A stretch of 64,000 nt of DNA from Paraglaciecola sp. (GTDB taxonomy: Bacteria > Pseudomonadota > Gammaproteobacteria > Enterobacterales > Alteromonadaceae), in NCBI GenBank assembly GCA_009993955.1, contig JAACSL010000001.1:248001-312000 (forward strand). The letters run 5' to 3'. This document shows positions 1-64,000 of the stretch, piece by piece. Position 1 is the first letter of the stretch. The number at the start of each line of letters is the position of its first letter. A program made the translations under genes and the position numbers. The notes beneath the pieces are model-generated. The model was not told the origin of the DNA. It made no database searches and was given only the letters and a program-made list of their open reading frames with translations.

Positions 1-510
1 TATCAAACAGACAATCAATTATCAGAAAAATATTTGCAAGTCCGCGCTGTGACCACGGTGACGGCGAAGCCGATGGCACTGATGGCGCTACTTAATGATA
101 TCGAACAAGCGCCCAAGTGGATTGCAAATTGTATAGATGTCAAAATTCTTGCATCGCCCTCGCCCACTAGTTTTGTGGTGCAAAGCGTATTTTCTGCTCC
201 TTGGCCACTTAAAAATCGCGATATGATCACCTATTCGCTATCTGACATTGAAAATGACAATCTGGTGATTACCATCACGGATGTTGGCGCACAGTATCCA
301 GCCAATGCAGACATAGTGAGAATGACACAGGTCAGCGGTGAATGGCGAGTTCAGCAAGTGACAGCGGAAACGGTGGAAATAAGTTATCAAGGAAGCGGTG
401 ATCCGGCAGGCAATATTCCGACTTGGCTAGCCAATAAAGTATTGGTTGACTCAACCTATCAAACCTTTATTAACTTGAGTCAAATTATTGAAAAAGACAA
501 ATATCAATAA
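1..510 (+). CDS. START-domain protein, C-terminal part (5' end outside window)
   Basis: The reading frame is open from the first base, so the gene starts upstream. The track's start at 34 is only an internal TTG. About 169 residues are visible. They resemble the START/SRPBCC lipid-binding fold: an N-terminal stretch with 'APKWIANC', a central 'WPLKNRDMI' segment typical of START-domain proteins, and a C-terminal helix ending in 'YQTFINLSQII'. Members of this fold bind lipids or other hydrophobic ligands in a deep pocket; the ligand here is unknown. Any signal peptide would lie outside the window. Confidence 0.7.
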   Translation, partial: YQTDNQLSEKYLQVRAVTTVTAKPMALMALLNDIEQAPKWIANCIDVKILASPSPTSFVVQSVFSAPWPLKNRDMITYSLSDIENDNLVITITDVGAQYPANADIVRMTQVSGEWRVQQVTAETVEISYQGSGDPAGNIPTWLANKVLVDSTYQTFINLSQIIEKDKYQ

Positions 511-639
511 TCAGCTTTTTTTGGGCAAGGGTAAATAACCGCAAGATATAAAAACAAACAATTTCATAATGTAATAACACATACAAAATGAAAAGCTCAA
601 CCATAATTAGGCTGAAAGAATTAGCTTAGTGGCTTGAGT

Positions 640-1501
640 ATGTGGCATTTTATCAGTGACGAAATATCTACCAATATCAATTCTGAGTTTATCTGCGATG
701 ACATCAGAGATATTGGTACAGACAATAAAAAAGAGACATTTAGAATTTCTGATGGTCGTCTCCGTTTTTTTGTGAAAGTAGGTGAAACAAGTCGACTGAG
801 TCATTTCAAAGCAGAAATCGAAGGCTTAGAACATCTGCAAAAAACGCAACTGTTTAAAATTCCAAATGTGATTTGTTCGGGTATTGTCGGCGATAAAAGT
901 TTTTTAGTGTTGGAGTTTTTATCATTGAGCGCAGGGACCAGCGCAACATGGCAGCATGTTTGGTCACGCTTTAGCTTTGCAGCACAAAAATTATTACCAA
1001 AACATGTATGGCTGGCAGGAAGATAATTTTATTGGATTGACACCGCAAGCCAATCAATGGCACAAAAAATGGTCAACCTTTTTCGCGGAACAACGCATTG
1101 GTTACCAACTACAATTGCTTGCTGAGCGAGGTGAGCCAATCTGTGACATAGATAAAGCAGTAGAAGCAGTCAGTCGTTTACTAAAAGGCCATGCACCGCT
1201 CGCATCAATGTTGCACGGTGACCTTTGGCAAGGAAATATTGGTTTTCATAAAGACAAACCCACGATCTTTGACCCAGCATTTTATTACGGTGATCGTGAA
1301 ACCGATATCGCTATGACAGAATTGTTTAGTCGCTTTCATGATGATTTTTATCAAGCGTATCAAGATCAATGGCCTCTCGATGAGGGTTATGCTTATCGAA
1401 AACCGGTTTACCAACTTTATCATGTATTAAACCACGCTCTGATGTTTGGGGGGCACTACGCCGATTCAGCTAAAGCAATGCTGAAAAATATGGATTTATA
1501 A
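640..1501 (+). pseudogene. Fructosamine kinase family protein (YniA-like), frameshifted
   Basis: Two overlapping frames together make one protein of the fructosamine/ketosamine-3-kinase family, which phosphorylates sugar adducts on proteins. The first frame (ATG 640, 'MWHFISDEIS', matching the family's usual MW start) carries the N-lobe with 'FFVKVGE' and 'FLVLEFL'. The second frame carries 'GWQEDNFIG', the catalytic-loop 'LHGDLWQGN' and 'IFDPAFYYGDRETD', and ends 'PVYQLYHVLNHALMFGG' as in YniA. The join lies near 958, where skipping one base turns 'WQHVW' into 'WQH-FGHALALQH', the expected helix. One extra base near 955-961 breaks the gene. It is either a real pseudogene or an assembly error; every family motif is otherwise intact. 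The track's TTG start at 634 looks less likely than ATG 640. Confidence 0.85.
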
Positions 1502-1546
1502 TACAAGCCCGCTATATGCTTAATGTTTTTGTGAGGTGTATAGATT

Positions 1547-2293
1547 GTGACAGCAAACAAAGTCATGTTCATTACTGGTGCAGCCAAGCGCTTAGGTGCT
1601 TTTAATGCTGTTTTTTTTCATCAAGCCGGTTGGAACATCGTACTGCACTACAATCAATCCGCAGCGCCTGCGGTAAATCTTGCCGACAAACTTAATCAGC
1701 AACGGCCAGACTCTGTCAAATTGGTGCAAGGTTCGTTTAATAGCCTGCTTGATATTGAACAAGTTGGCGACGATGCTGTTGCCGCATTTGGTCGCTTAGA
1801 TTGTTTACTCAACAATGCTTCTGCGTTTTATGCCACCCCAATAGGCAGCATTGATGAGCAAGATTGGACGGCATTGGTAGGCAGTAATATGCAGGCGCCG
1901 CTGTTTCTCGCACAACGCTGTGTGCATGCACTCAAAGAGACACAGGGTAATATCATTAACATGGTCGATATTCATGCATTGCGACCATTGCAAAAACACA
2001 GTTTATATTGCATGGCCAAAGCTGCTTTAGTCAGTATGACTTACTCCCTCGCTCAGGAATTGGCTCCACTTGTGCGAGTAAACGGTATTGCCCCAGGTGC
2101 GATTTTGTGGCCAGAAACAGCCCTAGGGGATGAGCAAAAAAGCGAAATATTGAAACACATCCCCTTGCAGCAACTTGGCAGTGAAAAAGACATTGCCCAA
2201 GGCATCGAATACTTACTCAATGCAAATTACGTAACGGGACAAATTTTAGCCATAGATGGCGGCAGAAGCATCGCATCTCAGGGACAATTATAA
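1547..2293 (+). CDS. Pteridine reductase (PTR1/FolM-type SDR)
   Basis: This is a short-chain dehydrogenase of 248 residues, the usual length. The N-terminal 'TGAAKRLG' is the TGxxxRxG variant of the NADPH-binding loop that marks pteridine reductases. 'LLNNAS' follows near residue 90, and the catalytic Tyr-Lys pair is in 'YCMAKAAL'. 'VNGIAPGAILWPE' and 'GQILAIDGG' complete the fold. Family members reduce dihydrobiopterin, dihydromonapterin or dihydrofolate with NADPH in the cytoplasm. The start is GTG 1547, with a GAGG ribosome site about ten bases upstream. The following small zinc-ribbon gene may be co-transcribed. The exact pterin substrate cannot be read from the sequence. Confidence 0.85.
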   Translation: MTANKVMFITGAAKRLGAFNAVFFHQAGWNIVLHYNQSAAPAVNLADKLNQQRPDSVKLVQGSFNSLLDIEQVGDDAVAAFGRLDCLLNNASAFYATPIGSIDEQDWTALVGSNMQAPLFLAQRCVHALKETQGNIINMVDIHALRPLQKHSLYCMAKAALVSMTYSLAQELAPLVRVNGIAPGAILWPETALGDEQKSEILKHIPLQQLGSEKDIAQGIEYLLNANYVTGQILAIDGGRSIASQGQL

Positions 2294-2350
2294 TGTTGTA
2301 CGCCATCACGTTTCTGCACAATGATGGAAAATATAAACCAAGAGGTTAAT

Positions 2351-2551
2351 ATGAACGTTAAACATACCAGCATAACCTGCCCCCATTGTGGGCACCCCAT
2401 GCATATCGAACTAGATTTTAGCGCCGGCGATCAAGACTACTATGAAGAATGTGCAAACTGTTGTGAATCCATTCACTTAAACATGCACATCAATGAACTG
2501 CGGCGAAAGGTGGAATTGGCAGTGAGTGCCGATGACGAACAATTATATTGA
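2351..2551 (+). CDS. CPXCG motif-containing cysteine-rich protein
   Basis: A 66-residue protein with two cysteine pairs, 'CPHCG' near residue 10 and 'CANCC' near residue 36, followed by an acidic C-terminal helix. This matches the small CPXCG zinc-ribbon family of gammaproteobacteria, whose function is unknown; metal binding is inferred from the cysteines. I prefer ATG 2351 over the track's 2321 because an AGAGG ribosome site sits just upstream and family members begin close to the first CPxCG. It lies 57 bases after the pteridine reductase and is followed closely by the lipoprotein gene. Confidence 0.8.
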   Translation: MNVKHTSITCPHCGHPMHIELDFSAGDQDYYEECANCCESIHLNMHINELRRKVELAVSADDEQLY

Positions 2552-2572
2552 GAAAGCCCTCTGATTAGCTAT

Positions 2573-3586
2573 TTGAAAATACTTCTCATCATTTTGATGG
2601 GACTTATCAGTGCGTGTGATTCGTCACCACAACTGGCCAAGGATTTAGAAACTTACCAGCAACGCCTGTCAAACGTGCTTTCATCTCCCACACCCCATTT
2701 TATTCCAGCTCTATTGCCTGCCTATCCGACACTCACCTCACTCGGTGATGACACACCGGACATACTCATTAAACTACATGAATTTACCGACTTACAGTAT
2801 TGTCAATTGGCCACTCTCATCGCCCAGCGCAACACAACACTTGGCAAACTCCAACTGCCGTCAACACGTTTTATCTACGAAAAAAAACTCCTTTATGCTT
2901 TGCAAACTTGTATTGCATTAAGTGATGAACCCGCTTTGCGGGAAAAGTTACAGAGTTGGTATGCACATAAACATGACAATCTTCCGTTTGCTTGGGCATC
3001 CATGCTGCAAAAAAGCCCAGAAATAAAACAAGCCTTATCGCGTAACGCAAATTTTATCAGCGGGACGGAGCAAGATGGATTACAAACAAGTCTTGCTGCA
3101 CTGCAATATTTATTCAAGGTGCAAACGAGCGATGATATAGATAGCACGGTGTTAGAAGAGCACTGGAAAACACTTGCACAGGATGCTTTTCTGGCGAAGT
3201 TATGGCGAACACAAATTTTACTCACACAAAACTTAGCAACCACCACCAAATGGCTAGAAGGGCTAAATGTCACGGCTTATTGCCAAGCCAAGACTCCACC
3301 CAAAAAAGTAGACTATTTGAGTAACGTATTTCGCATGTATTTCATCGAAAAAATTCAGCCTGTCGCCACGCAAATTAATTATTACCACTATCAAGTGAGT
3401 CCAATCTTAGACCGTTTTCTCACACACGCTGCACTGTCGGATGCCTTTAAACACTACATCTCTGAGCAGCATCAAGTTGGTTTCCACGCATACCAGACAA
3501 CGATGCAAGCGCACATTCATTTTTGGCAAACGTTATTCAAAGTCTGCGATATTTCACCGACTCAACTCATCGCGACATCCGCTTAA
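2573..3586 (+). CDS. DUF3080-type lipoprotein
   Basis: A 337-residue protein beginning with a lipoprotein signal: 'LKILLIILMGLISAC', with Cys at about residue 15 in an ISAC lipobox. The mature part is mostly helical, without recognisable catalytic motifs, and starts 'ETYQQRLSNVL'. Length, lipobox and this opening fit the DUF3080 family known from alteromonads, vibrios and Shewanella. Function is unknown; it should be anchored in the inner or outer membrane facing the periplasm. The start codon is TTG and the ribosome site is weak, so the start is less certain than the frame. Its stop overlaps the end of the convergent GMC oxidoreductase gene by four bases. Confidence 0.7.
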   Translation: MKILLIILMGLISACDSSPQLAKDLETYQQRLSNVLSSPTPHFIPALLPAYPTLTSLGDDTPDILIKLHEFTDLQYCQLATLIAQRNTTLGKLQLPSTRFIYEKKLLYALQTCIALSDEPALREKLQSWYAHKHDNLPFAWASMLQKSPEIKQALSRNANFISGTEQDGLQTSLAALQYLFKVQTSDDIDSTVLEEHWKTLAQDAFLAKLWRTQILLTQNLATTTKWLEGLNVTAYCQAKTPPKKVDYLSNVFRMYFIEKIQPVATQINYYHYQVSPILDRFLTHAALSDAFKHYISEQHQVGFHAYQTTMQAHIHFWQTLFKVCDISPTQLIATSA

Positions 3587-5307
3587 AGTTTACCATCAGG
3601 GTCGGGTGAAATACCGGTTATCCCTTCCGCAACCCGTTCAGATAAGGCAGAAATAGTCGCCACAGGATTCGCCCCCACTGCCGTGGGCAATAAAGAGCCG
3701 TCCGCTACATACAAACCACAATAGCCAAATACTTGGCCAAAGGTACTGAGTTCTGCACTGGTTACGCCCTTTGCTGCACTATCCGCAATTCTGCAACCAC
3801 CCAAGGCGTGTACAGTGACATTATGACGCATTGGCCACAGCATGTTGGGTAAAGGAAAAAACGCTTTGGCGTAGGCCCACGATTTGAAGCGCTTGCCCAT
3901 GTTCATAATTGCTTGGTACAGGGGCATATTTTGCTCGTAAGGCCAGGTGATATTGAGTTTGCCCGTACTTTCTAACTGCAGTTTGCCAGCACTATTATCA
4001 ATCCCCATGCAAAGCAAAACGGCCGTGGTATAGGATGCATCATTTTTAAGTACCTCCCGAAAAACATAACCAATCCGCCCAGTACTCACGCCACGAACAA
4101 AACGATTGAATAGACTTTTCAGCATTTGCCATATCCCAGAAAGATGCACTATGCCTGGTTTCAACCCTTCGGTGTACCAAGCTGCAAAGTTAGGGAAGCT
4201 CGCATCTTCTAATATGTAAGCTTGTTTAGGGTCAAATTTATCATACAAGTTGTAATCAATTTTTTGAGTGATGACCGGACCATAATTAGGGTCAGCCGGT
4301 TTTTTACCATCCACAACAAACGATAAAAAGTCACCGTTGCCCGAAAAGTGTTGGCCAAGTTGCGAACTGATGTTTGGCAGACTGCCAAGCACATCACGAC
4401 AGCGCAATAATAATTCATTGGTGCCTAGGGTACCCGCACTCACCACCACTCTTTGGCAGGTGGCTTGTCGTTGAACTTTTTTTGCTTGCAAGTCTAACCA
4501 CATTACCTTGTAACCATGGCTACCATCTGCTTGGCTATCCTCTGCTCCGGCTGCATTTAATGGGATAATTTGCTCCACTAGCGCATGTGTGGTGATTTGG
4601 GCTTTGTATTGATGTTCTGCCACATACAAATAATTTAAGTCAGTGGTATTTTTTGAATGGGTATTGCAACCAACATCACATTCTGCGCAGTAAACACAAG
4701 AGGTTTGCACTGCACCATAACGATTTTTTTCTTGCAAACCGATGTCTAGCGGTCGAGTGAAGTCATTACCAAAAAATACATTGATATCGACCAACTCGGA
4801 TTTGCGTCCCTCATGTTGGGCGAATTCTGCAAACAATTCAGTACGGACTACTTTACGCCGAGGATCGTCAGTTTGCGGCACCGGCCGTGCCCCTAACACT
4901 GATTTTGCCGCCTGATAATAAGGCTGTAGTGTTTCCTTTTTACACGTGGCTGGCCAACGTTCATCAAAAATATGCTCAGGGGGTTGCAAGAATACATTGG
5001 CATAAATCAGAGAACCGCCACCTAAGCCCGCACCAACCACTGCATCCATATGCCCGAAACTGCGAATATCAAACAGGCCAAACATTTCCTTGCTGCCCGC
5101 ATTTTTAGCATCCGGATCTTTTTCATCCACTACGTTCCAGAAATTATTGGCCATATCGTGTGGCGTCCGAGGAAATGATCCCATGGGATAGCGTCTACCA
5201 CGTTCCAAAACTAACACTTTGCCCGGCCACTTTTTTGACAACCGGCAAGCATTGATGGCGCCGCCAAATCCACTACCAATAACGATGGCTTCAAAATCCA
5301 ATTGCAT
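3583..5307 (-). CDS. GMC family oxidoreductase (cholesterol-oxidase-like)
   Basis: 574 residues. The N-terminal FAD-binding 'VIGSGFGGA' is at residues 9-17, with 'LERGRRYPMG' shortly after and 'GAGLGGGSLIYANV' near residue 90. A four-cysteine segment, 'CVYCAECDVGC', lies near residue 205. The C-terminal active-site region has 'VHALGGCRIAD' and 'ANPVATISAL'. This pattern fits the cholesterol-oxidase branch of the glucose-methanol-choline family, flavoenzymes that oxidise alcohols. The cysteine segment is common in large bacterial members and might hold a metal. It is the last gene of a four-gene minus-strand cluster (hydrolase, ADC-like, patatin, GMC), 39 bases after the patatin gene. The substrate is unknown; a sterol or other lipid alcohol is an inference from context. 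Confidence 0.85.
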   Translation of the reverse strand: MQLDFEAIVIGSGFGGAINACRLSKKWPGKVLVLERGRRYPMGSFPRTPHDMANNFWNVVDEKDPDAKNAGSKEMFGLFDIRSFGHMDAVVGAGLGGGSLIYANVFLQPPEHIFDERWPATCKKETLQPYYQAAKSVLGARPVPQTDDPRRKVVRTELFAEFAQHEGRKSELVDINVFFGNDFTRPLDIGLQEKNRYGAVQTSCVYCAECDVGCNTHSKNTTDLNYLYVAEHQYKAQITTHALVEQIIPLNAAGAEDSQADGSHGYKVMWLDLQAKKVQRQATCQRVVVSAGTLGTNELLLRCRDVLGSLPNISSQLGQHFSGNGDFLSFVVDGKKPADPNYGPVITQKIDYNLYDKFDPKQAYILEDASFPNFAAWYTEGLKPGIVHLSGIWQMLKSLFNRFVRGVSTGRIGYVFREVLKNDASYTTAVLLCMGIDNSAGKLQLESTGKLNITWPYEQNMPLYQAIMNMGKRFKSWAYAKAFFPLPNMLWPMRHNVTVHALGGCRIADSAAKGVTSAELSTFGQVFGYCGLYVADGSLLPTAVGANPVATISALSERVAEGITGISPDPDGKL

Positions 5308-5346
5308 AGTTGCTTCCTTTTGAAATCAAACGAGTATTTTTTTAAA

Positions 5347-6918
5347 TTACTTGGCTAATTTAACGTAGCTATCCCACAACTCACCCATGAAAAATTGTCC
5401 GAATTTAATCACTGTTGCTACCTTGTCTATACTTGAATCCGCATTTAATACTTTAATGGTAGAGACCAGTTTTAATAAATCCGTCACCCCCAAAGTTAAG
5501 ATGCCTGCACCAACAATTTCTCCTTCTTTGCTGTCGCCTTTATGCAGGGTAGTAAATAAAGTCGTGGTATCTGTCCACAAATCAAAACCCGCATCATCTT
5601 TGACTTCTTTTTTACCGGCTAAATAGTAATTTTGTTGTTGATGGCTAAAACCCAATTCGTACACCATCAACTTCATGCCTGGCTGTTCATCCGGATAAAA
5701 CAAATTAAAGACTCCAGAATGCGCCATCATGCCCATGCCAAATGGTGTAAAATCAATGGTGCCGGACAAGCGACCAGTGTGCTGCCCGTCTTTAATAAAA
5801 TGATTGATATCATCGATGTCTACTTGTGCATGCATGGCCAATTCAAAGCCTTTGCGTTTACCCAAACTGCTGCCTTGTTTGGGATCAGTGGCAGCCAATG
5901 CAAAACCGCCCGACATCGTTTCTCTAAATTGCAAACCTAGCTTAGCTTCAGTCATTTTTGTTATATAGGGCTCCAGTGGAACCCCCTCCTTAGTATGGTG
6001 ATTTAAATATCGTTGCGCGTCTTGGTAACCCAACTTGATCAATTCAGCATGGGTGATTTGACCGCTGTACAATGCCGGGTCTAAAGGCAAAGGATGTGCT
6101 GGCTTGATAAGGTGCAAGACAATGGGCTTGGTACGGCCAAATACTGATTCTCCCCCCGCTATCCTGGCATTTATTTCTTTAATTTCGCGGATTTCGTTAT
6201 GCAAAGCCGCATTCGCACTCATTTCTAACATCTGCACATAACTGTCTAACACGCCGCTGCGATAGCGAGGAATATTCGCCAAAATCCAAATTAACCAGAT
6301 TTCATCTGCTCCCTGTCTCACCGCTTCGAGTAAATTAGCGTCTTGGATAAAGCCGGAATCCATGTACACCTGCTCATTAATTACAACGGGTTCAAATACT
6401 CCAGGCAAAGACATCCCAGCAATCAAAAAATCTTCAGATATGTGTTGATGGGGGACGACTTCATTGAGTTTCTGGCTAAAATTTCCAACGTTGAAGGTGC
6501 CTTGCATGCCTTCTACACTGCGGATTTTTGCGAAATCTATACCTAAATGCGGAAACACTTTGCTTCGAAATGCTTGGGCACTGCCAACACTTTCAAAATG
6601 GCCGATATCTAAGGCTTTTTGAAAGGGTAAAAATGCCACGGTATCCAACATCGACAGACTAGCCCAACGTGCGCACATCTCGTCAATGTGCAAGCCAGAG
6701 AACAACATAGCTAGGTTTAACGCCCCCCCCGACGTCGCATCAATATGACCAAATTTCAGATCATGGGCAAACAGACACTGCATCGCCCCAGCCGCGTAAG
6801 ACAAACGTAAACCACCGCCTGGTAAAACGAGTGAGCGCTTGATCCCTTGCTCACTTTTTAACAGGGTGCCACATGGTAAATTGTCAGTGAGTGCTGATTT
6901 TTGGTTGGCTTGAATCAT
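5347..6918 (-). CDS. Patatin-like phospholipase with C-terminal beta-rich domain
   Basis: The N-terminal half is a patatin fold: oxyanion loop 'LPGGGLRLSYAAGA', nucleophile elbow 'DATSGGALN' (Ala where the usual first Gly stands, Ser kept), and the catalytic Asp in 'VYMDSGFI' (DSG instead of DGG/DGA). The dyad is therefore present but its surroundings diverge. The last 170 or so residues form a separate domain with 'GTIDFTPFGMG', resembling the beta-rich module found beside GMC oxidoreductases in large fused proteins. I choose ATG 6918 (523 residues), seven bases after the stop of the upstream gene, rather than TTG 6948, which overlaps it. The likely role is acyl-ester hydrolysis on a lipid, working with the neighbouring enzymes. 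Confidence 0.8.
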   Translation of the reverse strand: MIQANQKSALTDNLPCGTLLKSEQGIKRSLVLPGGGLRLSYAAGAMQCLFAHDLKFGHIDATSGGALNLAMLFSGLHIDEMCARWASLSMLDTVAFLPFQKALDIGHFESVGSAQAFRSKVFPHLGIDFAKIRSVEGMQGTFNVGNFSQKLNEVVPHQHISEDFLIAGMSLPGVFEPVVINEQVYMDSGFIQDANLLEAVRQGADEIWLIWILANIPRYRSGVLDSYVQMLEMSANAALHNEIREIKEINARIAGGESVFGRTKPIVLHLIKPAHPLPLDPALYSGQITHAELIKLGYQDAQRYLNHHTKEGVPLEPYITKMTEAKLGLQFRETMSGGFALAATDPKQGSSLGKRKGFELAMHAQVDIDDINHFIKDGQHTGRLSGTIDFTPFGMGMMAHSGVFNLFYPDEQPGMKLMVYELGFSHQQQNYYLAGKKEVKDDAGFDLWTDTTTLFTTLHKGDSKEGEIVGAGILTLGVTDLLKLVSTIKVLNADSSIDKVATVIKFGQFFMGELWDSYVKLAK

Positions 6919-6925
6919 CACAGTT

Positions 6926-7804
6926 TCAGCTATGTTTGGCGGGCACAACCGCGCTGGGTGGGGCTAACCATGCTTCGCTTAAACCAAGATTTACCACTGA
7001 CTCCAGGCCCTCTGGCACTCGTTTAGGTCGTTGTTCTTCGGTTAAAAACCAACTTTCAATGTGGTCATCCAATACCCCATGAATACTGGGGATATAAACG
7101 GTGGCAAGCGGTGTTGATAGATTCAGGGCTTTTAAGGCTTGTAAACGTGGGTGGTCGCCAATCAGAAAACGTGCTTTTGCTTTAGAGAACAAGCTAAACC
7201 CTACTTTATTTTGTAGATATATGTCGGACTTCATGAGCATACCGCGGAAACTGCAATAATTTGATGCTTTGATCTTGAGTGGCCAAATAACCTTACTCGG
7301 CTTTTCAATCTCTATATAGGTAACTAGTTTACCGTCCAAATCGTACTGGCTGCTGGCAATCTTGCCATTGTCTTTGAAATCTAGGTTGGCCTGATGCTTT
7401 GGCATACCCCAAATACCTTTGCCACCTTTCACTGATATCTCTGAGGAAACAGGTAAATCAATCACATATTGTCCGGTTTTAAACCAACGTTGAAATACCG
7501 CTGGCAAAAAGCGTGGCGCGGGAGACTGACCGTGGGTGCAGGCAATAGCGATACTGTATTCAACATAGGCACCAATAGTGGTGTGTCGATAATCAATGAC
7601 AGTGATCACTAGTAGCGCATTTTTCCAGAGTATCAGCGGATGAATCCCCTTGGGTAAAAATTGCCGAGCCTGCTGGGGATCAACAGGGAAAACCGCCATT
7701 AATGCTGGGGAGTCAATGGCATCAACTGGCAAAGTAAATTCAATCCCATCAACCAATGCTTTTTGTTTGGTGTAGGCTGTTATTCTGTCGGGTATGAGTG
7801 CCAT
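6926..7804 (-). CDS. Acetoacetate decarboxylase family protein
   Basis: 292 residues with the acetoacetate-decarboxylase-like fold: 'FPVDPQQARQFLP' near residue 39, 'VITVIDYRHTTIGAYVEYSIAI' in the first half, and 'GIWGMPKHQANLDF' near the middle. In the family's enzymes a Lys forms a Schiff base with a beta-keto acid; the Lys of 'MPKHQ' is the candidate here. Many relatives are not true decarboxylases but act on larger keto-acid or lipid-like substrates. It sits 60 bases after the (restored) hydrolase end and just before the patatin gene, so it is very likely in the same transcript. Its exact reaction is unknown. Confidence 0.8.
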   Translation of the reverse strand: MALIPDRITAYTKQKALVDGIEFTLPVDAIDSPALMAVFPVDPQQARQFLPKGIHPLILWKNALLVITVIDYRHTTIGAYVEYSIAIACTHGQSPAPRFLPAVFQRWFKTGQYVIDLPVSSEISVKGGKGIWGMPKHQANLDFKDNGKIASSQYDLDGKLVTYIEIEKPSKVIWPLKIKASNYCSFRGMLMKSDIYLQNKVGFSLFSKAKARFLIGDHPRLQALKALNLSTPLATVYIPSIHGVLDDHIESWFLTEEQRPKRVPEGLESVVNLGLSEAWLAPPSAVVPAKHS

Positions 7805-7863
7805 GTAAAATCCCTCCGCTGTTCAAGTCCAGTTTTTATATTCATTGTTGATTTACATTCACG

Positions 7864-8912
7864 TCAATGCACAGCCAGTTCAGCCAAGATTGTGGGGAGC
7901 GTATCTCGCGCTGCATCTTTACCCATAAAAACATCGAGGTGGCTGTACTTTGGAAAAATGTGCAGGCTATGGGCTTTGTTAGAATGTTGGCACATAAAAG
8001 CGTAGCTTTTGACTTGGCTTTCTGGCAAAAAACATAAGTTTTTTCCCCCGCTAAAAATGCAAACCTAGCGTCAGTTTTTGGGGCTTGGCCAACAAAGCTA
8101 TGAGGTAACTGGCTGAAGTTATCTACACTGCTCAAAAATCCCTGCTGCACACACTCACGGATCTGTTTGAAAAATAACATGGGTACTTCGGCAAATTCTT
8201 GTTGCAACCAAGCATGTGTTTCTGCATTGATGTTTTCATGCCGCCAAAGTGCAGGACAACCACTGCCATAAACAAAACTCACTTGTTTACATACTGGGTT
8301 ATCACACTCATGATGACTTAGGTTCACCAGTAGACGCAGACTTTTTGCGATTAAGGTTGGCGCATGTAAACCCCATTGGGGATTCAAATAATCTGTCAAC
8401 TTGGCTACCAGTGGCACCATAAAACGTAATTTGGTGGCAGACCAAGCGGGTACGATGGGATGTAAAGAGACGGCATTGCTGACAATGGTATGCACCGCTG
8501 GGACTAAACCTGCCACCGCGGACATGGCAAAACTGGTGGAGCCCTGACAGTGAATAATGGCTTTTAGGCTCGTGGCGCCTGTTTCTTGCAAGATCTTGTT
8601 CACGGCAGCAGGATGGTCATATACCGCTGCCTGATCGAGGGTCCATTTGCTGGCTTTAAGATCTATGCTGGCACGCCAATTTTCTAACCAAACGTCATAC
8701 CCCTCTTCAATGAGCGCATCAACAATGGTGGTTTTTACAGGAGCGCGATAGATGTTGGCACGTACTCCAGCACCGTGCACAAGGATCACAGGCCCCTTCG
8801 AGATATTGTCAGGGTTGCGTACATTAATTAAATTTAATGCCATGCCGTCACCCGCTAAAAACGGCACGACTTTTTCTACATAGTGGTGTTGAGCGGCTTG
8901 CACATTATTCAT
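7864..8912 (-). pseudogene. Alpha/beta hydrolase of the GMC-associated type, frameshifted near C-terminus
   Basis: The N-terminal 'GPVILVHGAGVRANIY' and 'WLENWRASIDL' identify an alpha/beta hydrolase like those found beside, or fused to, cholesterol-oxidase-type enzymes. The nucleophile elbow reads 'IIHCQGST', placing Cys where most hydrolases have Ser. The track's ORF ends at 7842 after an odd tail. In the neighbouring frame, starting at the A6 run near 8035-8041, the expected end appears: 'NLCFLPES', then 'FPKYSHLDVFMGKDA' holding the catalytic His, stopping at 7864. One missing A therefore breaks the gene. It could be a real mutation, slippage at the A-run, or a sequencing error. It is the first gene of the minus-strand lipid cluster. 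Confidence 0.82.
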
Positions 8913-9254
8913 CCTGAAGTATGGCCACTGACAACAACCAGCTATATTGCATTGAAAAGCCGATTCAGTAGTTTTTTGTTATAGTCACAAAAAGCATAGT
9001 GCCTAGTTTGCAAACTGCCTAAATTTACTGTGTTTATTTTTTAACCAAACAGTATTTCTTGATCGTTAATGATTCACCCCTCAGAGATAAAGAGAATCGC
9101 CGGGAATTTATGCACCACAGCCAATATTTGCTGCATAATTGCGCGTTTAATCGCCCGCAGAGCTAGAGTTGTAAAAAAGCACTTGCACAGTGTAAACCCC
9201 ATCGTTATGATACGCGCCGTTTGAGGGCGTAGCCTCTCAAACCATAGTCTAAAT
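8913..9254. other. Intergenic region between the hydrolase and tRNA-Val
   Basis: 342 bases without a credible gene. The left part would hold the promoter of the minus-strand lipid cluster, though I could not fix one. The right part holds a strong plus-strand promoter for the tRNA (separate entry). The middle is AT-rich and shows no convincing repeat or conserved structure. Confidence 0.6.
9183..9211 (+). promoter_or_regulatory. Sigma-70 promoter of tRNA-Val
   Basis: -35 TTGCAC and -10 TATGAT are separated by exactly 17 bases. A GC-rich discriminator (ACGCGCC) follows, the pattern of stringently controlled stable-RNA promoters. Transcription would begin near 9218, about 37 bases before the mature tRNA. 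Confidence 0.75.
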
Positions 9255-9331
9255 ACAACCGTAGCTCAGTTGGTTAGAGCACTACCTTGACATGGTAGGG
9301 GTCGGTGGTTCGAGTCCACTCGGTTGTACCA
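9255..9331 (+). tRNA. tRNA-Val (anticodon GAC)
   Basis: A 77-base cloverleaf with encoded CCA. The acceptor stem ACAACCG pairs with CGGTTGT, the D arm is GCTCAGTTGGTTAGAGC, and the anticodon stem CTACC/GGTAG encloses loop TTGACAT with GAC at 9289-9291. The T arm contains GGTTCGAGTCC. GAC reads the valine codons GUC and GUU. It has its own promoter upstream. No clear terminator follows, so some transcripts may run into the patatin gene 195 bases downstream. Confidence 0.95.
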
Positions 9332-9526
9332 AATTTGACAGTGTTATTCGTACATCCCCACAACACTGAATAATGTCCTTCACCAAATACCTGCAGTTAA
9401 ACAAAGCCAGTACTTTTTGATGTTGTGCTCGAAACATTACTGCCCCAGCTATCATTTGTGCCTGCCAAGAACCAATAAAAACTGGCATCTTCGCCACCTT
9501 TTCTGACAAAATACATCAAGCAATTT

Positions 9527-10591
9527 ATGAGTTTGATCAATATGTTAGATATTTACGCTGGCACCAACGCCAAAAAAATACTAGAGCGTGATGGTTTTAA
9601 AAGTAGTCATTTTTCAGCCTTTTTAGGCGCAAGTGGCGGCCCCAAGTGGTTCACCCTGTTTGGTTTAGATAAATATTTATTTGGTGAGTTTTTCAAAGAT
9701 CGTCAACAAAACTTGGATTTAATTGGCTCCTCAGCGGGTGCATTTCGCGCTGCATGTTTTGCCCAGCAGGATCCTGTGGCAGCTATTTCTCGTTTGGCCA
9801 AATATTATTCTGAAACCGTTTATTCAAACAACGTGACTCCCGCTGAAATCAGCACAAAAGCGAGAGTGCTGTTACAACAGGTGTTGGGTGAATCAGGCGC
9901 ACGCGAAATCATCGACAACCAAATATTCAAAGCGCATTTTATAGTTGCCAAAACCAAAGGCTTGGTGGCCACCGAAAAGAAGCCGTTGCAGTTGGCCGGT
10001 TTACTGCAAAGCTATGCGTTAAATCGCGTCAATCGACGACTGTTACGCAAACAGTATGAGCGCTATGTCTATCAAAACCCTCGTAGCTCGCTTGAGATCT
10101 CAGATGCTTATAAATTTAATACCCACTACGTTGATTTAACCGAAGAGAATCTACAAGAGGCTTTGTTAGCGTCTGGGTCAATTCCATTGGTCATGCAAGG
10201 TATTCGAAATATTCCTGGCTCTCCCACTGGCATGTACCGAGATGGCGGCATCATCGATTACCACTTCGATATTAAATTAAACAACCAAAAAGGTTTAACA
10301 CTCTATCCGCACTTCAATGCCAATCCAAAAGCAGGTTGGTTTGATAAGGGCCTAAAGCGAAACGTTTCCCCCGATAATTATTGTGATATCGTCATGTTAG
10401 TGCCTTCTCAGCGTTTTATTAGTCAATTACCCATGAGTAAAATTCCTGATCGTGAAGACTTCACAAAGTTGTCTGCGCCAGACAGGATTGCTTATTGGCA
10501 AACGGTATTACGAGAAACAGAAAGGCTTGCTGAATTTTTTAATTTGTTTTTAATACAACCTGATATTGTCAAGATTAAAACCTTAGACTAA
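9527..10591 (+). CDS. Patatin-like phospholipase family protein
   Basis: 354 residues with all patatin landmarks in canonical form: an oxyanion loop around 'GASGGPKW' near residue 34, the nucleophile elbow 'GSSAGAFR' (GxSxG) near residue 67, and the catalytic Asp in 'YRDGGIIDYH' near residue 240. It has no signal peptide or transmembrane segment, so it is probably cytoplasmic or peripheral. Patatins cleave acyl esters of phospholipids or other lipids; this group is uncharacterised. It differs clearly from the divergent patatin at 5347-6918 and is not in the same operon. ATG 9527 is used; ATG 9542 is the alternative. Confidence 0.85.
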   Translation: MSLINMLDIYAGTNAKKILERDGFKSSHFSAFLGASGGPKWFTLFGLDKYLFGEFFKDRQQNLDLIGSSAGAFRAACFAQQDPVAAISRLAKYYSETVYSNNVTPAEISTKARVLLQQVLGESGAREIIDNQIFKAHFIVAKTKGLVATEKKPLQLAGLLQSYALNRVNRRLLRKQYERYVYQNPRSSLEISDAYKFNTHYVDLTEENLQEALLASGSIPLVMQGIRNIPGSPTGMYRDGGIIDYHFDIKLNNQKGLTLYPHFNANPKAGWFDKGLKRNVSPDNYCDIVMLVPSQRFISQLPMSKIPDREDFTKLSAPDRIAYWQTVLRETERLAEFFNLFLIQPDIVKIKTLD

Positions 10592-10901
10592 CTGCGTTTT
10601 TATGCGCTGAGGCTGCTGTTTATTTTATCAATCAGCTTGAATTGTCAGCACACTGAGTAGAATTGACACCATGCGCTTGTTTTACAACCAACGGCATTTT
10701 TTTCATATATTTCAGTTCATTAGTGAACATATAACGAGTATTCAACAGAGTTATCCACAGATTACGTGGATAAACTGCCAAACCATTGAATAAAATGGTT
10801 TTTAGCCTGGCTAAATGCAAGTTTAAATCACCAGCTAGTGTATTGACTTAGGCGCTAGCTATCGCACAATTGGCCTTAATAAACCTCAAGGGAAGACCCG
10901 C
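10592..10901. other. Intergenic region with inverted DnaA-box-like pair
   Basis: 310 bases. The minus-strand ORF of the track here (62 codons) shows no family features and I treat it as chance. The region contains an inverted pair of TTATCCAC sequences (separate entry) and a weak AT-rich hairpin near 10780-10801 (AACCATT/AATGGTT) followed by a T-run. The right end supplies the ribosome site AAGGGAAGA of the ACT gene. Confidence 0.5.
10751..10773. promoter_or_regulatory. Inverted pair of DnaA-box-like sequences
   Basis: TTATCCACA, a perfect match to the strong DnaA box, begins at 10751. GTGGATAA, its inverse, ends at 10773. The two 8-base arms are separated by 7 bases. The position between two convincing genes far from any replication-origin genes makes an oriC unlikely. 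Binding by DnaA is an inference from the sequence alone. Confidence 0.45.
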
Positions 10902-11285
10902 ATGCCAAAACAAACACTTCAAGCCTTGCCCGATACGTTTGTGATCCACAGTTTGCCGGATGATGCAGCTATTCCCAGCTCTGTGTTTAGTGCGCCGGTG
11001 TATTTTATCGGTAAAACGTCAGAAGAATTATCCATTGTAGTACCCGACACCATCGAGCTAGAAAGTGACGATAGTGATAGTGGCTGGCGCGCATTAGAAA
11101 TATTAGGTCCTTTAAGTCTTTCAATGGTGGGGATCATGGCGCAGATAGGCTCAGTACTAGCGGCAGCAAAAGTAAGTATCTTTGTGGTTTCTACTTTTGA
11201 AACCGATTTTTTTCTGGTCAAGCAGCAGGATCTGCAAAAAGCTGCCACGGCATTAACTGCTGATGGTTACAAAGTTAATCTTTAA
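10902..11285 (+). CDS. ACT domain-containing protein (CASTOR/ACT type)
   Basis: 127 residues. The last 65 or so residues show an ACT-like pattern: 'ALEILGPLSLSMVGIMAQIGSVLAAAKVSIFVVSTFETDFFLV' in the middle, then 'QKAATALTADGYKV'. It resembles the small CASTOR/ACT family proteins that bind amino acids; the ligand is unknown. The start ATG 10902 has a good AAGGGAAGA ribosome site. Its TAA stop shares one base with the ATG of the next gene (TAATG), so translation of the EIIA-like protein is probably coupled to it, which suggests the two act together. Confidence 0.8.
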   Translation: MPKQTLQALPDTFVIHSLPDDAAIPSSVFSAPVYFIGKTSEELSIVVPDTIELESDDSDSGWRALEILGPLSLSMVGIMAQIGSVLAAAKVSIFVVSTFETDFFLVKQQDLQKAATALTADGYKVNL

Positions 11286-11788
11286 TGCATCTATTCAGTA
11301 AAATGGTCGATGCGGCAGATGTCCCTCTACATCAACATGCATTGACGTTGCTGAGCCCGGTAACAGGTCGAGTCTTACCCATTGAAAGTGCTGTTGATCC
11401 GCTGTGCAGAGAGCGCTTGTTTGGCGATGGTGTGGTCATTGAACCGAGCGGTTTCCAGCTTTTTTCCCCTCTTGATGCCGTCGTTACTGCACGGCCTGTT
11501 AGTGGTGAAATCATTAAACTACGGGGGAAAAATGGTCTACAGCTTGCAATTCAGTTAGGCATGAATGGACAAAACCTCATGGGCCTGGGTATCAAACATC
11601 GCGTAACACTTGGCGATAAAGTTAAGGCGGGGCAACTGATCCTAGAATTTGACCGTATTGCCATGCGTCAACTTGTCAGCGATCAGGTTGTTTTTACCCT
11701 ACTCAACAGTGATAAAGTACTCGCAATGCAAGGACATTATTTTTCGGTTATGGCCGCGCGCGATCCTGCATTTACCGTATATTGGTGA
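11285..11788 (+). CDS. EIIA-Glc-like protein lacking phosphotransfer histidines
   Basis: 167 residues aligning through the whole EIIA-Glc (Crr) domain: 'LLSPVTGRVLPIE', 'LFGDGVVIEPSG', 'LFSPLDAVV', 'KAGQLILEFD'. In Crr the active-site His90 lies in 'VHFGID' and the assisting His75 about fifteen residues before. Here the matching segments read 'AIQLGMNG' (Gln for His90), and Glu falls roughly at the His75 position. The protein should therefore not carry phosphate in the normal relay, while the fold and binding surface may remain for regulation. It overlaps the upstream ACT gene by one base. Its role is unknown. Confidence 0.8.
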   Translation: MHLFSKMVDAADVPLHQHALTLLSPVTGRVLPIESAVDPLCRERLFGDGVVIEPSGFQLFSPLDAVVTARPVSGEIIKLRGKNGLQLAIQLGMNGQNLMGLGIKHRVTLGDKVKAGQLILEFDRIAMRQLVSDQVVFTLLNSDKVLAMQGHYFSVMAARDPAFTVYW

Positions 11789-11865
11789 GTTTGTTTTGCC
11801 CAAGCAAGCGCTTGCCATGCTAAGATTGCTCCTGATAACTTATTGAATTTTGTGAATTACTTAAT

Positions 11866-12216
11866 ATGACTATTCTGTTTGGCATTAAAAATTGTGACAC
11901 CATAAAAAAAGCCAAAACTTGGCTAACAGAAAAACAAATACCCTTTCAATTTCATGATTATCGTCAAGATGGTATTGACCAAGCTTGGTTACATGCCGCT
12001 GAAAAACATTTGGGTTGGGAAGTCATGTTAAACAAAAAGGGCACAACCTATCGCCAACTGCCCGAAGAGGATAGAGTGGCGCTTGATAGAGAAAAAGCAC
12101 TTGCTTTGCTGCTCCGACAACCGGCGATGATTAAGCGCCCTATTCTGTTTGTTGACAATCACTATTACTGTGGTTTCTCTGACAAACAATACAACGAGAT
12201 TTTAGCAAATGAATGA
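11866..12216 (+). CDS. yffB: ArsC/Spx family reductase-like protein YffB
   Basis: 116 residues with the ArsC-like thioredoxin fold: '[16 protein letters not shown]' at the start, with a single N-terminal Cys at residue 9, then '[14 protein letters not shown]' near the end. YffB homologues are encoded next to dapE in many gammaproteobacteria and have been linked to glutathione-dependent thiol chemistry; their physiological substrate is not settled. The stop lies inside dapE, giving an 8-base overlap and tight coupling. Confidence 0.9.
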
Positions 12217-13342
12217 TGTTCTAGCGCTCACCAAGGCATTGATCAATCGAGCATCGGTCACTCCAGATGATGCTGGTTGCCAAGCTATGCTTGCCGAGTT
12301 ACTTGTGCCCTTTGGTTTTATCGTGGAAAAATTAGATTTTGCCGACACCCAAAATGTGTGGTTACGCAAGGGCAGCGACTATCCCGTATTTTGTTTTGCT
12401 GGACACACCGATGTGGTGCCATCTGGACCAGCAGGAAAATGGCAAACCCCGCCTTTCACGGCCACTGAAAAAGACGGTTATTTATATGGTAGAGGTGCCG
12501 CTGACATGAAAGGAAGTCTGGCGGCTATGGTGGTTGCTACTCAGCAATTTTTAAATGCACACCCAGACCATCAAGGCTCTATTGCTTTTTTACTCACCAG
12601 CGATGAAGAAGGGCCATTTATCAATGGCACCACCAAGGTGATTGATACGTTAGAAGCACGTAATGAAAAAATCACGTGGTGTTTAGTGGGAGAGCCTTCG
12701 AGTACTACAACACTTGGCGATGTGGTGAAAAATGGACGCCGCGGTTCACTGACGGGAGACATCATCGTTAAGGGTATTCAGGGGCATGTGGCTTATCCAC
12801 ATTTAGCGCGTAACCCTATTCATCAGTTTGCCCCTGCTCTGACAAAACTAAGTGATGAACATTGGGACAGTGGCAATGCGTTTTTCCCTCCCACCAGTTT
12901 TCAAGTATCGAACATTCAATCTGGTACAGGGGCAGGTAACGTGATCCCAGGGGAATTGCATGCCTGTTTTAACTTCCGTTTTTCAACTGAAGTCACCGAC
13001 CAACAACTGATTGAACGCACTACCGCCATTCTTGATGCTTATGAACTTGACTACAGTATTAAATGGACATTTAACGGACAACCCTTTTTAACCGCAACGG
13101 GAGATTTAGTTGCGGCTACACAAGCGGCGATTAAACAGTGCACAGGCCAAGATACCCTGCTATCTACAGCCGGTGGTACATCAGACGGACGTTTCATCGC
13201 TCCCACTGGTGCGCAAGTCATAGAGCTCGGCCCGGTGAATGCAACCATTCATAAAATCGACGAAAGCGTCAAAATTGCTGACCTGTATACTTTGACCGAG
13301 GTATATACGGACATTCTACGGCGTTTGTTGACATGCCCATAA
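12209..13342 (+). CDS. dapE: Succinyl-diaminopimelate desuccinylase
   Basis: 377 residues, the normal length. DapE removes succinate from N-succinyl-LL-2,6-diaminopimelate in lysine and peptidoglycan precursor synthesis, using two zinc ions. Visible metal-site motifs of the M20 family are '[11 protein letters not shown]' (His/Asp), '[14 protein letters not shown]' (Asp), '[12 protein letters not shown]' (the Glu pair) and '[13 protein letters not shown]' near the C-terminus. The lid/dimerisation domain, about residues 180-290, contains '[14 protein letters not shown]'. It overlaps yffB by 8 bases and the M15 peptidase by 10. dapB, another gene of the pathway, is in this window at 50116. Confidence 0.97.
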
Positions 13343-14034
13343 CAAGCAAGCAATTGTTGGGCTTAGACGCCAGTCATCTAGTGCCCTGTGGCGCTAACCA
13401 TCAACTGCAAGCTGAGGTTGCACAAGCTTTTCGTCACCTGCAGGCCGCCGCACAAAACGATGGCATTGACTGTCAGATTGTCAGTAGCTACCGAAGTTTT
13501 GCTGCGCAACAGGCCATTTGGCAACAAAAGTGGTGTGGGCAGCGGCCTTTATTAGACATTGATGAACAGGTGATAGATGGCACTTCGTTAAATGACGAAC
13601 AAAAGCTATTTGCAATTTTAACATGGTCAGCCTTGCCCGGTGCTAGCCGCCATCATTGGGGCACAGACTTAGACGTGTACGATCAACGTCAAGTGGCCAT
13701 GCAACAGCAGCCTTTTAAATTGGTTAATGCAGAATATTGTGAATCCTCGGGGCCGTGTTTTGCTTTAAACAACTGGTTGTCTTTGCATGCTGAAGAGTTT
13801 GGTTTTTACCGCCCTTATGAGCACTTCACGGGTGGCGTTGCCAGCGAGGCCTGGCATGTAAGTTATGCTCCGTTAGCCAAACAGTATCTGCAAAATTTTG
13901 ATTTAGACGCTCTGTTAGACACCCTCTGCCAGGTGAATATAGCGGGAATAGACAGTATAAAAAAACACGCGCTGGACATTTACCACCGTTTCATCCTCAA
14001 TCATGCAGACAAGCCAAGGAAAAAAAGCCAATGA
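13333..14034 (+). CDS. M15 family D-alanyl-D-alanine carboxypeptidase-like protein
   Basis: 233 residues with the VanY/M15B zinc peptidase signature: '[13 protein letters not shown]' near residue 50, '[14 protein letters not shown]' carrying the zinc His and Asp near residue 105, and '[10 protein letters not shown]' with the catalytic Glu and zinc His near residue 175. Such enzymes trim D-Ala from peptidoglycan stem peptides. I see no signal peptide at the annotated start, so either it is cytoplasmic or export is by another route. It overlaps dapE by 10 bases and the small DUF2897 gene by 4, forming one operon linked to cell-wall precursor metabolism. Confidence 0.88.
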
Positions 14035-14180
14035 GTACATGGTTGGTGGTTGTCATCATCGCCTTGGTGTTTGGTGTGATCATTGGAAATTTGCTGTTAT
14101 TGAGAGCCAGTGCTAAACAGCCACTGCCAAAAACAACAAAAGATAATAATGCTCACTATGAAAAAGATGACGACCAATAA
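14031..14180 (+). CDS. DUF2897-type small membrane protein
   Basis: A 49-codon gene missed by the ORF track. It starts in an ATGA overlap with the M15 peptidase stop and ends with TAA at 14178. The product begins '[20 protein letters not shown]', a single transmembrane helix, followed by a charged tail 'AHYEKDDDQ'. Size, sequence and position after dapE fit the DUF2897 family of alteromonads and Shewanella. Function is unknown. Confidence 0.8.
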   Translation: MSTWLVVVIIALVFGVIIGNLLLLRASAKQPLPKTTKDNNAHYEKDDDQ

Positions 14181-14212
14181 TTAACAAGGGTGTGCTTAGC
14201 GCAAAATATCAG

Positions 14213-14539
14213 TTAACTATCACTGTATCTCACAGCGGTACCACTGATGCTCACCATCAACATGCTGCCGCCCTTTCCCACTACTTCATAATCTATATCA
14301 ACGCCGATCACCGCGTTAGCGCCAATGGAACGCGCTTCTTGCTCTAATTCCATAAAACCAATTTTTCGTGCTTTGGTTAATTCATCTTCATAAGCGCCAG
14401 AGCGTCCGCCGACGATGTCGCGAATGGTGGCAAAAATATCCTTAAATATATTTGCCCCCATTACCGCTTCTCCTACTACGATGCCTAGATAACTCTCGAT
14501 TTTTTTACCTTCCAAATTATTGGTTGTGGTGATGATCAT
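14213..14539 (-). CDS. YbjQ family protein
   Basis: 108 residues, the full length of the YbjQ/UPF0145 family, sometimes called heavy-metal-binding domain proteins. '[33 protein letters not shown]' and '[17 protein letters not shown]' are its conserved segments. It is predicted to form a homo-oligomer; function is uncertain. It lies 13 bases downstream of the HIT gene, probably in the same transcript, and converges on the dapE operon. Confidence 0.9.
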
Positions 14540-14552
14540 GTAATTCTCCTTA

Positions 14553-14972
14553 TTAAAATGTTAAGTCTTGAAGCTGTGCGGCAATTTGCATGCAGCGCTC
14601 GTGCATTTGTACTTCATCGTATGGTTTGGCAGGGTGCTGACCCCAAACAGGTTTAGGCCAACTAATATCGCTGCGGTAGCGCACAATATGGTGCAGGTGC
14701 AATTGCGCCACTACATTGCCTAAGGCGGCAATATTTAGTTTGTCTGGTTTAAATAAAGCCTGCAGTACTTGGCTTACCTTCGCTGATTCTTGCCATAGGC
14801 ATTCCTGTTGTTCAGCACTTAAATCGATGATCTCTTTGCAATGAGCCACACGAGGAACCAATATCAGCCACGGGTAATTGGCATCATTTAACAGCAATAC
14901 ACGGCTCAGTGGTAAATCAAAAAGTGTCGTACAATCTTTGGCAAGCTGCGGGTCAAGCGTAAAATCTGTCAT
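14553..14972 (-). CDS. HIT-like domain protein
   Basis: 139 residues with a histidine-triad-like core: 'WLILVPRV' near residue 30 and '[25 protein letters not shown]' towards the end. The triad reads QLHLHHI, so the first His of HxHxHxx is Gln while the central catalytic His is kept. HIT proteins hydrolyse or transfer nucleotides; this alteromonad type is uncharacterised. It starts 8 bases after the astE stop on the same strand. Confidence 0.8.
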
Positions 14973-14980
14973 TGCCAGTC

Positions 14981-16048
14981 CTAAATAGTCGTTGGGATCA
15001 CGGTCAAAATCGCTCGTTGGCCTAGGGCGACATTAGCGTTTGGGAACACGATGGCTTCGCCATCTTGCTGACAGCGATATTCTCTATCCCCTTCTGTTGC
15101 CAACAAGTCTCCCTGTTTAAACGTACTAAAATTTGGCTCATCATCACCAAAGGCCAGCTTAAAATTATCAGCCAATTTGTTTATCACTTGATTCACTTGG
15201 TAGATCAAGAAATCACCCGCTTCATAAGGTTTAAGTTGTAAGTCTTGGCCGCTGAGTAAACGCCTTAACATGGTGTCTGCAGCGGCAAATTGACGCATAT
15301 CATTTTGCCCAAAAGGCATGACTTTACCCAATTCAACCGTGAAGGCCTCAGCAGAAAATTGGTTTGAAGAATAATAACTGAATGTCGTGGTTGCACTGCC
15401 CGACAACAGAATAGTGTTGATGCCACAAGCCAGTAAAAATTGTAGTTGCTGTTTATTCCATGGGCGGCCATGGCGAAAAGGATAGACGGCAAATTTGTCG
15501 TTTTTAGACGGTTTGATTGCAGTATGTAGATCATAATGCAGACGCTGGCGAGACGGCTGAGAAGGAAGGCATGTGTAAAAATCTGCTACAGCCTGTTCCA
15601 ATTCTTTTGCTCTTAAGCGTTCACTGTTTACTGCATGTTCTGGTACGTCTTGACTATGGGCGCCACTGAACAATCGGTTGAGATTTTCCTCAATAAAACG
15701 ACTGCCTTTATTCATCGCTGGTAAATTACCAAACAAAAATAATAGGCGATGGGCAACAATTAATTCCCCTCTGAAAATATCACGGACATAGTGTTCACAC
15801 ATCTCAATGGGCGCCGTTTCGTTGCCATGGATGCCGCTTGACAACACAATATCTTTGTCGCCGAATCCAAGCGGTGTAAACGAAATTATGCCCGGCGCCG
15901 CGATATCTACCTGCGTGCCATTTGTCAGCGTAAATGTGAGAGGAATGTCAAAATAAGTTGGCTGGTTGCGACTCAGCTGTAAAAAATCGCCGTACTGCAC
16001 TAATTCTTGGATTAACTGAGATTGTGGCGTTTCTGTTGATGCGGACAT
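14981..16048 (-). CDS. astE: Succinylglutamate desuccinylase
   Basis: 355 residues. AstE performs the last step of the arginine succinyltransferase pathway, splitting N-succinylglutamate into glutamate and succinate with zinc. Visible are 'SSGIHGNETAPIEMCEHYV' with the zinc His and Glu near residue 85, 'LHYDLHTAIKPS' with the second zinc His near residue 170, and 'AFTVELGKVMPFG' with the catalytic Glu near residue 235. It is not in an astCADBE operon; astA lies 24 kb away and astB, astC and astD are not in the window. Confidence 0.93.
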   Translation of the reverse strand: MSASTETPQSQLIQELVQYGDFLQLSRNQPTYFDIPLTFTLTNGTQVDIAAPGIISFTPLGFGDKDIVLSSGIHGNETAPIEMCEHYVRDIFRGELIVAHRLLFLFGNLPAMNKGSRFIEENLNRLFSGAHSQDVPEHAVNSERLRAKELEQAVADFYTCLPSQPSRQRLHYDLHTAIKPSKNDKFAVYPFRHGRPWNKQQLQFLLACGINTILLSGSATTTFSYYSSNQFSAEAFTVELGKVMPFGQNDMRQFAAADTMLRRLLSGQDLQLKPYEAGDFLIYQVNQVINKLADNFKLAFGDDEPNFSTFKQGDLLATEGDREYRCQQDGEAIVFPNANVALGQRAILTVIPTTI

Positions 16049-16141
16049 AAATAACTTCTTTGCGATTAATTAATGCCAATCATAGCCTAAAGCCTATTGG
16101 CCTTAAGCAAAAAAATGTAAGGATCTTTTTTGGTGTACAAA

Positions 16142-17455
16142 CTATTGGCGACGGTTAACCCGTTGCAGTGAATTGCCAACACTTATATCTTGTTGCGCAA
16201 AATGTATGAATTCTTGCATGGGCAGCGCTTTGGAAAACAGAAAACCTTGGCCCTGTTGTAAACCTAAATCTCGCAGAATATGCAGATGTTGTAGGGTTTC
16301 GATGCCTTCTGCCACCAGTTCACAACCTGCCGCTTTGGCGATCAATTGACTGGCTTCGATGATCGCTACGTTAATGGGTGATTTCTCTAGCTCTATCACA
16401 AACGTTTTATCGATTTTTATGGTATCGATGGCAATGTCTCGCATGTAAGCCAAGTTAGAGTAACCTTTACCAAAGTCATCGATGGCCACAGACATGCCCA
16501 AAGAACGAATTTCGGCGAGTTGGCCTCTCACCAACATAGAGTTCGAGAGAGCGACATCTTCGGTTAATTCTAATTCGAGTTGGGCGAGGTCAACCCCGTA
16601 ACGACTGCTTAATGCACTGATGGTGTTAACAAAATTCAGGTCATACAATTGGGTCGGTGATACGTTAACTGACACCTTGAGATTCAAATTGTGCTGTTGA
16701 AAAATAACCACACTTTTGAAGGCTTGTTCTAAGGTCCAATAACCCACTTCGCTCATCATATTGTATGATTCTGCGGCTTCAATGAGCGCCCCTGGAAACA
16801 ATACGCCATCCAGAGGATGGTTCCAGCGCAGCAAACACTCCGCGCCAATAATGGTAAGATTTTGCAGATCAATTTTTGGCTGATAATAAATTTCAAGCTC
16901 GTTTAGGGTTAACGCTCTTTTAATATCAGCTTTTAAAGCAAGGGCACGGCCTCCCCCATCATCTTTAAACACATTAGCAAATTGGAAGTTATCAAACTTA
17001 TTGGATTTTGCCTGTTTAAGTGCAGATTCAGCCAGTGAGAACAACTGATTTACATTCAGGTTGTGACTGGGATTGGCTGCAGCGCCGACATTAAAGTCGG
17101 CAATAAAAGCATGATCTTGACAGGTAATCGGCGTCTTAAAATGTTCGACGAGACGTTGATACATGGTTTGTAGCTGAGAGTAATTGTGTTGCCCTGCGAT
17201 CACCAAACCAAAAATGTCGCCACTAAGACGCCCGACAATGGCATTTTCACTGAATAAAAAACAAATACGGTTGGCAATTTCAAGCAGGATTTGATCACCA
17301 AGGGCATAACCAAAACTACTGCTCACATCAGAGAAGCGCACAACGTCAATCAACAATAAGGATTGCTGCGTATCTTGTTGAATACGATGATTAACTTGCT
17401 CTAAAAAAACATGTCGGTTGGGCATGCTTAGTAAGGACGTGTGCACTTGCTTCAT
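16142..17455 (-). CDS. GGDEF/EAL protein, probable c-di-GMP phosphodiesterase
   Basis: 437 residues with no membrane segment. The N-terminal GGDEF domain (about 1-160) has 'RLSGDIFGLV' in place of GGDEF, so cyclase activity is very unlikely. The EAL domain (about 180-425) keeps the catalytic set: 'ECLLRW' (the EAL glutamate and leucine), 'VNVSP', 'LELTED', 'IDDFGKGYSNLAYM', 'IKIDKTFV' and 'AEGIETLQ'. It should therefore degrade cyclic di-GMP, with the GGDEF half possibly sensing GTP. The leader between glgP and this gene contains a terminator and a 15-base element also found upstream of putA. Confidence 0.87.
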   Translation of the reverse strand: MKQVHTSLLSMPNRHVFLEQVNHRIQQDTQQSLLLIDVVRFSDVSSSFGYALGDQILLEIANRICFLFSENAIVGRLSGDIFGLVIAGQHNYSQLQTMYQRLVEHFKTPITCQDHAFIADFNVGAAANPSHNLNVNQLFSLAESALKQAKSNKFDNFQFANVFKDDGGGRALALKADIKRALTLNELEIYYQPKIDLQNLTIIGAECLLRWNHPLDGVLFPGALIEAAESYNMMSEVGYWTLEQAFKSVVIFQQHNLNLKVSVNVSPTQLYDLNFVNTISALSSRYGVDLAQLELELTEDVALSNSMLVRGQLAEIRSLGMSVAIDDFGKGYSNLAYMRDIAIDTIKIDKTFVIELEKSPINVAIIEASQLIAKAAGCELVAEGIETLQHLHILRDLGLQQGQGFLFSKALPMQEFIHFAQQDISVGNSLQRVNRRQ

Positions 17456-17540
17456 TAAGGCCTATCTACTCCACTTAGGTCTTGTTGCAGACTACGTTGT
17501 TAAGATCTACTCGAGATCCAACAATTCGCCTTAAATACAA

Positions 17541-17566
17541 AAAGCTCAAACCAAGGTTTGAGCTTT
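17541..17566 (-). terminator. Rho-independent terminator after glgP
   Basis: A perfect 12-base inverted repeat (AAAGCTCAAACC / GGTTTGAGCTTT) with a two-base loop, followed on the minus strand by a T5 run. It closes the glgP transcript ahead of the GGDEF/EAL gene. Confidence 0.85.
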
Positions 17567-17606
17567 CCCGTATGCGATATTATACCCAGATAAATGAAAA
17601 CTAAGC

Positions 17607-17638
17607 CACTGTCTTTCCAGAGGAAAACTTAAATAGTG
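17607..17638 (-). promoter_or_regulatory. 15-base element shared with the putA leader
   Basis: On the minus strand the core is TCCTCTGGAAAGACA (17610-17624), flanked by complementary arms CACT and AGTG that could close a small stem. CTATTTA lies just before the core. The same 15 bases occur at 55536-55550 in the putA leader with CTATTTA again before them. It lies between glgP and the GGDEF/EAL gene. The function is unknown; a structured leader or protein-binding site are both possible. Confidence 0.4.
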
Positions 17639-17669
17639 TAGCTAATAGTTTACTCACAGCTTCACTACC

Positions 17670-20162
17670 CTATTCAACTTCACAAGGTTGTAAGTGCCAA
17701 ATCCGCTCAACGTAATCTTTGATAGAACGATCTGAGGTAAATTTACCCATTCTCGCTGTATTCAAAATTGCCATGCGTGCCCATTGTTTTTGGTCTTTGA
17801 ATGCGCTATTCGCCCGCTGTTGTGCGTCAGAATAGGATTCAAAATCAGCAAGGACTTTATAAGGATCACCGCCCTCTAAAAGACTGTGTTTAACCGAAGC
17901 TAATGCCCCCGGCTTGCCCGGTGTGAAGTAGTCGGTTTCTAACCAATCCAAGATGGCTTTGATTTCTCGGTTATTATCATAATAGTCAAAGGGGTTATAG
18001 CCACTGTCATTTAGGGCTTGAACCTCGTCTACCGTCAAACCAAAGATGAAAATATTCTCATCACCCACTTCTTCGGCAATTTCAATGTTTGCCCCATCCA
18101 GCGTGCCAATTGTCAGTGCGCCATTTAATGATAACTTCATGTTACCTGTGCCTGAGGCCTCTTTACCCGCAGTGGAAATTTGCTCGGATATGTCGGCAGC
18201 GGGGATCATCTTCTCCGCTAGGCTGACCCGATAATTGGGTAAAAACACCACTTTCAATTTGTGGTTAACACGCTTGTCATTATTGATGCGCAGTGCCACT
18301 TGGTTGATGGCATAGATAATATCTTTTGCCAGTTTGTAACCAGGGGCAGCCTTGGCCCCAAATAAAAATACTTGAGGGTGCATATCGTAATTAGGATTGG
18401 CCAACAAACGCCGATATAACGCCATAATATGCAGCAAGTTCAAGTGTTGGCGTTTGTATTCATGCAAGCGCTTAATTTGAATATCAAAAATTGCTTTTGG
18501 ATCAATCTCGACCCCCGTCAACGCCAGCACTTCAGCCGCTAATGACACTTTATTTTCATGTTTGATTTGCATGAATTGCTGTTGAAATTTGCTGTCATCC
18601 GCAAACTTAGCTAAGTCTTGCAATTTATCTAAATGTAAGGGCCAATCTTTACCAATTTTTTCATCAATTAACGCCGATAGTTTGGGGTTACACGCCTTCA
18701 GCCAACGTCGTGGCGTTATGCCATTGGTCACATTAGTGAGCTTGCCAGGCCACATTTGGTCAAATTCTGGAAACAGATTCTTTTTCACCAAGGCTGAATG
18801 AATTTCAGCGACACCGTTCACCGCAAAAGAGCCAATGACACACAAGTTACCCATGCGTACCATTTTTTCACTGCCCTCTTCGATGATGGATAGTTTGCGT
18901 TTAACGGCAACATCACCGGGCCATTTTTGCTCGACTTCCATCATAAAACGACGATTAATTTCGTAGATAATTTCTAAATGACGCGGCAGTATTTTTTCAA
19001 ACATCCGTGCCGGCCATTTTTCTAGTGCTTCTGGCAAGAGGGTATGGTTGGTGTAGGCAAATGACCGACTACTGATTTGCCACGCGGTGTCCCAATCTAA
19101 CTCGGCACGGTCTAACAAAATACGCATCAGTTCGGGAATGGCAATAGCTGGATGGGTATCGTTGAGTTGAATTACTACCTGCGAAGAGAAACGCCCCCAG
19201 TTGTCGCCGTGGGCGCGTTTGTATCGACGAATAATGTCTTTGAGCGAACAAGCCGTGAAAAAGTATTGCTGTATGAGGCGCAGCTCCTTCCCTGCTTCGG
19301 TTTCGTCATTGGGGTACAATACTTTGGATATTGTTTCAGCTTGCACGTTTTCTTTTTGTGCATCTAAGTAGCCACCCGCATTAAATACATCCCAGTTGAA
19401 GTAACTGGATGCCTGACTTTCCCATAAGCGCAATACGTTAACCGTTTTACCGCCATAACCCACTACCGGTATGTCCCACGGCAAGCCCTTGACAATTAAG
19501 CCTGGGTGCCACTCTTTGTGGATGCGGCCATTTTCACCATATTTTGTTTCAACGTAGCCGTACAGTGGAATTTCTTGAATGGATTCTGGGCGACAAATTT
19601 CCCAAGGATTGCCGTAGTCGCGCCAACTGTCCGGACGTTCAATTTGCTCGCCGTTTTTAATCTCTTGCCTAAACAGGCCGTGTTCGTAATGCAGGCCATA
19701 ACCTACAGCAGGCAGATCGAAGGTGGCCAATGAATCGATGAAACAGGCGGCCAATCGCCCCAAACCACCATTGCCAAGGGCCATATCTGGCTCTTCTTCC
19801 ATCACATCACTTAAGTTAACCCCAAGTTCTTTTAACGCCATATCAGTGGCTTCGAACATGCCTAAATTGTGCAAATTGTTCGACATTAAACGGCCCATCA
19901 GAAACTCGGCTGAAAAATAATGCACTGCACGTGTATCGTTGAGGTAATGGGTTTTCTGGGTGAGGCGCAATTGTTCCAATACTTGCTCTTGCACAGCCGC
20001 ACACGTGGCCTTCCACCAAGCGTGGTTATTGGCTTTGTTTTCATCTGTGCCCAATGAGCAATGCAGGTGACGAACAATGGCATCTTTGATGGCTTTTTTG
20101 TCCAAGGCCTTGTCTTGACTTGCTGATGCAGCGGTTTTTGCTTTAGTGGATTTCACACTCAT
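17670..20162 (-). CDS. glgP: Glycogen phosphorylase
   Basis: 830 residues from ATG 20162, which has an AGAGGA ribosome site six bases away; the track's TTG 20168 is less likely. The enzyme releases glucose-1-phosphate from glycogen or maltodextrin using pyridoxal phosphate. '[21 protein letters not shown]' lies near residue 125, '[14 protein letters not shown]' in the middle, and the PLP-lysine region '[27 protein letters not shown]' near residue 665. The product feeds Pgm, encoded just upstream on the same strand but separated by a terminator. No other glycogen genes (glgA, B, C, X) are in the window. Confidence 0.97.
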
Positions 20163-20318
20163 AAACAATCCTCTTAACCTTAATGTTTGTTACTCGGCCA
20201 CTGAACATGCTTAGCAATCGCTGTGACCAAATTGTAATTTAATTACAGTTTAATACGATAAGACTAGTTTTAGCAGGATTTTCTTCAGTACATTGTTATT
20301 TCTTTGTTATTTTTTAGC

Positions 20319-20346
20319 AAAAAGCCAAGCTTTTACAAGCTTGGCT
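20319..20346 (-). terminator. Rho-independent terminator after pgm
   Basis: A perfect 10-base stem, AGCCAAGCTT / AAGCTTGGCT, with loop TTAC. It is followed on the minus strand by a T5 run and lies 38 bases past the pgm stop. Confidence 0.85.
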
Positions 20347-20383
20347 GTAATAATTTTACATTTTGGCAACGTATCATTTATGC

Positions 20384-22039
20384 CTACTTTACATTGGCAG
20401 CTTTAAACACCTGGTCAACCAAACTTTGGGCTTCTTTGACTAATTTATCGAGGTGCTCTTTTCCTTTAAAACTTTCCGCATAAATTTTATAGACATCTTC
20501 GGTGCCAGAGGGACGCGCGGCAAACCAACCATTTTCAGTACTGACTTTTACGCCGCCAATGGCAGCATTATTACCGGGGGCGTGAGTTTGAATTTGAATG
20601 ATTTTTTCCCCTGCTAGTTCAGTATTGGTGATCACACTGACATCCATCTTGCTCAATACTTGTTTCTGTTGATGATTTGCCGCCACATCGATACGTGTAT
20701 ATACCGGAGCAGAAAAACGTTCGGTCAGTTCCAAATAATGCTGACCGGGATCTTTGCCAGTCACCGCCAAAATTTCGGCAGCCAATAAACACAGAATAAT
20801 GCCGTCTTTGTCGGTTGCCCAAGGTTCACCGTTGCGACGCAAAAATATGCCACCTGCGCTTTCCTCACCAGCAAACCCAATCTCTTGATGCAACAACCCC
20901 TGCACAAACCATTTAAATCCCACGGGCATTTCAGCTAATTCTCGGCCCATGCTGCTCACCACCCGATCGATCATACTGCTGGAAACCAGGGTCTTGCCTA
21001 CTTTGACGTTTTTTGGCCAATCAGGACGATGTTGAAACAGATAAGCTATGGCCACGGCTAAATAATGATTTGGATTCATCAAACCACTTTGTGGTGTAAC
21101 AATGCCATGACGGTCAAAGTCTGGATCGTTGCCAAAGGCGAGATCAAACTTGTCACACATGTCGATGAGGCCCGCCATCGCATAAGGAGAGGAGCAATCC
21201 ATGCGGATTTTGCCGTCTTTGTCGCAGCGCATGAAAGCAAATTGCTGATCAACGCTGTTGTTCACCACGTCGATATTGATATTGTAACGTTTGGCAATTT
21301 TGTCCCAATATCCAAGACCCGCACCACCCAATGGATCGGTACCCAAGCGCAAACCTGCCTTCGCGATGGCCTCCATGTCAATAACTTGCTCTAACTCATT
21401 AATATAGTTTTCGGCGAAATCCATCTCTTGCACATAACCCGATGACAGTGCCTCGGCGAGTGAAAGGCGTTTGACCTCCACCATACCTGCTTTAATTAGC
21501 TGATTAGCGCGATTTTGAATGAGAGTAGTCACGTCACTATCGGCAGGGCCACCATGTGGAGGATTATATTTAAAACCGCCGTCTTCTGGCGGGTTATGGG
21601 AAGGGGTAATCACCACACCATCGGCTAATTCGCTGCTTTTGCCACGATTATAATTCAGTATTGCGTGGGAGATGACGGGTGTGGGTGTGTAGCCTCTGTT
21701 TTCCTGCACATATAACTGCACGCCATTGGCAGCCAGAACTTCCACGGCAGTGGAAAAAGCGGCTTCAGACAAAGCATGGGTATCCATGCCCATCAATAAT
21801 GGCCCTGTGGTGCCCTGACTCACACGGTATTCAGCCAAGGCCTGACAAATGGCAGCGATGTGGGTATCGGTAAACGTATTGAGTAAGGCACTTCCTCTAT
21901 GACCCGAGGTACCAAAAGCAACTAACTGGGTGTTGTCTGTTATATCAGGTTTGTTGCTGTAATAAGCGCTCACCAAGCGTGCGACGTTGACTAACTGTGC
22001 CTTACTCGCTGGCTTACCAGCATTGGGATGACGTGCCAT
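20384..22039 (-). CDS. pgm: Phosphoglucomutase (alpha-D-glucose phosphate-specific)
   Basis: 551 residues, the size of the E. coli Pgm type. It interconverts glucose-1-phosphate and glucose-6-phosphate. The phosphoserine loop is '[24 protein letters not shown]' near residue 145, the magnesium loop '[10 protein letters not shown]' near residue 305, the sugar-binding loop 'GEESAGG' near residue 395, and the phosphate-binding '[16 protein letters not shown]' near the end. It lies 22 bases after seqA, the same seqA-pgm order as in E. coli. Confidence 0.96.
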
Positions 22040-22061
22040 AATGTTCCTTACTCGATGTGGG

Positions 22062-22610
22062 TTATTTGGTTGATTCTGTTGCTGACTCTGGGTAAAACAA
22101 AGTGGTCAACTGAGTGACTTGTTGTTCAGAATAGCCAAGCAATTGCGCAACTTCCGTCAGCATTGTGACTTTTTTTGCCGTATTGTTATTGGTAATCACC
22201 CAATAAGTCGAATCAGCGATGGCTTTGGGGTTGGTGCTGCTGCCACTGGCTAACAAGGTCTCTTTGCTGGTAGCAAAATACGTCCGGTTGCGCCCTCCCA
22301 TACCTAATACCTTGGCAAAGTCTTCTTGATGATGATGATGCAATAAAGCCAACATGCGTAAAAACCGACTCACGACTTTTGGTTCGTTGGTCAAATCTAA
22401 TTGCGCGGCATCTGCCAGACACTGTGCCTGAGCATTCACACCATGAGAGAGCACTTGGCTTGTTGTAGATGGCTGACTTGAAGATTTTACTTTCGCCACG
22501 GAATTTGGCATCACCAAACGTCGTAGTATGTCTGATGCACTTTCACCGATGTGCTGGGTTTGTGAAGCGATGAAATGATAGAGGTCGTCGTCTATTTCGA
22601 TATGTTTCAT
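22062..22610 (-). CDS. seqA: Negative modulator of initiation of replication SeqA
   Basis: 182 residues. The N-terminal oligomerisation segment '[33 protein letters not shown]' and the C-terminal DNA-binding part with '[15 protein letters not shown]' are characteristic. SeqA binds hemimethylated GATC sites and sequesters newly replicated origins, so its presence implies Dam methylation in this organism. It is the first gene of the seqA-pgm operon and is transcribed away from the MoxR gene cluster, with 200 bases between. Confidence 0.96.
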
Positions 22611-22811
22611 TGTTATTTTTATCGTTAATGAATGGATTAAACACTGAATGCTTAATTATACGGATTGCCCCAGGCAATTCACGGAATAATTAAACTTTAC
22701 TGATGACACCCCCAATTTTATACCTGAGATGGGCAAACAATACCCGAGTAGTGAACAAATTATCTTAAAACTCAGTAACATGAACTAGAGTTGTAACGGT
22801 AAACAGCAAAC

Positions 22812-23771
22812 ATGTTTGCTCAATTAAATTCACCACTACAAGTTGAAGCCATGACCCAAGCCCTATTAGAACAAGCCATTGCCCAAAGTTGCCGCGCCTT
22901 AATTGGCAAACAACAACAGATAAAATTGGCCCTGACGTGCCTGTTAGCCAATGGCCACCTGCTAATTGAAGACTTACCGGGTATGGGGAAAACAACCTTG
23001 TCTCATAGCATTGCCAAAGTGTTAGGCATGCAATATGCGCGGATTCAGTTTACTTCTGACTTGCTCCCTGCCGACATGTTAGGCATTTCTATTTTTGATA
23101 ATCAACAACAGCAATTTCATTTTCACCCAGGACCAATTTTCAGTCAGCTGGTGCTAGCCGACGAAATCAACCGTGCCAGTCCTAAAACTCAAAGCGCTTT
23201 GCTCGAGGCGATGGAAGAAAGACAAGTCAGTATGGATGGTCAGACACGAGCCTTGCCCAGCCCATTTTTTGTTATTGGCACCCAAAATCCCCTGCATCAA
23301 GCCGGCACCTATCCATTGCCTGAATCACAATTAGACCGTTTTTTAATGCGGATCCAATTGGGTTACCCAGACAAAGAAGCGGAAAAAGCCATGTTGCAGC
23401 AGCCAGTGAATGGCGACAAGCTGATTCTTGAAACGGTGATGAGCTGTGAACAGTTTATCAAGGCACAACAAGAGGCAATGCAAGTTCATGCCTCGGAAGC
23501 CGTCCTCAACTACATAGTGCGCCTCGTCACCTTTAGTCGTGAAAGCCAACAGTTTGCCAACCCTTTGTCACCCCGCGCGTCGAAAGCATTGCTGAGCGCG
23601 GCGCGAGGTTGGGCGTTTATTAACAAACGTGATTATGTATTGCCTGAGGATATTCAAGCCATTTTGCCTGCTGTGGCCGAGCATAGACTACGCAGTGCGT
23701 CTACAGATATCGCGGCGCAAGGTAGCCTGAGTAAAATCTTGTTAGAAGCAGTCGATCCCTTGGTCAACTGA
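22812..23771 (+). CDS. MoxR-type AAA+ ATPase
   Basis: 319 residues. Walker A is in 'EDLPGMGKTTLSHSIA' near residue 60, Walker B in 'VLADEINRASPKTQSALLEAMEERQVS' near residue 120, and sensor 1 in 'FVIGTQNPLHQAGTYPLPE'. MoxR ATPases are thought to act as chaperones that mature membrane-associated or metal-containing complexes. It heads a cluster with a DUF58 protein (10 bases on) and a TgpA-type transglutaminase, a common gammaproteobacterial trio; the client is unknown. Confidence 0.93.
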   Translation: MFAQLNSPLQVEAMTQALLEQAIAQSCRALIGKQQQIKLALTCLLANGHLLIEDLPGMGKTTLSHSIAKVLGMQYARIQFTSDLLPADMLGISIFDNQQQQFHFHPGPIFSQLVLADEINRASPKTQSALLEAMEERQVSMDGQTRALPSPFFVIGTQNPLHQAGTYPLPESQLDRFLMRIQLGYPDKEAEKAMLQQPVNGDKLILETVMSCEQFIKAQQEAMQVHASEAVLNYIVRLVTFSRESQQFANPLSPRASKALLSAARGWAFINKRDYVLPEDIQAILPAVAEHRLRSASTDIAAQGSLSKILLEAVDPLVN

Positions 23772-23781
23772 GTTCAGACCC

Positions 23782-24774
23782 ATGCAAATGTTGCAACAGT
23801 CCTTTCATCGCTGGTTAGACAAACGGATCCCCGCAGCGGACAACTTTGCCCTCAATCACAAAACGATTTTTATTTTCCCTGCAAAATTTGGCTGGTTATA
23901 TTTGGCCTTGTGTACCCTGTTGTTTTTACTCGGGACAAATTATCAAAACAATTTGATGTTGTTGCTCTGTTATTTTTTATTGGCAGTGTTTTTAGTCAGC
24001 CTGATGGCAAGTTACAGTAACTTTGCCAAACTCACCGTCAGTATTGGCAAAATCCATCAAGTTTACGTCAATGATGACGTACAGATCCCACTATGGTTGA
24101 ATGCAAAGCAAAATTCTTCGACCTTCAGCGCTGCGATGCATGGCAGGATTAGCGCGCAATTTATGGGGCTATCTAGCGGTATTGATGTTGATTGTGACCA
24201 ATTAACCAATCCTGTGGCCTTGCCGTTACCCTGTAAAAAACGTGGGTGGCACGCCTTACCTCGCCTGACCTTGTCCAGTCTTTACCCCTTAGGTTTATTT
24301 CGCTGTTGGACCCACTTAGCCTTTCATAGCCGGGTACTGGTTTATCCGCTGCCGCTGGTCAATAACCTCAGCCCGCAGCATCGCCAAGCTGCAGGACACG
24401 ATGCCCAGCATGCCCACAAGCACAGCCATGACCCTAGCCTACAACATGACTTTTCACATTTAAAAGCCTATCAAACGGGTGAGTCATTGCGTCATGTAGC
24501 GTGGAAACAAGTAGCCAAAGGGCGTGGCATGGTCAGCAAACAATTTACTGGCCAACAACAGCAAGTTACTTGGCTTGAACTCGATACAACTGTGGAACTT
24601 GAACTGGCCATCAGTCGTCTGTGTTTCCAAGTGCTTGAGTTAAGTCGCTTCAACCATGTCTTTGGTTTTGTACTTGGGTCTTATGTGCTGGATCCAGATA
24701 GTGGTGAGTCACATCGACTCAACTGTTTACAGGCCTTAGCCAGCTACCCCAACATAGCCATGGTCGCAAACTGA
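23782..24774 (+). CDS. DUF58 domain-containing membrane protein
   Basis: 330 residues. Two hydrophobic segments lie near residues 35-75 ('FGWLYLALCTLLFLLGTNYQNNLMLLL' and the following stretch). The DUF58 signature 'LKAYQTGESLRHVAWKQVAKGRGMVSKQF' is near residue 230. A His-rich run ('HDAQHAHKHSHD') precedes it. DUF58 proteins accompany MoxR ATPases and may be their membrane-bound partner. It is separated from the MoxR gene by 10 bases and from the transglutaminase gene by 2. Confidence 0.9.
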   Translation: MQMLQQSFHRWLDKRIPAADNFALNHKTIFIFPAKFGWLYLALCTLLFLLGTNYQNNLMLLLCYFLLAVFLVSLMASYSNFAKLTVSIGKIHQVYVNDDVQIPLWLNAKQNSSTFSAAMHGRISAQFMGLSSGIDVDCDQLTNPVALPLPCKKRGWHALPRLTLSSLYPLGLFRCWTHLAFHSRVLVYPLPLVNNLSPQHRQAAGHDAQHAHKHSHDPSLQHDFSHLKAYQTGESLRHVAWKQVAKGRGMVSKQFTGQQQQVTWLELDTTVELELAISRLCFQVLELSRFNHVFGFVLGSYVLDPDSGESHRLNCLQALASYPNIAMVAN

Positions 24775-24776
24775 AT

Positions 24777-26885
24777 ATGCAGTGGTCAGTAAAATTCTGG
24801 CAACGGGAGACGACAAAGTCCGAGAATCTGCCTCGTCCTATTCAAGCAAAAAATCCCGCTCATCTATTCCTTGCTGCCATTCTTATTGTGTTCACTGTGA
24901 CACTTTATGAGCAAGTGATTGCTTGGATCAGTCTGCTGGTTGTTTGCGCGGTGGTGATCCGCAGTGCTATTTTTTTCGCCTATCAGAAACACTTACCCAG
25001 CATGCGCACCCTAAATTTGCTCGCCATATTGAGCACCCTAGGTTTGCTTTACTCCGCTTGGTCCTTGGGATTTTTGCTGGGCATGATCAATCTGTTAGTG
25101 TTGGCCTGCGCCTTAAAACTGATGCAAATGCGTAGTCAGAGAGACTTTTATCAGTTGATTGTCAGTACGCTATTTTTACTTGGTTGTGGTTTTATTTTTA
25201 ATCAATCCATATCCATGACGATCGTATATTCAGTGCTGACGTTGATGATCATAGTAGCCCTTGGTTTTTTTCATGCTCCCAGCTTAAGCTTAGGCCAACA
25301 AACTCGGCAACTGGGTTTACTCAGTTTGCAAGCCCTGCCCATTGGTTTACTGCTATTTTTACTGCTCCCCCAGCTTCCACCCTTGTGGCAAACGCCAAGA
25401 GCAAAAACCGCTGAAAGTGGTCTCGCAGAAAAGATTACCCCCGGTGACATAGCACGCTTATCCCAATCCAGCGCATTGGCATTTCGGGCAACGTTTGCAG
25501 ATGGCAGTCCTAATCACGCCAGCCGATATTGGCGCACCATTGTGATGGAAGACTTTGATGGCAGAAGTTGGCAAGTGCACCCAGTGCGTAAACAGCAACG
25601 TTTATTATTTCAGTCTATGCAACAGGAATTTAATCCTGTGCTCAGTGGCCCATACCGTGACTACGACATTATTGCCGAGGCCACGCAGCAAAGTTGGTTA
25701 CCCGCCCTAGACTTGGCCACGCCCTTAGGCGCAAAAAGTCAGAGTGAAATATGGCAGAGCAACGATTTCCAATTGATCAGCCTGCAACCCTTGGTGAGCA
25801 AATACCAGTATTCAGTGCGTTCTTTCATCGCTGCTATGCCCTATCAGGTGCTCAGCCAATTTGACCGAGAGCTCAATCTCAGTGTGCCCAAAACAGGCAA
25901 TCCGCGTACCCAAACATGGATTCAAGATTTACGCACGCTTTACCCACAAGACACGGTGTTTACTCAAGCCCTGCTCGACTATTTTGCTGGCCAAGGTTTT
26001 AGTTACACCCTACGACCCAGCGCCATGTTCATTGATCCCGTTGACACCTTTTTATTTGATACACGTGCTGGATTTTGCAGTCATTTTGCCAGTGCCTTAG
26101 CATATAGCCTGCGCTTGGCCGGCATACCTGCGCGTCTGGTCACAGGCTATCAGGGCGGAGAGCTCAGTACTAAGGTCAATCAAGCCGATTATATCAGTGT
26201 GTATCAATATGATGCCCACGCCTGGGTCGAGGCATGGTTTGCTGAAACAGGGTGGCGTCGTTTTGATCCAACGGCTCTGGTGGCACCCGATCGCATCAAT
26301 TTTGGCTTGCGCCAAGCCATGCAAGAAGAAGGCAGCTTCTTAGCTGACTCGCCTTTTTCCCTAGCGCGCTTAACCAATATCGCGGTATTCAATCAGCTAC
26401 GTTTGTGGTTAGCCGACGTAGATTACAATTGGAGTCGCTGGGTGCTTGGTTTTGATCGTCAAAAACAACAGGACTTATTCAAAGCCATAGTGGGTAAACT
26501 GACCCCGCAACGTTTGGCCCTGTTGGGCTTGGGGATTGTATCGATTATTGCCTTGTTATTACTGTTATTTTTCCTACCGCATTGGCTGGCAGGCAGAGTA
26601 AGTGGACCACAACGCTTTTACCTCGACGCCCTGCATGCCTTGTCAAAGGTGGGATTTTCCCGTCCACCTTGGCAAGGACCACAAGACTTTAACGACACAG
26701 TGGCCCAGCAGTTTTCAGCCGAGATCAAACAGCCTTTCGCTCAATTAACTGCACTTTATTTGCATAGCTATTATGCAAAAACCTCTTCCGCAGAAAAAGA
26801 AACTAGCCAAACAGAGCGCGTGACAAGGCAGATGAAACAACACCTCAGAAAATTAAAACGTGGGCTGCGTCAGGTTAAACCCTAA
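24777..26885 (+). CDS. TgpA-type transglutaminase (DUF3488/transglutaminase-like)
   Basis: 702 residues. Several transmembrane helices fill about residues 25-200, then a periplasmic part with the transglutaminase-like triad: Cys in 'DTRAGFCSHFASALAYSLRLAGIPARLVTGYQGG' near residue 435, His in 'YDAHAWVEAWF', and Asp in 'WRRFDPTALVAPDRI'. A further membrane helix follows near residue 590, with a cytoplasmic tail. This matches Pseudomonas TgpA, an essential membrane protein whose natural substrate is not established. It is the last gene of the MoxR-DUF58 cluster. Confidence 0.92.
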   Translation: MQWSVKFWQRETTKSENLPRPIQAKNPAHLFLAAILIVFTVTLYEQVIAWISLLVVCAVVIRSAIFFAYQKHLPSMRTLNLLAILSTLGLLYSAWSLGFLLGMINLLVLACALKLMQMRSQRDFYQLIVSTLFLLGCGFIFNQSISMTIVYSVLTLMIIVALGFFHAPSLSLGQQTRQLGLLSLQALPIGLLLFLLLPQLPPLWQTPRAKTAESGLAEKITPGDIARLSQSSALAFRATFADGSPNHASRYWRTIVMEDFDGRSWQVHPVRKQQRLLFQSMQQEFNPVLSGPYRDYDIIAEATQQSWLPALDLATPLGAKSQSEIWQSNDFQLISLQPLVSKYQYSVRSFIAAMPYQVLSQFDRELNLSVPKTGNPRTQTWIQDLRTLYPQDTVFTQALLDYFAGQGFSYTLRPSAMFIDPVDTFLFDTRAGFCSHFASALAYSLRLAGIPARLVTGYQGGELSTKVNQADYISVYQYDAHAWVEAWFAETGWRRFDPTALVAPDRINFGLRQAMQEEGSFLADSPFSLARLTNIAVFNQLRLWLADVDYNWSRWVLGFDRQKQQDLFKAIVGKLTPQRLALLGLGIVSIIALLLLLFFLPHWLAGRVSGPQRFYLDALHALSKVGFSRPPWQGPQDFNDTVAQQFSAEIKQPFAQLTALYLHSYYAKTSSAEKETSQTERVTRQMKQHLRKLKRGLRQVKP

Positions 26886-26910
26886 GGGATGTTACGGCCA
26901 CATGGCAGCT

Positions 26911-28209
26911 TTAAAACGCATCTTTTTCATCGGCCAATAAGTGCTCATGACGCAACACCTCTAACTGCTGAACCGTATTTGCCACGTCCATGTTCAACAT
27001 AAAGGCTACCATCAGCGCCATGGCCGGTTTAGAGAATACATCCGGTGTTTGGCGATCAAAAAACTGACTGAGGCTGTCGGCGTTTTTTAACAATTCATAA
27101 CCAATCGCGTTGAAGTAATTGAGGCTTGTCTCTGCATTGATGTTGGCGGGAAACCCCGCCGCATAATTGTTGTATTGCGCCTGCACATCCGCCCGCGCCA
27201 CAAACTGCATAAAGCGCTTGGCATGAGCAAGATTTTTGGTCTTAGCGTTGATAAAAAACACATCCGTCGGTGCTTCTTCCGTTTGCCCAACACTCGGGTT
27301 TATTTGCGGAAAAGGAAAGAAACCAATCTCCTCTTGCATACTGTCAGGCAGGCGAGTAGCTGCAAAGTTACCAATCAAGGTAAAGCCAGACAGTTCTCGA
27401 AAAATAAACGGCAGGGCCTCATTCCAATTTAGTTTTTCATGCCCCTGCAAAAAATAATCATTTTTCAATAATTTTTGCCAATATTCGAATACATGGACAA
27501 CACGCTGATCGGTAAACTCAATCTCGCCGCGCAGCAGTGCTTGATGGAAGTCATTCCCGTTTAAACGTAAATTTAAATAGTCAAACCAAGCAGCCACTGT
27601 CCAAGGATCCATACTGCCAATGGCAATGGGATTGATATTATGTTGTTTGAGCGTGGCACAGACATGAAGAAAATCTTGCCAACTTGTCGGTGTTGCTAAG
27701 TTTAAGCGGCGAAATAACGACTTTTTGTAAAAAAATCCCCAATGATAATAACTGATGGGCACCGCATATTTAGAATCGTGATAACTGACTAAGTCCGTCA
27801 AGGCGGGGGTAAACTGACGAGAAAAGTCCGAGTCTTGCCACATATCGTCTAAGTTAGCCACTAACCCCCCACGCACAAACTGCTGCAGTCGTTCGCCGCC
27901 GTGCCAAAAAAACACATCAGGGCCAGCACGTTTTGCCAACCATTCACTCACCAGCACCTTGTATTCTGGTGAGCGATACGCAATGAAATTCAAACCAATG
28001 TCTGGATTTTCCGCGGTGAACTGATCACCAAGGGCACTGAAATTACCCCGTTCTGTCGGGCTGTCCGTCAAGACAGCGATGGTGATGCTAGCAGAACAAT
28101 AAGCACTGGTTAAAACGGAGCATAAACACACTAGGGTGCAGCGCAGGGCACTGTGTGATATCGCCATGATGAGGGGAAAAATCGCTTGCTGGAATTGTTT
28201 TAAGATCAT
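26911..28209 (-). CDS. Extracellular solute-binding protein (sugar ABC type)
   Basis: 432 residues from ATG 28209, chosen for its AAGGG ribosome site. A signal peptide follows ('CTLVCLCSVLTSAYCSA'). The mature part starts 'SITIAVLTDSPTERGNFSAL' and continues with 'FTAENPDIGLNFIAYRS', 'VFFWHGGERLQQFVRGGLVANLDDMW' and 'PISYYHWGFFYKKSLF', typical of family 1 periplasmic binding proteins for sugars. No permease or ATPase genes are adjacent, so it is either an orphan binding protein or a sensor input component. ATG 28167 is an alternative start. Confidence 0.8.
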   Translation of the reverse strand: MILKQFQQAIFPLIMAISHSALRCTLVCLCSVLTSAYCSASITIAVLTDSPTERGNFSALGDQFTAENPDIGLNFIAYRSPEYKVLVSEWLAKRAGPDVFFWHGGERLQQFVRGGLVANLDDMWQDSDFSRQFTPALTDLVSYHDSKYAVPISYYHWGFFYKKSLFRRLNLATPTSWQDFLHVCATLKQHNINPIAIGSMDPWTVAAWFDYLNLRLNGNDFHQALLRGEIEFTDQRVVHVFEYWQKLLKNDYFLQGHEKLNWNEALPFIFRELSGFTLIGNFAATRLPDSMQEEIGFFPFPQINPSVGQTEEAPTDVFFINAKTKNLAHAKRFMQFVARADVQAQYNNYAAGFPANINAETSLNYFNAIGYELLKNADSLSQFFDRQTPDVFSKPAMALMVAFMLNMDVANTVQQLEVLRHEHLLADEKDAF

Positions 28210-28281
28210 CGCTGCCCTTGGCTCGCTTGATAATACTAACGCCAACCATGGCAACTATCTGTTTGTCTACTTTCGCATATT

Positions 28282-29361
28282 TTAGATTAAACGCAAATGT
28301 ACGGTGACTTCTTCTCGATTGTGGTACAAATGTTTAACCTGCAGTGCATACTGACCGGCGTTCTGAAGTTTGATTTCATCATCAATGATGGCCAAGGATT
28401 CTTGCACCGATTCATAACGCTTTTTCATCGGCAATTTCAAATTAAACATGGCTTCTTTACAGCGTTTAGAGGCCACCCACTGCGCCATTAAACGCGCCAC
28501 TTTTTGCGGCTGCTCAATCATGTCGCACACCAACCAATAGATAGGCTTTTTTGCTTTGAATTTGAAACCGTCTTCTGGACAATACGTAACCAAACCACTG
28601 TCCATCAGGGCTTTATCCATCGCCCCATTGTCAACGGCATATACAAACATACTGCGTTTTACTAATTGATAGGTCCAGCCACCGGGACAGGCACCAAGAT
28701 CCACCGCATGGGTGCTTCCACGCAAACGCTCTGCCTGCTCAGATTTAGGGATGAAGGTCTGAAAAGCCTCATCGAGTTTTAAGGTGGAGCGACTGGGTGC
28801 ATCACTGGGCATTTTTAGGCGTAATATGCCCAAGGGCAAAGGGGAATTGTTGTTGCTGTAGGAATAGCCAACAAAGGCACTGTCCGTCGCGGTAAAAAAT
28901 ACATGTAAAACTGGTTTATTGCTTTGTTCTTTATCCGTCAACTTATGCATTTTTCGTAATTTCTGCCGAAGTGGAACAGAAATTTTCCGACAAAACTTAG
29001 AGAGCTCCCGCCCCTCTGTGGTGTCGGCATATTCCACCCGCACATCACCACACAATGGAAACGCGGCGCAAGCACTAACGATAGGACTTAATCGGTCGTT
29101 TGTATCGAGTTCGTTGAGTACTTCCATTGTTGCAAACATTTGTCGGGCAAAAATCAGTGATGAAAAGATTAACTGTTTGGCTAATTGTTCCCCTTCCCCA
29201 TCCTGATAACACTGGAAAACCACATAACCCGAATCTGGCGTAATCTTGGCAAAACCATATACCCCTAACTGCGCCGCTTTGTCTTGTATTTCAGATGCCA
29301 AGTCTTTTTCAAAACCGCTTCGACAATAAAGCAGTAGGCTATTGACGTTTGTATTTGCCAT
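28282..29361 (-). CDS. rlmM: 23S rRNA (cytidine2498-2'-O)-methyltransferase
   Basis: 359 residues from ATG 29361, preceded by a GGGAAA ribosome site. The track's longer start adds 35 residues that overlap the DUF423 gene and do not look like RlmM. An N-terminal THUMP-like part begins 'LLLYCRSGFEKDLASEI'. The SAM-binding motif is 'AVDLGACPGGWTYQLV' in the C-terminal half, then 'YWLVCDMIEQP' and 'FNLKLPMKKRYESV'. RlmM methylates C2498 of 23S rRNA before assembly. The order gcvA-DUF423-rlmM matches E. coli gcvA-ygdD-rlmM. Confidence 0.95.
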   Translation of the reverse strand: MANTNVNSLLLYCRSGFEKDLASEIQDKAAQLGVYGFAKITPDSGYVVFQCYQDGEGEQLAKQLIFSSLIFARQMFATMEVLNELDTNDRLSPIVSACAAFPLCGDVRVEYADTTEGRELSKFCRKISVPLRQKLRKMHKLTDKEQSNKPVLHVFFTATDSAFVGYSYSNNNSPLPLGILRLKMPSDAPSRSTLKLDEAFQTFIPKSEQAERLRGSTHAVDLGACPGGWTYQLVKRSMFVYAVDNGAMDKALMDSGLVTYCPEDGFKFKAKKPIYWLVCDMIEQPQKVARLMAQWVASKRCKEAMFNLKLPMKKRYESVQESLAIIDDEIKLQNAGQYALQVKHLYHNREEVTVHLRLI

Positions 29362-29380
29362 GTTAAATATTTCCCATTGG

Positions 29381-29755
29381 TTAAGGGTGTGAACGCCAAA
29401 TAGCCATGAACATGCTAATCCAACCCGCAATAAAACACAGACCACCCAGCGGGGTGATGGGACCAAAGACTTTGATCTGCGTTAAACTTAGGCCATATAA
29501 ACTGCCACTAAACAACAGAATCCCGGCAAAAAACAATAGCGCACTCCATAACAACAAACTGTGAGCCTGCTGACGATAGAGTATGACCACCAGGATCACT
29601 GCCAAACTGTGCATAAACTGATAATGCACCCCGGTTTGAAAGCTGGCGAGTAACGTTTCGCTCAAGCGACTTTTAAAGCCATGTGCGGCAAACGCTCCCA
29701 ACACCACTGCCAACATGGCACTGAGTGCGGCACTCATCAATAAAAAACGTGGCAT
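29381..29755 (-). CDS. DUF423 membrane protein (YgdD-like)
   Basis: 124 residues with four hydrophobic segments. 'VLGAFAAHGFKSRLSETLLASFQTGVHYQFMHSLAV' is the conserved DUF423 opening, and 'ITPLGGLCFIAGW' lies near the end. Function is unknown. It sits 40 bases after gcvA and 19 before rlmM on the same strand, as in E. coli. Confidence 0.92.
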   Translation of the reverse strand: MPRFLLMSAALSAMLAVVLGAFAAHGFKSRLSETLLASFQTGVHYQFMHSLAVILVVILYRQQAHSLLLWSALLFFAGILLFSGSLYGLSLTQIKVFGPITPLGGLCFIAGWISMFMAIWRSHP

Positions 29756-29795
29756 TTGTGTTGTCTCCTCGCTTATTTTCCAGTGAATTTACCGA

Positions 29796-30701
29796 TTAAA
29801 ATGCTTCATTCTGCTGGTCAGCTTGCACTTGTGCAATTAACCACTGTCTAAAAGCGGCAATTTTGCCCAGTTCAGCCTGCCCCGGATGACAAACAAAATA
29901 ATATGCGTTATTGGTGATTTGCTTTTCTGCAAAGGGACAAACCAAACGCCCTGATTCAATTTCCGGCCGCGCCAATACACTGTGCCCCAAAGCAATGCCT
30001 TGACCAAGTGCCGCTGCCTGTAATACCAACATTGAATGACTAAAAATCGGGCCGTGATTGACATTCACCCCCGCAATGTTGAATTGTTTGATCCAAGCCT
30101 TCCACGCCTCGCGTGACGAATCATGCAAGAGCACATGATAACGCAAATCCTCCAACTGATTGAGGGGCCGACCGCTTTGAAATAATAAGGGTGAACAGAC
30201 TGGTGTTAAATACTCGGTGTGTAGCTTGTCTGCCACTAAGCCCGACCATTTGCCACGCCCATAATAAATGGCAACATCGACGTCGTCGTCAAGAAAGCCC
30301 TCATCGTAGTCGACTGCCTTAATGCGCACATCAATATCGGGGTTTTCTTGGCTAAAACGGTTAATGCGCGGCACCAACCATTGAATGGCAAAACTGGGCG
30401 GCAAAGCCACCGTAATAGCCCCCTTTGCTCCCTTTGCTAACAGCTTTTCAGTGGCATCTTGCAAGGCGCGGAAAATGTCTTTTAAGTCTAGATAATAGCG
30501 CTGCCCTTCTTCGGTCAACAACAATGAGCGATTTTTACGCATGAACAGTTTCATGGATAAAAAATCTTCCAGTGTTTTCACTTGGTGACTCACCGCGGCT
30601 TGGGTCACAAACAATTCGTCTGCTGCGCGGGTGAAGCTTAAATGCCGCGCGGCAGCCTCAAAGGTTTTCAGTGAGTTAAGAGGGGGTAATCGTCGATTCA
30701 C
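29796..30701 (-). CDS. gcvA: Glycine cleavage system transcriptional activator GcvA
   Basis: 301 residues, a LysR-type regulator. The winged helix is at the start ('LNSLKTFEAAARHLSFTRAADELFVTQAAVSHQVKTLE'), followed by the periplasmic-binding-like effector domain from about residue 90. The N-terminus 'RRLPPLNSLKTFEAAARHLSFT' and the neighbours ygdD and rlmM identify it as GcvA, which controls gcvTHP in response to glycine and purines. A CTAAT-containing palindrome lies 40 bases upstream of its start, fitting autoregulation. The gcv operon itself is not in the window. Confidence 0.93.
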   Translation of the reverse strand: MNRRLPPLNSLKTFEAAARHLSFTRAADELFVTQAAVSHQVKTLEDFLSMKLFMRKNRSLLLTEEGQRYYLDLKDIFRALQDATEKLLAKGAKGAITVALPPSFAIQWLVPRINRFSQENPDIDVRIKAVDYDEGFLDDDVDVAIYYGRGKWSGLVADKLHTEYLTPVCSPLLFQSGRPLNQLEDLRYHVLLHDSSREAWKAWIKQFNIAGVNVNHGPIFSHSMLVLQAAALGQGIALGHSVLARPEIESGRLVCPFAEKQITNNAYYFVCHPGQAELGKIAAFRQWLIAQVQADQQNEAF

Positions 30702-30740
30702 TAGGGTTTATCAAGCTATCTATTTGCCCCAGTTTATATC

Positions 30741-30772
30741 ATTAGTTTTTCTAATGCATTAATTTAATTAAT
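30741..30772. promoter_or_regulatory. Candidate GcvA operator in the gcvA promoter region
   Basis: ATTAG-TTTTT-CTAAT (30741-30755) is a perfect inverted repeat matching the LysR T-N11-A pattern and containing the CTAAT core reported for GcvA sites. A second perfect palindrome, ATTAATTTAATTAAT, follows at 30758-30772. Binding is inferred. Confidence 0.5.
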
Positions 30773-30926
30773 GTCATTTTATTGTTGCCTTAAACCTGCT
30801 TATTATTTCGCCATGAAAATTTTTAATTGTTGTAAAACAATAAGTAACAAAGTGACTTCACTTAGATACCCATCACTTTCAAACATTAAGTATATTTATC
30901 ACAATACAGTAACAAAGGTTAATAAA

Positions 30927-31244
30927 ATGCAAACAAATACGCGGTACAGTTCATGGCTTAAACTAACAACTCTCAGTGCTTATTTATGCACTTCCTTGGC
31001 ATTTGCGACAAACCACGATGAATTGCACACAGCCCTCACCATTCATCCCGAATCGTCACAAATTATCCTTGAGATCCAAACCAGTTTGGCGAACATGCTA
31101 GCTGAAATCACCCTTCCAGAGGTAAAACACCAGGTTGAAAAATTACTGGCACAGGGCTTAATTGAGCACCATGCCAATGAACTTGTTGAATCATCAACCG
31201 CTGAATTGCCTGAATATAAATTCAAAGTTGTGATTGCCGACTAA
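30927..31244 (+). CDS. Small secreted protein of unknown function
   Basis: 105 residues from ATG 30927, which has an AAAGG ribosome site; the track's start at 30771 adds 52 residues without coding character. The N-terminus is a signal peptide ('WLKLTTLSAYLCTSLAFA' with a likely AFA cleavage). The mature part of about 80 residues is acidic and helical: 'ESSQIILEIQTSLANMLAEITLPEVKHQVEKLLAQGLIEHHANELVE'. I do not recognise a family. It is transcribed divergently from gcvA and converges on kdsA. Confidence 0.6.
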   Translation: MQTNTRYSSWLKLTTLSAYLCTSLAFATNHDELHTALTIHPESSQIILEIQTSLANMLAEITLPEVKHQVEKLLAQGLIEHHANELVESSTAELPEYKFKVVIAD

Positions 31245-31310
31245 GGTGTAGCCGAGGCTGCTATTTACAACTTGCTAACGTCTAGCCAGGTTTGGAACAG
31301 GCTTGACTAC

Positions 31311-32171
<861 letters not shown>

Positions 32172-32441
32172 TTATGACTGGTTGAACGACATTAAGACCA
32201 AGCATATCAAGCTGTTAGGAGCTTGGATATGGAAAATAAACACAGTCAGCGCCCTTGAGCAGAATAAATTAATCGATAAAAGCCGTGTTTAATGCGCTAA
32301 GAAGTAGCGCCAATCTCAAATAAGCCGTAAAATGCGCGGTTCATTTTTTGCTGCTTTTAAACGTCATCACGACAAAACCAGTAAAGCCACACCCGCGTAT
32401 TGTTGGGTGTCGATTAATATGCAAGGTATTCAAGACAGATT

Positions 32442-33872
32442 ATGAGTAAAAAGCTTTTTATCAAGACCTGGGGTTGCCAGATGAACGAATACGATTCGGA
32501 CAAAATGGCTGACTTATTAGATTCAACCCATGGCTACGAGTTAGCAGAAACAGCGGAAGAGGCAGACGTCATCTTGCTTAACACCTGTTCAATTCGTGAA
32601 AAAGCACAAGAAAAGGTGTTCCATCAATTGGGGCGCTGGAAAAATCTGAAAAAAACCAAACCAGAACTCATCATTGGTGTAGGCGGCTGTGTTGCCTCTC
32701 AGGAAGGTGAAACCATTCGCCAGCGCGCGCCCTTTGTAGACATGGTTTTTGGCCCACAAACCTTGCATCGACTGCCAGAAATGATTAACCAAATTAAAGG
32801 TGGTAGCAGCTCAGTAGTGGACGTCAGTTTCCCTGAAATCGAAAAGTTTGACCGCCTACCCGAGCCTCGCGCTGATGGCCCAACCGCTTTTGTTTCTATC
32901 ATGGAAGGCTGTTCCAAATATTGCACCTTTTGTGTTGTTCCTTATACCCGTGGTGAAGAAGTCAGCCGACCGGTTGACGACGTATTGTTAGAAATTGCGC
33001 AACTTGCCGCCCAAGGCGTGCGTGAAGTCAACATGCTGGGGCAAAATGTGAATGCCTTTCGTGGTCAGCATCACGATGGCAGTATTTGTACTTTTGCTGA
33101 ATTGTTAGAACTGGTCGCCTCGATAAATGGTATTGATCGGATTCGCTATACCACATCGCATCCAGTTGAATTTACTGACGATATCATCGAAGCCTATGCG
33201 CAGATCCCTGAACTTGTCGACCATTTACATCTGCCAGTGCAAAGCGGCTCTGATCGCATCTTGAATATGATGAAACGTGGCCATACGGCCATTGAATACA
33301 AATCTAAAATCCGTAAGTTACGCAAAATTCGCCCCAATTTAAGCATGTCGTCTGATTTCATTATCGGTTTCCCAGGGGAAACAGACGAGGACTTTACTGC
33401 TACCATGGACTTAATTCAGGCCATGGATTTTGACCTGAGTTTCAGTTTTATTTACAGTGCGCGCCCCGGTACACCAGCGGCTGACCTGCCTGATGACGTG
33501 AGCGAAGACACCAAAAAGCAAAGACTGCAATTGCTGCAACAGCGAATCAATCAGCAAGCATTACGAATTGCCCGCTCTATGCTCGGTACAGAGCAACGCA
33601 TCTTGGTTGAAGGACCGTCGAAAAAGAATCCGATGGAACTCACTGGCCGTACGGAAAACAACCGGGTGGTCAATTTTGAAGGGCAACCGCACATGATTGG
33701 TCAATTTGTTGATGTCAAAATAGTGAGTGTATTTGCCAATTCATTACGGGGTGAGGTGATCCGGACTGAAGCAGACATGGCCCTGCGCGAGCGCATCGCC
33801 CCTGCGGCTATCTTGGCGCAAAAACAGTCGAAAGTAGATGAACTTGGCGTTACTCAGTTTGTCCCCAATTAA
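32442..33872 (+). CDS. miaB: tRNA-2-methylthio-N6-dimethylallyladenosine synthase
   Basis: 476 residues. MiaB is a radical-SAM methylthiotransferase that converts i6A37 to ms2i6A37 in tRNAs reading U-starting codons. The N-terminal UPF0004 domain carries three cluster cysteines ('[13 protein letters not shown]', '[10 protein letters not shown]', '[10 protein letters not shown]'). The radical-SAM triad is '[15 protein letters not shown]' near residue 155. A TRAM domain closes the protein ('[15 protein letters not shown]'). It leads the conserved miaB-ybeZ-ybeY-corC-lnt operon. Confidence 0.97.
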
Positions 33873-33923
33873 GTGTCTACTGCAACCAGCGCCAGTATTG
33901 ACTAACGCAAAGAGAGCCAACGA

Positions 33924-34970
33924 TTGACCAAATTAGCCAGTAAACAGATTTTCCTTGAGCCCGCCGACAACAAACGTTTAGCCAGTTTGTGCGGGCCTTA
34001 CGATGACAACATCAAACATCTAGAACGGCGTTTAGGTATCGAAATATCTTACCGTAATAACGAATTCAAAATTCTTGGACCGGGCCCACAAACTGCGGTC
34101 GCCGTCGATATATTAAAAGATCTCTACGTTGAAACTCAGGCCATACGTGGCGTTGTCCCGGATATCGAAGCAAGCATGGTGCACCTAGCCATTGTTGAAT
34201 CGAATGCCCTGGAAATCGTCGAAAATCATCAAGGCCATCAATTTGGCAAAGAAATGCTGATCAAAACCAAACGTGGTGTGATCAAACCCCGCAATGAAAA
34301 TCAAAGCCAATACGTTGCCAATATTGTTAATCACGATATCGCTTTTGGTGTTGGGCCTGCGGGTACGGGTAAAACCTATTTAGCCGTTGCTTGTGCAGTG
34401 GATGCCTTAGAACGTCAAGAGATTAGGCGTATCTTGTTAACTCGCCCTGCCGTAGAAGCCGGGGAAAAATTGGGTTTTTTGCCCGGTGATTTAAGCCAAA
34501 AAGTGGATCCCTATCTGCGACCACTGTATGACGCCTTATTTGAAATGCTCGGCTTCGAGAAAGTAGAAAAATTGCTTGAACGCAACGTCATCGAAGTGGC
34601 GCCGCTTGCCTACATGCGAGGTCGTACCCTGAATGATGCTTTCATCATTCTGGATGAAAGCCAAAACACCACGGTAGAACAGATGAAAATGTTCTTGACA
34701 CGGATTGGTTTTAATTCAAAAGCCGTAATCACCGGCGACATTACGCAAGTTGATTTACCTCGCGGTGTGCGCTCTGGTTTGCGCCATGCCATTGAAGTGC
34801 TTAAAGATGTAAACGATATTGCGTTTAATTTTTTCAGTGCCAACGATGTGGTCAGGCACCCAGTAGTGGCGCGCATTGTGATGGCATATGAAGAGCATGA
34901 GCGGCAAAAAGAGCTAGAAAAACTGCAAAAACAAGCCGAAGCCCAAGACGCGGCTAAGAGTCAAAATTAA
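33924..34970 (+). CDS. ybeZ: PhoH family ATPase YbeZ
   Basis: 348 residues starting at TTG 33924 with an AGAGAG ribosome site. An N-terminal KH-like part is followed by the PhoH ATPase: Walker A 'GPAGTGKTYLA' near residue 148 and Walker B 'AFIILDESQN' near residue 240. YbeZ works with the endonuclease YbeY, encoded immediately downstream with a TAATG one-base overlap, in rRNA processing and ribosome quality control. It has an acidic/lysine-rich C-terminal tail. Confidence 0.95.
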   Translation: MTKLASKQIFLEPADNKRLASLCGPYDDNIKHLERRLGIEISYRNNEFKILGPGPQTAVAVDILKDLYVETQAIRGVVPDIEASMVHLAIVESNALEIVENHQGHQFGKEMLIKTKRGVIKPRNENQSQYVANIVNHDIAFGVGPAGTGKTYLAVACAVDALERQEIRRILLTRPAVEAGEKLGFLPGDLSQKVDPYLRPLYDALFEMLGFEKVEKLLERNVIEVAPLAYMRGRTLNDAFIILDESQNTTVEQMKMFLTRIGFNSKAVITGDITQVDLPRGVRSGLRHAIEVLKDVNDIAFNFFSANDVVRHPVVARIVMAYEEHERQKELEKLQKQAEAQDAAKSQN

Positions 34971-35446
34971 TGCCCGCTATACTTGATCTGCAAATCGCCA
35001 GCGATGCAACAAACTTACCCGACGAACGTGCCTTAATGCTGTGGTTAAACACAGTTCTCTCTGCATTATCTATAGAGTCAATAGAGATCACGGTGCGAAT
35101 TGTTGATGAACAAGAAAGTCAGCAATTAAATAGTCAGTATCGCGGTAAAAACAGCAGCACCAACGTTTTATCTTTTGTCTTTGAACAACCTGATTTTGCC
35201 ACTGACGAAAACAATACATGGGGAAATTACGCCGGCGATCTTATTATCTGTGCCCCCGTTGTTGCACGTGAAGCGCATGAGCAAGGGAAGCAATTATTGC
35301 ATCATTGGGCCCATATGCTTGTGCATGGCACCTTGCATTTGTTGGGTTATGACCATATTGACGATGATGAAGTAGAAGAAATGGAAACCTTAGAGCGGCA
35401 AATTTTACTACAATTAGCCATTGACGACCCCTATGAAAATCATTAA
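34970..35446 (+). CDS. ybeY: Endoribonuclease YbeY
   Basis: 158 residues. The zinc site is the H-x3-H-x5-H motif in 'HMLVHGTLHLLGYDHIDDDE' near residue 118. The substrate-binding part has 'QYRGKNSSTNVLSFVFEQPD'. YbeY is a single-strand RNase needed for 16S rRNA 3' maturation and for late ribosome quality control. It overlaps ybeZ by one base, so their translation is probably coupled. Confidence 0.96.
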   Translation: MPAILDLQIASDATNLPDERALMLWLNTVLSALSIESIEITVRIVDEQESQQLNSQYRGKNSSTNVLSFVFEQPDFATDENNTWGNYAGDLIICAPVVAREAHEQGKQLLHHWAHMLVHGTLHLLGYDHIDDDEVEEMETLERQILLQLAIDDPYENH

Positions 35447-35509
35447 AGATAGCCTCTGCCCAAAAGCAACGGTTATTGACCTACTTGGAACCTACCTAAA
35501 ATAGCGATC

Positions 35510-36370
35510 ATGAGCGAAGACAACCCCCACTCTAGTAGCGGCTCTACGAATAAAGGCTGGCTTGACAAAATAGTGCAGTCCTTTACCGCAGAGCCGAAAA
35601 GCAAAGAAGACCTCGTCACTGTTATTCAAGAAGCTGAATCACGTGGCATCATTAATCCAGAAACCCGTGAAATGATGGAAGGGGTACTGGAAGTCAGTGA
35701 TCTGCGAGTCAGGGACATCATGATCCCTCGCGCGCAAATGATGACCATTGATATCGACGAAACAGTCGAAGAATTCATCCCTGCCATACTCGAATCAGCC
35801 CATTCACGCTTTCCTGTGATCAGTGAAGACAAGGATCATATCGAAGGGATTTTGCTGGCTAAGGATTTGCTTGAGTACGCGTTTGTACCGGGCAAAAAAG
35901 TCACCATCAAAGACATCCTGCGTCCTGCGGTCATCGTACCTGAGAGTAAACGTGTTGACGTATTGCTCAAGGAATTCCGCCAGAAACGTTATCACATGGC
36001 CATTGTGGTAGACGAATACGGCGGTGTTTCAGGCCTAGTGACCATCGAAGACATATTAGAACTCATTGTTGGCGAAATTGAAGATGAACATGACGATGAT
36101 GAAAAAGAAAGTGACGATATCAAACCCCTGAATAAACACACTTATTCAGTAAAAGCGCTTACCCCAGTGGACGAATTTAATAAGTTTTTTGGCACTAAGT
36201 TTGATGAAGAAGAAGCCGACACCATTGGTGGTATTGTGCTACGTGCGTTTGGTCACATGCCCGAGCGTGAAGAGGAAGTGACCTTGGACAATTTGTTGTT
36301 TAAGGTAAGTAGCTCTGACAAACGGCGTCTCATTCAACTCAAAGTAACCCGCCCCGACCAAGAAGACTAA
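35510..36370 (+). CDS. corC: CorC/HlyC family transporter-associated protein YbeX
   Basis: 286 residues. Two CBS domains ('[22 protein letters not shown]' about 65-120 and '[49 protein letters not shown]' about 130-190) are followed by a CorC_HlyC C-terminal domain ('[21 protein letters not shown]'). There are no transmembrane segments. In E. coli this protein (YbeX/CorC) is tied to magnesium/cobalt efflux and to ribosome metabolism. It sits 63 bases after ybeY and 6 before lnt in the same operon. Confidence 0.95.
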
Positions 36371-36376
36371 TCACCT

Positions 36377-37912
36377 TTGTTGAGATCTGTCAGCAACATG
36401 GCTGGTGCCCTCCTACTCGGAGGGCTACTTACCTTGGCTTATGCCCCCTTTGATCATTGGTGGCTTACGTGGCTGTGCCTCATCAGCTTCATCCTGTTAC
36501 TCGCCAAAAGCCCTGTACAGCAGGCTTTCAAACTAAGTTTTGCGTTTGGCTTGGGCTGGTTTGGCGCGGGCATCAGCTGGGTGCATGTCAGTATTGCTGA
36601 TTATGGCGGATTGCCCCTTATCGGCTCGATTGGCTTGATGTTGGTATTGTGTGCCTATTTAGCGCTTTATCCTGCTTGCGTCTTTTATACCCTCAAAAAG
36701 TACTTTGACATCAAATTGTGGCCATTAGCCCTGCCCTTGCTGTGGCTGATGGCTGAAGCATTACGTGGCTGGTTATTAACAGGCTTCCCGTGGTTATCTT
36801 TGGGTTATAGCCAGTTGTTAAGTCCATTGTCTGGTTGGTTTGCGGTAATAGGTGAATTTGGGGTAAGTGCCCTGCTCATTCTAGGCTGCGCTGCACTGGC
36901 CTGCTCATTGCTGCATCGCCAATGGCTGAGCGGTGTGCTAGTCGTAACTGTGTTGGGCCTAAGTGGTGTGGTATTAAACCAAATAAACTGGGTTAAACCG
37001 ACTCAACAACAAGTCAATGTTGCCATGGTACAAGGCAACATTCAGCAAGCATTACGCTGGGTGCCAGAACAAGATTTACCCACCATGCAAACCTATCAAA
37101 CATTAACCGCAGCGCATTGGGGAGCCGACATTTTTATTTGGCCAGAAGCAGCCATACCTAAATTAGAGCCTTTAGCCTTAGATTACCTGGCTGATCTTGA
37201 TCAACAAATGGTTCAACACCAAGCTGGTTTGATTACTGGCATCGTCAATTACAATTTTGAAAATCAACAAGCCTTCAATAATTTACTGGCCCTTGGCTTA
37301 AAAGGACACACACAACTTAAGAGCGACAACAGCACTGCGCAGCAGGGGCAATATCATTATTTCCATGCCAATCGCTATGCCAAACATCACCTACTACCCA
37401 TTGGTGAATTCATTCCGTTTGAAGATTGGATCCGTGGTTTAGCGCCGATCTTTGATTTGCCGATGTCATCGTTTTCCCGGGGTGATTATCAACAAGCAAA
37501 TCTCCAAGTAAAAGGCTGGTATTTTGCACCGGCCATTTGTTTTGAAATTGCCTTTCCTGCACAAATTGCCGCCAACCTGCAGCCACACACTAACTTCATC
37601 ATCACGGTTAGCAATGACGCGTGGTTTGGTCATTCCCATGGCCCTGCACAACACTTGCAAATTGCCCAAACCCGTGCCAAAGAATTTGGATTACCGGTGT
37701 TGCGGGCCACCAATAATGGCATCACCGCGTTTATTGATCATTTAGGGAATATTCAATCACGTCTTCCTCAGTTTGAGGCCGCTGTATTGCAAGACAACAT
37801 AGCGATTGTTGGAGGTTACACACCTTATCGACAGTTTGCGGATTGGCCCATGTGGTTGTTAACACTCATCAGCTTTGGTGTGGCTAGCAGATTACGTAAC
37901 AAGCACATCTAA
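36377..37912 (+). CDS. lnt: Apolipoprotein N-acyltransferase
   Basis: 511 residues. Several membrane helices cover the first 200 residues, followed by a periplasmic nitrilase-like domain with the catalytic triad: Glu in 'WPEAAIPKLEP', Lys in the 'FHANRYAKHHLLPIGEFIPF' region, and Cys in 'APAICFEIAFP'. Lnt adds the third acyl chain to outer-membrane lipoproteins. The start is TTG 36377 (or the adjoining TTG); ATG 36398 would shorten it by seven residues. It is the last gene of the miaB operon. Confidence 0.95.
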   Translation: MLRSVSNMAGALLLGGLLTLAYAPFDHWWLTWLCLISFILLLAKSPVQQAFKLSFAFGLGWFGAGISWVHVSIADYGGLPLIGSIGLMLVLCAYLALYPACVFYTLKKYFDIKLWPLALPLLWLMAEALRGWLLTGFPWLSLGYSQLLSPLSGWFAVIGEFGVSALLILGCAALACSLLHRQWLSGVLVVTVLGLSGVVLNQINWVKPTQQQVNVAMVQGNIQQALRWVPEQDLPTMQTYQTLTAAHWGADIFIWPEAAIPKLEPLALDYLADLDQQMVQHQAGLITGIVNYNFENQQAFNNLLALGLKGHTQLKSDNSTAQQGQYHYFHANRYAKHHLLPIGEFIPFEDWIRGLAPIFDLPMSSFSRGDYQQANLQVKGWYFAPAICFEIAFPAQIAANLQPHTNFIITVSNDAWFGHSHGPAQHLQIAQTRAKEFGLPVLRATNNGITAFIDHLGNIQSRLPQFEAAVLQDNIAIVGGYTPYRQFADWPMWLLTLISFGVASRLRNKHI

Positions 37913-38106
37913 CCCAACCTTGCGTCCCTTTTTCTGAAGCTTAGCTGCCTTTCATCCTGAATCAGGGCCCTACATTTTACTTTGGTCATCCTAAGTCGCC
38001 GCTTCATCATCGTCAGCTAGCCTTGACTCGTGTTGGCTGATTAACTCCGGTTTTATCTCTTAAGCTGCTGAAAAGTGGCGCAAATTAGCCAAACGGAGTC
38101 ACTATT

Positions 38107-39021
38107 ATGGTTAAAATTTCTACACTTAGCCGTGCAGCATCGACAGTGTTCTTATTTCTTCACTTAAGCTTTGATGTCACGGCAACTACTTCCCAAAGGC
38201 TGTCTATTGCGGAAGCATTTCAAAGTGTATTTCAAGGCCAGTTAGACCTCATCGAGCGCAGCCTACACACTCAAAACATTGAGGGCCTCACCAAAGAACA
38301 AGGTCAGCAACTGCAAATACTGCTATTACTCGAACAAGGAGAGCATGAGGCAGCGGCAAAACAATTGGCAGGCTTAGAAAAAGATTACGTGAACGATGCC
38401 TCCATGCAATTTTTCATTGGCAAGAGTTGGCGCAAAGTCGCCAATCAAGGCAGTCTGTGGTCACTGAGTAAAACCATAAAAATCGGACTCAACGCCCTGA
38501 TCCGCGCACATCTTTTGGCACCAGATAATGAACACTATCGGGCTGAAGCAGCGAGTGCTTATACCCAATTAGGCAGTGACAATATGAATATTCAAAGGCA
38601 ACTGGTGGCAGGGTTCACCAATTCTTCCAGCCCCATTTTTATGATTGCGCATATGGATCTCGCGCAAAATAATCGTGACTACAAGGCAATGACCGAACTA
38701 GCCAAACAAGCCCTCGAGTATGCGCCTCAGAGTGTATACGCCATGGAACGTGCTGCTCAAGCGTATTGGACAGCCGACGATCCACACCACGCGGTTGAAT
38801 CTTTTGCATCGGTATGTGCCTTAACACCGCCCAAGGGAATGGCGTATGAATTGTGGCAAAACAGCTGTTATTTGGCTGGCTACATTGCAAACAAAGAAAA
38901 TCAAAACTATGCCTCAGGTATCAAGGCACTCAAGACCTTAGTCAGCCTCATTATGGTTGATAACCACTTTAAGGTGGAAATCAACGAGTTACTTCGATCT
39001 CTACTGAATAAAAGTGAATAG
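38107..39021 (+). CDS. Secreted TPR-like protein of unknown function
   Basis: 304 residues, with a good GGAG ribosome site before ATG 38107. The N-terminus looks like a signal peptide ('ASTVFLFLHLSFDVTATTS'). The remainder is helical with tetratricopeptide-like spacing ('EQGQQLQILLLLEQGEHEAAAKQLAGLEKDY', 'ALIRAHLLAPDNEHYRAEAASAY', 'ALEYAPQSVYAMERAAQAYW'). Such proteins usually scaffold other proteins in the periplasm. I do not recognise a named family. It is 194 bases after lnt, with its own likely promoter, and ends against the convergent EamA transporter gene. Confidence 0.65.
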   Translation: MVKISTLSRAASTVFLFLHLSFDVTATTSQRLSIAEAFQSVFQGQLDLIERSLHTQNIEGLTKEQGQQLQILLLLEQGEHEAAAKQLAGLEKDYVNDASMQFFIGKSWRKVANQGSLWSLSKTIKIGLNALIRAHLLAPDNEHYRAEAASAYTQLGSDNMNIQRQLVAGFTNSSSPIFMIAHMDLAQNNRDYKAMTELAKQALEYAPQSVYAMERAAQAYWTADDPHHAVESFASVCALTPPKGMAYELWQNSCYLAGYIANKENQNYASGIKALKTLVSLIMVDNHFKVEINELLRSLLNKSE

Positions 39022-39023
39022 CC

Positions 39024-39947
39024 TTAGCTCGCGGTGCTAATGGGTGGGCGCAACATCGCTAAACAGGCTTTCAGTCTATGCACCGGGGTTAATACAATAA
39101 TGTTGCCACCCAATACTAATAAAAAGCCGATGAAGGTGGAGTGTTGCCACTCAAAACCTTCAAAAGCCATGCTCAGTGCCACCGCCACCACGGGAAACAA
39201 TACAACCGTGTAACTGGCTTTTTCGGGTCCAATGTCTTTTATTAAAATAAAATAAAACGCAAAGGCCAGCACCGTGCCAAAAATACTCAAGTACAACAAA
39301 GACAACACATAAGGTGCATGAAAATCAAAACTAAACTCCCCCCCAGTGAGCCAAACAAAAGCGCTTAAAAAGAGTGCTGAATACATCATGCCCCAGGCAT
39401 TACCTTGCAAAACCCCCACATTATTTTTCGAGTTTCGTACACTGGTCATATTGCCCAACGAGGCAACCATGGTGCCACCAACTGACAACAACAAACCCAT
39501 GATGGCCGCGTTTGAGAGGTCAAAGGCTAATAATTCTTGCCAGAATAAGGCCACCATGCCAGCTAAGCCCAAGCCGGCCCCCACAAACATACGCGGGGCG
39601 ATAGCCTTTCCAAAAAACAAGCGATTATTAATGATGTTCATGATCAACAGGGTGGAAAAAGCGATAGAGGTCATGGCAGAGCTTAGATAGGCTTGTGCCC
39701 AATACAACAACAAATAATTGCCGCCAAAATTACAGGTAGCCAATATCACAAAAAATAGGTGATCTTTGCCTGAAAATCGTAGAGGCAGTTTTTTAAACCA
39801 GCAATAGGCCCACATTAAACTGGCGGCAATGGCAAAACGATAGACCAGTGACACCTCAGGTGGAACCACTCCCAGTTGGAACTCAATGGCCAGCCAAGTG
39901 GAACCCCAAATCAAAACGGTGAGAGTATACAAAACGGTGTTGAGCAT
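39024..39947 (-). CDS. EamA/DMT superfamily transporter
   Basis: 307 residues with about ten hydrophobic helices in two repeats. The first begins 'VLIWGSTWLAIEFQLGVVPPEVSLVYRFAIAA' and the second contains 'YLSIFGTVLAFAFYFILIKDIGPEKASYTVVLFPVVAVALS', both typical EamA modules. Family members export amino acids, nucleosides or other small metabolites across the inner membrane; the substrate is not evident. It is followed upstream by the Lrp-type regulator on the same strand, which might control it. Confidence 0.88.
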   Translation of the reverse strand: MLNTVLYTLTVLIWGSTWLAIEFQLGVVPPEVSLVYRFAIAASLMWAYCWFKKLPLRFSGKDHLFFVILATCNFGGNYLLLYWAQAYLSSAMTSIAFSTLLIMNIINNRLFFGKAIAPRMFVGAGLGLAGMVALFWQELLAFDLSNAAIMGLLLSVGGTMVASLGNMTSVRNSKNNVGVLQGNAWGMMYSALFLSAFVWLTGGEFSFDFHAPYVLSLLYLSIFGTVLAFAFYFILIKDIGPEKASYTVVLFPVVAVALSMAFEGFEWQHSTFIGFLLVLGGNIIVLTPVHRLKACLAMLRPPISTAS

Positions 39948-40033
39948 AGGGGCTGAGCCGAAACAGAAGTGGTCACGAAGGCCGCTAATATATCGCGCTT
40001 GTGACCCAGCAAACAGTGGGTGATGATAAATAG

Positions 40034-40462
40034 TTAACGTTTAAATTTGGTTTCCAATATCACCGACGAATTGGTGCGTTCCACCCCCTCTAGGTTAGCA
40101 ATATCATCGAGGATTTTATTGAGCTGTTCTAAGGATTCAGCTTGCACCACGGCAATTAAATCGAATTCACCACTGATGGCATATAATTCTGCTACTTGAC
40201 TTAATTGGCGTAACTGCAAGTTGGTTTTCGCCGTGAGTTTCTGTTTCACTTTGATGGCCACATGTGAGCACACCAAGGCTGCTTGATACTGACTACCAAA
40301 TTCCACGGCATAGCCTTTAATGACACCGCTTTGTTCAAGCTTGTTCAGGCGATTTTGCACCGTTGACCGAGATAGGCTCAAAGCACGACTCAAATCCGAT
40401 ACGCTGATCCTGGCGTTACTGCGTAATAGTGCCAACAGTTGATTATCTTTTTCGCTTAACAT
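40034..40462 (-). CDS. Lrp/AsnC family transcriptional regulator
   Basis: 142 residues from ATG 40462 ('MLSEKDNQLLALLRSNARISVSDLSRALSLSRSTVQNRLNKLEQSGVI'). The track's longer frame adds 36 residues lying in the promoter region. The winged-helix part is followed by a RAM ligand-binding domain ('ELYAISGEFDLIAVVQAESLEQLNKILDDIANLEGVERTNSSVIL'). It is divergent from astA and upstream of an EamA exporter, so it may sense an amino acid and control one or both. Repeated ATTTTG tracts in the 137-base divergent region could be its sites. Confidence 0.85.
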   Translation of the reverse strand: MLSEKDNQLLALLRSNARISVSDLSRALSLSRSTVQNRLNKLEQSGVIKGYAVEFGSQYQAALVCSHVAIKVKQKLTAKTNLQLRQLSQVAELYAISGEFDLIAVVQAESLEQLNKILDDIANLEGVERTNSSVILETKFKR

Positions 40463-40599
40463 TTTGCACAATATTTTGGTTATTTTGCTTAATTTTATCG
40501 GCAATTTTTGCAGTTTAACAGTGCAATATGACGTAAATTTGTTGAACAATAGTCGCTCTTTTTTTCGCACAGCATGCCCTTAAGGTTTATCTCCTCACT
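40463..40599. promoter_or_regulatory. Divergent promoter region of the Lrp-type gene and astA
   Basis: 137 AT-rich bases. ATTTTG-like tracts recur at 40461, 40473, 40483 and 40504, roughly one per helical turn or two, as expected for Lrp-type proteins that wrap DNA. No single promoter can be fixed by eye. Confidence 0.35.
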
Positions 40600-41619
40600 A
40601 TGTACGTCATTCGCCCAATCACGCAGCGGGATTTTGCCGCTTTGCAGCAAATATCCGTGGAAGCTGGCCATGGTTTTACCTCATTACCACAATGTGAAGA
40701 CCAACTAAAACAGCGGATTCTAGACGCTGAAGTCGCCGTGCAGGCGAATCGAATGGATAACCAAGATGGTAGTTACCTGTTTGTACTTGAAGACACAGAC
40801 ACAGGCACTATTTTAGGCACCACGGGTATAGAGGCAGCAGTGGGAACCCAAACTCCGCTCTATCATTATCGCTTGAGTCAAACCCGCATCAGTTCGAAGC
40901 CCCTTGGCGTGGCTCGCACCATCTCTACCCTTCGAGTGTGTAACGATTACCATGGCGCCACCGAAATTTGCACCTTGTTTTTGCGCGCTGCATTTCGCAA
41001 CGGTTTGTCGGGTCGTTTGTTATCTAAAGTGCGGTTTTTATTTATGGCTGAGCACCCTGAACGCTTCGCCACTACCGTGATTGCCGAAATGCGTGGTGTC
41101 AGCGATGAAGACGGCAACTCGCCTTTTTGGCAGTGGTTGCAAGAACACTTTTTTAATATTGATTTTGCTACCGCCGTTCACTTAGTCGGCACGGGTGAAA
41201 AACACTTTATCGCCGAATTGATGCCAAGCTATCCCATTTATTTGAGTTTACTGAGCAAAGAAGCTCAGGCTGTGGTGGCTCAGCCCCATGAGGCAACGGC
41301 CCCCGCTTTACAACTTTTGTTACAAGAAGGCTTTCAAAACAAAGGCTACATGGATTTGTTTGATGCGGGTCCCACCGTAGAGGCTCAGCTAGGCGATATC
41401 AACAGTGTCAAACAGAGTGTGCGGGCAAAAGTTAAAATCGCAGACGTTGAAGGAGATAACAGCGTTATCTTATGCAACACCTTGATCACGAGCTTTAGAG
41501 CCACATGTACGAGCTTGTGTCACTACGACGACACCACACAAACCATGACTATTGATCCTGAGGTTGCACGACATTTATTGTTGAGTGAACACGATCCTGT
41601 GCGATTTATCATGGTTTAG
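40600..41619 (+). CDS. astA: Arginine N-succinyltransferase
   Basis: 339 residues. AstA transfers succinyl from succinyl-CoA to arginine, the first step of the AST pathway. Conserved stretches are 'VIRPITQRDFAALQQISVEAGHGFTSLP' at the start, 'YHYRLSQTRISSKPLGVARTISTLRVCNDYHGATEICTLFL', 'FWQWLQEHFFNIDF' and 'LLQEGFQNKGYMDLFDAGPTVEA'. It stands alone instead of in an astCADBE operon; astE is at 14981. A divergent Lrp-type regulator suggests amino-acid-responsive control. Confidence 0.95.
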   Translation: MYVIRPITQRDFAALQQISVEAGHGFTSLPQCEDQLKQRILDAEVAVQANRMDNQDGSYLFVLEDTDTGTILGTTGIEAAVGTQTPLYHYRLSQTRISSKPLGVARTISTLRVCNDYHGATEICTLFLRAAFRNGLSGRLLSKVRFLFMAEHPERFATTVIAEMRGVSDEDGNSPFWQWLQEHFFNIDFATAVHLVGTGEKHFIAELMPSYPIYLSLLSKEAQAVVAQPHEATAPALQLLLQEGFQNKGYMDLFDAGPTVEAQLGDINSVKQSVRAKVKIADVEGDNSVILCNTLITSFRATCTSLCHYDDTTQTMTIDPEVARHLLLSEHDPVRFIMV

Positions 41620-41672
41620 TAATTCAGGTCATTGGCGTTGGCGAAACCTGCATGTCGAGGCGCTGGCTGCTT

Positions 41673-43253
41673 CTATAAAGTTTCAATATTGTTTAAACAC
41701 CATTCGCCGCGACGCAAAGTGTGTTCGCGGCTTTCTTCACTTTGTTTGTCCCAGTTGCGATAAATCATGCCGATGCGTGGATTATTCTCCAAACGTTGAC
41801 GGTGCTGGTGCATAAAATGCCAATACAAACTGTTGAGTGGACAGGCGTGTTCACCGACTTTTTCTTTGACCTGATAATGACACCCTTGGCAATAATCACT
41901 CATTTTATTGATGTAGTTACCACTGGCGGCATACGGTTTGGTGGCCACAATGCCCTCATCAGCAAACTGACTCATGCCCCGCGTATTGGGCAGTTCAACC
42001 CATTCAATGGCATCGATATAAATGCCTAAATACCAGGCGTCTACCGCATCGGGATCAATACCGGTTAACAGACAAAAATTTCCTGTCACCATCAAACGTT
42101 GAATATGATGTGCATAAGCGGTTTCAAGGCTCTGGCTAATCGCTTGCTGCATGCAGGCCATTTTAGTTTTTCCATGCCAGAAATACTCAGGAAGGGGGCG
42201 CTGAGCTTGCAAGCTATTTAACGATCTATAACGCGGCATATTGGCCCAATATACCCCGCGTACGTACTCACGCCAGCCCAAGATTTGGCGCACAAAACCC
42301 TCAACTTGAGCCAGTTCAATCTTGCCTCGGGCTTGTTCATAAGCACTGACGGCGGCGTTGATTACCTGCATGGGATGCAACATTTTGCAGTTTAGGGCAA
42401 ACGACAAGCGGCTATGATACAAACTCCAACTATGCGGGCTATTGGCGGTCATGGCATCTTGGAAACGACCAAAGTGTGGCAGCAGATCACGACAGAAAAA
42501 CGCTAACAATACCTTGCCGTGACTGCGCGTGACAGGCCACATAAACGGCCCGTTCAATGTGCCAATGGTAACAATGTTGTGACGTTTGATGCGCGCGACA
42601 ATGTCACTCACATCATGGGAAAAAACCAAGGGTGCGGGAATGACCTCTAAGTCGCTACTTTTAAGGGCAACACGGTTATTGGCATCAAAATTCCATTGTC
42701 CGCCAAGTGGTTTATTGCCATCCATCAAGATGTTAAAACGCTTGCGCATCTTGCGATAAAAATGCTCCATGGTGTGATGTTTACCCGCGGTAAAATGCTG
42801 GTCTATTGCTGCAAATGGCAGTAAAAAATGCTCGCTATCTACACAGCTGATCTCAACATCACTGATCTGCAAGTGCTGCATTTGGGTCAACAAACGGTAT
42901 TCATCTGGGCGTTGATAACTTAGCTGTTGCACGTGAAATTGACGGCAAAGACGCAACAATAAGGCATGTAAATCTTGGTCTTGCTGAGTATCATCAAGAG
43001 TTAAATGGCAGACATGATAACCACTCTGTTCCAAGGCTTTGGCGAATTCTGTCATCGCCGCAAAAAAGCCAACAACTTTTTGAATATGATGGCTTACATA
43101 CTGACTTTCTTGGTGTAACTCGGCCAACACATACAACACCTCATGGTCTTTTTTGTCAAACCAGCTGTGCCGCGCATTAAGTTGGTCGCCAAAAATAAAA
43201 CGTATTTCCCGATAGTGGCCACGTTGCTCGGCTGTGCTCTTGCGTTTACTCAT
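41673..43253 (-). CDS. FeS-BCP cryptochrome/photolyase family protein
   Basis: 526 residues. The N-terminal 'REIRFIFGDQLNARHSWF' opening is characteristic of the photolyase-related DPRP/FeS-BCP group. FAD-binding features are in the middle and C-terminal half ('RQILGWREYVRGVYWANMP', 'RLMVTGNFCLLTGIDPDAVDAWYLGIYIDAIEWVELPNTRGMSQFADEG'). Four conserved cysteines bind an Fe-S cluster, including 'YCQGCHYQ' and 'HACPLNSLYWHF'. Members studied repair (6-4) photoproducts or sense light. I use ATG 43253, which shares one base with the stop of the upstream cry-DASH gene (TGATG). Confidence 0.92.
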   Translation of the reverse strand: MSKRKSTAEQRGHYREIRFIFGDQLNARHSWFDKKDHEVLYVLAELHQESQYVSHHIQKVVGFFAAMTEFAKALEQSGYHVCHLTLDDTQQDQDLHALLLRLCRQFHVQQLSYQRPDEYRLLTQMQHLQISDVEISCVDSEHFLLPFAAIDQHFTAGKHHTMEHFYRKMRKRFNILMDGNKPLGGQWNFDANNRVALKSSDLEVIPAPLVFSHDVSDIVARIKRHNIVTIGTLNGPFMWPVTRSHGKVLLAFFCRDLLPHFGRFQDAMTANSPHSWSLYHSRLSFALNCKMLHPMQVINAAVSAYEQARGKIELAQVEGFVRQILGWREYVRGVYWANMPRYRSLNSLQAQRPLPEYFWHGKTKMACMQQAISQSLETAYAHHIQRLMVTGNFCLLTGIDPDAVDAWYLGIYIDAIEWVELPNTRGMSQFADEGIVATKPYAASGNYINKMSDYCQGCHYQVKEKVGEHACPLNSLYWHFMHQHRQRLENNPRIGMIYRNWDKQSEESREHTLRRGEWCLNNIETL

Positions 43254-44551
43254 CACTGTGTCCATGTTTTGATATAACGCCCCAGTGGATCGTACAAACC
43301 TGTTTGTTTTTCGATAGAAAAGTGTCTTCCGCCGCGGGGATCAGCGCCAACCCCGGCGATGTATTGCCAATTCCCCCAGTTACTCGCCACGTCGTAATCA
43401 ATCAAACATTGTTCGAAATAGGCAGCACCATAACGCCAATCAAGACCTAACTCATTGACCAAACAACTTGCGACAATTTGTCGACCCCGGTTGGATAGCC
43501 AACCGGTGGCAGACAGTTCGTTCATTAAGGCATTCACCAGAGGATAATTTGTGCTGCCCTCACACCATTGGCTAAAACGGTGTGCGTCAAATGCCGTATC
43601 GAGTTGACGCTGCTTGGCCCCACCTTTAAAAAACAGCGAGCGAGGTTTGGCCACGGCAGCATAATAAAAATATTCACGCCACAGCAGTTCAAAAAAAATC
43701 CAGTAAGTAGACTCGTTAGCCCCATGTTGGTCTTCATAGGCCTTGAGTGCCTGGATGATTTGCTGAGGACTCAAGGAGCCATGGGCAAGATATGCTGAAA
43801 ACCGGGTAGAAAAATAATGCCCCGATAAGGCATTACGGGTCTGTTTATATTCACTGGCCGCTCGGGTGGCAAAGTAGTCATGTAAATGGGCCTTTGCCTG
43901 AGGGAAGGCTTTGCTCACGGCCGCGGTGGCTTGTGTTTGCTGCTGTGATAAGCCCGCATTTTTTAGGCTCAGTGGCCAAGCAGGTAAAGTTTGAATCATT
44001 GCCTTGGGGGGCGGCGGTAATCGGCTAACGGAGCTAGGCGCAGCGATATTGAGGTGTTCAACTTGTTGACGAAACGGGGTGAAGCTAGGGGGTAAGTGCT
44101 CAAGACTAAAGGGCAAGTGCTCAGGGGCAAAAAGCGTTGCATGATGCTCACTCAAGAAGCTTAACTGTGGAAACTTAAGTTGCAACGCTTGCCATTGCTG
44201 ATTTTCGTACCAGCCACAATGGGCTGTTCTGGCAATATGGCTTAAACATTGTTGAGGCGAAGCAAGTTGCTCGATATAAGCTTGAATATGTGCACATAAG
44301 TCCCCTTCCAGTACTATCAGACGCTGACCACCGTGCTCGAGCTCTTGATTTAAGGTATCTAAGGTGTGGCGTAAAAAACCTCGTTGTGCCGCACTTGGCT
44401 GAACTTGGCTATAACGTGCGACAAACTTACTGGTGGGTTTAAGCCAGTAAACACAGATTACTTCATCAACCAGCTGACAGAGCTGATTGAGGGCGAGATT
44501 GTCTTGCACTCGACAATCATGATCAAATAGAAACAGGCCAATTTTGCGCAT
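43253..44551 (-). CDS. DASH family cryptochrome
   Basis: 432 residues. The N-terminal photolyase domain opens 'IGLFLFDHDCRVQDNLALNQL'. The FAD domain contains 'WIFFELLWREYFYY', 'NALMNELSATGWLSNRGRQIVASCLVNELGLDWRYGAAYFEQCLIDYDVASNWGNWQYIAGVG' and 'FSIEKQTGLYDPLGRYIKTW', typical of cry-DASH. These proteins repair cyclobutane dimers, mainly in single-stranded DNA, and may signal blue light. It overlaps the FeS-BCP gene by one base, making a two-gene photoreactivation operon. Confidence 0.93.
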   Translation of the reverse strand: MRKIGLFLFDHDCRVQDNLALNQLCQLVDEVICVYWLKPTSKFVARYSQVQPSAAQRGFLRHTLDTLNQELEHGGQRLIVLEGDLCAHIQAYIEQLASPQQCLSHIARTAHCGWYENQQWQALQLKFPQLSFLSEHHATLFAPEHLPFSLEHLPPSFTPFRQQVEHLNIAAPSSVSRLPPPPKAMIQTLPAWPLSLKNAGLSQQQTQATAAVSKAFPQAKAHLHDYFATRAASEYKQTRNALSGHYFSTRFSAYLAHGSLSPQQIIQALKAYEDQHGANESTYWIFFELLWREYFYYAAVAKPRSLFFKGGAKQRQLDTAFDAHRFSQWCEGSTNYPLVNALMNELSATGWLSNRGRQIVASCLVNELGLDWRYGAAYFEQCLIDYDVASNWGNWQYIAGVGADPRGGRHFSIEKQTGLYDPLGRYIKTWTQ

Positions 44552-44640
44552 TTACCCACTGAACTTGAATGCGTGATGGTAAGAATCTAAGGTACGGTTT
44601 GAGTCTGGATAAAGCTCAGCGGCATCGCCATAAAACTCAT

Positions 44641-44668
44641 AAAAAAAAAGAGGCCAGCGCCTCTTTTT
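44641..44668 (-). terminator. Terminator after greA (possibly bidirectional)
   Basis: AGAGGC and GCCTCT form a stem around CAGC, with an A-run on one side and a T-run on the other, so it can end transcription on either strand. On the minus strand it lies 38 bases past the greA stop and upstream of cry-DASH. Confidence 0.8.
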
Positions 44669-44705
44669 GTTGTTAACTTGCTGCACAAGTAGAACGCAGC
44701 CTTCG

Positions 44706-45182
44706 TTAGATGTACTCAACCGCAGAAATTTCAAATTCAATGGTGCCTTTTGGCGTTTGAATGTTGACGATGTCATCCAGTTGTTTGCCGATCAATCCAC
44801 GGGCAATGGGCGAACTGTAAGAAATCATATTATTTTTGATATCCGCTTCATCTTCACCCACGATGCGATACGTGGTTTCTTCGTCGGTTTCCATATTCAC
44901 GATGGTCACCGTCGCGCCAAAAATCACCTTGCCGGTATTTTGCATCTTGGTCACATCGATGATTTGCACATTGGAAAGTTTGCCTTCGATATCTTGAATA
45001 CGCCCTTCACAAAAACTCTGCTGCTCTCGCGCAGCGTGGTACTCAGCATTCTCTTTTAAGTCACCATGCTCACGCGCTTCGGCGATAGCATTGATGATCT
45101 GCGGACGTTTCACCGACTTTAAATGTTGCAGCTCTTCACGCAACATCGTTGCGCCTTTGGCCGTCATTGGGTATTGATTCAT
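44706..45182 (-). CDS. greA: Transcription elongation factor GreA
   Basis: 158 residues, the standard length. The N-terminal coiled coil begins '[52 protein letters not shown]' with the acidic tip residues 'DLKENAEY' that reach the polymerase active centre. The C-terminal FKBP-like domain ends '[39 protein letters not shown]'. GreA stimulates RNA cleavage to rescue backtracked polymerase. It follows carB by 127 bases on the same strand, a common gammaproteobacterial order. Confidence 0.97.
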
Positions 45183-45309
45183 TATTCAACAACTCACTTT
45201 GTTGTATGGTAGATACACCTTTGGTTAACTTAGCTTTAATCAATAGGTGCAAAAATTATTATTTCAAGCATTCGGCCGCATTGTTTGCTGCCGAATGCAC
45301 AGTTTTGCC

Positions 45310-48300
45310 CTATAAATTAATGCGTTTATGCAACGCTTGCACAGAGGTAACACGCGCCCTGTCTTCTGCTTTATTGGCATTAACGGTGGCAAAAGCAGCG
45401 TTCATCGTGGTGGTGTAAGACACCTTATTGAGTAGCGCTTCGCGACGAATGTATACCGAGTCTTCAATAGCCTGACGCCCTTCCGTGGTATTGATGATAT
45501 AGCAATATTCACGGTTTTTGATGGCGTCAACGATATTGGGGCGACCTTCACTGAGTTTGTTCACTACACTGCAAGGCACGCCAGCTTTATTCAGTACCGC
45601 AGCGGTTCCACTGGTAGCCTCAAGTGTGAAGCCTTTGGCCAGCATGTTTTGTCCTAACTCAATAACGCGGTTTTTATCGTTTAAACGTACCGATAATAGC
45701 GCTTTACCGCCGACAGGTATGGGCTGACTGGCGCCTAAGTTTGCTTTGGCATAGGCTTCAACAAAGCTGTCACCGACGCCCATCACTTCACCCGTTGAAC
45801 GCATTTCTGGGCCAAGTAAGGGGTCAACACCTTGGAATTTCGCAAAGGGTAATACCACTTCTTTTACCGAGTAAAACGGTGGAATGATTTCTTTGCTGAT
45901 CCCTTGTGACGCCAAAGACTGACCAGCCATACAGCGCGCGCCAATTTTAGCTAAGGGCATACCCGTTGCCTTGGAGACAAAGGGTACGGTGCGCGCGGCG
46001 CGCGGGTTAACTTCTATGAGGTAAACCTGGCCATCTTTGACCGCAAACTGAGTATTCATCAAACCAACCACCCCTAATTCAAGGGCCATGGCTTTAACTT
46101 GCTCACGCATGACATCTTGAATAGCCGGGCTGAGGGAGTATGGCGGCAAAGAACACGCCGAGTCACCAGAATGCACACCGGCTTGTTCAATGTGTTCCAT
46201 GATGCCACCAATGACAACTTGCTTGCCGTCACAAATCGCATCAACATCAACCTCGATGGCATCATCGAGGAAACGGTCAAGTAACACGGGAGAATCGTTA
46301 GAGACTTTTACCGCGTTATTTAAATAGCGTTTTAAGTCTTTTATGTCGTAAACAATTTCCATGGCACGTCCACCTAATACATAGGAGGGGCGCACCACCA
46401 AGGGAAAACCAATACTCTCTGCGGCGATCAGCGCCTGCTCCATATTACTCACGGTAGCATTGGCTGGCTGCTTGAGATTGAGCTTGTTCACCATTTTTTG
46501 GAAACGTTCGCGGTCTTCCGCTTTATCGATAGCATCCGGAGACGTACCTATAATTGGCACTCCGCAGGCTTCTAAGTCACGCGCTAACTTCAGTGGCGTT
46601 TGGCCACCGTATTGCACGATCACCCCTTTAGGTTGCTCAATACGCACAATTTCCAAGACATCTTCTAAAGTCACTGATTCAAAATACAGGCGATCCGAGG
46701 TGTCATAATCCGTGGATACGGTTTCTGGGTTACAGTTGACCATGATAGTTTCATAGCCGTCTTCACGCAGCGCTAAAGCGGCATGCACACAGCAATAGTC
46801 AAACTCAATGCCTTGACCTATGCGATTAGGACCGCCACCGAGCACCATAATTTTGTCACGGGTAGAGGGATTGGCTTCGCATTCTTCGTCGTAGGTGGAA
46901 TACATGTAGGCAGTGCTTGACGCAAACTCTGCTGCACAGGTATCAACCCGTTTATAAACTGGATGTATGTCGAAATTGCGGCGTGCTTCACGCACATCAC
47001 TTTGGTCAACGCCGGTTAAATCGGCAATACGCGCATCAGCAAAACCTTTGCGTTTTAAGGTACGCATTAAATCTTCGTCGATAGCCGACAAACCCATGTC
47101 TGCCACTTGTTGTTCAAGAATGACAAGCTCTTCAATTTGCACCAAATACCAAGGGTCGATATTGGTTAAGTTGAAGATTTCATCCACCGACATGCCCATA
47201 CGCATGGCATCGGCAATGTACCAAATGCGCTCAGCACCCGGTTCACGTAGTTCGCGAATAATAATGTTTTTGGCATTGGGGTCATGGAGGTCAACGATAG
47301 GGTCAAGACCATTTACCCCTACTTCTAAACCGCGTAAGGCCTTTTGCAAACTCTCTTGTTGATTGCGACCGATGGCCATCACTTCACCCACCGATTTCAT
47401 CTGCGTGGTTAAGCGATCATTGGCGCCGGCAAACTTTTCAAAGTTAAAGCGTGGGATCTTGGTAACCACGTAATCGATGGCTGGTTCAAATGAGGCAGGC
47501 GTTAATCCGCCAGTAATATCGTTGGCCAATTCATCGAGGGTATAACCAATGGCCAATTTAGCAGCGACTTTGGCAATGGGGAAACCCGTGGCTTTCGACG
47601 CCAAGGCCGAAGAACGTGATACCCGTGGGTTCATTTCGATGACCACCAAACGGCCGGTTTTTGGATCAACGCCAAACTGCACGTTAGAGCCACCTGTTTC
47701 CACGCCAATTTCACGTAATACCGCGATAGCAGCATTACGCATAATTTGGAATTCTTTGTCAGTTAGGGTTTGCGCTGGCGCAACGGTGATCGAGTCACCC
47801 GTATGCACCCCCATGGGGTCAAAGTTTTCAATGGTACAAACGATGATGCAGTTGTCTGCCTTATCGCGTACAACTTCCATTTCGTATTCTTTCCAACCAA
47901 TCAACGACTCATCAATGAGCAACTCATTGGTGGGTGATAAATCGAGGCCACGACGACAAATCTCTTCAAATTCATCACGGTTATACGCTATACCACCGCC
48001 CGAACCACCCATGGTGAAAGACGGGCGAATAATACAGGGAAAACCAATACGTGTGCTGACATCCAGTGCTTGCTCCATGCTATGGGCGATTTCTGCATTA
48101 GGGCAAGCTAAACCGATAGACTTCATGGCTTTATCAAAACGCTCACGGTCTTCTGCTTTATCGATGGCATCGGCTGTGGCGCCAATCATCTCAACCCCAA
48201 ACTCCTGCAATACGCCGTGTTTGTTTAAATCCAGCGCACAATTCAAAGCAGTTTGCCCGCCCATGGTGGGCAAAATGGCATCAGGGCGTTCTTTTTCGAT

Positions 48301-48531
48301 GATCTTTTTTACCACTTCCCAGTGAATGGGCTCGATGTAGGTGGCATCCGCCATTTCTGGATCAGTCATGATCGTGGCTGGATTAGAATTCACCAGAATG
48401 ACACGATAGCCTTCTTCTTTGAGGGCTTTACAGGCTTGGGCGCCTGAGTAGTCAAACTCACAAGCCTGACCAATTACAATGGGCCCTGCGCCTAGGATCA
48501 GAATACTTTGTATGTCGGTACGTTTTGGCAT
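45310..48531 (-). CDS. carB: Carbamoyl-phosphate synthase large subunit
   Basis: 1073 residues. Two ATP-grasp halves are visible (about 1-550, opening '[25 protein letters not shown]', and 550-930, opening '[23 protein letters not shown]'), followed by the allosteric MGS-like domain at the C-terminus ('[24 protein letters not shown]'). CarB makes carbamoyl phosphate for arginine and pyrimidine synthesis from bicarbonate, ATP and ammonia passed from CarA. It lies 49 bases after carA and is followed by greA. Long antisense ORFs across it are shadows of biased codons. Confidence 0.98.
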
Positions 48532-48580
48532 AGTGCTCTTCTTTACTCTCGTCTTTTAAACTAATACGGCTGTTCTACGC

Positions 48581-49726
48581 TTATTTAGCGGCCTGCATTA
48601 ATTCGATAAAATGATCAAACAGCGGTGCTGCATCGTGCGGACCAGGGCTCGCCTCAGGGTGTCCCTGGAAGCTAAATGCTGGTTTGTCAGTGCGATGAAT
48701 GCCTTGCAATGATTGGTCAAACAAAGATTTGTGGGTCACCGCTAAATGCGCTGGCAAGCTGCTTTCATCTACCGCAAATCCATGATTTTGTGCCGTAATC
48801 ATCACGCGATTGGCAGCCAAATCTTTGACGGGATGGTTAGCACCGTGGTGACCAAATTTCATTTTCAAGGTTTTTGCACCACTGGCCAGTGCCAGTAACT
48901 GATGCCCTAAACAAATACCAAAAATAGGGATATTGGTGTCTAGCAAGGTTTGAATAGCGCTAATCGCGTAGTCACAGGGCTCTGGATCACCCGGGCCATT
49001 GGATAAAAACACCCCATCAGGTTTAAGGGCCAACACTGCTTGCGCCGTGGTTTTCGCTGGCACCACTGTGAGTCGACAACCGCGGTCAACCAACATGCGT
49101 AATATATTATGTTTGACCCCATAGTCATAAGCCACCACGTGAAAAGGCTGTGCCACAGGTGCCGCTTGATAGCCGCCCTCTAACGCCCAACTTGCCGCGC
49201 TCCATTCATAGGCTTCGTCACAGGTGACTTCTTTCGCCAAATCCATGCCCTTCAGACCAGCAAATCCTTTGGCATGAGCCAAGGCTTGTGTTTCATCTAA
49301 ATTGACTTCATCGAGGGTCGAACTGGCCACAATACAACCGTTCTGCGCGCCTTTGTCTCGTAAGATACGAGTTAACCGGCGGGTATCAATGTCAGCAATG
49401 CCAACAATATTGTGTTCTTGCAAATACTCAGATAGCGATTGCTGGCTACGAAAGTTGCTAACCATCAGCGGTAAGTCCCGAATCACAAGACCTTTAGCCC
49501 AGATTTTATTGGACTCTTTGTCTTCGTGATTCACACCGGTGTTGCCAATGTGGGGGTAGGTCAAGGTAACGATTTGTTCAGCGTAGGAAGGATCAGTCAG
49601 TATTTCCTGATACCCCGTCATCGAGGTGTTAAACACCACCTCCCCTACTGATATACCAGAGGCACCAATGGCGGTACCTTTAAAGACAGAGCCATCTGCC
49701 AGCACTAATAGGGCGGAATAAGCCAA
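48581..49726 (-). CDS. carA: Carbamoyl-phosphate synthase small subunit
   Basis: 381 residues. The N-terminal domain has '[21 protein letters not shown]' and '[23 protein letters not shown]'. The class I glutamine amidotransferase domain has the catalytic Cys in '[13 protein letters not shown]' near residue 270 and the His-Glu pair in '[11 protein letters not shown]' near residue 355. CarA hydrolyses glutamine and passes ammonia through a tunnel to CarB. First gene of carAB; dapB lies upstream on the same strand after 389 bases. Confidence 0.98.
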
Positions 49727-50115
49727 GTTAACCTCCTGGTTACTAAAAAATAAAGAGTAAGGTTAGGCGAGGATTAAAGCTGATTTTGCAGGCCTTACTT
49801 TTCAGCCATTCTTAGCCGTCAGAAGAAAGCACAAAGTAGCGTACAGAGTAGCGTGCAAAAAGCCAATTATCATCCTCTGGCACTTGGTTTCGCAGTGACC
49901 AAGCCCATGTTCAAAAATATTTTTAAACTATTGAAATAGTTATATTTTTAGTCAATTTGCTAGTCATAACTGGGTGACGAAAAACGCACTTCACTAATTT
50001 TTGGCAAATCCGCAGCACTATACACGAGTCGGGCTTTATGATCTATTAACAATTGGCTTAAATTGACAAATACGCACTTGCCTTCGATAACACAGCCTAG
50101 GCCGTAAAATCGTGT
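49727..50115. other. carAB upstream region
   Basis: 389 bases between dapB and carA. It is expected to hold the carAB promoters and their arginine/pyrimidine control sites. I see AACTATT-GA-AATAGTT, a perfect inverted repeat at 49926-49941, and a minus-strand TTGACT just upstream of it that could be a -35 element, without a matching strong -10. No ORF here looks real. No arginine-box pair could be assigned with confidence. Confidence 0.45.
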
Positions 50116-50916
50116 TTATAAACCAAGTACGTCTTGCATGTTATACAGCCCTGGCGGCTGCAATTTAAGCCACATTGCGGCCTTTACTGCACCTTTGGCG
50201 AAGGTTAAACGACTAGACGCCTTATGGGTTAGTTCAATGCGTTCACCAATATCGGCAAACAACACCGTATGATCACCAATCACATCTCCGCCCCGCACCG
50301 TAGCAAAACCAATAGTCTGCTGCTGGCGTTGACCAGTATCGCCCTCGCGGCCATACACCGCGCATTGCTGTAAATCCCGCCCTAGTTCGTCAGCGATTGC
50401 CTCACCGATGGCGACGGCAGTGCCTGAGGGGGCGTCCTTTTTAAAACGATGATGAGTTTCAATAATTTCAATATCAGCCGTTTCGCCCATGACTTTGACG
50501 GTTTGTTTCACTAGGTTTAATAATAAATTCACCCCCACGCTATAATTAGCCGCAAAGACGATGGGAATGACTTGTGCTGCTGCAAGCAAGGCGCTTTTTT
50601 GCTGGGCATTCAGTCCGGTGGTGCCCACCACTATGGCTTTTTTATGCTTAACACAAAAATCTAAGTTGGCTTGTAGGGCGTCTGGCAGGGTAAAGTCGAT
50701 ACACACGTCAATGTCATCTACCACCGTTTTTAAGTCAGCTACTGCCGCGATATTTAACTTGCCAATGCCAGCTAACTCACCGAGATCAGTCCCTAACATA
50801 GACGAGGTTTGCCTTACGGTTGCAGCTTTCAACTGTGCTTGTGGATGCTGACTAACAGCATCAATTAATACGCGGCCCATGCGTCCGTTGGCGCCTAAAA
50901 TAGCAATTTTGGTCAT
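50116..50916 (-). CDS. dapB: 4-hydroxy-tetrahydrodipicolinate reductase
   Basis: 266 residues. The N-terminal NAD(P)-binding '[17 protein letters not shown]' (GxxGxxG) is followed by '[32 protein letters not shown]' and the catalytic/substrate loop '[15 protein letters not shown]' near residue 155. DapB reduces hydroxytetrahydrodipicolinate on the way to diaminopimelate and lysine. It is the first gene of the minus-strand dapB-carA-carB-greA series, an order shared with many gammaproteobacteria. Confidence 0.97.
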
Positions 50917-51029
50917 AGTCTACTGCGGGTAAAAATGCGATGTGTCGATTGTGCCTGAATTGTTCAACCCTTGCAGCTTGCTCAAGCACTTTTTCATGGA
51001 AAAATTCACTGTGTTTTTGCTTAACTAAG

Positions 51030-51527
51030 CTACCGGCCTGAATCAGTATGACTGGGGATATTAATGATGTGAGTAGACTTCACCTCTTCCATCACCACAT
51101 AAGTATGCGTTTGGCTAATGCCTTTAATCACCGCTAATTTATCACCGAGAAAATCTCGATAAGCCGCCATGTCACGGATACGAATTTTTATTAAATAATC
51201 GAAGCCACCCGCTACCATGGAACACTCGGTCACTTCATCTAAGGCACGCACCTGACGATTAAAATCTTCAAGATCTTTGGTGCTGGTATTGCTTAATGAA
51301 ACTTGGATATAAGCGGTGAGATTGGCCTGCAACTTTTTGGGGTTCAAATGCGCGACATACTTGTCGATGTATCCACTTTTTTCCAGACGTTTAACCCTTT
51401 CCAAACAAGGAGTGGGACTCAGATTTACCTTGTTGGCCAACTCCACATTACTGATATGGCAATTTTGCTGCAAAATATCCAGAATTTTGAGATCGATTCG
51501 ATCAAGGGTATCACTGCTTTTTTTCAT
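51030..51527 (-). CDS. Lrp-type transcriptional regulator
   Basis: 165 residues close to leucine-responsive regulatory protein: 'LDRIDLKILDILQQNCHISNVELANKVNLSPTPCLERVKRLEKSGYI' (winged helix) and a RAM domain with 'GGFDYLIKIRIRDMAAYRDFLGDKL' and 'THTYVVMEEVKSTHIINI'. It lies 64 bases downstream of putA on the same strand, after a terminator. The neighbouring PutA lacks a DNA-binding domain, so this protein is the natural candidate for its regulator, as PutR is in other bacteria. It could also be the global Lrp. Confidence 0.88.
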   Translation of the reverse strand: MKKSSDTLDRIDLKILDILQQNCHISNVELANKVNLSPTPCLERVKRLEKSGYIDKYVAHLNPKKLQANLTAYIQVSLSNTSTKDLEDFNRQVRALDEVTECSMVAGGFDYLIKIRIRDMAAYRDFLGDKLAVIKGISQTHTYVVMEEVKSTHIINIPSHTDSGR

Positions 51528-51543
51528 ACGTCGGTCCTAAACA

Positions 51544-51569
51544 TAAAAAGAGGTGACAAGCGTCACCTC
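51544..51569 (-). terminator. Rho-independent terminator after putA
   Basis: A perfect 8-base stem, GAGGTGAC / GTCACCTC, around a four-base loop with T5 on the minus strand, 22 bases past the putA stop and just upstream of the Lrp gene. Confidence 0.85.
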
Positions 51570-51591
51570 CCCTTGCCACGGATATTAGCAT

Positions 51592-54500
51592 TTACTCTTG
51601 CAAGTTCAACAACATAGCATTCCCACCTGTCGCCACAATATTATTAGTGAGGGTCTTTTCGACCAAGTAGGGTAATAAAGCAAATGCCTCAACAACATAG
51701 CCAATCACTGGAATGATCGCGCCCTTGCGCTCTGCCAAAATTGGCATAATACCGGCTCCCGTGTTGCTGATCACAGCAGTGATCAGTTTATGCAGCAGCA
51801 GTGCTTGCAGCTCAGAGGCTTGATTGGCGTGCCCCACTGTATTTGTTACCCCTTGTTTAACAAACATTTCACTGAGGCACTGTGCCAAAGCTTGGCCTTG
51901 TTGTTGCCCAGCCTGCGTACTACCAACGATCATCAAGGCATTGCCAGTGACCAGAGCCGACATAGCTTGCACAAAAATATCTGCGCTCAGTTCTTCCTCC
52001 ACAACCAGTAAAATAACGCCTCGACCATGTAAACTTAATTCATTGGTTTCACCCGTCGGTCCTGGCAATTCTATCGCTGCACTTAGTTGCGCTAAAGCAT
52101 CTTGAAGGCGAGCTTTACAGCTCACCATGGCTGGCATGACCTGCTGAGAAAACTCACTATTTTTCAAGTTTTCTAATACTAATGTAAGCCCCTCAACCCG
52201 TTGTTTAACCGCAAGCTTGTTCCACAAGGATTGATGCTGATGCAAGCTATTTAAGGTTTGTTGAGTAGTGGTAAACAAGGCAGTGTTGGGTGCAAGACTG
52301 GGTCCAAGACTGGGTTCCACTGGGGGTTGAATAGGCACACTGGGCCACAAATTACTGAAGCGTAACAAATAGTGCGGGCCACCCGCTTTAAAACCCGTGC
52401 CAGACAAGCCATGTCCACCAAAGGGGTTTACGCCAACAACCGCACCAACCATGTTGCGATTGATGTAAGTATTGCCCACATGGGTATCGGCAAACACTTT
52501 ATCAGAAAAGGCTTTGAGTCGACTGTGTACACCCAAGGTTAAGCCATAACCGGTTGCATTCACGTCAGCGATGATCTGGTTTATGTCTTTCGCGGCAAAA
52601 CGAATAATATGCAGAACAGGCCCAAACACCTCTCTCTCTAATTGAGAAATATGTTTAATTTCAAAAACGTGAGGAGCAATAAACACACCATTTTTACAAT
52701 CTTCCCCCATGGCACATTGGGTAATGACAAGAGCTTCACTTTGCATCCGAGCACAATGTGTTTGCAACAATTGCAGGGCTTTTTCATCAATAACTGGGCC
52801 AATATCACTGCTAATTTGCCATGGATAACCTAACTGTAACGTGGCAATGGCGCCCTTGAGCATATTGATAACACCGTCAGCGATATCTTGTTGTAAATAC
52901 AATACACGTAATGCTGAGCAGCGCTGACCTGCGCTTAAAAAGGCAGATTGAATCACCGTATCAACTACTTGCTCGGGTAAGGCCGTTGAGTCAACAATCA
53001 TCACATTCTGCCCACCTGTTTCTGCAATAAACGGTGGCATCGGGCAATGGGGGTGACTTTGTGCACGTTTAACTAAATCGGCTTGAATGCGCTGAGCTGT
53101 TTCGGTTGAACCAGTGAACGCTACCCCAGCAATATGCTCACTGGCTAACAAGATGGGGCCCACGTCACGACCTATGCCGGTAATCAACTGCAATACCTCA
53201 ACCGGCACCCCTGCTTGATGCAGTAATTGCACCGCTAAAGCAGCAATGATCGGCGTTTGTTCCGCTGGTTTTGCGATAACGGCGTTACCTGTGACCAAGG
53301 CCGCCACTACCTGCCCCATAAAAATAGCCAGGGGAAAGTTCCAAGGACTGATGCACAAAAAGAGGCCTTTTGCTTCTTGTAGGGCATGGCAATCTTGGTG
53401 CTCATGGGCAAGTAAACGCGCTTGTAAGGCGTAATAACGACAGAAATCCACGGCCTCGCGCACTTCTGATACGCCATCCGCTAGAGTACGTCCGGCTTCT
53501 ACGCTAATTAGCGCAGTAAAATATTCTGTTTGTTGTTCAAGTAAATCTGCCGCTACATCTAAGATCTGCGCCCGTTTTTCCGCCCCGAGGGCTTGCCATG
53601 ATAACTGTGCTTGTGTCGCAGCACTGATGGCAAGTTCAATGTCGTTTGCGCTAGCTTGCACACAACGTCCAACAATGCGTTGTCGATCAGCTGGGGCAAA
53701 AATGGGGCTGGCATTTTGCACGTCGTGGTTGAGCATCTGGCCATTAATGATCGGCCCAACCACCCATTTTCCGTCCGTGGTATGTTTATCAAGGGCAAGC
53801 ATGGCATCAATTTCTTTTTGCACAGCTGCCAAAGCTAAGGGATCATCTAAATCCACACCTCGTGAGTTAGCACGTTTTTCTCCAAAGGCGGTGAACAGAT
53901 TCTGTGCTAAGGGGATCATGGTATTACGCGTACCAGGCATATTGGCGATGGTAGTTTCAACACTTTGCGCCAAATTGGCGGCGGCAATTTTACCATCTAA
54001 AAACTGGTTCACAAAGGAGCCATTGGCACCATTTTCGAGTAAGCGACGCACTAAATACGGCAGCAAATCGCGATGTACACCCACAGGTGCATAAACCCGC
54101 AGTGGCAAACTATGTCCGGTAGATTGCATGATTTGGCTGTATAACAAATCACCCATGCCATGCAAACGCTGGAATTCGAAACTACTGAGATCGCCACCAG
54201 ACATTTGCATAATCAGGGCAACGGTGTAGGCGTTGTGGGTGGCAAATTGTGGGTAAACAAGCTCGCGATTGGCCAAAAGTTTGCCAGCACACACTTGGTA
54301 ACTGAGATCCGTATGCACTTTTCGACTAAACACAGGAAATTCCTGCAAACCTTGCTCTTGCGCATGTTTGATTTCGGCATCCCAATAGGCACCTTTCACC
54401 AAGCGCACCATCAACTTATGCTTTGATAATCGCGCCAGTTCAACTAACCAATCCACCACAAACACTGCGCGTTTTTGATAGGCTTGCAGCACAAAACCTA

Positions 54501-55446
54501 AGCCATCCCATCCCGCTAGTTCTGGGGCAAATGCCAGCGCGGCAAATACATCCAGCTCAATATCCAGGCGCGCGGCTTCTTCAGCATCAATGGTAAAACC
54601 AATATTATATTGTTTGGCCGCGACGGCTAATTCAATCACACTAGGCACTAACTCATCTAATACCAGTTGTTGATGACTGAATTCGTAACGGGGATGCAAG
54701 GCACTCAGTTTGACCGAAATACCATCTGCTAAGCCGACAGAGGGTTGGCTATTTCGCTTACCGATACTGTGAATGGCGCGCATGTAGGCGGCAAAATATT
54801 TTTTGGCATCTGCGTAAGTTCTCGCCCCTTCCCCCAACATATCAAAGGAAAAACGGGTGCCCGCAGGATTACCTTTTTTACCACGTTTTGCCGCTTCTTC
54901 AATGTCTCGCCCTAATACATATTGTTGCCCCATAAACTTCATGGCTTGCAGGGTGGCATGCCTGACTACAGGCTCACCGACTCGCGCAATTAAGGCGCGA
55001 AACCAGGAATCGGGATTGTCTGTTTGGCTGGGGGCTTTATTCAAAATTTTACTGGTCAGCACTAAACCAGCACTGGCAGCATTCACCAGCAATTCATCTG
55101 AGTTACCTAAATGTTTGCCCCATTCACCCAAGTGAATTTTTTCTTTGATTAACTTGTCGATGGTGTAGCTGTCGGGTACACGTAATAACGATTCGGCCAA
55201 GGTCATCAGCACCACGCCTTCCTGACTAGACAGACTGTACTCACGCAAAAATGCATCAAACAAACCTTGTTTGTCTGGATTGTTACGGCACTGTTCAACA
55301 AAATCGAGGGCTGTTTTTTCAACCTGCTGGCGGCTAGTTTCAGTAAGAGGATTAAGACTGAGAAGGTTGGCTAAGGCTTGCTCTTCAGGCATGTAAATAT
55401 GTTGACGAATGGTGTGTCTGATAGGGACTAAAGATTCACGCGACAT
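51592..55446 (-). CDS. putA: Bifunctional proline dehydrogenase/P5C dehydrogenase PutA, without DNA-binding domain
   Basis: 1284 residues. It oxidises proline to glutamate in two steps on the inner membrane surface. The FAD proline dehydrogenase part (about 130-480) includes 'GISVKLSALHPRYE' and 'KLMVRLVKGAYWDAEIKHAQ'. The P5C dehydrogenase part (about 560-1030) includes 'ISPWNFPLAIFMGQVVAALVTGNAVIAKPAEQTP', the Glu region 'AETGGQNVMIV' and the catalytic Cys in 'SAGQRCSALRV'. A C-terminal domain of about 200 residues follows. The first 50 residues lack the ribbon-helix-helix of E. coli PutA, so it cannot repress its own promoter. Confidence 0.96.
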   Translation of the reverse strand: MSRESLVPIRHTIRQHIYMPEEQALANLLSLNPLTETSRQQVEKTALDFVEQCRNNPDKQGLFDAFLREYSLSSQEGVVLMTLAESLLRVPDSYTIDKLIKEKIHLGEWGKHLGNSDELLVNAASAGLVLTSKILNKAPSQTDNPDSWFRALIARVGEPVVRHATLQAMKFMGQQYVLGRDIEEAAKRGKKGNPAGTRFSFDMLGEGARTYADAKKYFAAYMRAIHSIGKRNSQPSVGLADGISVKLSALHPRYEFSHQQLVLDELVPSVIELAVAAKQYNIGFTIDAEEAARLDIELDVFAALAFAPELAGWDGLGFVLQAYQKRAVFVVDWLVELARLSKHKLMVRLVKGAYWDAEIKHAQEQGLQEFPVFSRKVHTDLSYQVCAGKLLANRELVYPQFATHNAYTVALIMQMSGGDLSSFEFQRLHGMGDLLYSQIMQSTGHSLPLRVYAPVGVHRDLLPYLVRRLLENGANGSFVNQFLDGKIAAANLAQSVETTIANMPGTRNTMIPLAQNLFTAFGEKRANSRGVDLDDPLALAAVQKEIDAMLALDKHTTDGKWVVGPIINGQMLNHDVQNASPIFAPADRQRIVGRCVQASANDIELAISAATQAQLSWQALGAEKRAQILDVAADLLEQQTEYFTALISVEAGRTLADGVSEVREAVDFCRYYALQARLLAHEHQDCHALQEAKGLFLCISPWNFPLAIFMGQVVAALVTGNAVIAKPAEQTPIIAALAVQLLHQAGVPVEVLQLITGIGRDVGPILLASEHIAGVAFTGSTETAQRIQADLVKRAQSHPHCPMPPFIAETGGQNVMIVDSTALPEQVVDTVIQSAFLSAGQRCSALRVLYLQQDIADGVINMLKGAIATLQLGYPWQISSDIGPVIDEKALQLLQTHCARMQSEALVITQCAMGEDCKNGVFIAPHVFEIKHISQLEREVFGPVLHIIRFAAKDINQIIADVNATGYGLTLGVHSRLKAFSDKVFADTHVGNTYINRNMVGAVVGVNPFGGHGLSGTGFKAGGPHYLLRFSNLWPSVPIQPPVEPSLGPSLAPNTALFTTTQQTLNSLHQHQSLWNKLAVKQRVEGLTLVLENLKNSEFSQQVMPAMVSCKARLQDALAQLSAAIELPGPTGETNELSLHGRGVILLVVEEELSADIFVQAMSALVTGNALMIVGSTQAGQQQGQALAQCLSEMFVKQGVTNTVGHANQASELQALLLHKLITAVISNTGAGIMPILAERKGAIIPVIGYVVEAFALLPYLVEKTLTNNIVATGGNAMLLNLQE

Positions 55447-55525
55447 GGCAATTGCTCATTAAAATGACACGAAACTGGGGTTAAGACAGGCAGTAAAAGG
55501 GATGACTACCGATCCGTAAATTAGG

Positions 55526-55568
55526 GCTATTTAAGTGTCTTTCCAGAGGATAGCGTCAGGTAAATAGC
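55526..55568 (-). promoter_or_regulatory. putA leader element with shared 15-base core
   Basis: The arms GCTATTTA and TAAATAGC (8 bases, perfect) enclose 27 bases holding TCCTCTGGAAAGACA on the minus strand (55536-55550). The same 15 bases occur at 17610-17624 upstream of the GGDEF/EAL gene, also with CTATTTA before them. Alternative outer arms AAGTG/CACTT are possible. It may be a structured mRNA leader or a regulator site. Confidence 0.45.
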
Positions 55569-55612
55569 ACTTTGCAAAGGCGGGCATTTTAGCCTGTTTA
55601 TTAGAGAATAAT

Positions 55613-55628
55613 TTGCTATAAATAGCAA
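55613..55628. promoter_or_regulatory. Palindromic operator candidate upstream of putA
   Basis: TTGCTATAAATAGCAA: 7-base perfect arms with a two-base centre, about 170 bases upstream of the putA start. A likely site for a dimeric regulator; the adjacent Lrp-type protein is the obvious candidate. Confidence 0.45.
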
Positions 55629-55819
55629 TTATGCGATATAAAAAATCAAAATATATGGCTTAAATAGTGGTTTATACAAAATAATCACGTGTTATGTTTG
55701 GCCTAAATATCGCACCATACCAAACACTGCGTAAGTGATAAGGCAAGCAGGCCCCCTTAACTTGCCAGTCAACATTCGTTATATTCCCTGCATTAAGATT
55801 GCTCAGAATACGCAACACC

Positions 55820-56368
55820 ATGACAGCAGATTTTCACAATGCCCCTATTGATGCCCAAAACCTTCAGGATATCGCTTCAATACAGAGCTTGCGTTGGCAA
55901 CCCCTTGCGGCGGTATACCCGCGGTTAAACCTTTACATCGGTCTAGCTATTTCTGCTATGTTGGTGATGGCTGGGGTCTTAGCTCACACAGAGTTATTTT
56001 GGACGCTGTCGTATTTTTTCCAGCAAAACCTCAGCTGGTTGCTGGGCTTGGTAAGCCTGTTAAGTATATTTTTCAGTGGCTTAGGCTACTTGGGTGATAC
56101 ACGCAAGCGCTATGCCCTACGAGAACGAGATCTGCATTTTTCATCCGGATTGTTGTTTAGGAAGATAGTCAGTCAACCGATTTCAAGGATCCAACACATC
56201 GAATTAAAACGTGGTCCATTTGAGCGCCGAGCAGGGTTAGCCACTTTGGAAGTATACAGCGCCGGTGGCAGTCAACATGCCTTTGAAATACCTGGGCTTG
56301 AACTTGCCAACGCGGAGCATATTCGCCAATTTATTCTGCAGCATCAGGCACTCATTACTCATGGCTGA
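55820..56368 (+). CDS. Bacterial PH-domain membrane protein (YdbS-like)
   Basis: 182 residues from ATG 55820 ('MTADFHNAPIDAQ'); the track's start at 55799 adds seven residues. Two membrane helices (about 35-85) are followed by a bPH2-type domain: 'RYALRERDLHFSSGLLFRKIVSQPISRIQHIELKRGPFERRAGLATLEVYSAGG'. YdbS-type proteins form a pair with larger YdbT-like proteins; their function is unknown, though a membrane-stress or lipid role has been suggested for homologues. It overlaps the next gene by 8 bases. Confidence 0.87.
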   Translation: MTADFHNAPIDAQNLQDIASIQSLRWQPLAAVYPRLNLYIGLAISAMLVMAGVLAHTELFWTLSYFFQQNLSWLLGLVSLLSIFFSGLGYLGDTRKRYALRERDLHFSSGLLFRKIVSQPISRIQHIELKRGPFERRAGLATLEVYSAGGSQHAFEIPGLELANAEHIRQFILQHQALITHG

Positions 56369-57989
56369 GCCTCTTGTCAGCGAAAACGACAACCCAGCAG
56401 ACAAGGTCAAAATAATGAGCAATGACGAGGCGAACACTCGAGCTTGGCAATCACTTTCTCCCATTGCTTTGCTGTATTTTGCGATTAGTTTTTTGCGCCA
56501 AGTGGTGAGTCAGTTTGTAGTATTGATCCCCGCATTACTGTTTACTTTTTCTAGCTTGCGTGAACATCCTTTTATTGGCATTCCAGCCCTTATCACTTTT
56601 ATCGCACTATGGCTCGGTGTTGTGATTTGGCGCTTTCGGGCTTATCGATTTCGACTGACCAATGATAGTGTGGAAATTCGCTCGGGTTTATTGCAAAAAA
56701 GCCAACTGAATTTGCCCTTTGCACGCATTCAAAATGTCAAACTTGAACAACCCATTTACTATCGCCTCAGCGGTTACGCTTGTTTGCAACTGGATACTGC
56801 CGGCTCCAGTAAACAAGAAGCGCGATTAATAGCCTTACCCCTCGGTTTAGCTGTTGCCTTAAAAGAACAAATTCTTGCCACACCAAGGCAGCCAAGCCAA
56901 TCAACAGATACAACAAACCCTGAGAATGCCCTGCAAGCAGACAATGTGGTAACCCCCCTTAACTCAAGCGAGGCTGAAGATGGCCATGAAATACTGCTGA
57001 TTCGCCGCTCACTCAGTGATTTGGTGATCTACGGGATCAGCAATAATCGTGTGTGGTTGGTGCTTGGCGGCTTAGTGCCGTTTTATGACAGAATAAAAAC
57101 CGGTCTGCTCAGTTTTTTACAATCTGTCGGCATCGATTTCACCCAATTACTTAGCATTAAATCGCAATCTTGGTGGCAATTTAGCCTTAATCTTTTCCTG
57201 ACGATTTTGCTGTTTACCTTGCTCATGATGAGCATCTCGGTGCTCATGGCCATCGTTAACTACTACGGTTTTACCCTCAGTAAAAAGGGAAAACGCTATA
57301 TCAGACGCAGTGGCCTGTTAAATCACGATGAAGTCAGTATGGGGCAAAGTCGGGTGCAGATGTTGGTGCAAAAACAGGACGCTTTGGATCGCCTTTTTCA
57401 ACGCTGTCACCTCAGCTTTTCGCAAAATTCCGCCTACAGTGGACACAACAACAGCAACAATGACACGGCTAAGATAATGATCCCAGCCTTAACGTCGTCA
57501 GAATGCCAGCAACTCATTGATGATGTTTATCCTCTTAACCACCTCAAAGGCATGCAATTCCATACAATTCATCGCTTTTTCATTCTGCGTTACGCGGTTT
57601 ATTTGTGGCTACCTGTGTGTATTGCGCTGGGGATCTTGGCCGTGTTGTCCGGCAAAATTATCGTGGCGAGTTGCATGCCCTTCCTCTGGTTAGTTGGTGT
57701 TGCTGCCATCACCTTGCGCTGGCGGCGCTGGGGCATTGCTTGCGATCAGCATTATATGTATGTTCGCAGCGGTTGGATTGGGGTTCAGTATCGACTTTTC
57801 CCCAGCTATAAAATTCAACAAGCTCAGTTTAAACAGAGTATCTTTATGCGTCGTCGGCATCTTGCTGGGATTAAGTTTGTTTTAGCATCAGGCAGTATAG
57901 TCATCCCCATGTTGAACGAGGATCTGGCTTACACCATGGTCGACAGGGCCTTGTATCAGGCACAAGCAAGTCAACGCTCATGGATGTGA
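56361..57989 (+). CDS. Bacterial PH-domain membrane protein with three PH repeats (YdbT-like)
   Basis: 542 residues from ATG 56361; the track's 56265 start runs back through the preceding gene. Paired membrane helices alternate with bPH2 domains: 'YRFRLTNDSVEIRSGLLQKSQLNLPFARIQNVKLEQP', then 'YGFTLSKKGKRYIRRSGLLNHDEVSMGQSRVQMLVQKQDALDRLF', then 'WGIACDQHYMYVRSGWIGVQYRLFPSYKIQQAQFKQS'. This is the YdbT arrangement. It is translated in overlap with the YdbS-like gene and is followed by an RDD gene. No function is established. Confidence 0.88.
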   Translation: MAEPLVSENDNPADKVKIMSNDEANTRAWQSLSPIALLYFAISFLRQVVSQFVVLIPALLFTFSSLREHPFIGIPALITFIALWLGVVIWRFRAYRFRLTNDSVEIRSGLLQKSQLNLPFARIQNVKLEQPIYYRLSGYACLQLDTAGSSKQEARLIALPLGLAVALKEQILATPRQPSQSTDTTNPENALQADNVVTPLNSSEAEDGHEILLIRRSLSDLVIYGISNNRVWLVLGGLVPFYDRIKTGLLSFLQSVGIDFTQLLSIKSQSWWQFSLNLFLTILLFTLLMMSISVLMAIVNYYGFTLSKKGKRYIRRSGLLNHDEVSMGQSRVQMLVQKQDALDRLFQRCHLSFSQNSAYSGHNNSNNDTAKIMIPALTSSECQQLIDDVYPLNHLKGMQFHTIHRFFILRYAVYLWLPVCIALGILAVLSGKIIVASCMPFLWLVGVAAITLRWRRWGIACDQHYMYVRSGWIGVQYRLFPSYKIQQAQFKQSIFMRRRHLAGIKFVLASGSIVIPMLNEDLAYTMVDRALYQAQASQRSWM

Positions 57990-58068
57990 TACCAGCTCAG
58001 CGGATTCTACAAACGGCTAAGCCTGTTAGTCGCTAACAGCGTTCTAATACAATACACAGAGGTCGAGA

Positions 58069-58533
58069 TTGGACATGACAACATCACCACAATACGCGGG
58101 TTTCTGGTTACGTTTTAGCGCCGTTATCATTGATTTGATCTTATTTTTTGTTATTTCTCTGGCCTACCGTCTGCTTGTTCTGGGTATGGAAGACTTAAGT
58201 TCAGGTGTACAACTTAACTGGTATATGAACATAGGCATCAACTATATCTTGCCTGCAGGGGTGACGATTTGGTTTTGGCTGCGCTTTTTGGGTAGGCCGG
58301 GCAAGTTGCTGTGCAATATTATTGTGGTAGACGCCAGCAGCTTAGGGCCGATGAGCGTCGGTCAAGCCATCGGCCGCTATTTTGCCTATATACTGGCAAT
58401 TTTGCCGCTACTTTTGGGTTTTATTTGGATTGCCTTTGATCCGCAAAATCGCGGCTTTCATGATATTGTCGCCAATACTTTAGTGATCAAAAACCTAAAC
58501 ACTGTGGGCAAACAGCCACAAAACCACGAATAA
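58069..58533 (+). CDS. RDD family membrane protein
   Basis: 154 residues. 'YAGFWLRFSAVIIDLILFFVISLAYRLLVLG' opens the RDD domain, 'LRFLGRPGKLLCNIIVVDASSLGPMSVGQAIGRYFAYIL' is central, and 'FDPQNRGFHDIVANTLVIK' closes it, with three membrane helices. RDD proteins are often linked to ion or small-molecule transport, but most are uncharacterised. TTG 58069 has a GAGG ribosome site at ideal spacing; ATG 58075 is the alternative. It is 79 bases after the PH-domain pair. Confidence 0.88.
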   Translation: MDMTTSPQYAGFWLRFSAVIIDLILFFVISLAYRLLVLGMEDLSSGVQLNWYMNIGINYILPAGVTIWFWLRFLGRPGKLLCNIIVVDASSLGPMSVGQAIGRYFAYILAILPLLLGFIWIAFDPQNRGFHDIVANTLVIKNLNTVGKQPQNHE

Positions 58534-58545
58534 CAACAGGGAAAG

Positions 58546-58971
58546 TTAAAGCCCTGTTCCGCCTAAGGGCTGTGTTTCAAAACGCTCGCCAAAACCAGTG
58601 ATCATGGGTCTCCCCTGCTTAATGGCGTCTTGCACACTGGGCAAAGCCAATGAGGCTTGATGCATACTCTGGTTTTGCCACACTTCGGTGATCCACAAGG
58701 CCTTGGCGTCAAGGGGATCGTTGGCGACAATGTAACTTAAGCAACCCGGCATAGCGCTGATACCTTTAAGTAAAATGTGTGCCAATTCATCGCGTTTACC
58801 GTCAAGGCAAAGTATTTTTCCAATGAGTCCATACATGTTTGATTTCTCCTGTGTTTGAATGCTGTCTTGTTTAGGCGTGGCTCGCCCTACTTTGGGTAAA
58901 GCTAAGGTCACCGAGCTTGCTGCCAACCAACGTAATAGCTGGCGGCGGTGTCTATCTAATTTGTTATGCAT
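58546..58971 (-). CDS. ABM-domain (quinol monooxygenase-like) protein with possible Tat leader
   Basis: The last 96 residues form a complete antibiotic-biosynthesis-monooxygenase domain: 'MYGLIGKILCLDGKRDELAHILLKGISAMPGCLSYIVAND' and 'WITEVWQNQSMHQASLALPSV'. Such proteins oxidise quinols or similar compounds. Before it, from ATG 58971, lie 45 residues with 'HRRQLLRWLAASSVTLAL', resembling a Tat signal. However, ATG 58836 has a strong AGGAG ribosome site and gives the normal-length ABM protein. Either the protein is exported, or the domain starts internally, or both forms are made. The track's 58992 start overlaps the upstream gene. Confidence 0.8.
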   Translation of the reverse strand: MHNKLDRHRRQLLRWLAASSVTLALPKVGRATPKQDSIQTQEKSNMYGLIGKILCLDGKRDELAHILLKGISAMPGCLSYIVANDPLDAKALWITEVWQNQSMHQASLALPSVQDAIKQGRPMITGFGERFETQPLGGTGL

Positions 58972-58975
58972 GGTG

Positions 58976-59365
58976 CTAAGCCCATGCCTCATAAAGTTCT
59001 ATGGGCAAGCCATCAGGATCTTGAAAAAACGTGAAGGTTTTGCCGGTAAATTCATCCACGCGTAGGTCTTCAACCACAATACCCTGCTCCTCCAACTTAT
59101 GTTTAATCTGCTGCACAGAATCCACGGCAAAGGCGAGATGTCGTAAACCACAGGCTTCTGGACGACTTGGGCGTCGTGGCGGTGAGGGAAAGGAAAATAA
59201 TTCGATTTGACCGCCGTCCGCCAAAGCTAAATCGAGTTTGTAAGATTGTCGTTCAGCGCGGTAGTTTTCGGCAATGATCTGCAAACCCAAAATCTGCGTG
59301 TAGAAATGTTTAGAGACTGCATAATCACTGCAGATTATCGCTACATGATGGATGTGTTTGAACAT
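58976..59365 (-). CDS. YaeR-type VOC family metalloprotein (glyoxalase-like)
   Basis: 129 residues of the vicinal-oxygen-chelate fold. 'HIHHVAIICSDYAVSKHFYTQILGLQIIAENYR' opens the first beta-alpha-beta-beta-beta unit, then 'LADGGQIELFSFPSPPRRPSRPEACGLRHLAFAVDSV', and 'FTGKTFTFFQDPDGLPIELYE' supplies the last metal Glu. It resembles YaeR/SMU1112c-type glyoxalase-I-like metalloproteins. The substrate is unknown. It overlaps or abuts the ABM gene, probably one transcript. Confidence 0.9.
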   Translation of the reverse strand: MFKHIHHVAIICSDYAVSKHFYTQILGLQIIAENYRAERQSYKLDLALADGGQIELFSFPSPPRRPSRPEACGLRHLAFAVDSVQQIKHKLEEQGIVVEDLRVDEFTGKTFTFFQDPDGLPIELYEAWA

Positions 59366-59499
59366 AGCTAAGTCCTTGCATTACTTGGTCTTAGAGTAAG
59401 CATTGATGACCGGCATAGCAAGCTTGGCACTACTTGTTCCTGACTTTAGTGACTTTAGCTTTTCACCTTAAAACAAGGTTTACACCACACAATAAAAAA

Positions 59500-59522
59500 G
59501 CCGCTCAAAAGAGCGGCTTTTT
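59500..59522 (-). terminator. Terminator after dnaJ (possibly bidirectional)
   Basis: Stem GCCGCTC / GAGCGGC around AAAA, with an A6 run before and a T5 run after it, so it can act on both strands. It lies 18 bases past the dnaJ stop. Confidence 0.88.
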
Positions 59523-59539
59523 ATATACACGGCTTGCAT

Positions 59540-60676
59540 TTAATTGGTTAAATCGTCGAAGAACTTCTTCACACCATCAAAAAAGCCACTTTCTTTGGGG
59601 CGGTTTTTTGCCACATCTTTACCTTTGCCCATGCTTTCCTCGAGCTCTTCGAGTAATTCTTTTTGTCTGGCGCTCAGGTTGACGGGAGTTTCGATCACCA
59701 CCTTACAGATGAGATCACCAATGCTGCCACTACGCACTGACTTGACACCTTTTTCACGTAAGCGAAACATTTTGCCCGTTTGCGTTTCTGGGGTGACCTT
59801 TAGTTTTACCTTGCCTTCCAAAGTAGGCACTTCGATTTCACCACCCAGTGCAGCACGGGTGAAACTCAGCGGCACTTCACAGTACAAATTATTACCTTCA
59901 CGGGTGAAAATTTTGTGCTCACGCACGTGCACTTGCACGTACAAATCCCCCGCTGGCGCCCCCATTTCTCCTGCTTCACCTTCACCACTCAAGCGAATGC
60001 GATCGCCTGTATCAACACCAGCTGGAACCTTAACCGACAAGGTTTTGGTTTTTTCAACGCGGCCATGACCACGGCATGAGCCACAGGGATCTTTAACAAT
60101 TTTGCCTTTCCCTGAACACGTAGGACAGGTTTGTTGCACAGCAAAAAAGCCTTGACGCATTTGTACTTGCCCCTGTCCATGACAGGTATTACAAGTAACT
60201 GGGCTTGAGCCTTTTTTGGCACCAGAGCCGTCACAGGTTTCACATTCCACTAAGGTTGGAACACGAATTTCAACATTTTTACCGCGTACAGCTTCTTCGA
60301 GAGACAACTCAAGGTTATAGCGTAAGTCAGAGCCTTGACGAGCACGTGAGCGCTGACCGCCGCGACCACCACCAAAAATATCGCCAAATACATCACCAAA
60401 AATATCGCCAAAGTCAGCGCCCTGACCTCGTCCACCGCCACCACGATTAGGATCAACACCAGCGTGACCATACTGGTCGTAGGCAGCACGTTTTTGCGCA
60501 TCAGTCAGAATTTCATAGGCTTCTTGGATTTCTTTAAATTTTTCTTCCATGCCTTTGTCACCCTGATTGCGATCGGGGTGGTACTTCATGGCTAGACGTT
60601 TGTACGCCTTTTTTATATCGCGCTCGGCTGCGGTTTTATCGACACCCAGCACTTCATAATAATCTCGCTTCGACAT
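59540..60676 (-). CDS. dnaJ: Chaperone protein DnaJ
   Basis: 378 residues from ATG 60676 ('[37 protein letters not shown]'); the track's TTG start adds four residues. Domains in order: J domain with HPD near residue 33, Gly/Phe-rich linker, four CxxCxGxG zinc repeats ('CETCDGSG', 'CNTCHGQG', 'CPTCSGKG', 'CGSCRGHG') about 145-210, and C-terminal substrate-binding domains. DnaJ delivers unfolded proteins to DnaK and triggers its ATPase. Classic grpE-dnaK-dnaJ order. Confidence 0.98.
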
Positions 60677-60729
60677 ATTGTTGGTCAATCCTGATGTTTT
60701 ACTGTTACCTACAGTTTTTAGACTTAATT

Positions 60730-60767
60730 AAAACAAACAAGGCGCAGACCGGAATGACCGCTGCGCC
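60730..60767 (-). terminator. Hairpin between dnaK and dnaJ
   Basis: GGCGCAG / CTGCGCC closes an inner CGG/CCG stem with loop AATGA; on the minus strand it is followed by TTGTTTGTTTTAATT. It is probably a partial terminator or mRNA-stability hairpin that lowers dnaJ relative to dnaK. Confidence 0.6.
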
Positions 60768-60823
60768 AAGTTTTACTCTGCCTCAGCCAAAAACGACTTG
60801 GCAGAGCAATCGATCAACAACAA

Positions 60824-62743
60824 TTACTTCTTGTCGTCTTTTACTTCTTCAAACTCGGCGTCAACTACATCGTCATCCTGCTTCGCTTCACCGCCCGCTT
60901 TGGTGGGTTCTGCCCCACCCGCAGCCGCTTTGGCTTGCGCAACTTCCATCAACTTACCTGATGCTTCAATCAAGGCCTGAGTTTTGGCTTCAATGGCTTC
61001 TTTATCGTCACCTTTGATGGCTTTTTCTAAATCAGAGATGGCCGCTTCAATCGTGGCTTTATCGTCATCACTTAGTGCATCACCTGCTTCTTCAACTTGC
61101 TTACGGGTGCCATGCACCATTCCGTCAGCTTGGTTGCGAGCTTGGACTAACTCTTCAAACTTTTTGTCTGCGTCTTTGTTAGCTTCTGCATCTTGCACCA
61201 TTTTTTCAATTTCAGCTTCACTCAAACCAGATGAGGCTTTGATGGTGATTTTCTGTTCTTTATTGGTGTCTTTATCTTTGGCAGACACGTGTAAAATACC
61301 ATCGGCGTCGATATCAAACGTCACTTCAATCTGCGGTGCGCCACGTTGTGCAGGGCGAATACCTTCGAGGTTAAATTGACCGAGTGACTTGTTACCAGAC
61401 GCTTGTTTACGCTCACCTTGTAATACATGCACGGTTACCGCACTTTGGTTATCTTCAGCCGTAGAGAAGGTTTGTGACTTCTTGGTCGGCACGGTGGTGT
61501 TTTTCTCAATAAGCGCAGTCATCACGCCGCCCATGGTCTCGATACCTAAAGACAAAGGTGTTACGTCTAACAACAATACGTCTTTTACATCCCCCGACAA
61601 TACCCCACCTTGAATCGCAGCACCCACAGCAACCGCTTCATCCGGGTTTACATCTTTGCGTGGTTCTTTACCAAAGAATTCAGTCACGTATTTTTGCACT
61701 AAAGGCATACGTGTTTGACCACCTACCAAGATGATGTCATTGATGTCACTTACCGTTAGATCAGCATCGGCTAACGCTTGCTTCAGTGGTTCAAGCGTGG
61801 CTTTCACCATTTTCTCAACCAATGATTCTAACTTAGCACGGGTTAACTTGATGGCTAAGTGCTTAGGACCAGAGGCATCAGCAGTCACGTATGGTAAGTT
61901 CACTTCGGTTTGCTGGGCTGAAGACAATTCTATTTTGGCTTTTTCTCCCGCCTCTTTTAAACGCTGCATGGCCAAAGGATCTTTGCGTAAATCGATACCG
62001 CTGTCTTTTTTGAATTCTTCGACCAAGTAGTTAATAACTTGGTTGTCGAAGTCTTCACCACCTAAGTGAGTATCACCATTTGTGGACAGTACTTCAAAGG
62101 TATGTTCGCCATCGGCTTCGTCGATTTCGATAATAGAAATATCGAAAGTACCACCACCTAGGTCATAAACGGCAATAACGCTGTCACCTTTTTTCTTATC
62201 CATACCGTAGGCAAGTGCCGCAGCAGTAGGTTCGTTGATAATACGCTTTACGTCTAGACCAGCGATACGACCTGCGTCTTTTGTAGCTTGACGCTGTGAA
62301 TCGTTAAAGTAGGCCGGTACAGTGATAACCGCTGCCGTCACTTCTTCGCCCAAATAGTCTTCGGCGGTTTTCTTCATTTTTTTCAATACTTCGGCAGAAA
62401 TTTGCGGTGGCGCCATTTTTTCGCCTTTCGCTTCCACCCATGCATCACCGTTATCAGCCTTGGCAATTTTGTAAGGCATGATGTCGATGTCGCGCTGTAC
62501 TTCTTTGTCTTCCCAACGACGACCGATTAAACGCTTGATCGCGAATAAGGTATTTTTGGGGTTAGTGACCGCCTGACGTTTAGCGGGTTGACCCACTAAT
62601 ATTTCACCATCTTGTGTGTAAGCAATAATGGAAGGTGTTGTACGATCACCCTCTGCGTTTTCAATAACTTTGGCTTTATCGCCGTCAAGTACTGCCACAC
62701 ATGAGTTGGTTGTACCTAAATCTATACCAATGATTCTACCCAT
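60824..62743 (-). CDS. dnaK: Chaperone protein DnaK (Hsp70)
   Basis: 639 residues. The N-terminal ATPase domain has '[17 protein letters not shown]', '[19 protein letters not shown]' and '[16 protein letters not shown]'. The substrate-binding domain follows from about residue 390, with linker '[16 protein letters not shown]'. The helical lid ends in a tail rich in Gly, Ala and acidic residues, 'EEVKDDKK'. DnaK refolds and protects proteins and restrains sigma-32. ATG 62743 has a GGAG ribosome site. A sigma-32-like promoter lies just upstream in addition to the grpE promoter. Confidence 0.98.
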
Positions 62744-62784
62744 CGTTTTATCTCCAAAAAAAAGTTTCTAAAAGCATGTACACT

Positions 62785-62812
62785 TTGTGGGGTTATTATT
62801 TTTATTTTCAAT
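62785..62812 (-). promoter_or_regulatory. Sigma-32-like promoter of dnaK
   Basis: ATTGAAA, then 13 bases, then CCCCACAA on the minus strand, close to the heat-shock consensus CTTGAAA-N13-CCCCATNT. It lies in the 119 bases between grpE and dnaK. Confidence 0.45.
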
Positions 62813-62862
62813 ATCTGTTAATAAAAATCCCGCAAATTTAGTGCACATAGTTGTTTGTATAT

Positions 62863-63495
62863 TTAAGCCTGTGTATCAATCCCAGCTTCAGGTGCGCGGC
62901 TGACCATCACCATGGCTGGACGTAATAAACGACCATTAATTTCGTAGCCCTTCTGCATCACCGCCATCACGGTATTCGCAGGTAAATCTGCATTTTCTTG
63001 CATGCCCATCGCTTGATGTTGCTCAGGATTAAAAGCTTGGCCTTGGGGATCAATGACTTTCAAACCGAATTTTTCGATAGTGTTCACAAAGGATTTCAGG
63101 GTTAATTCAACACCTTCAACCAGTGGTTTAATGGCTTCATTGCTCAGATCAGCAACCTGAATAGCGCGCTCTAAGTTATCTGCAACGGGTAATAATTCAC
63201 CGGCAAATTTTTCTAAGGCAAACTTGCGCGCTTTATCAATTTCACCTTCGGCACGTTTACGAATGTTGTCAGCTTCCGCCATGGCACGCATAACGGAATC
63301 TTTTTGATCAGTAAATCGTGTTTCTGCAGCGGCAAGGGCAAGTTCTAACTCAGCAATGCGCTGTTGCTCAGGACTCAACACCTCTGCGTCGGGCTCTGCT
63401 GCTTCATTGTTTTGAGTAGCCGTTTGAGCGTTGATTGGCTCTTCAACGTGAGAAGCTGAATCGGCTTGCTGCTGCTCTGGGGTGGTATTTGACAT
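62863..63495 (-). CDS. grpE: Nucleotide exchange factor GrpE
   Basis: 210 residues. An unstructured acidic N-terminus of about 55 residues is followed by the long dimer helix ('[66 protein letters not shown]') and the C-terminal beta domain '[19 protein letters not shown]' and '[21 protein letters not shown]'. GrpE releases ADP from DnaK. The ribosome site is CGGAG. It is the first gene of the chaperone operon, under a strong sigma-32-type promoter. Confidence 0.97.
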
Positions 63496-63543
63496 AGTGA
63501 CTCCGTTTATCTAACACTTGGGCAAAAATTTGATTGCGACTAT

Positions 63544-63571
63544 TAATGGGGCTGGAATCACGCCCTTCAAG
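63544..63571 (-). promoter_or_regulatory. Sigma-32 promoter of grpE
   Basis: CTTGAAG and CCCCATTA separated by 13 bases on the minus strand, close to the sigma-32 (RpoH) consensus and about 50 bases upstream of grpE. It explains heat induction of the operon. Confidence 0.8.
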
Positions 63572-63693
63572 GGCTAAGATGCATGTTTTCGTGAAAATTA
63601 ATCGATTTATTCATGCAAACCTCAGAATGTTTGCTTTTAACCATGCAGCACTCTCGGTAAAGTATTGAAATATCCTACTTTTTTATTGGGCTT

Positions 63694-64000
63694 ATGCTGA
63701 GCGTCTGGACAGTTTCAATTACCGTGTTTTGCTATTTATTGCTGCTCTTTGCTCTGGCATTTTGGGCCGATAAACACAAACGTGGTCAGCAACAGCATCC
63801 CTACATTTACAGTTTGGCTTTGGGTGTGCACTGCACTTCATGGGCGTTTTTTGGCACTACTACTCAAGCTGCAGTCTATGGCTGGGCCTTTGTGCCAACC
63901 TATTTTGGCATTATCTTAGTATTTTTGTTTGCCCACCCGGTGTTACGCAAAATTGCCGTTTTATGCCATCAACATCAGGTGAGTTCTCTCGCTGATTTCA
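63694..64000 (+). CDS. CbrA-type transporter/sensor histidine kinase, N-terminus (3' end outside window)
   Basis: 102 codons are visible from ATG 63694. The product begins 'MLSVWTVSITVFCYLLLLFALAFWAD', a membrane helix, followed by 'YIYSLALGVHCTSWAFFGTTTQAAVYGW' and a further helix, 'FGIILVFLFAHPVL'. This is the start of the sodium-solute-symporter-like sensor region found in CbrA-type histidine kinases. The kinase part would lie beyond the window, so the full identity rests on the N-terminus. It is divergent from grpE. Confidence 0.75.
   Translation, partial: MLSVWTVSITVFCYLLLLFALAFWADKHKRGQQQHPYIYSLALGVHCTSWAFFGTTTQAAVYGWAFVPTYFGIILVFLFAHPVLRKIAVLCHQHQVSSLADF

Follow-up and report, generated by a model that had tools for sequence, protein, structure and literature searches.

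A run of four lipid-type enzyme genes in Paraglaciecola sp. as a tentative version of a widespread oxidation and acyl-transfer module joined by a mobile beta-rich domain

Four neighbouring genes of generic lipid-related families, encoding an alpha/beta hydrolase (HYD), an ADC-like protein (ADC), a patatin with an additional domain termed BETA (PAT-BETA) and a GMC oxidoreductase (GMC), are present in the window of Paraglaciecola sp. (the whole analysed stretch of 64,000 nucleotides, from a genome of 4.16 Mb), and they raise the question whether they form one system and on which kind of lipid it would act. The genes are organized as a single minus-strand run, which extends from 8912 to 3583 (Table 1) with short gaps, as claimed in an earlier note on this DNA: 37 bp between HYD and ADC, 7 bp between ADC and PAT-BETA (counted from the stop codon of ADC to the patatin ATG at 6918) and 39 bp between PAT-BETA and GMC. 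A promoter and terminator scan gave counts at the level of shuffled sequence and was uninformative apart from the three intergenic gaps, in which no terminator-like sites were found. The extra beta-rich domain that had been assigned to the patatin was confirmed as well: about 220 residues extend beyond the patatin part, have no Pfam match and are predicted to be rich in beta strands.

Table 1. Features of the gene run and of its boundaries in the window
Feature	Position	Strand	Basis or remark
HYD, alpha/beta hydrolase, acid-lipase/PHA-synthase-like, Cys nucleophile in HCQGS	7842..8912	-	ORF as listed, C-terminus out of frame
HYD, conserved C-terminal end, NLCFLPESQ...YSHLDVFMGKDAA	7864..8064	-	-1 frame; frameshift at the A6 run 8044-8039
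ADC-like protein, 292 aa, invariant Glu and Lys (GMPKHQ)	6926..7804	-	Pfam, alignment
PAT-BETA, patatin residues 1-300 (GGGxR, TSGG Ser, DSG Asp) followed by BETA	5347..6918	-	Start ATG 6918
BETA, domain of about 220 aa, predicted to form a meander barrel of eight strands; the mobile part of the system	5347..6018	-	Predicted structure, fusions
GMC, FAD oxidoreductase, cholesterol-oxidase-like, CxxCxxCxxxC motif, catalytic His/Asn	3583..5307	-	Pfam, profiles
DUF3080 gene, conserved left boundary of the slot	2573..3586	+	Convergent with GMC; stops overlap at 3583-3586
tRNA-Val(GAC), conserved right boundary of the slot, upstream of HYD	9255..9331	+	

For the assignment of the four proteins to families, profile matches and the conservation of active-site residues among the cluster homologues were considered. 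HYD of the window matched Abhydrolase_1 of Pfam just under the cut-off (E 3.3e-5). A HYD profile matched acid lipases of the gastric and lysosomal types (3.7e-14) as well as PHA synthase (2.1e-5); against the NCBIfam model of PHA synthase, the score was 16.4 bits at a cut-off of 365.3. The fold is shared with both of these families according to the profiles, but the Ser nucleophile of the acid lipases is replaced by a Cys (H-C-x-G) in 38 of 38 HYD sequences. This Cys is shared with PHA synthase, whose triad is Cys-Asp-His, whereas HYD carries Asn in place of Asp (38/38; assigned to the acid position by its spacing relative to the acid lipases) together with an equally invariant His (38/38). 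By these residues, HYD resembles an acyltransferase or thioesterase of the Cys type more than a Ser lipase. ADC belongs to the acetoacetate decarboxylase superfamily (PF06314; E 2.6e-17, 63.6 bits with a cut-off of 29.8) and has a Lys and a Glu that are invariant in 24 of 24 sequences. The Lys, located in the motif GMPKHQ, is the putative Schiff-base Lys by its position in the motif; no relative of ADC was found in the PDB by sequence profile. Classical acetoacetate decarboxylase has a Lys-Lys pair in its active site, whereas the Lys of the cluster ADC is followed by His in all 24 sequences, and some enzymes of the superfamily are not decarboxylases.

The patatin part (PF01734; E 3.5e-15, 57.2 bits with a cut-off of 27.7) shares the oxyanion motif GGGxR and the Ser/Asp dyad with patatin-like phospholipases, each conserved in 23 of 23 sequences, and differs from them by the C-terminal BETA, a domain that it has in common with its partner enzymes. 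GMC matched both GMC_oxred_N (PF00732; E 2.1e-12, 47.8 bits with a cut-off of 23) and GMC_oxred_C (PF05199; E 2.1e-10, 41.7 bits with a cut-off of 24.6). Its closest solved relatives are the class I cholesterol oxidases of Streptomyces and Brevibacterium (profile match of about 1e-67), from which the active-site His and Asn are retained (40/40); against the cholesterol oxidase equivalog NF058674, GMC reached 223.6 bits at a cut-off of 850. Unlike the aligned cholesterol oxidase, GMC is not obviously secreted and has the motif CxxCxxCxxxC, complete in 34 of 40 sequences, which recalls iron-sulphur sites. Two GMC subfamilies, with about 60-76% and 30-38% identity to the protein of the window, occupy the same slot, and both are present at one locus (L044).

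In order to find related loci, BETA was used as query with one genome per species, 80 loci of 173 relatives were kept, and their domain content was scored with profiles built in this analysis. The conserved neighbourhood that the earlier note had proposed to look for was found across genera and phyla: HYD, ADC, patatin, BETA and GMC occur together in 29 loci from several phyla. In 20 of these the order is HYD, ADC, PAT-BETA, GMC as in the window (17 plain loci and three with a metallophosphoesterase after GMC), which is the commonest split order. According to the records, the hosts are Methylococcaceae, Nitrosomonas, Azotobacter, Rheinheimera, Shewanella, Burkholderia and relatives; further hosts are metagenome-assembled genomes assigned to Nitrospirota, Acidobacteria-like groups and the BD2-11 clade, assignments which may be affected by contamination. 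Considering isolates only, the full set spans beta- and gammaproteobacteria, and a set without ADC is present in Actinomycetota (Planobispora). Matches to the ADC of the window were detected in 3 of 274 genomes across the class, and the strong matches in the family (3/150) each lie within this cluster. Moreover, the pairwise distances of ADC, HYD and patatin are correlated (Spearman 0.68-0.74, 0/500 permutations), which argues that these genes travel as a unit. The correlation between BETA and HYD is weak (0.06), partly because, in loci with a further BETA on GMC, the patatin-borne copy is divergent.

BETA is the domain that connects the otherwise different proteins. It was found as PAT-BETA, BETA-GMC, GMC-BETA and ADC-BETA, as lone BETA and in GMC-BETA-HYD, a single chain of about 1150 aa in Pseudomonas, Leptospira, Azospirillum, Rhizobium, Bernardetia and others. 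In loci with BETA-GMC, the patatin-borne BETA has 24-29% and the GMC-borne copy 58-60% identity to that of the window, and the canonical BETA thus seems to move between partners. With the GMC-BETA-HYD chain, a fusion of GMC to this hydrolase family, as had been claimed, does exist, and it includes the extra domain of the patatin. The view of the four genes as a split multidomain enzyme is partly supported: GMC, BETA and HYD occur in one chain, ADC and patatin lie outside of it, so that the term covers three of the five domains only, and both a split-first and a fusion-first history are possible. In the window, GMC, BETA and HYD are on separate genes with domains homologous to those of the fused family. 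One genome (G511) contains a split cluster lacking GMC alongside the fused chain. The fusions, which are often located beside a di-haem cytochrome or a metallophosphoesterase, are annotated as 'alpha/beta fold hydrolase' or 'GMC oxidoreductase'.

No match to BETA was found in Pfam, NCBIfam or the PDB sequences. The AlphaFold model of BETA (pLDDT 87) has eight strands and several helices. Its assignment to a known fold was rejected, as the best Foldseek match was a designed barrel with E 0.03; weak Foldseek matches to lipocalin and to the ADC-superfamily protein MppR had low TM values and were not used. The model of the fused chain reached pLDDT 87.8 and pTM 0.70, a confidence that applies to the individual domains, and the linker between BETA and HYD (residues 788-802) is of low confidence. 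It is conceivable, though rather doubtful, that BETA is a new mobile beta-barrel domain for lipid carriage or docking, by which a Cys-type acyltransferase, a GMC flavoenzyme, an ADC-like lyase and a patatin, enzymes unrelated to each other, would be made into an assembly line in many bacterial phyla; by analogy, such a role would be comparable to that of a carrier protein.

Whether the cluster is intact in the window was assessed from the HYD reading frame and from the history of the site. The HYD ORF is frameshifted at the run of six A; beyond residue 290 or so, the listed ORF no longer follows the proper frame, and it lacks the catalytic His. The relatives of HYD are in one frame throughout, whereas the window copy has its remaining part in the -1 frame as far as 7864, where the conserved end bearing the catalytic His is located. 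When the proteins of two Paraglaciecola relatives are compared with the window, the match follows one frame as far as about 8004 and a second one between 8082 and 7876. The hydrolase gene of the earlier note was thereby retained and its C-terminus corrected, the conserved end being 7864 rather than 7842. The frameshift is due either to a wrong assembly or to decay of the module, as in two relatives. The adjacent kinase gene, which lies towards the left edge of the window, is likewise frameshifted (at about 955), and this second frameshift favours an assembly error at HYD.

The history of the site was followed in 20 Paraglaciecola relatives with DUF3080. The slot is empty in ten of them, in which DUF3080 and tRNA-Val are about 0.1-0.3 kb apart, and it contains the full cluster in one (L147). 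In a further relative (L149) ADC and the patatin domain are lost and BETA, HYD and GMC are kept, and on a P. arctica contig (L143) GMC and BETA are kept and the first approximately 64 residues of HYD are in frame with a patatin remnant; from the other seven the cluster is absent. In this decay series ADC and patatin are lost and GMC and BETA are retained. The occupation of the same site in four species suggests that the cluster was present at the DUF3080/tRNA-Val site in an ancestor and was then lost repeatedly. Alternatively, separate insertion events at this slot may account for the pattern.

That the frameshift is real, and that this organism has a decaying cluster without function, is possible, if on the unlikely side. 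The catalytic His of HYD would be taken away at the A6 run, two other Paraglaciecola species have trimmed versions only in addition to the ten empty slots, and the metallophosphoesterase that belongs to the nearest split clusters has no relative in the window genome. Decay is opposed by the frameshift in the kinase gene, with its indication of an assembly error, and by the state of the other three genes: ADC, PAT-BETA and GMC are intact, with 69-76% identity to the copies at locus L031.

The genes that accompany the cluster elsewhere are varied. Many loci additionally contain a metallophosphoesterase, of three sequence types, or a PhoD-like phosphatase, and others contain Anthrone_oxy/DUF4345 membrane proteins or a CHAT protein. 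A di-haem RoxA-like cytochrome adjoins the loci in Pseudomonas, genes of the CDP-alcohol transferase, CdsA and PlsC types are located near a Methylococcaceae locus, and phospholipid-synthesis genes lie beside the cluster at locus L034. A stress, defence or signalling island, in which patatin and phosphoesterase would act on membrane lipids under the control of a protease, could explain the patchy distribution and the metallophosphoesterase and CHAT-domain protein downstream in several loci, including those of Rheinheimera, Azotobacter and Methylobacter. Such an island is improbable, since the core is a set of metabolic enzymes, the CHAT gene is present in a minority of loci, and the CHAT protein has only a partial match to SAVED_CHAT in PADLOC; a defence system was rejected, as PADLOC gave no match to the four window proteins.

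The sterol-like substrate suggested in the earlier note would imply that HYD cleaves a sterol ester, GMC oxidises the 3-OH group and ADC decarboxylates, in the modification or degradation of sterols or hopanoids. The distant relationship of HYD to lysosomal acid lipase/cholesteryl ester hydrolase and of GMC to cholesterol oxidase is in line with this, as is a match to the C domain of squalene/hopene cyclase in 18 of 34 chosen cluster-bearing genomes. However, this match is absent from the window genome, the cluster-bearing Paraglaciecola relatives, genomes G024 and G068, Rheinheimera, Shewanella and Pseudomonas. Using searches that were positive in control genomes, neither a squalene, hopene or oxidosqualene cyclase C domain nor a squalene/phytoene synthase was found in the genome of the window. 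Furthermore, GMC scores far under the cholesterol oxidase cut-off, and the four proteins have no obvious secretion signal as judged by eye. Without cyclase and squalene/phytoene synthase, a sterol or hopanoid made by the cell itself is unlikely as substrate, and in this form the suggestion was not upheld; an imported sterol may serve, and the sterol/hopanoid pathway as a whole is regarded as very improbable. Chance neighbourhood of genes without joint function, for which nothing speaks beyond the generic nature of the single families, was rejected as next to impossible in view of the 29 recurrent five-domain loci, the gene fusions and the correlated distances.

The reading that accounts best for these results treats the four genes as one form of a widespread cytosolic lipid oxidation and acyl-transfer module joined via BETA; it is put forward with nearly even confidence, on the basis of the conserved gene order, the interchangeable BETA fusions with patatin, GMC, ADC and HYD, and the invariant active-site residues. 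The lipid-related neighbours in other loci (the metallophosphoesterases, the RoxA-like cytochrome and the genes near the Methylococcaceae locus) and the retention of GMC and BETA in the Paraglaciecola series also speak for it. In such a module, the patatin with its Ser-Asp dyad would release or transfer a fatty acyl group, and the Cys of HYD would take up the acyl group as a thioester and then pass it on or release it, in the manner of PHA synthase and not of a lipase. The flavoenzyme GMC would oxidise a hydroxyl group of the bound lipid to a carbonyl, with which the Lys of the ADC-like protein would form a Schiff base, most likely for the decarboxylation of a beta-keto acid. The small barrel of BETA would most likely hold and hand on the hydrophobic substrate or dock the enzymes together. 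A set of acyl enzymes, combined with an alcohol-oxidising flavoenzyme and a Schiff-base enzyme acting through Lys, would fit a hydroxy- or keto-acyl lipid. As substrate class, a (hydroxy)acyl lipid derived from fatty acids is more likely than a sterol. No cluster member with a known substrate and no paper describing the cluster were found in the literature searches; a search on methyl ketones gave general background only.

Known enzyme families are thus combined in this system around a domain without a name, and their combination is conserved. Annotations by single families ('alpha/beta hydrolase', 'GMC oxidoreductase', 'hypothetical protein') conceal it, whereas the fusions and the gene order unite four generic 'lipid' families as one system, for which BETA is a handle in any genome. 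Experiments can start from two testable parts, the Cys-His-Asn hydrolase and the BETA barrel, and since the cluster is present, split or fused, in Nitrosomonas, Azotobacter, Methylobacter, Rheinheimera and Pseudomonas, culturable model organisms exist.

The kinase-like gene of the window, which is unbroken in relatives, carries a frameshift near position 955 that divides it into two overlapping ORFs. Taken with the frameshift in the alpha/beta hydrolase gene of the cluster, it suggests that the contig carries base-level assembly errors. Beyond tRNA-Val lies another patatin-like gene (PF01734, E 5.1e-8, Pfam), distinct from the cluster patatin and found at the same placement in several Paraglaciecola relatives.

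In P. arctica, the start of the hydrolase, a patatin remnant and the beta-rich domain are fused in frame in a 361-aa ORF, which is the product of an internal deletion. In several gammaproteobacterial clusters the gene of the cholesterol-oxidase-like GMC enzyme is followed downstream by those of a metallophosphoesterase and then a CHAT-domain protein. Chains fusing GMC, beta-rich domain and hydrolase were observed in Pseudomonas, where the genes that come next are those of a di-haem RoxA-like cytochrome and a metallophosphoesterase, and on a Rhizobium leguminosarum plasmid, where nearby genes encode the PHA-synthase subunit PhaE, an iron alcohol dehydrogenase and a CoA-transferase. A cytochrome P450 gene lies shortly downstream of the cluster in a Chloracidobacterium MAG.

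Coordinates of features in the window and in loci (L) of other genomes
Feature	Sequence	Position
Kinase-like gene	window	634-1501
Second patatin-like gene	window	9527-10591
361-aa ORF, P. arctica contig	L143	7142-8224
Metallophosphoesterase and CHAT-domain protein, downstream of GMC	L057	12379-15983
Metallophosphoesterase and CHAT-domain protein, downstream of GMC	L061	12472-15973
Metallophosphoesterase and CHAT-domain protein, downstream of GMC	L042	12512-16109
Fused chain and following genes, Pseudomonas	L094	8243-14966
Fused chain and nearby genes, R. leguminosarum plasmid	L171	1-9701
Cytochrome P450 gene, Chloracidobacterium MAG	L036	10375-11940
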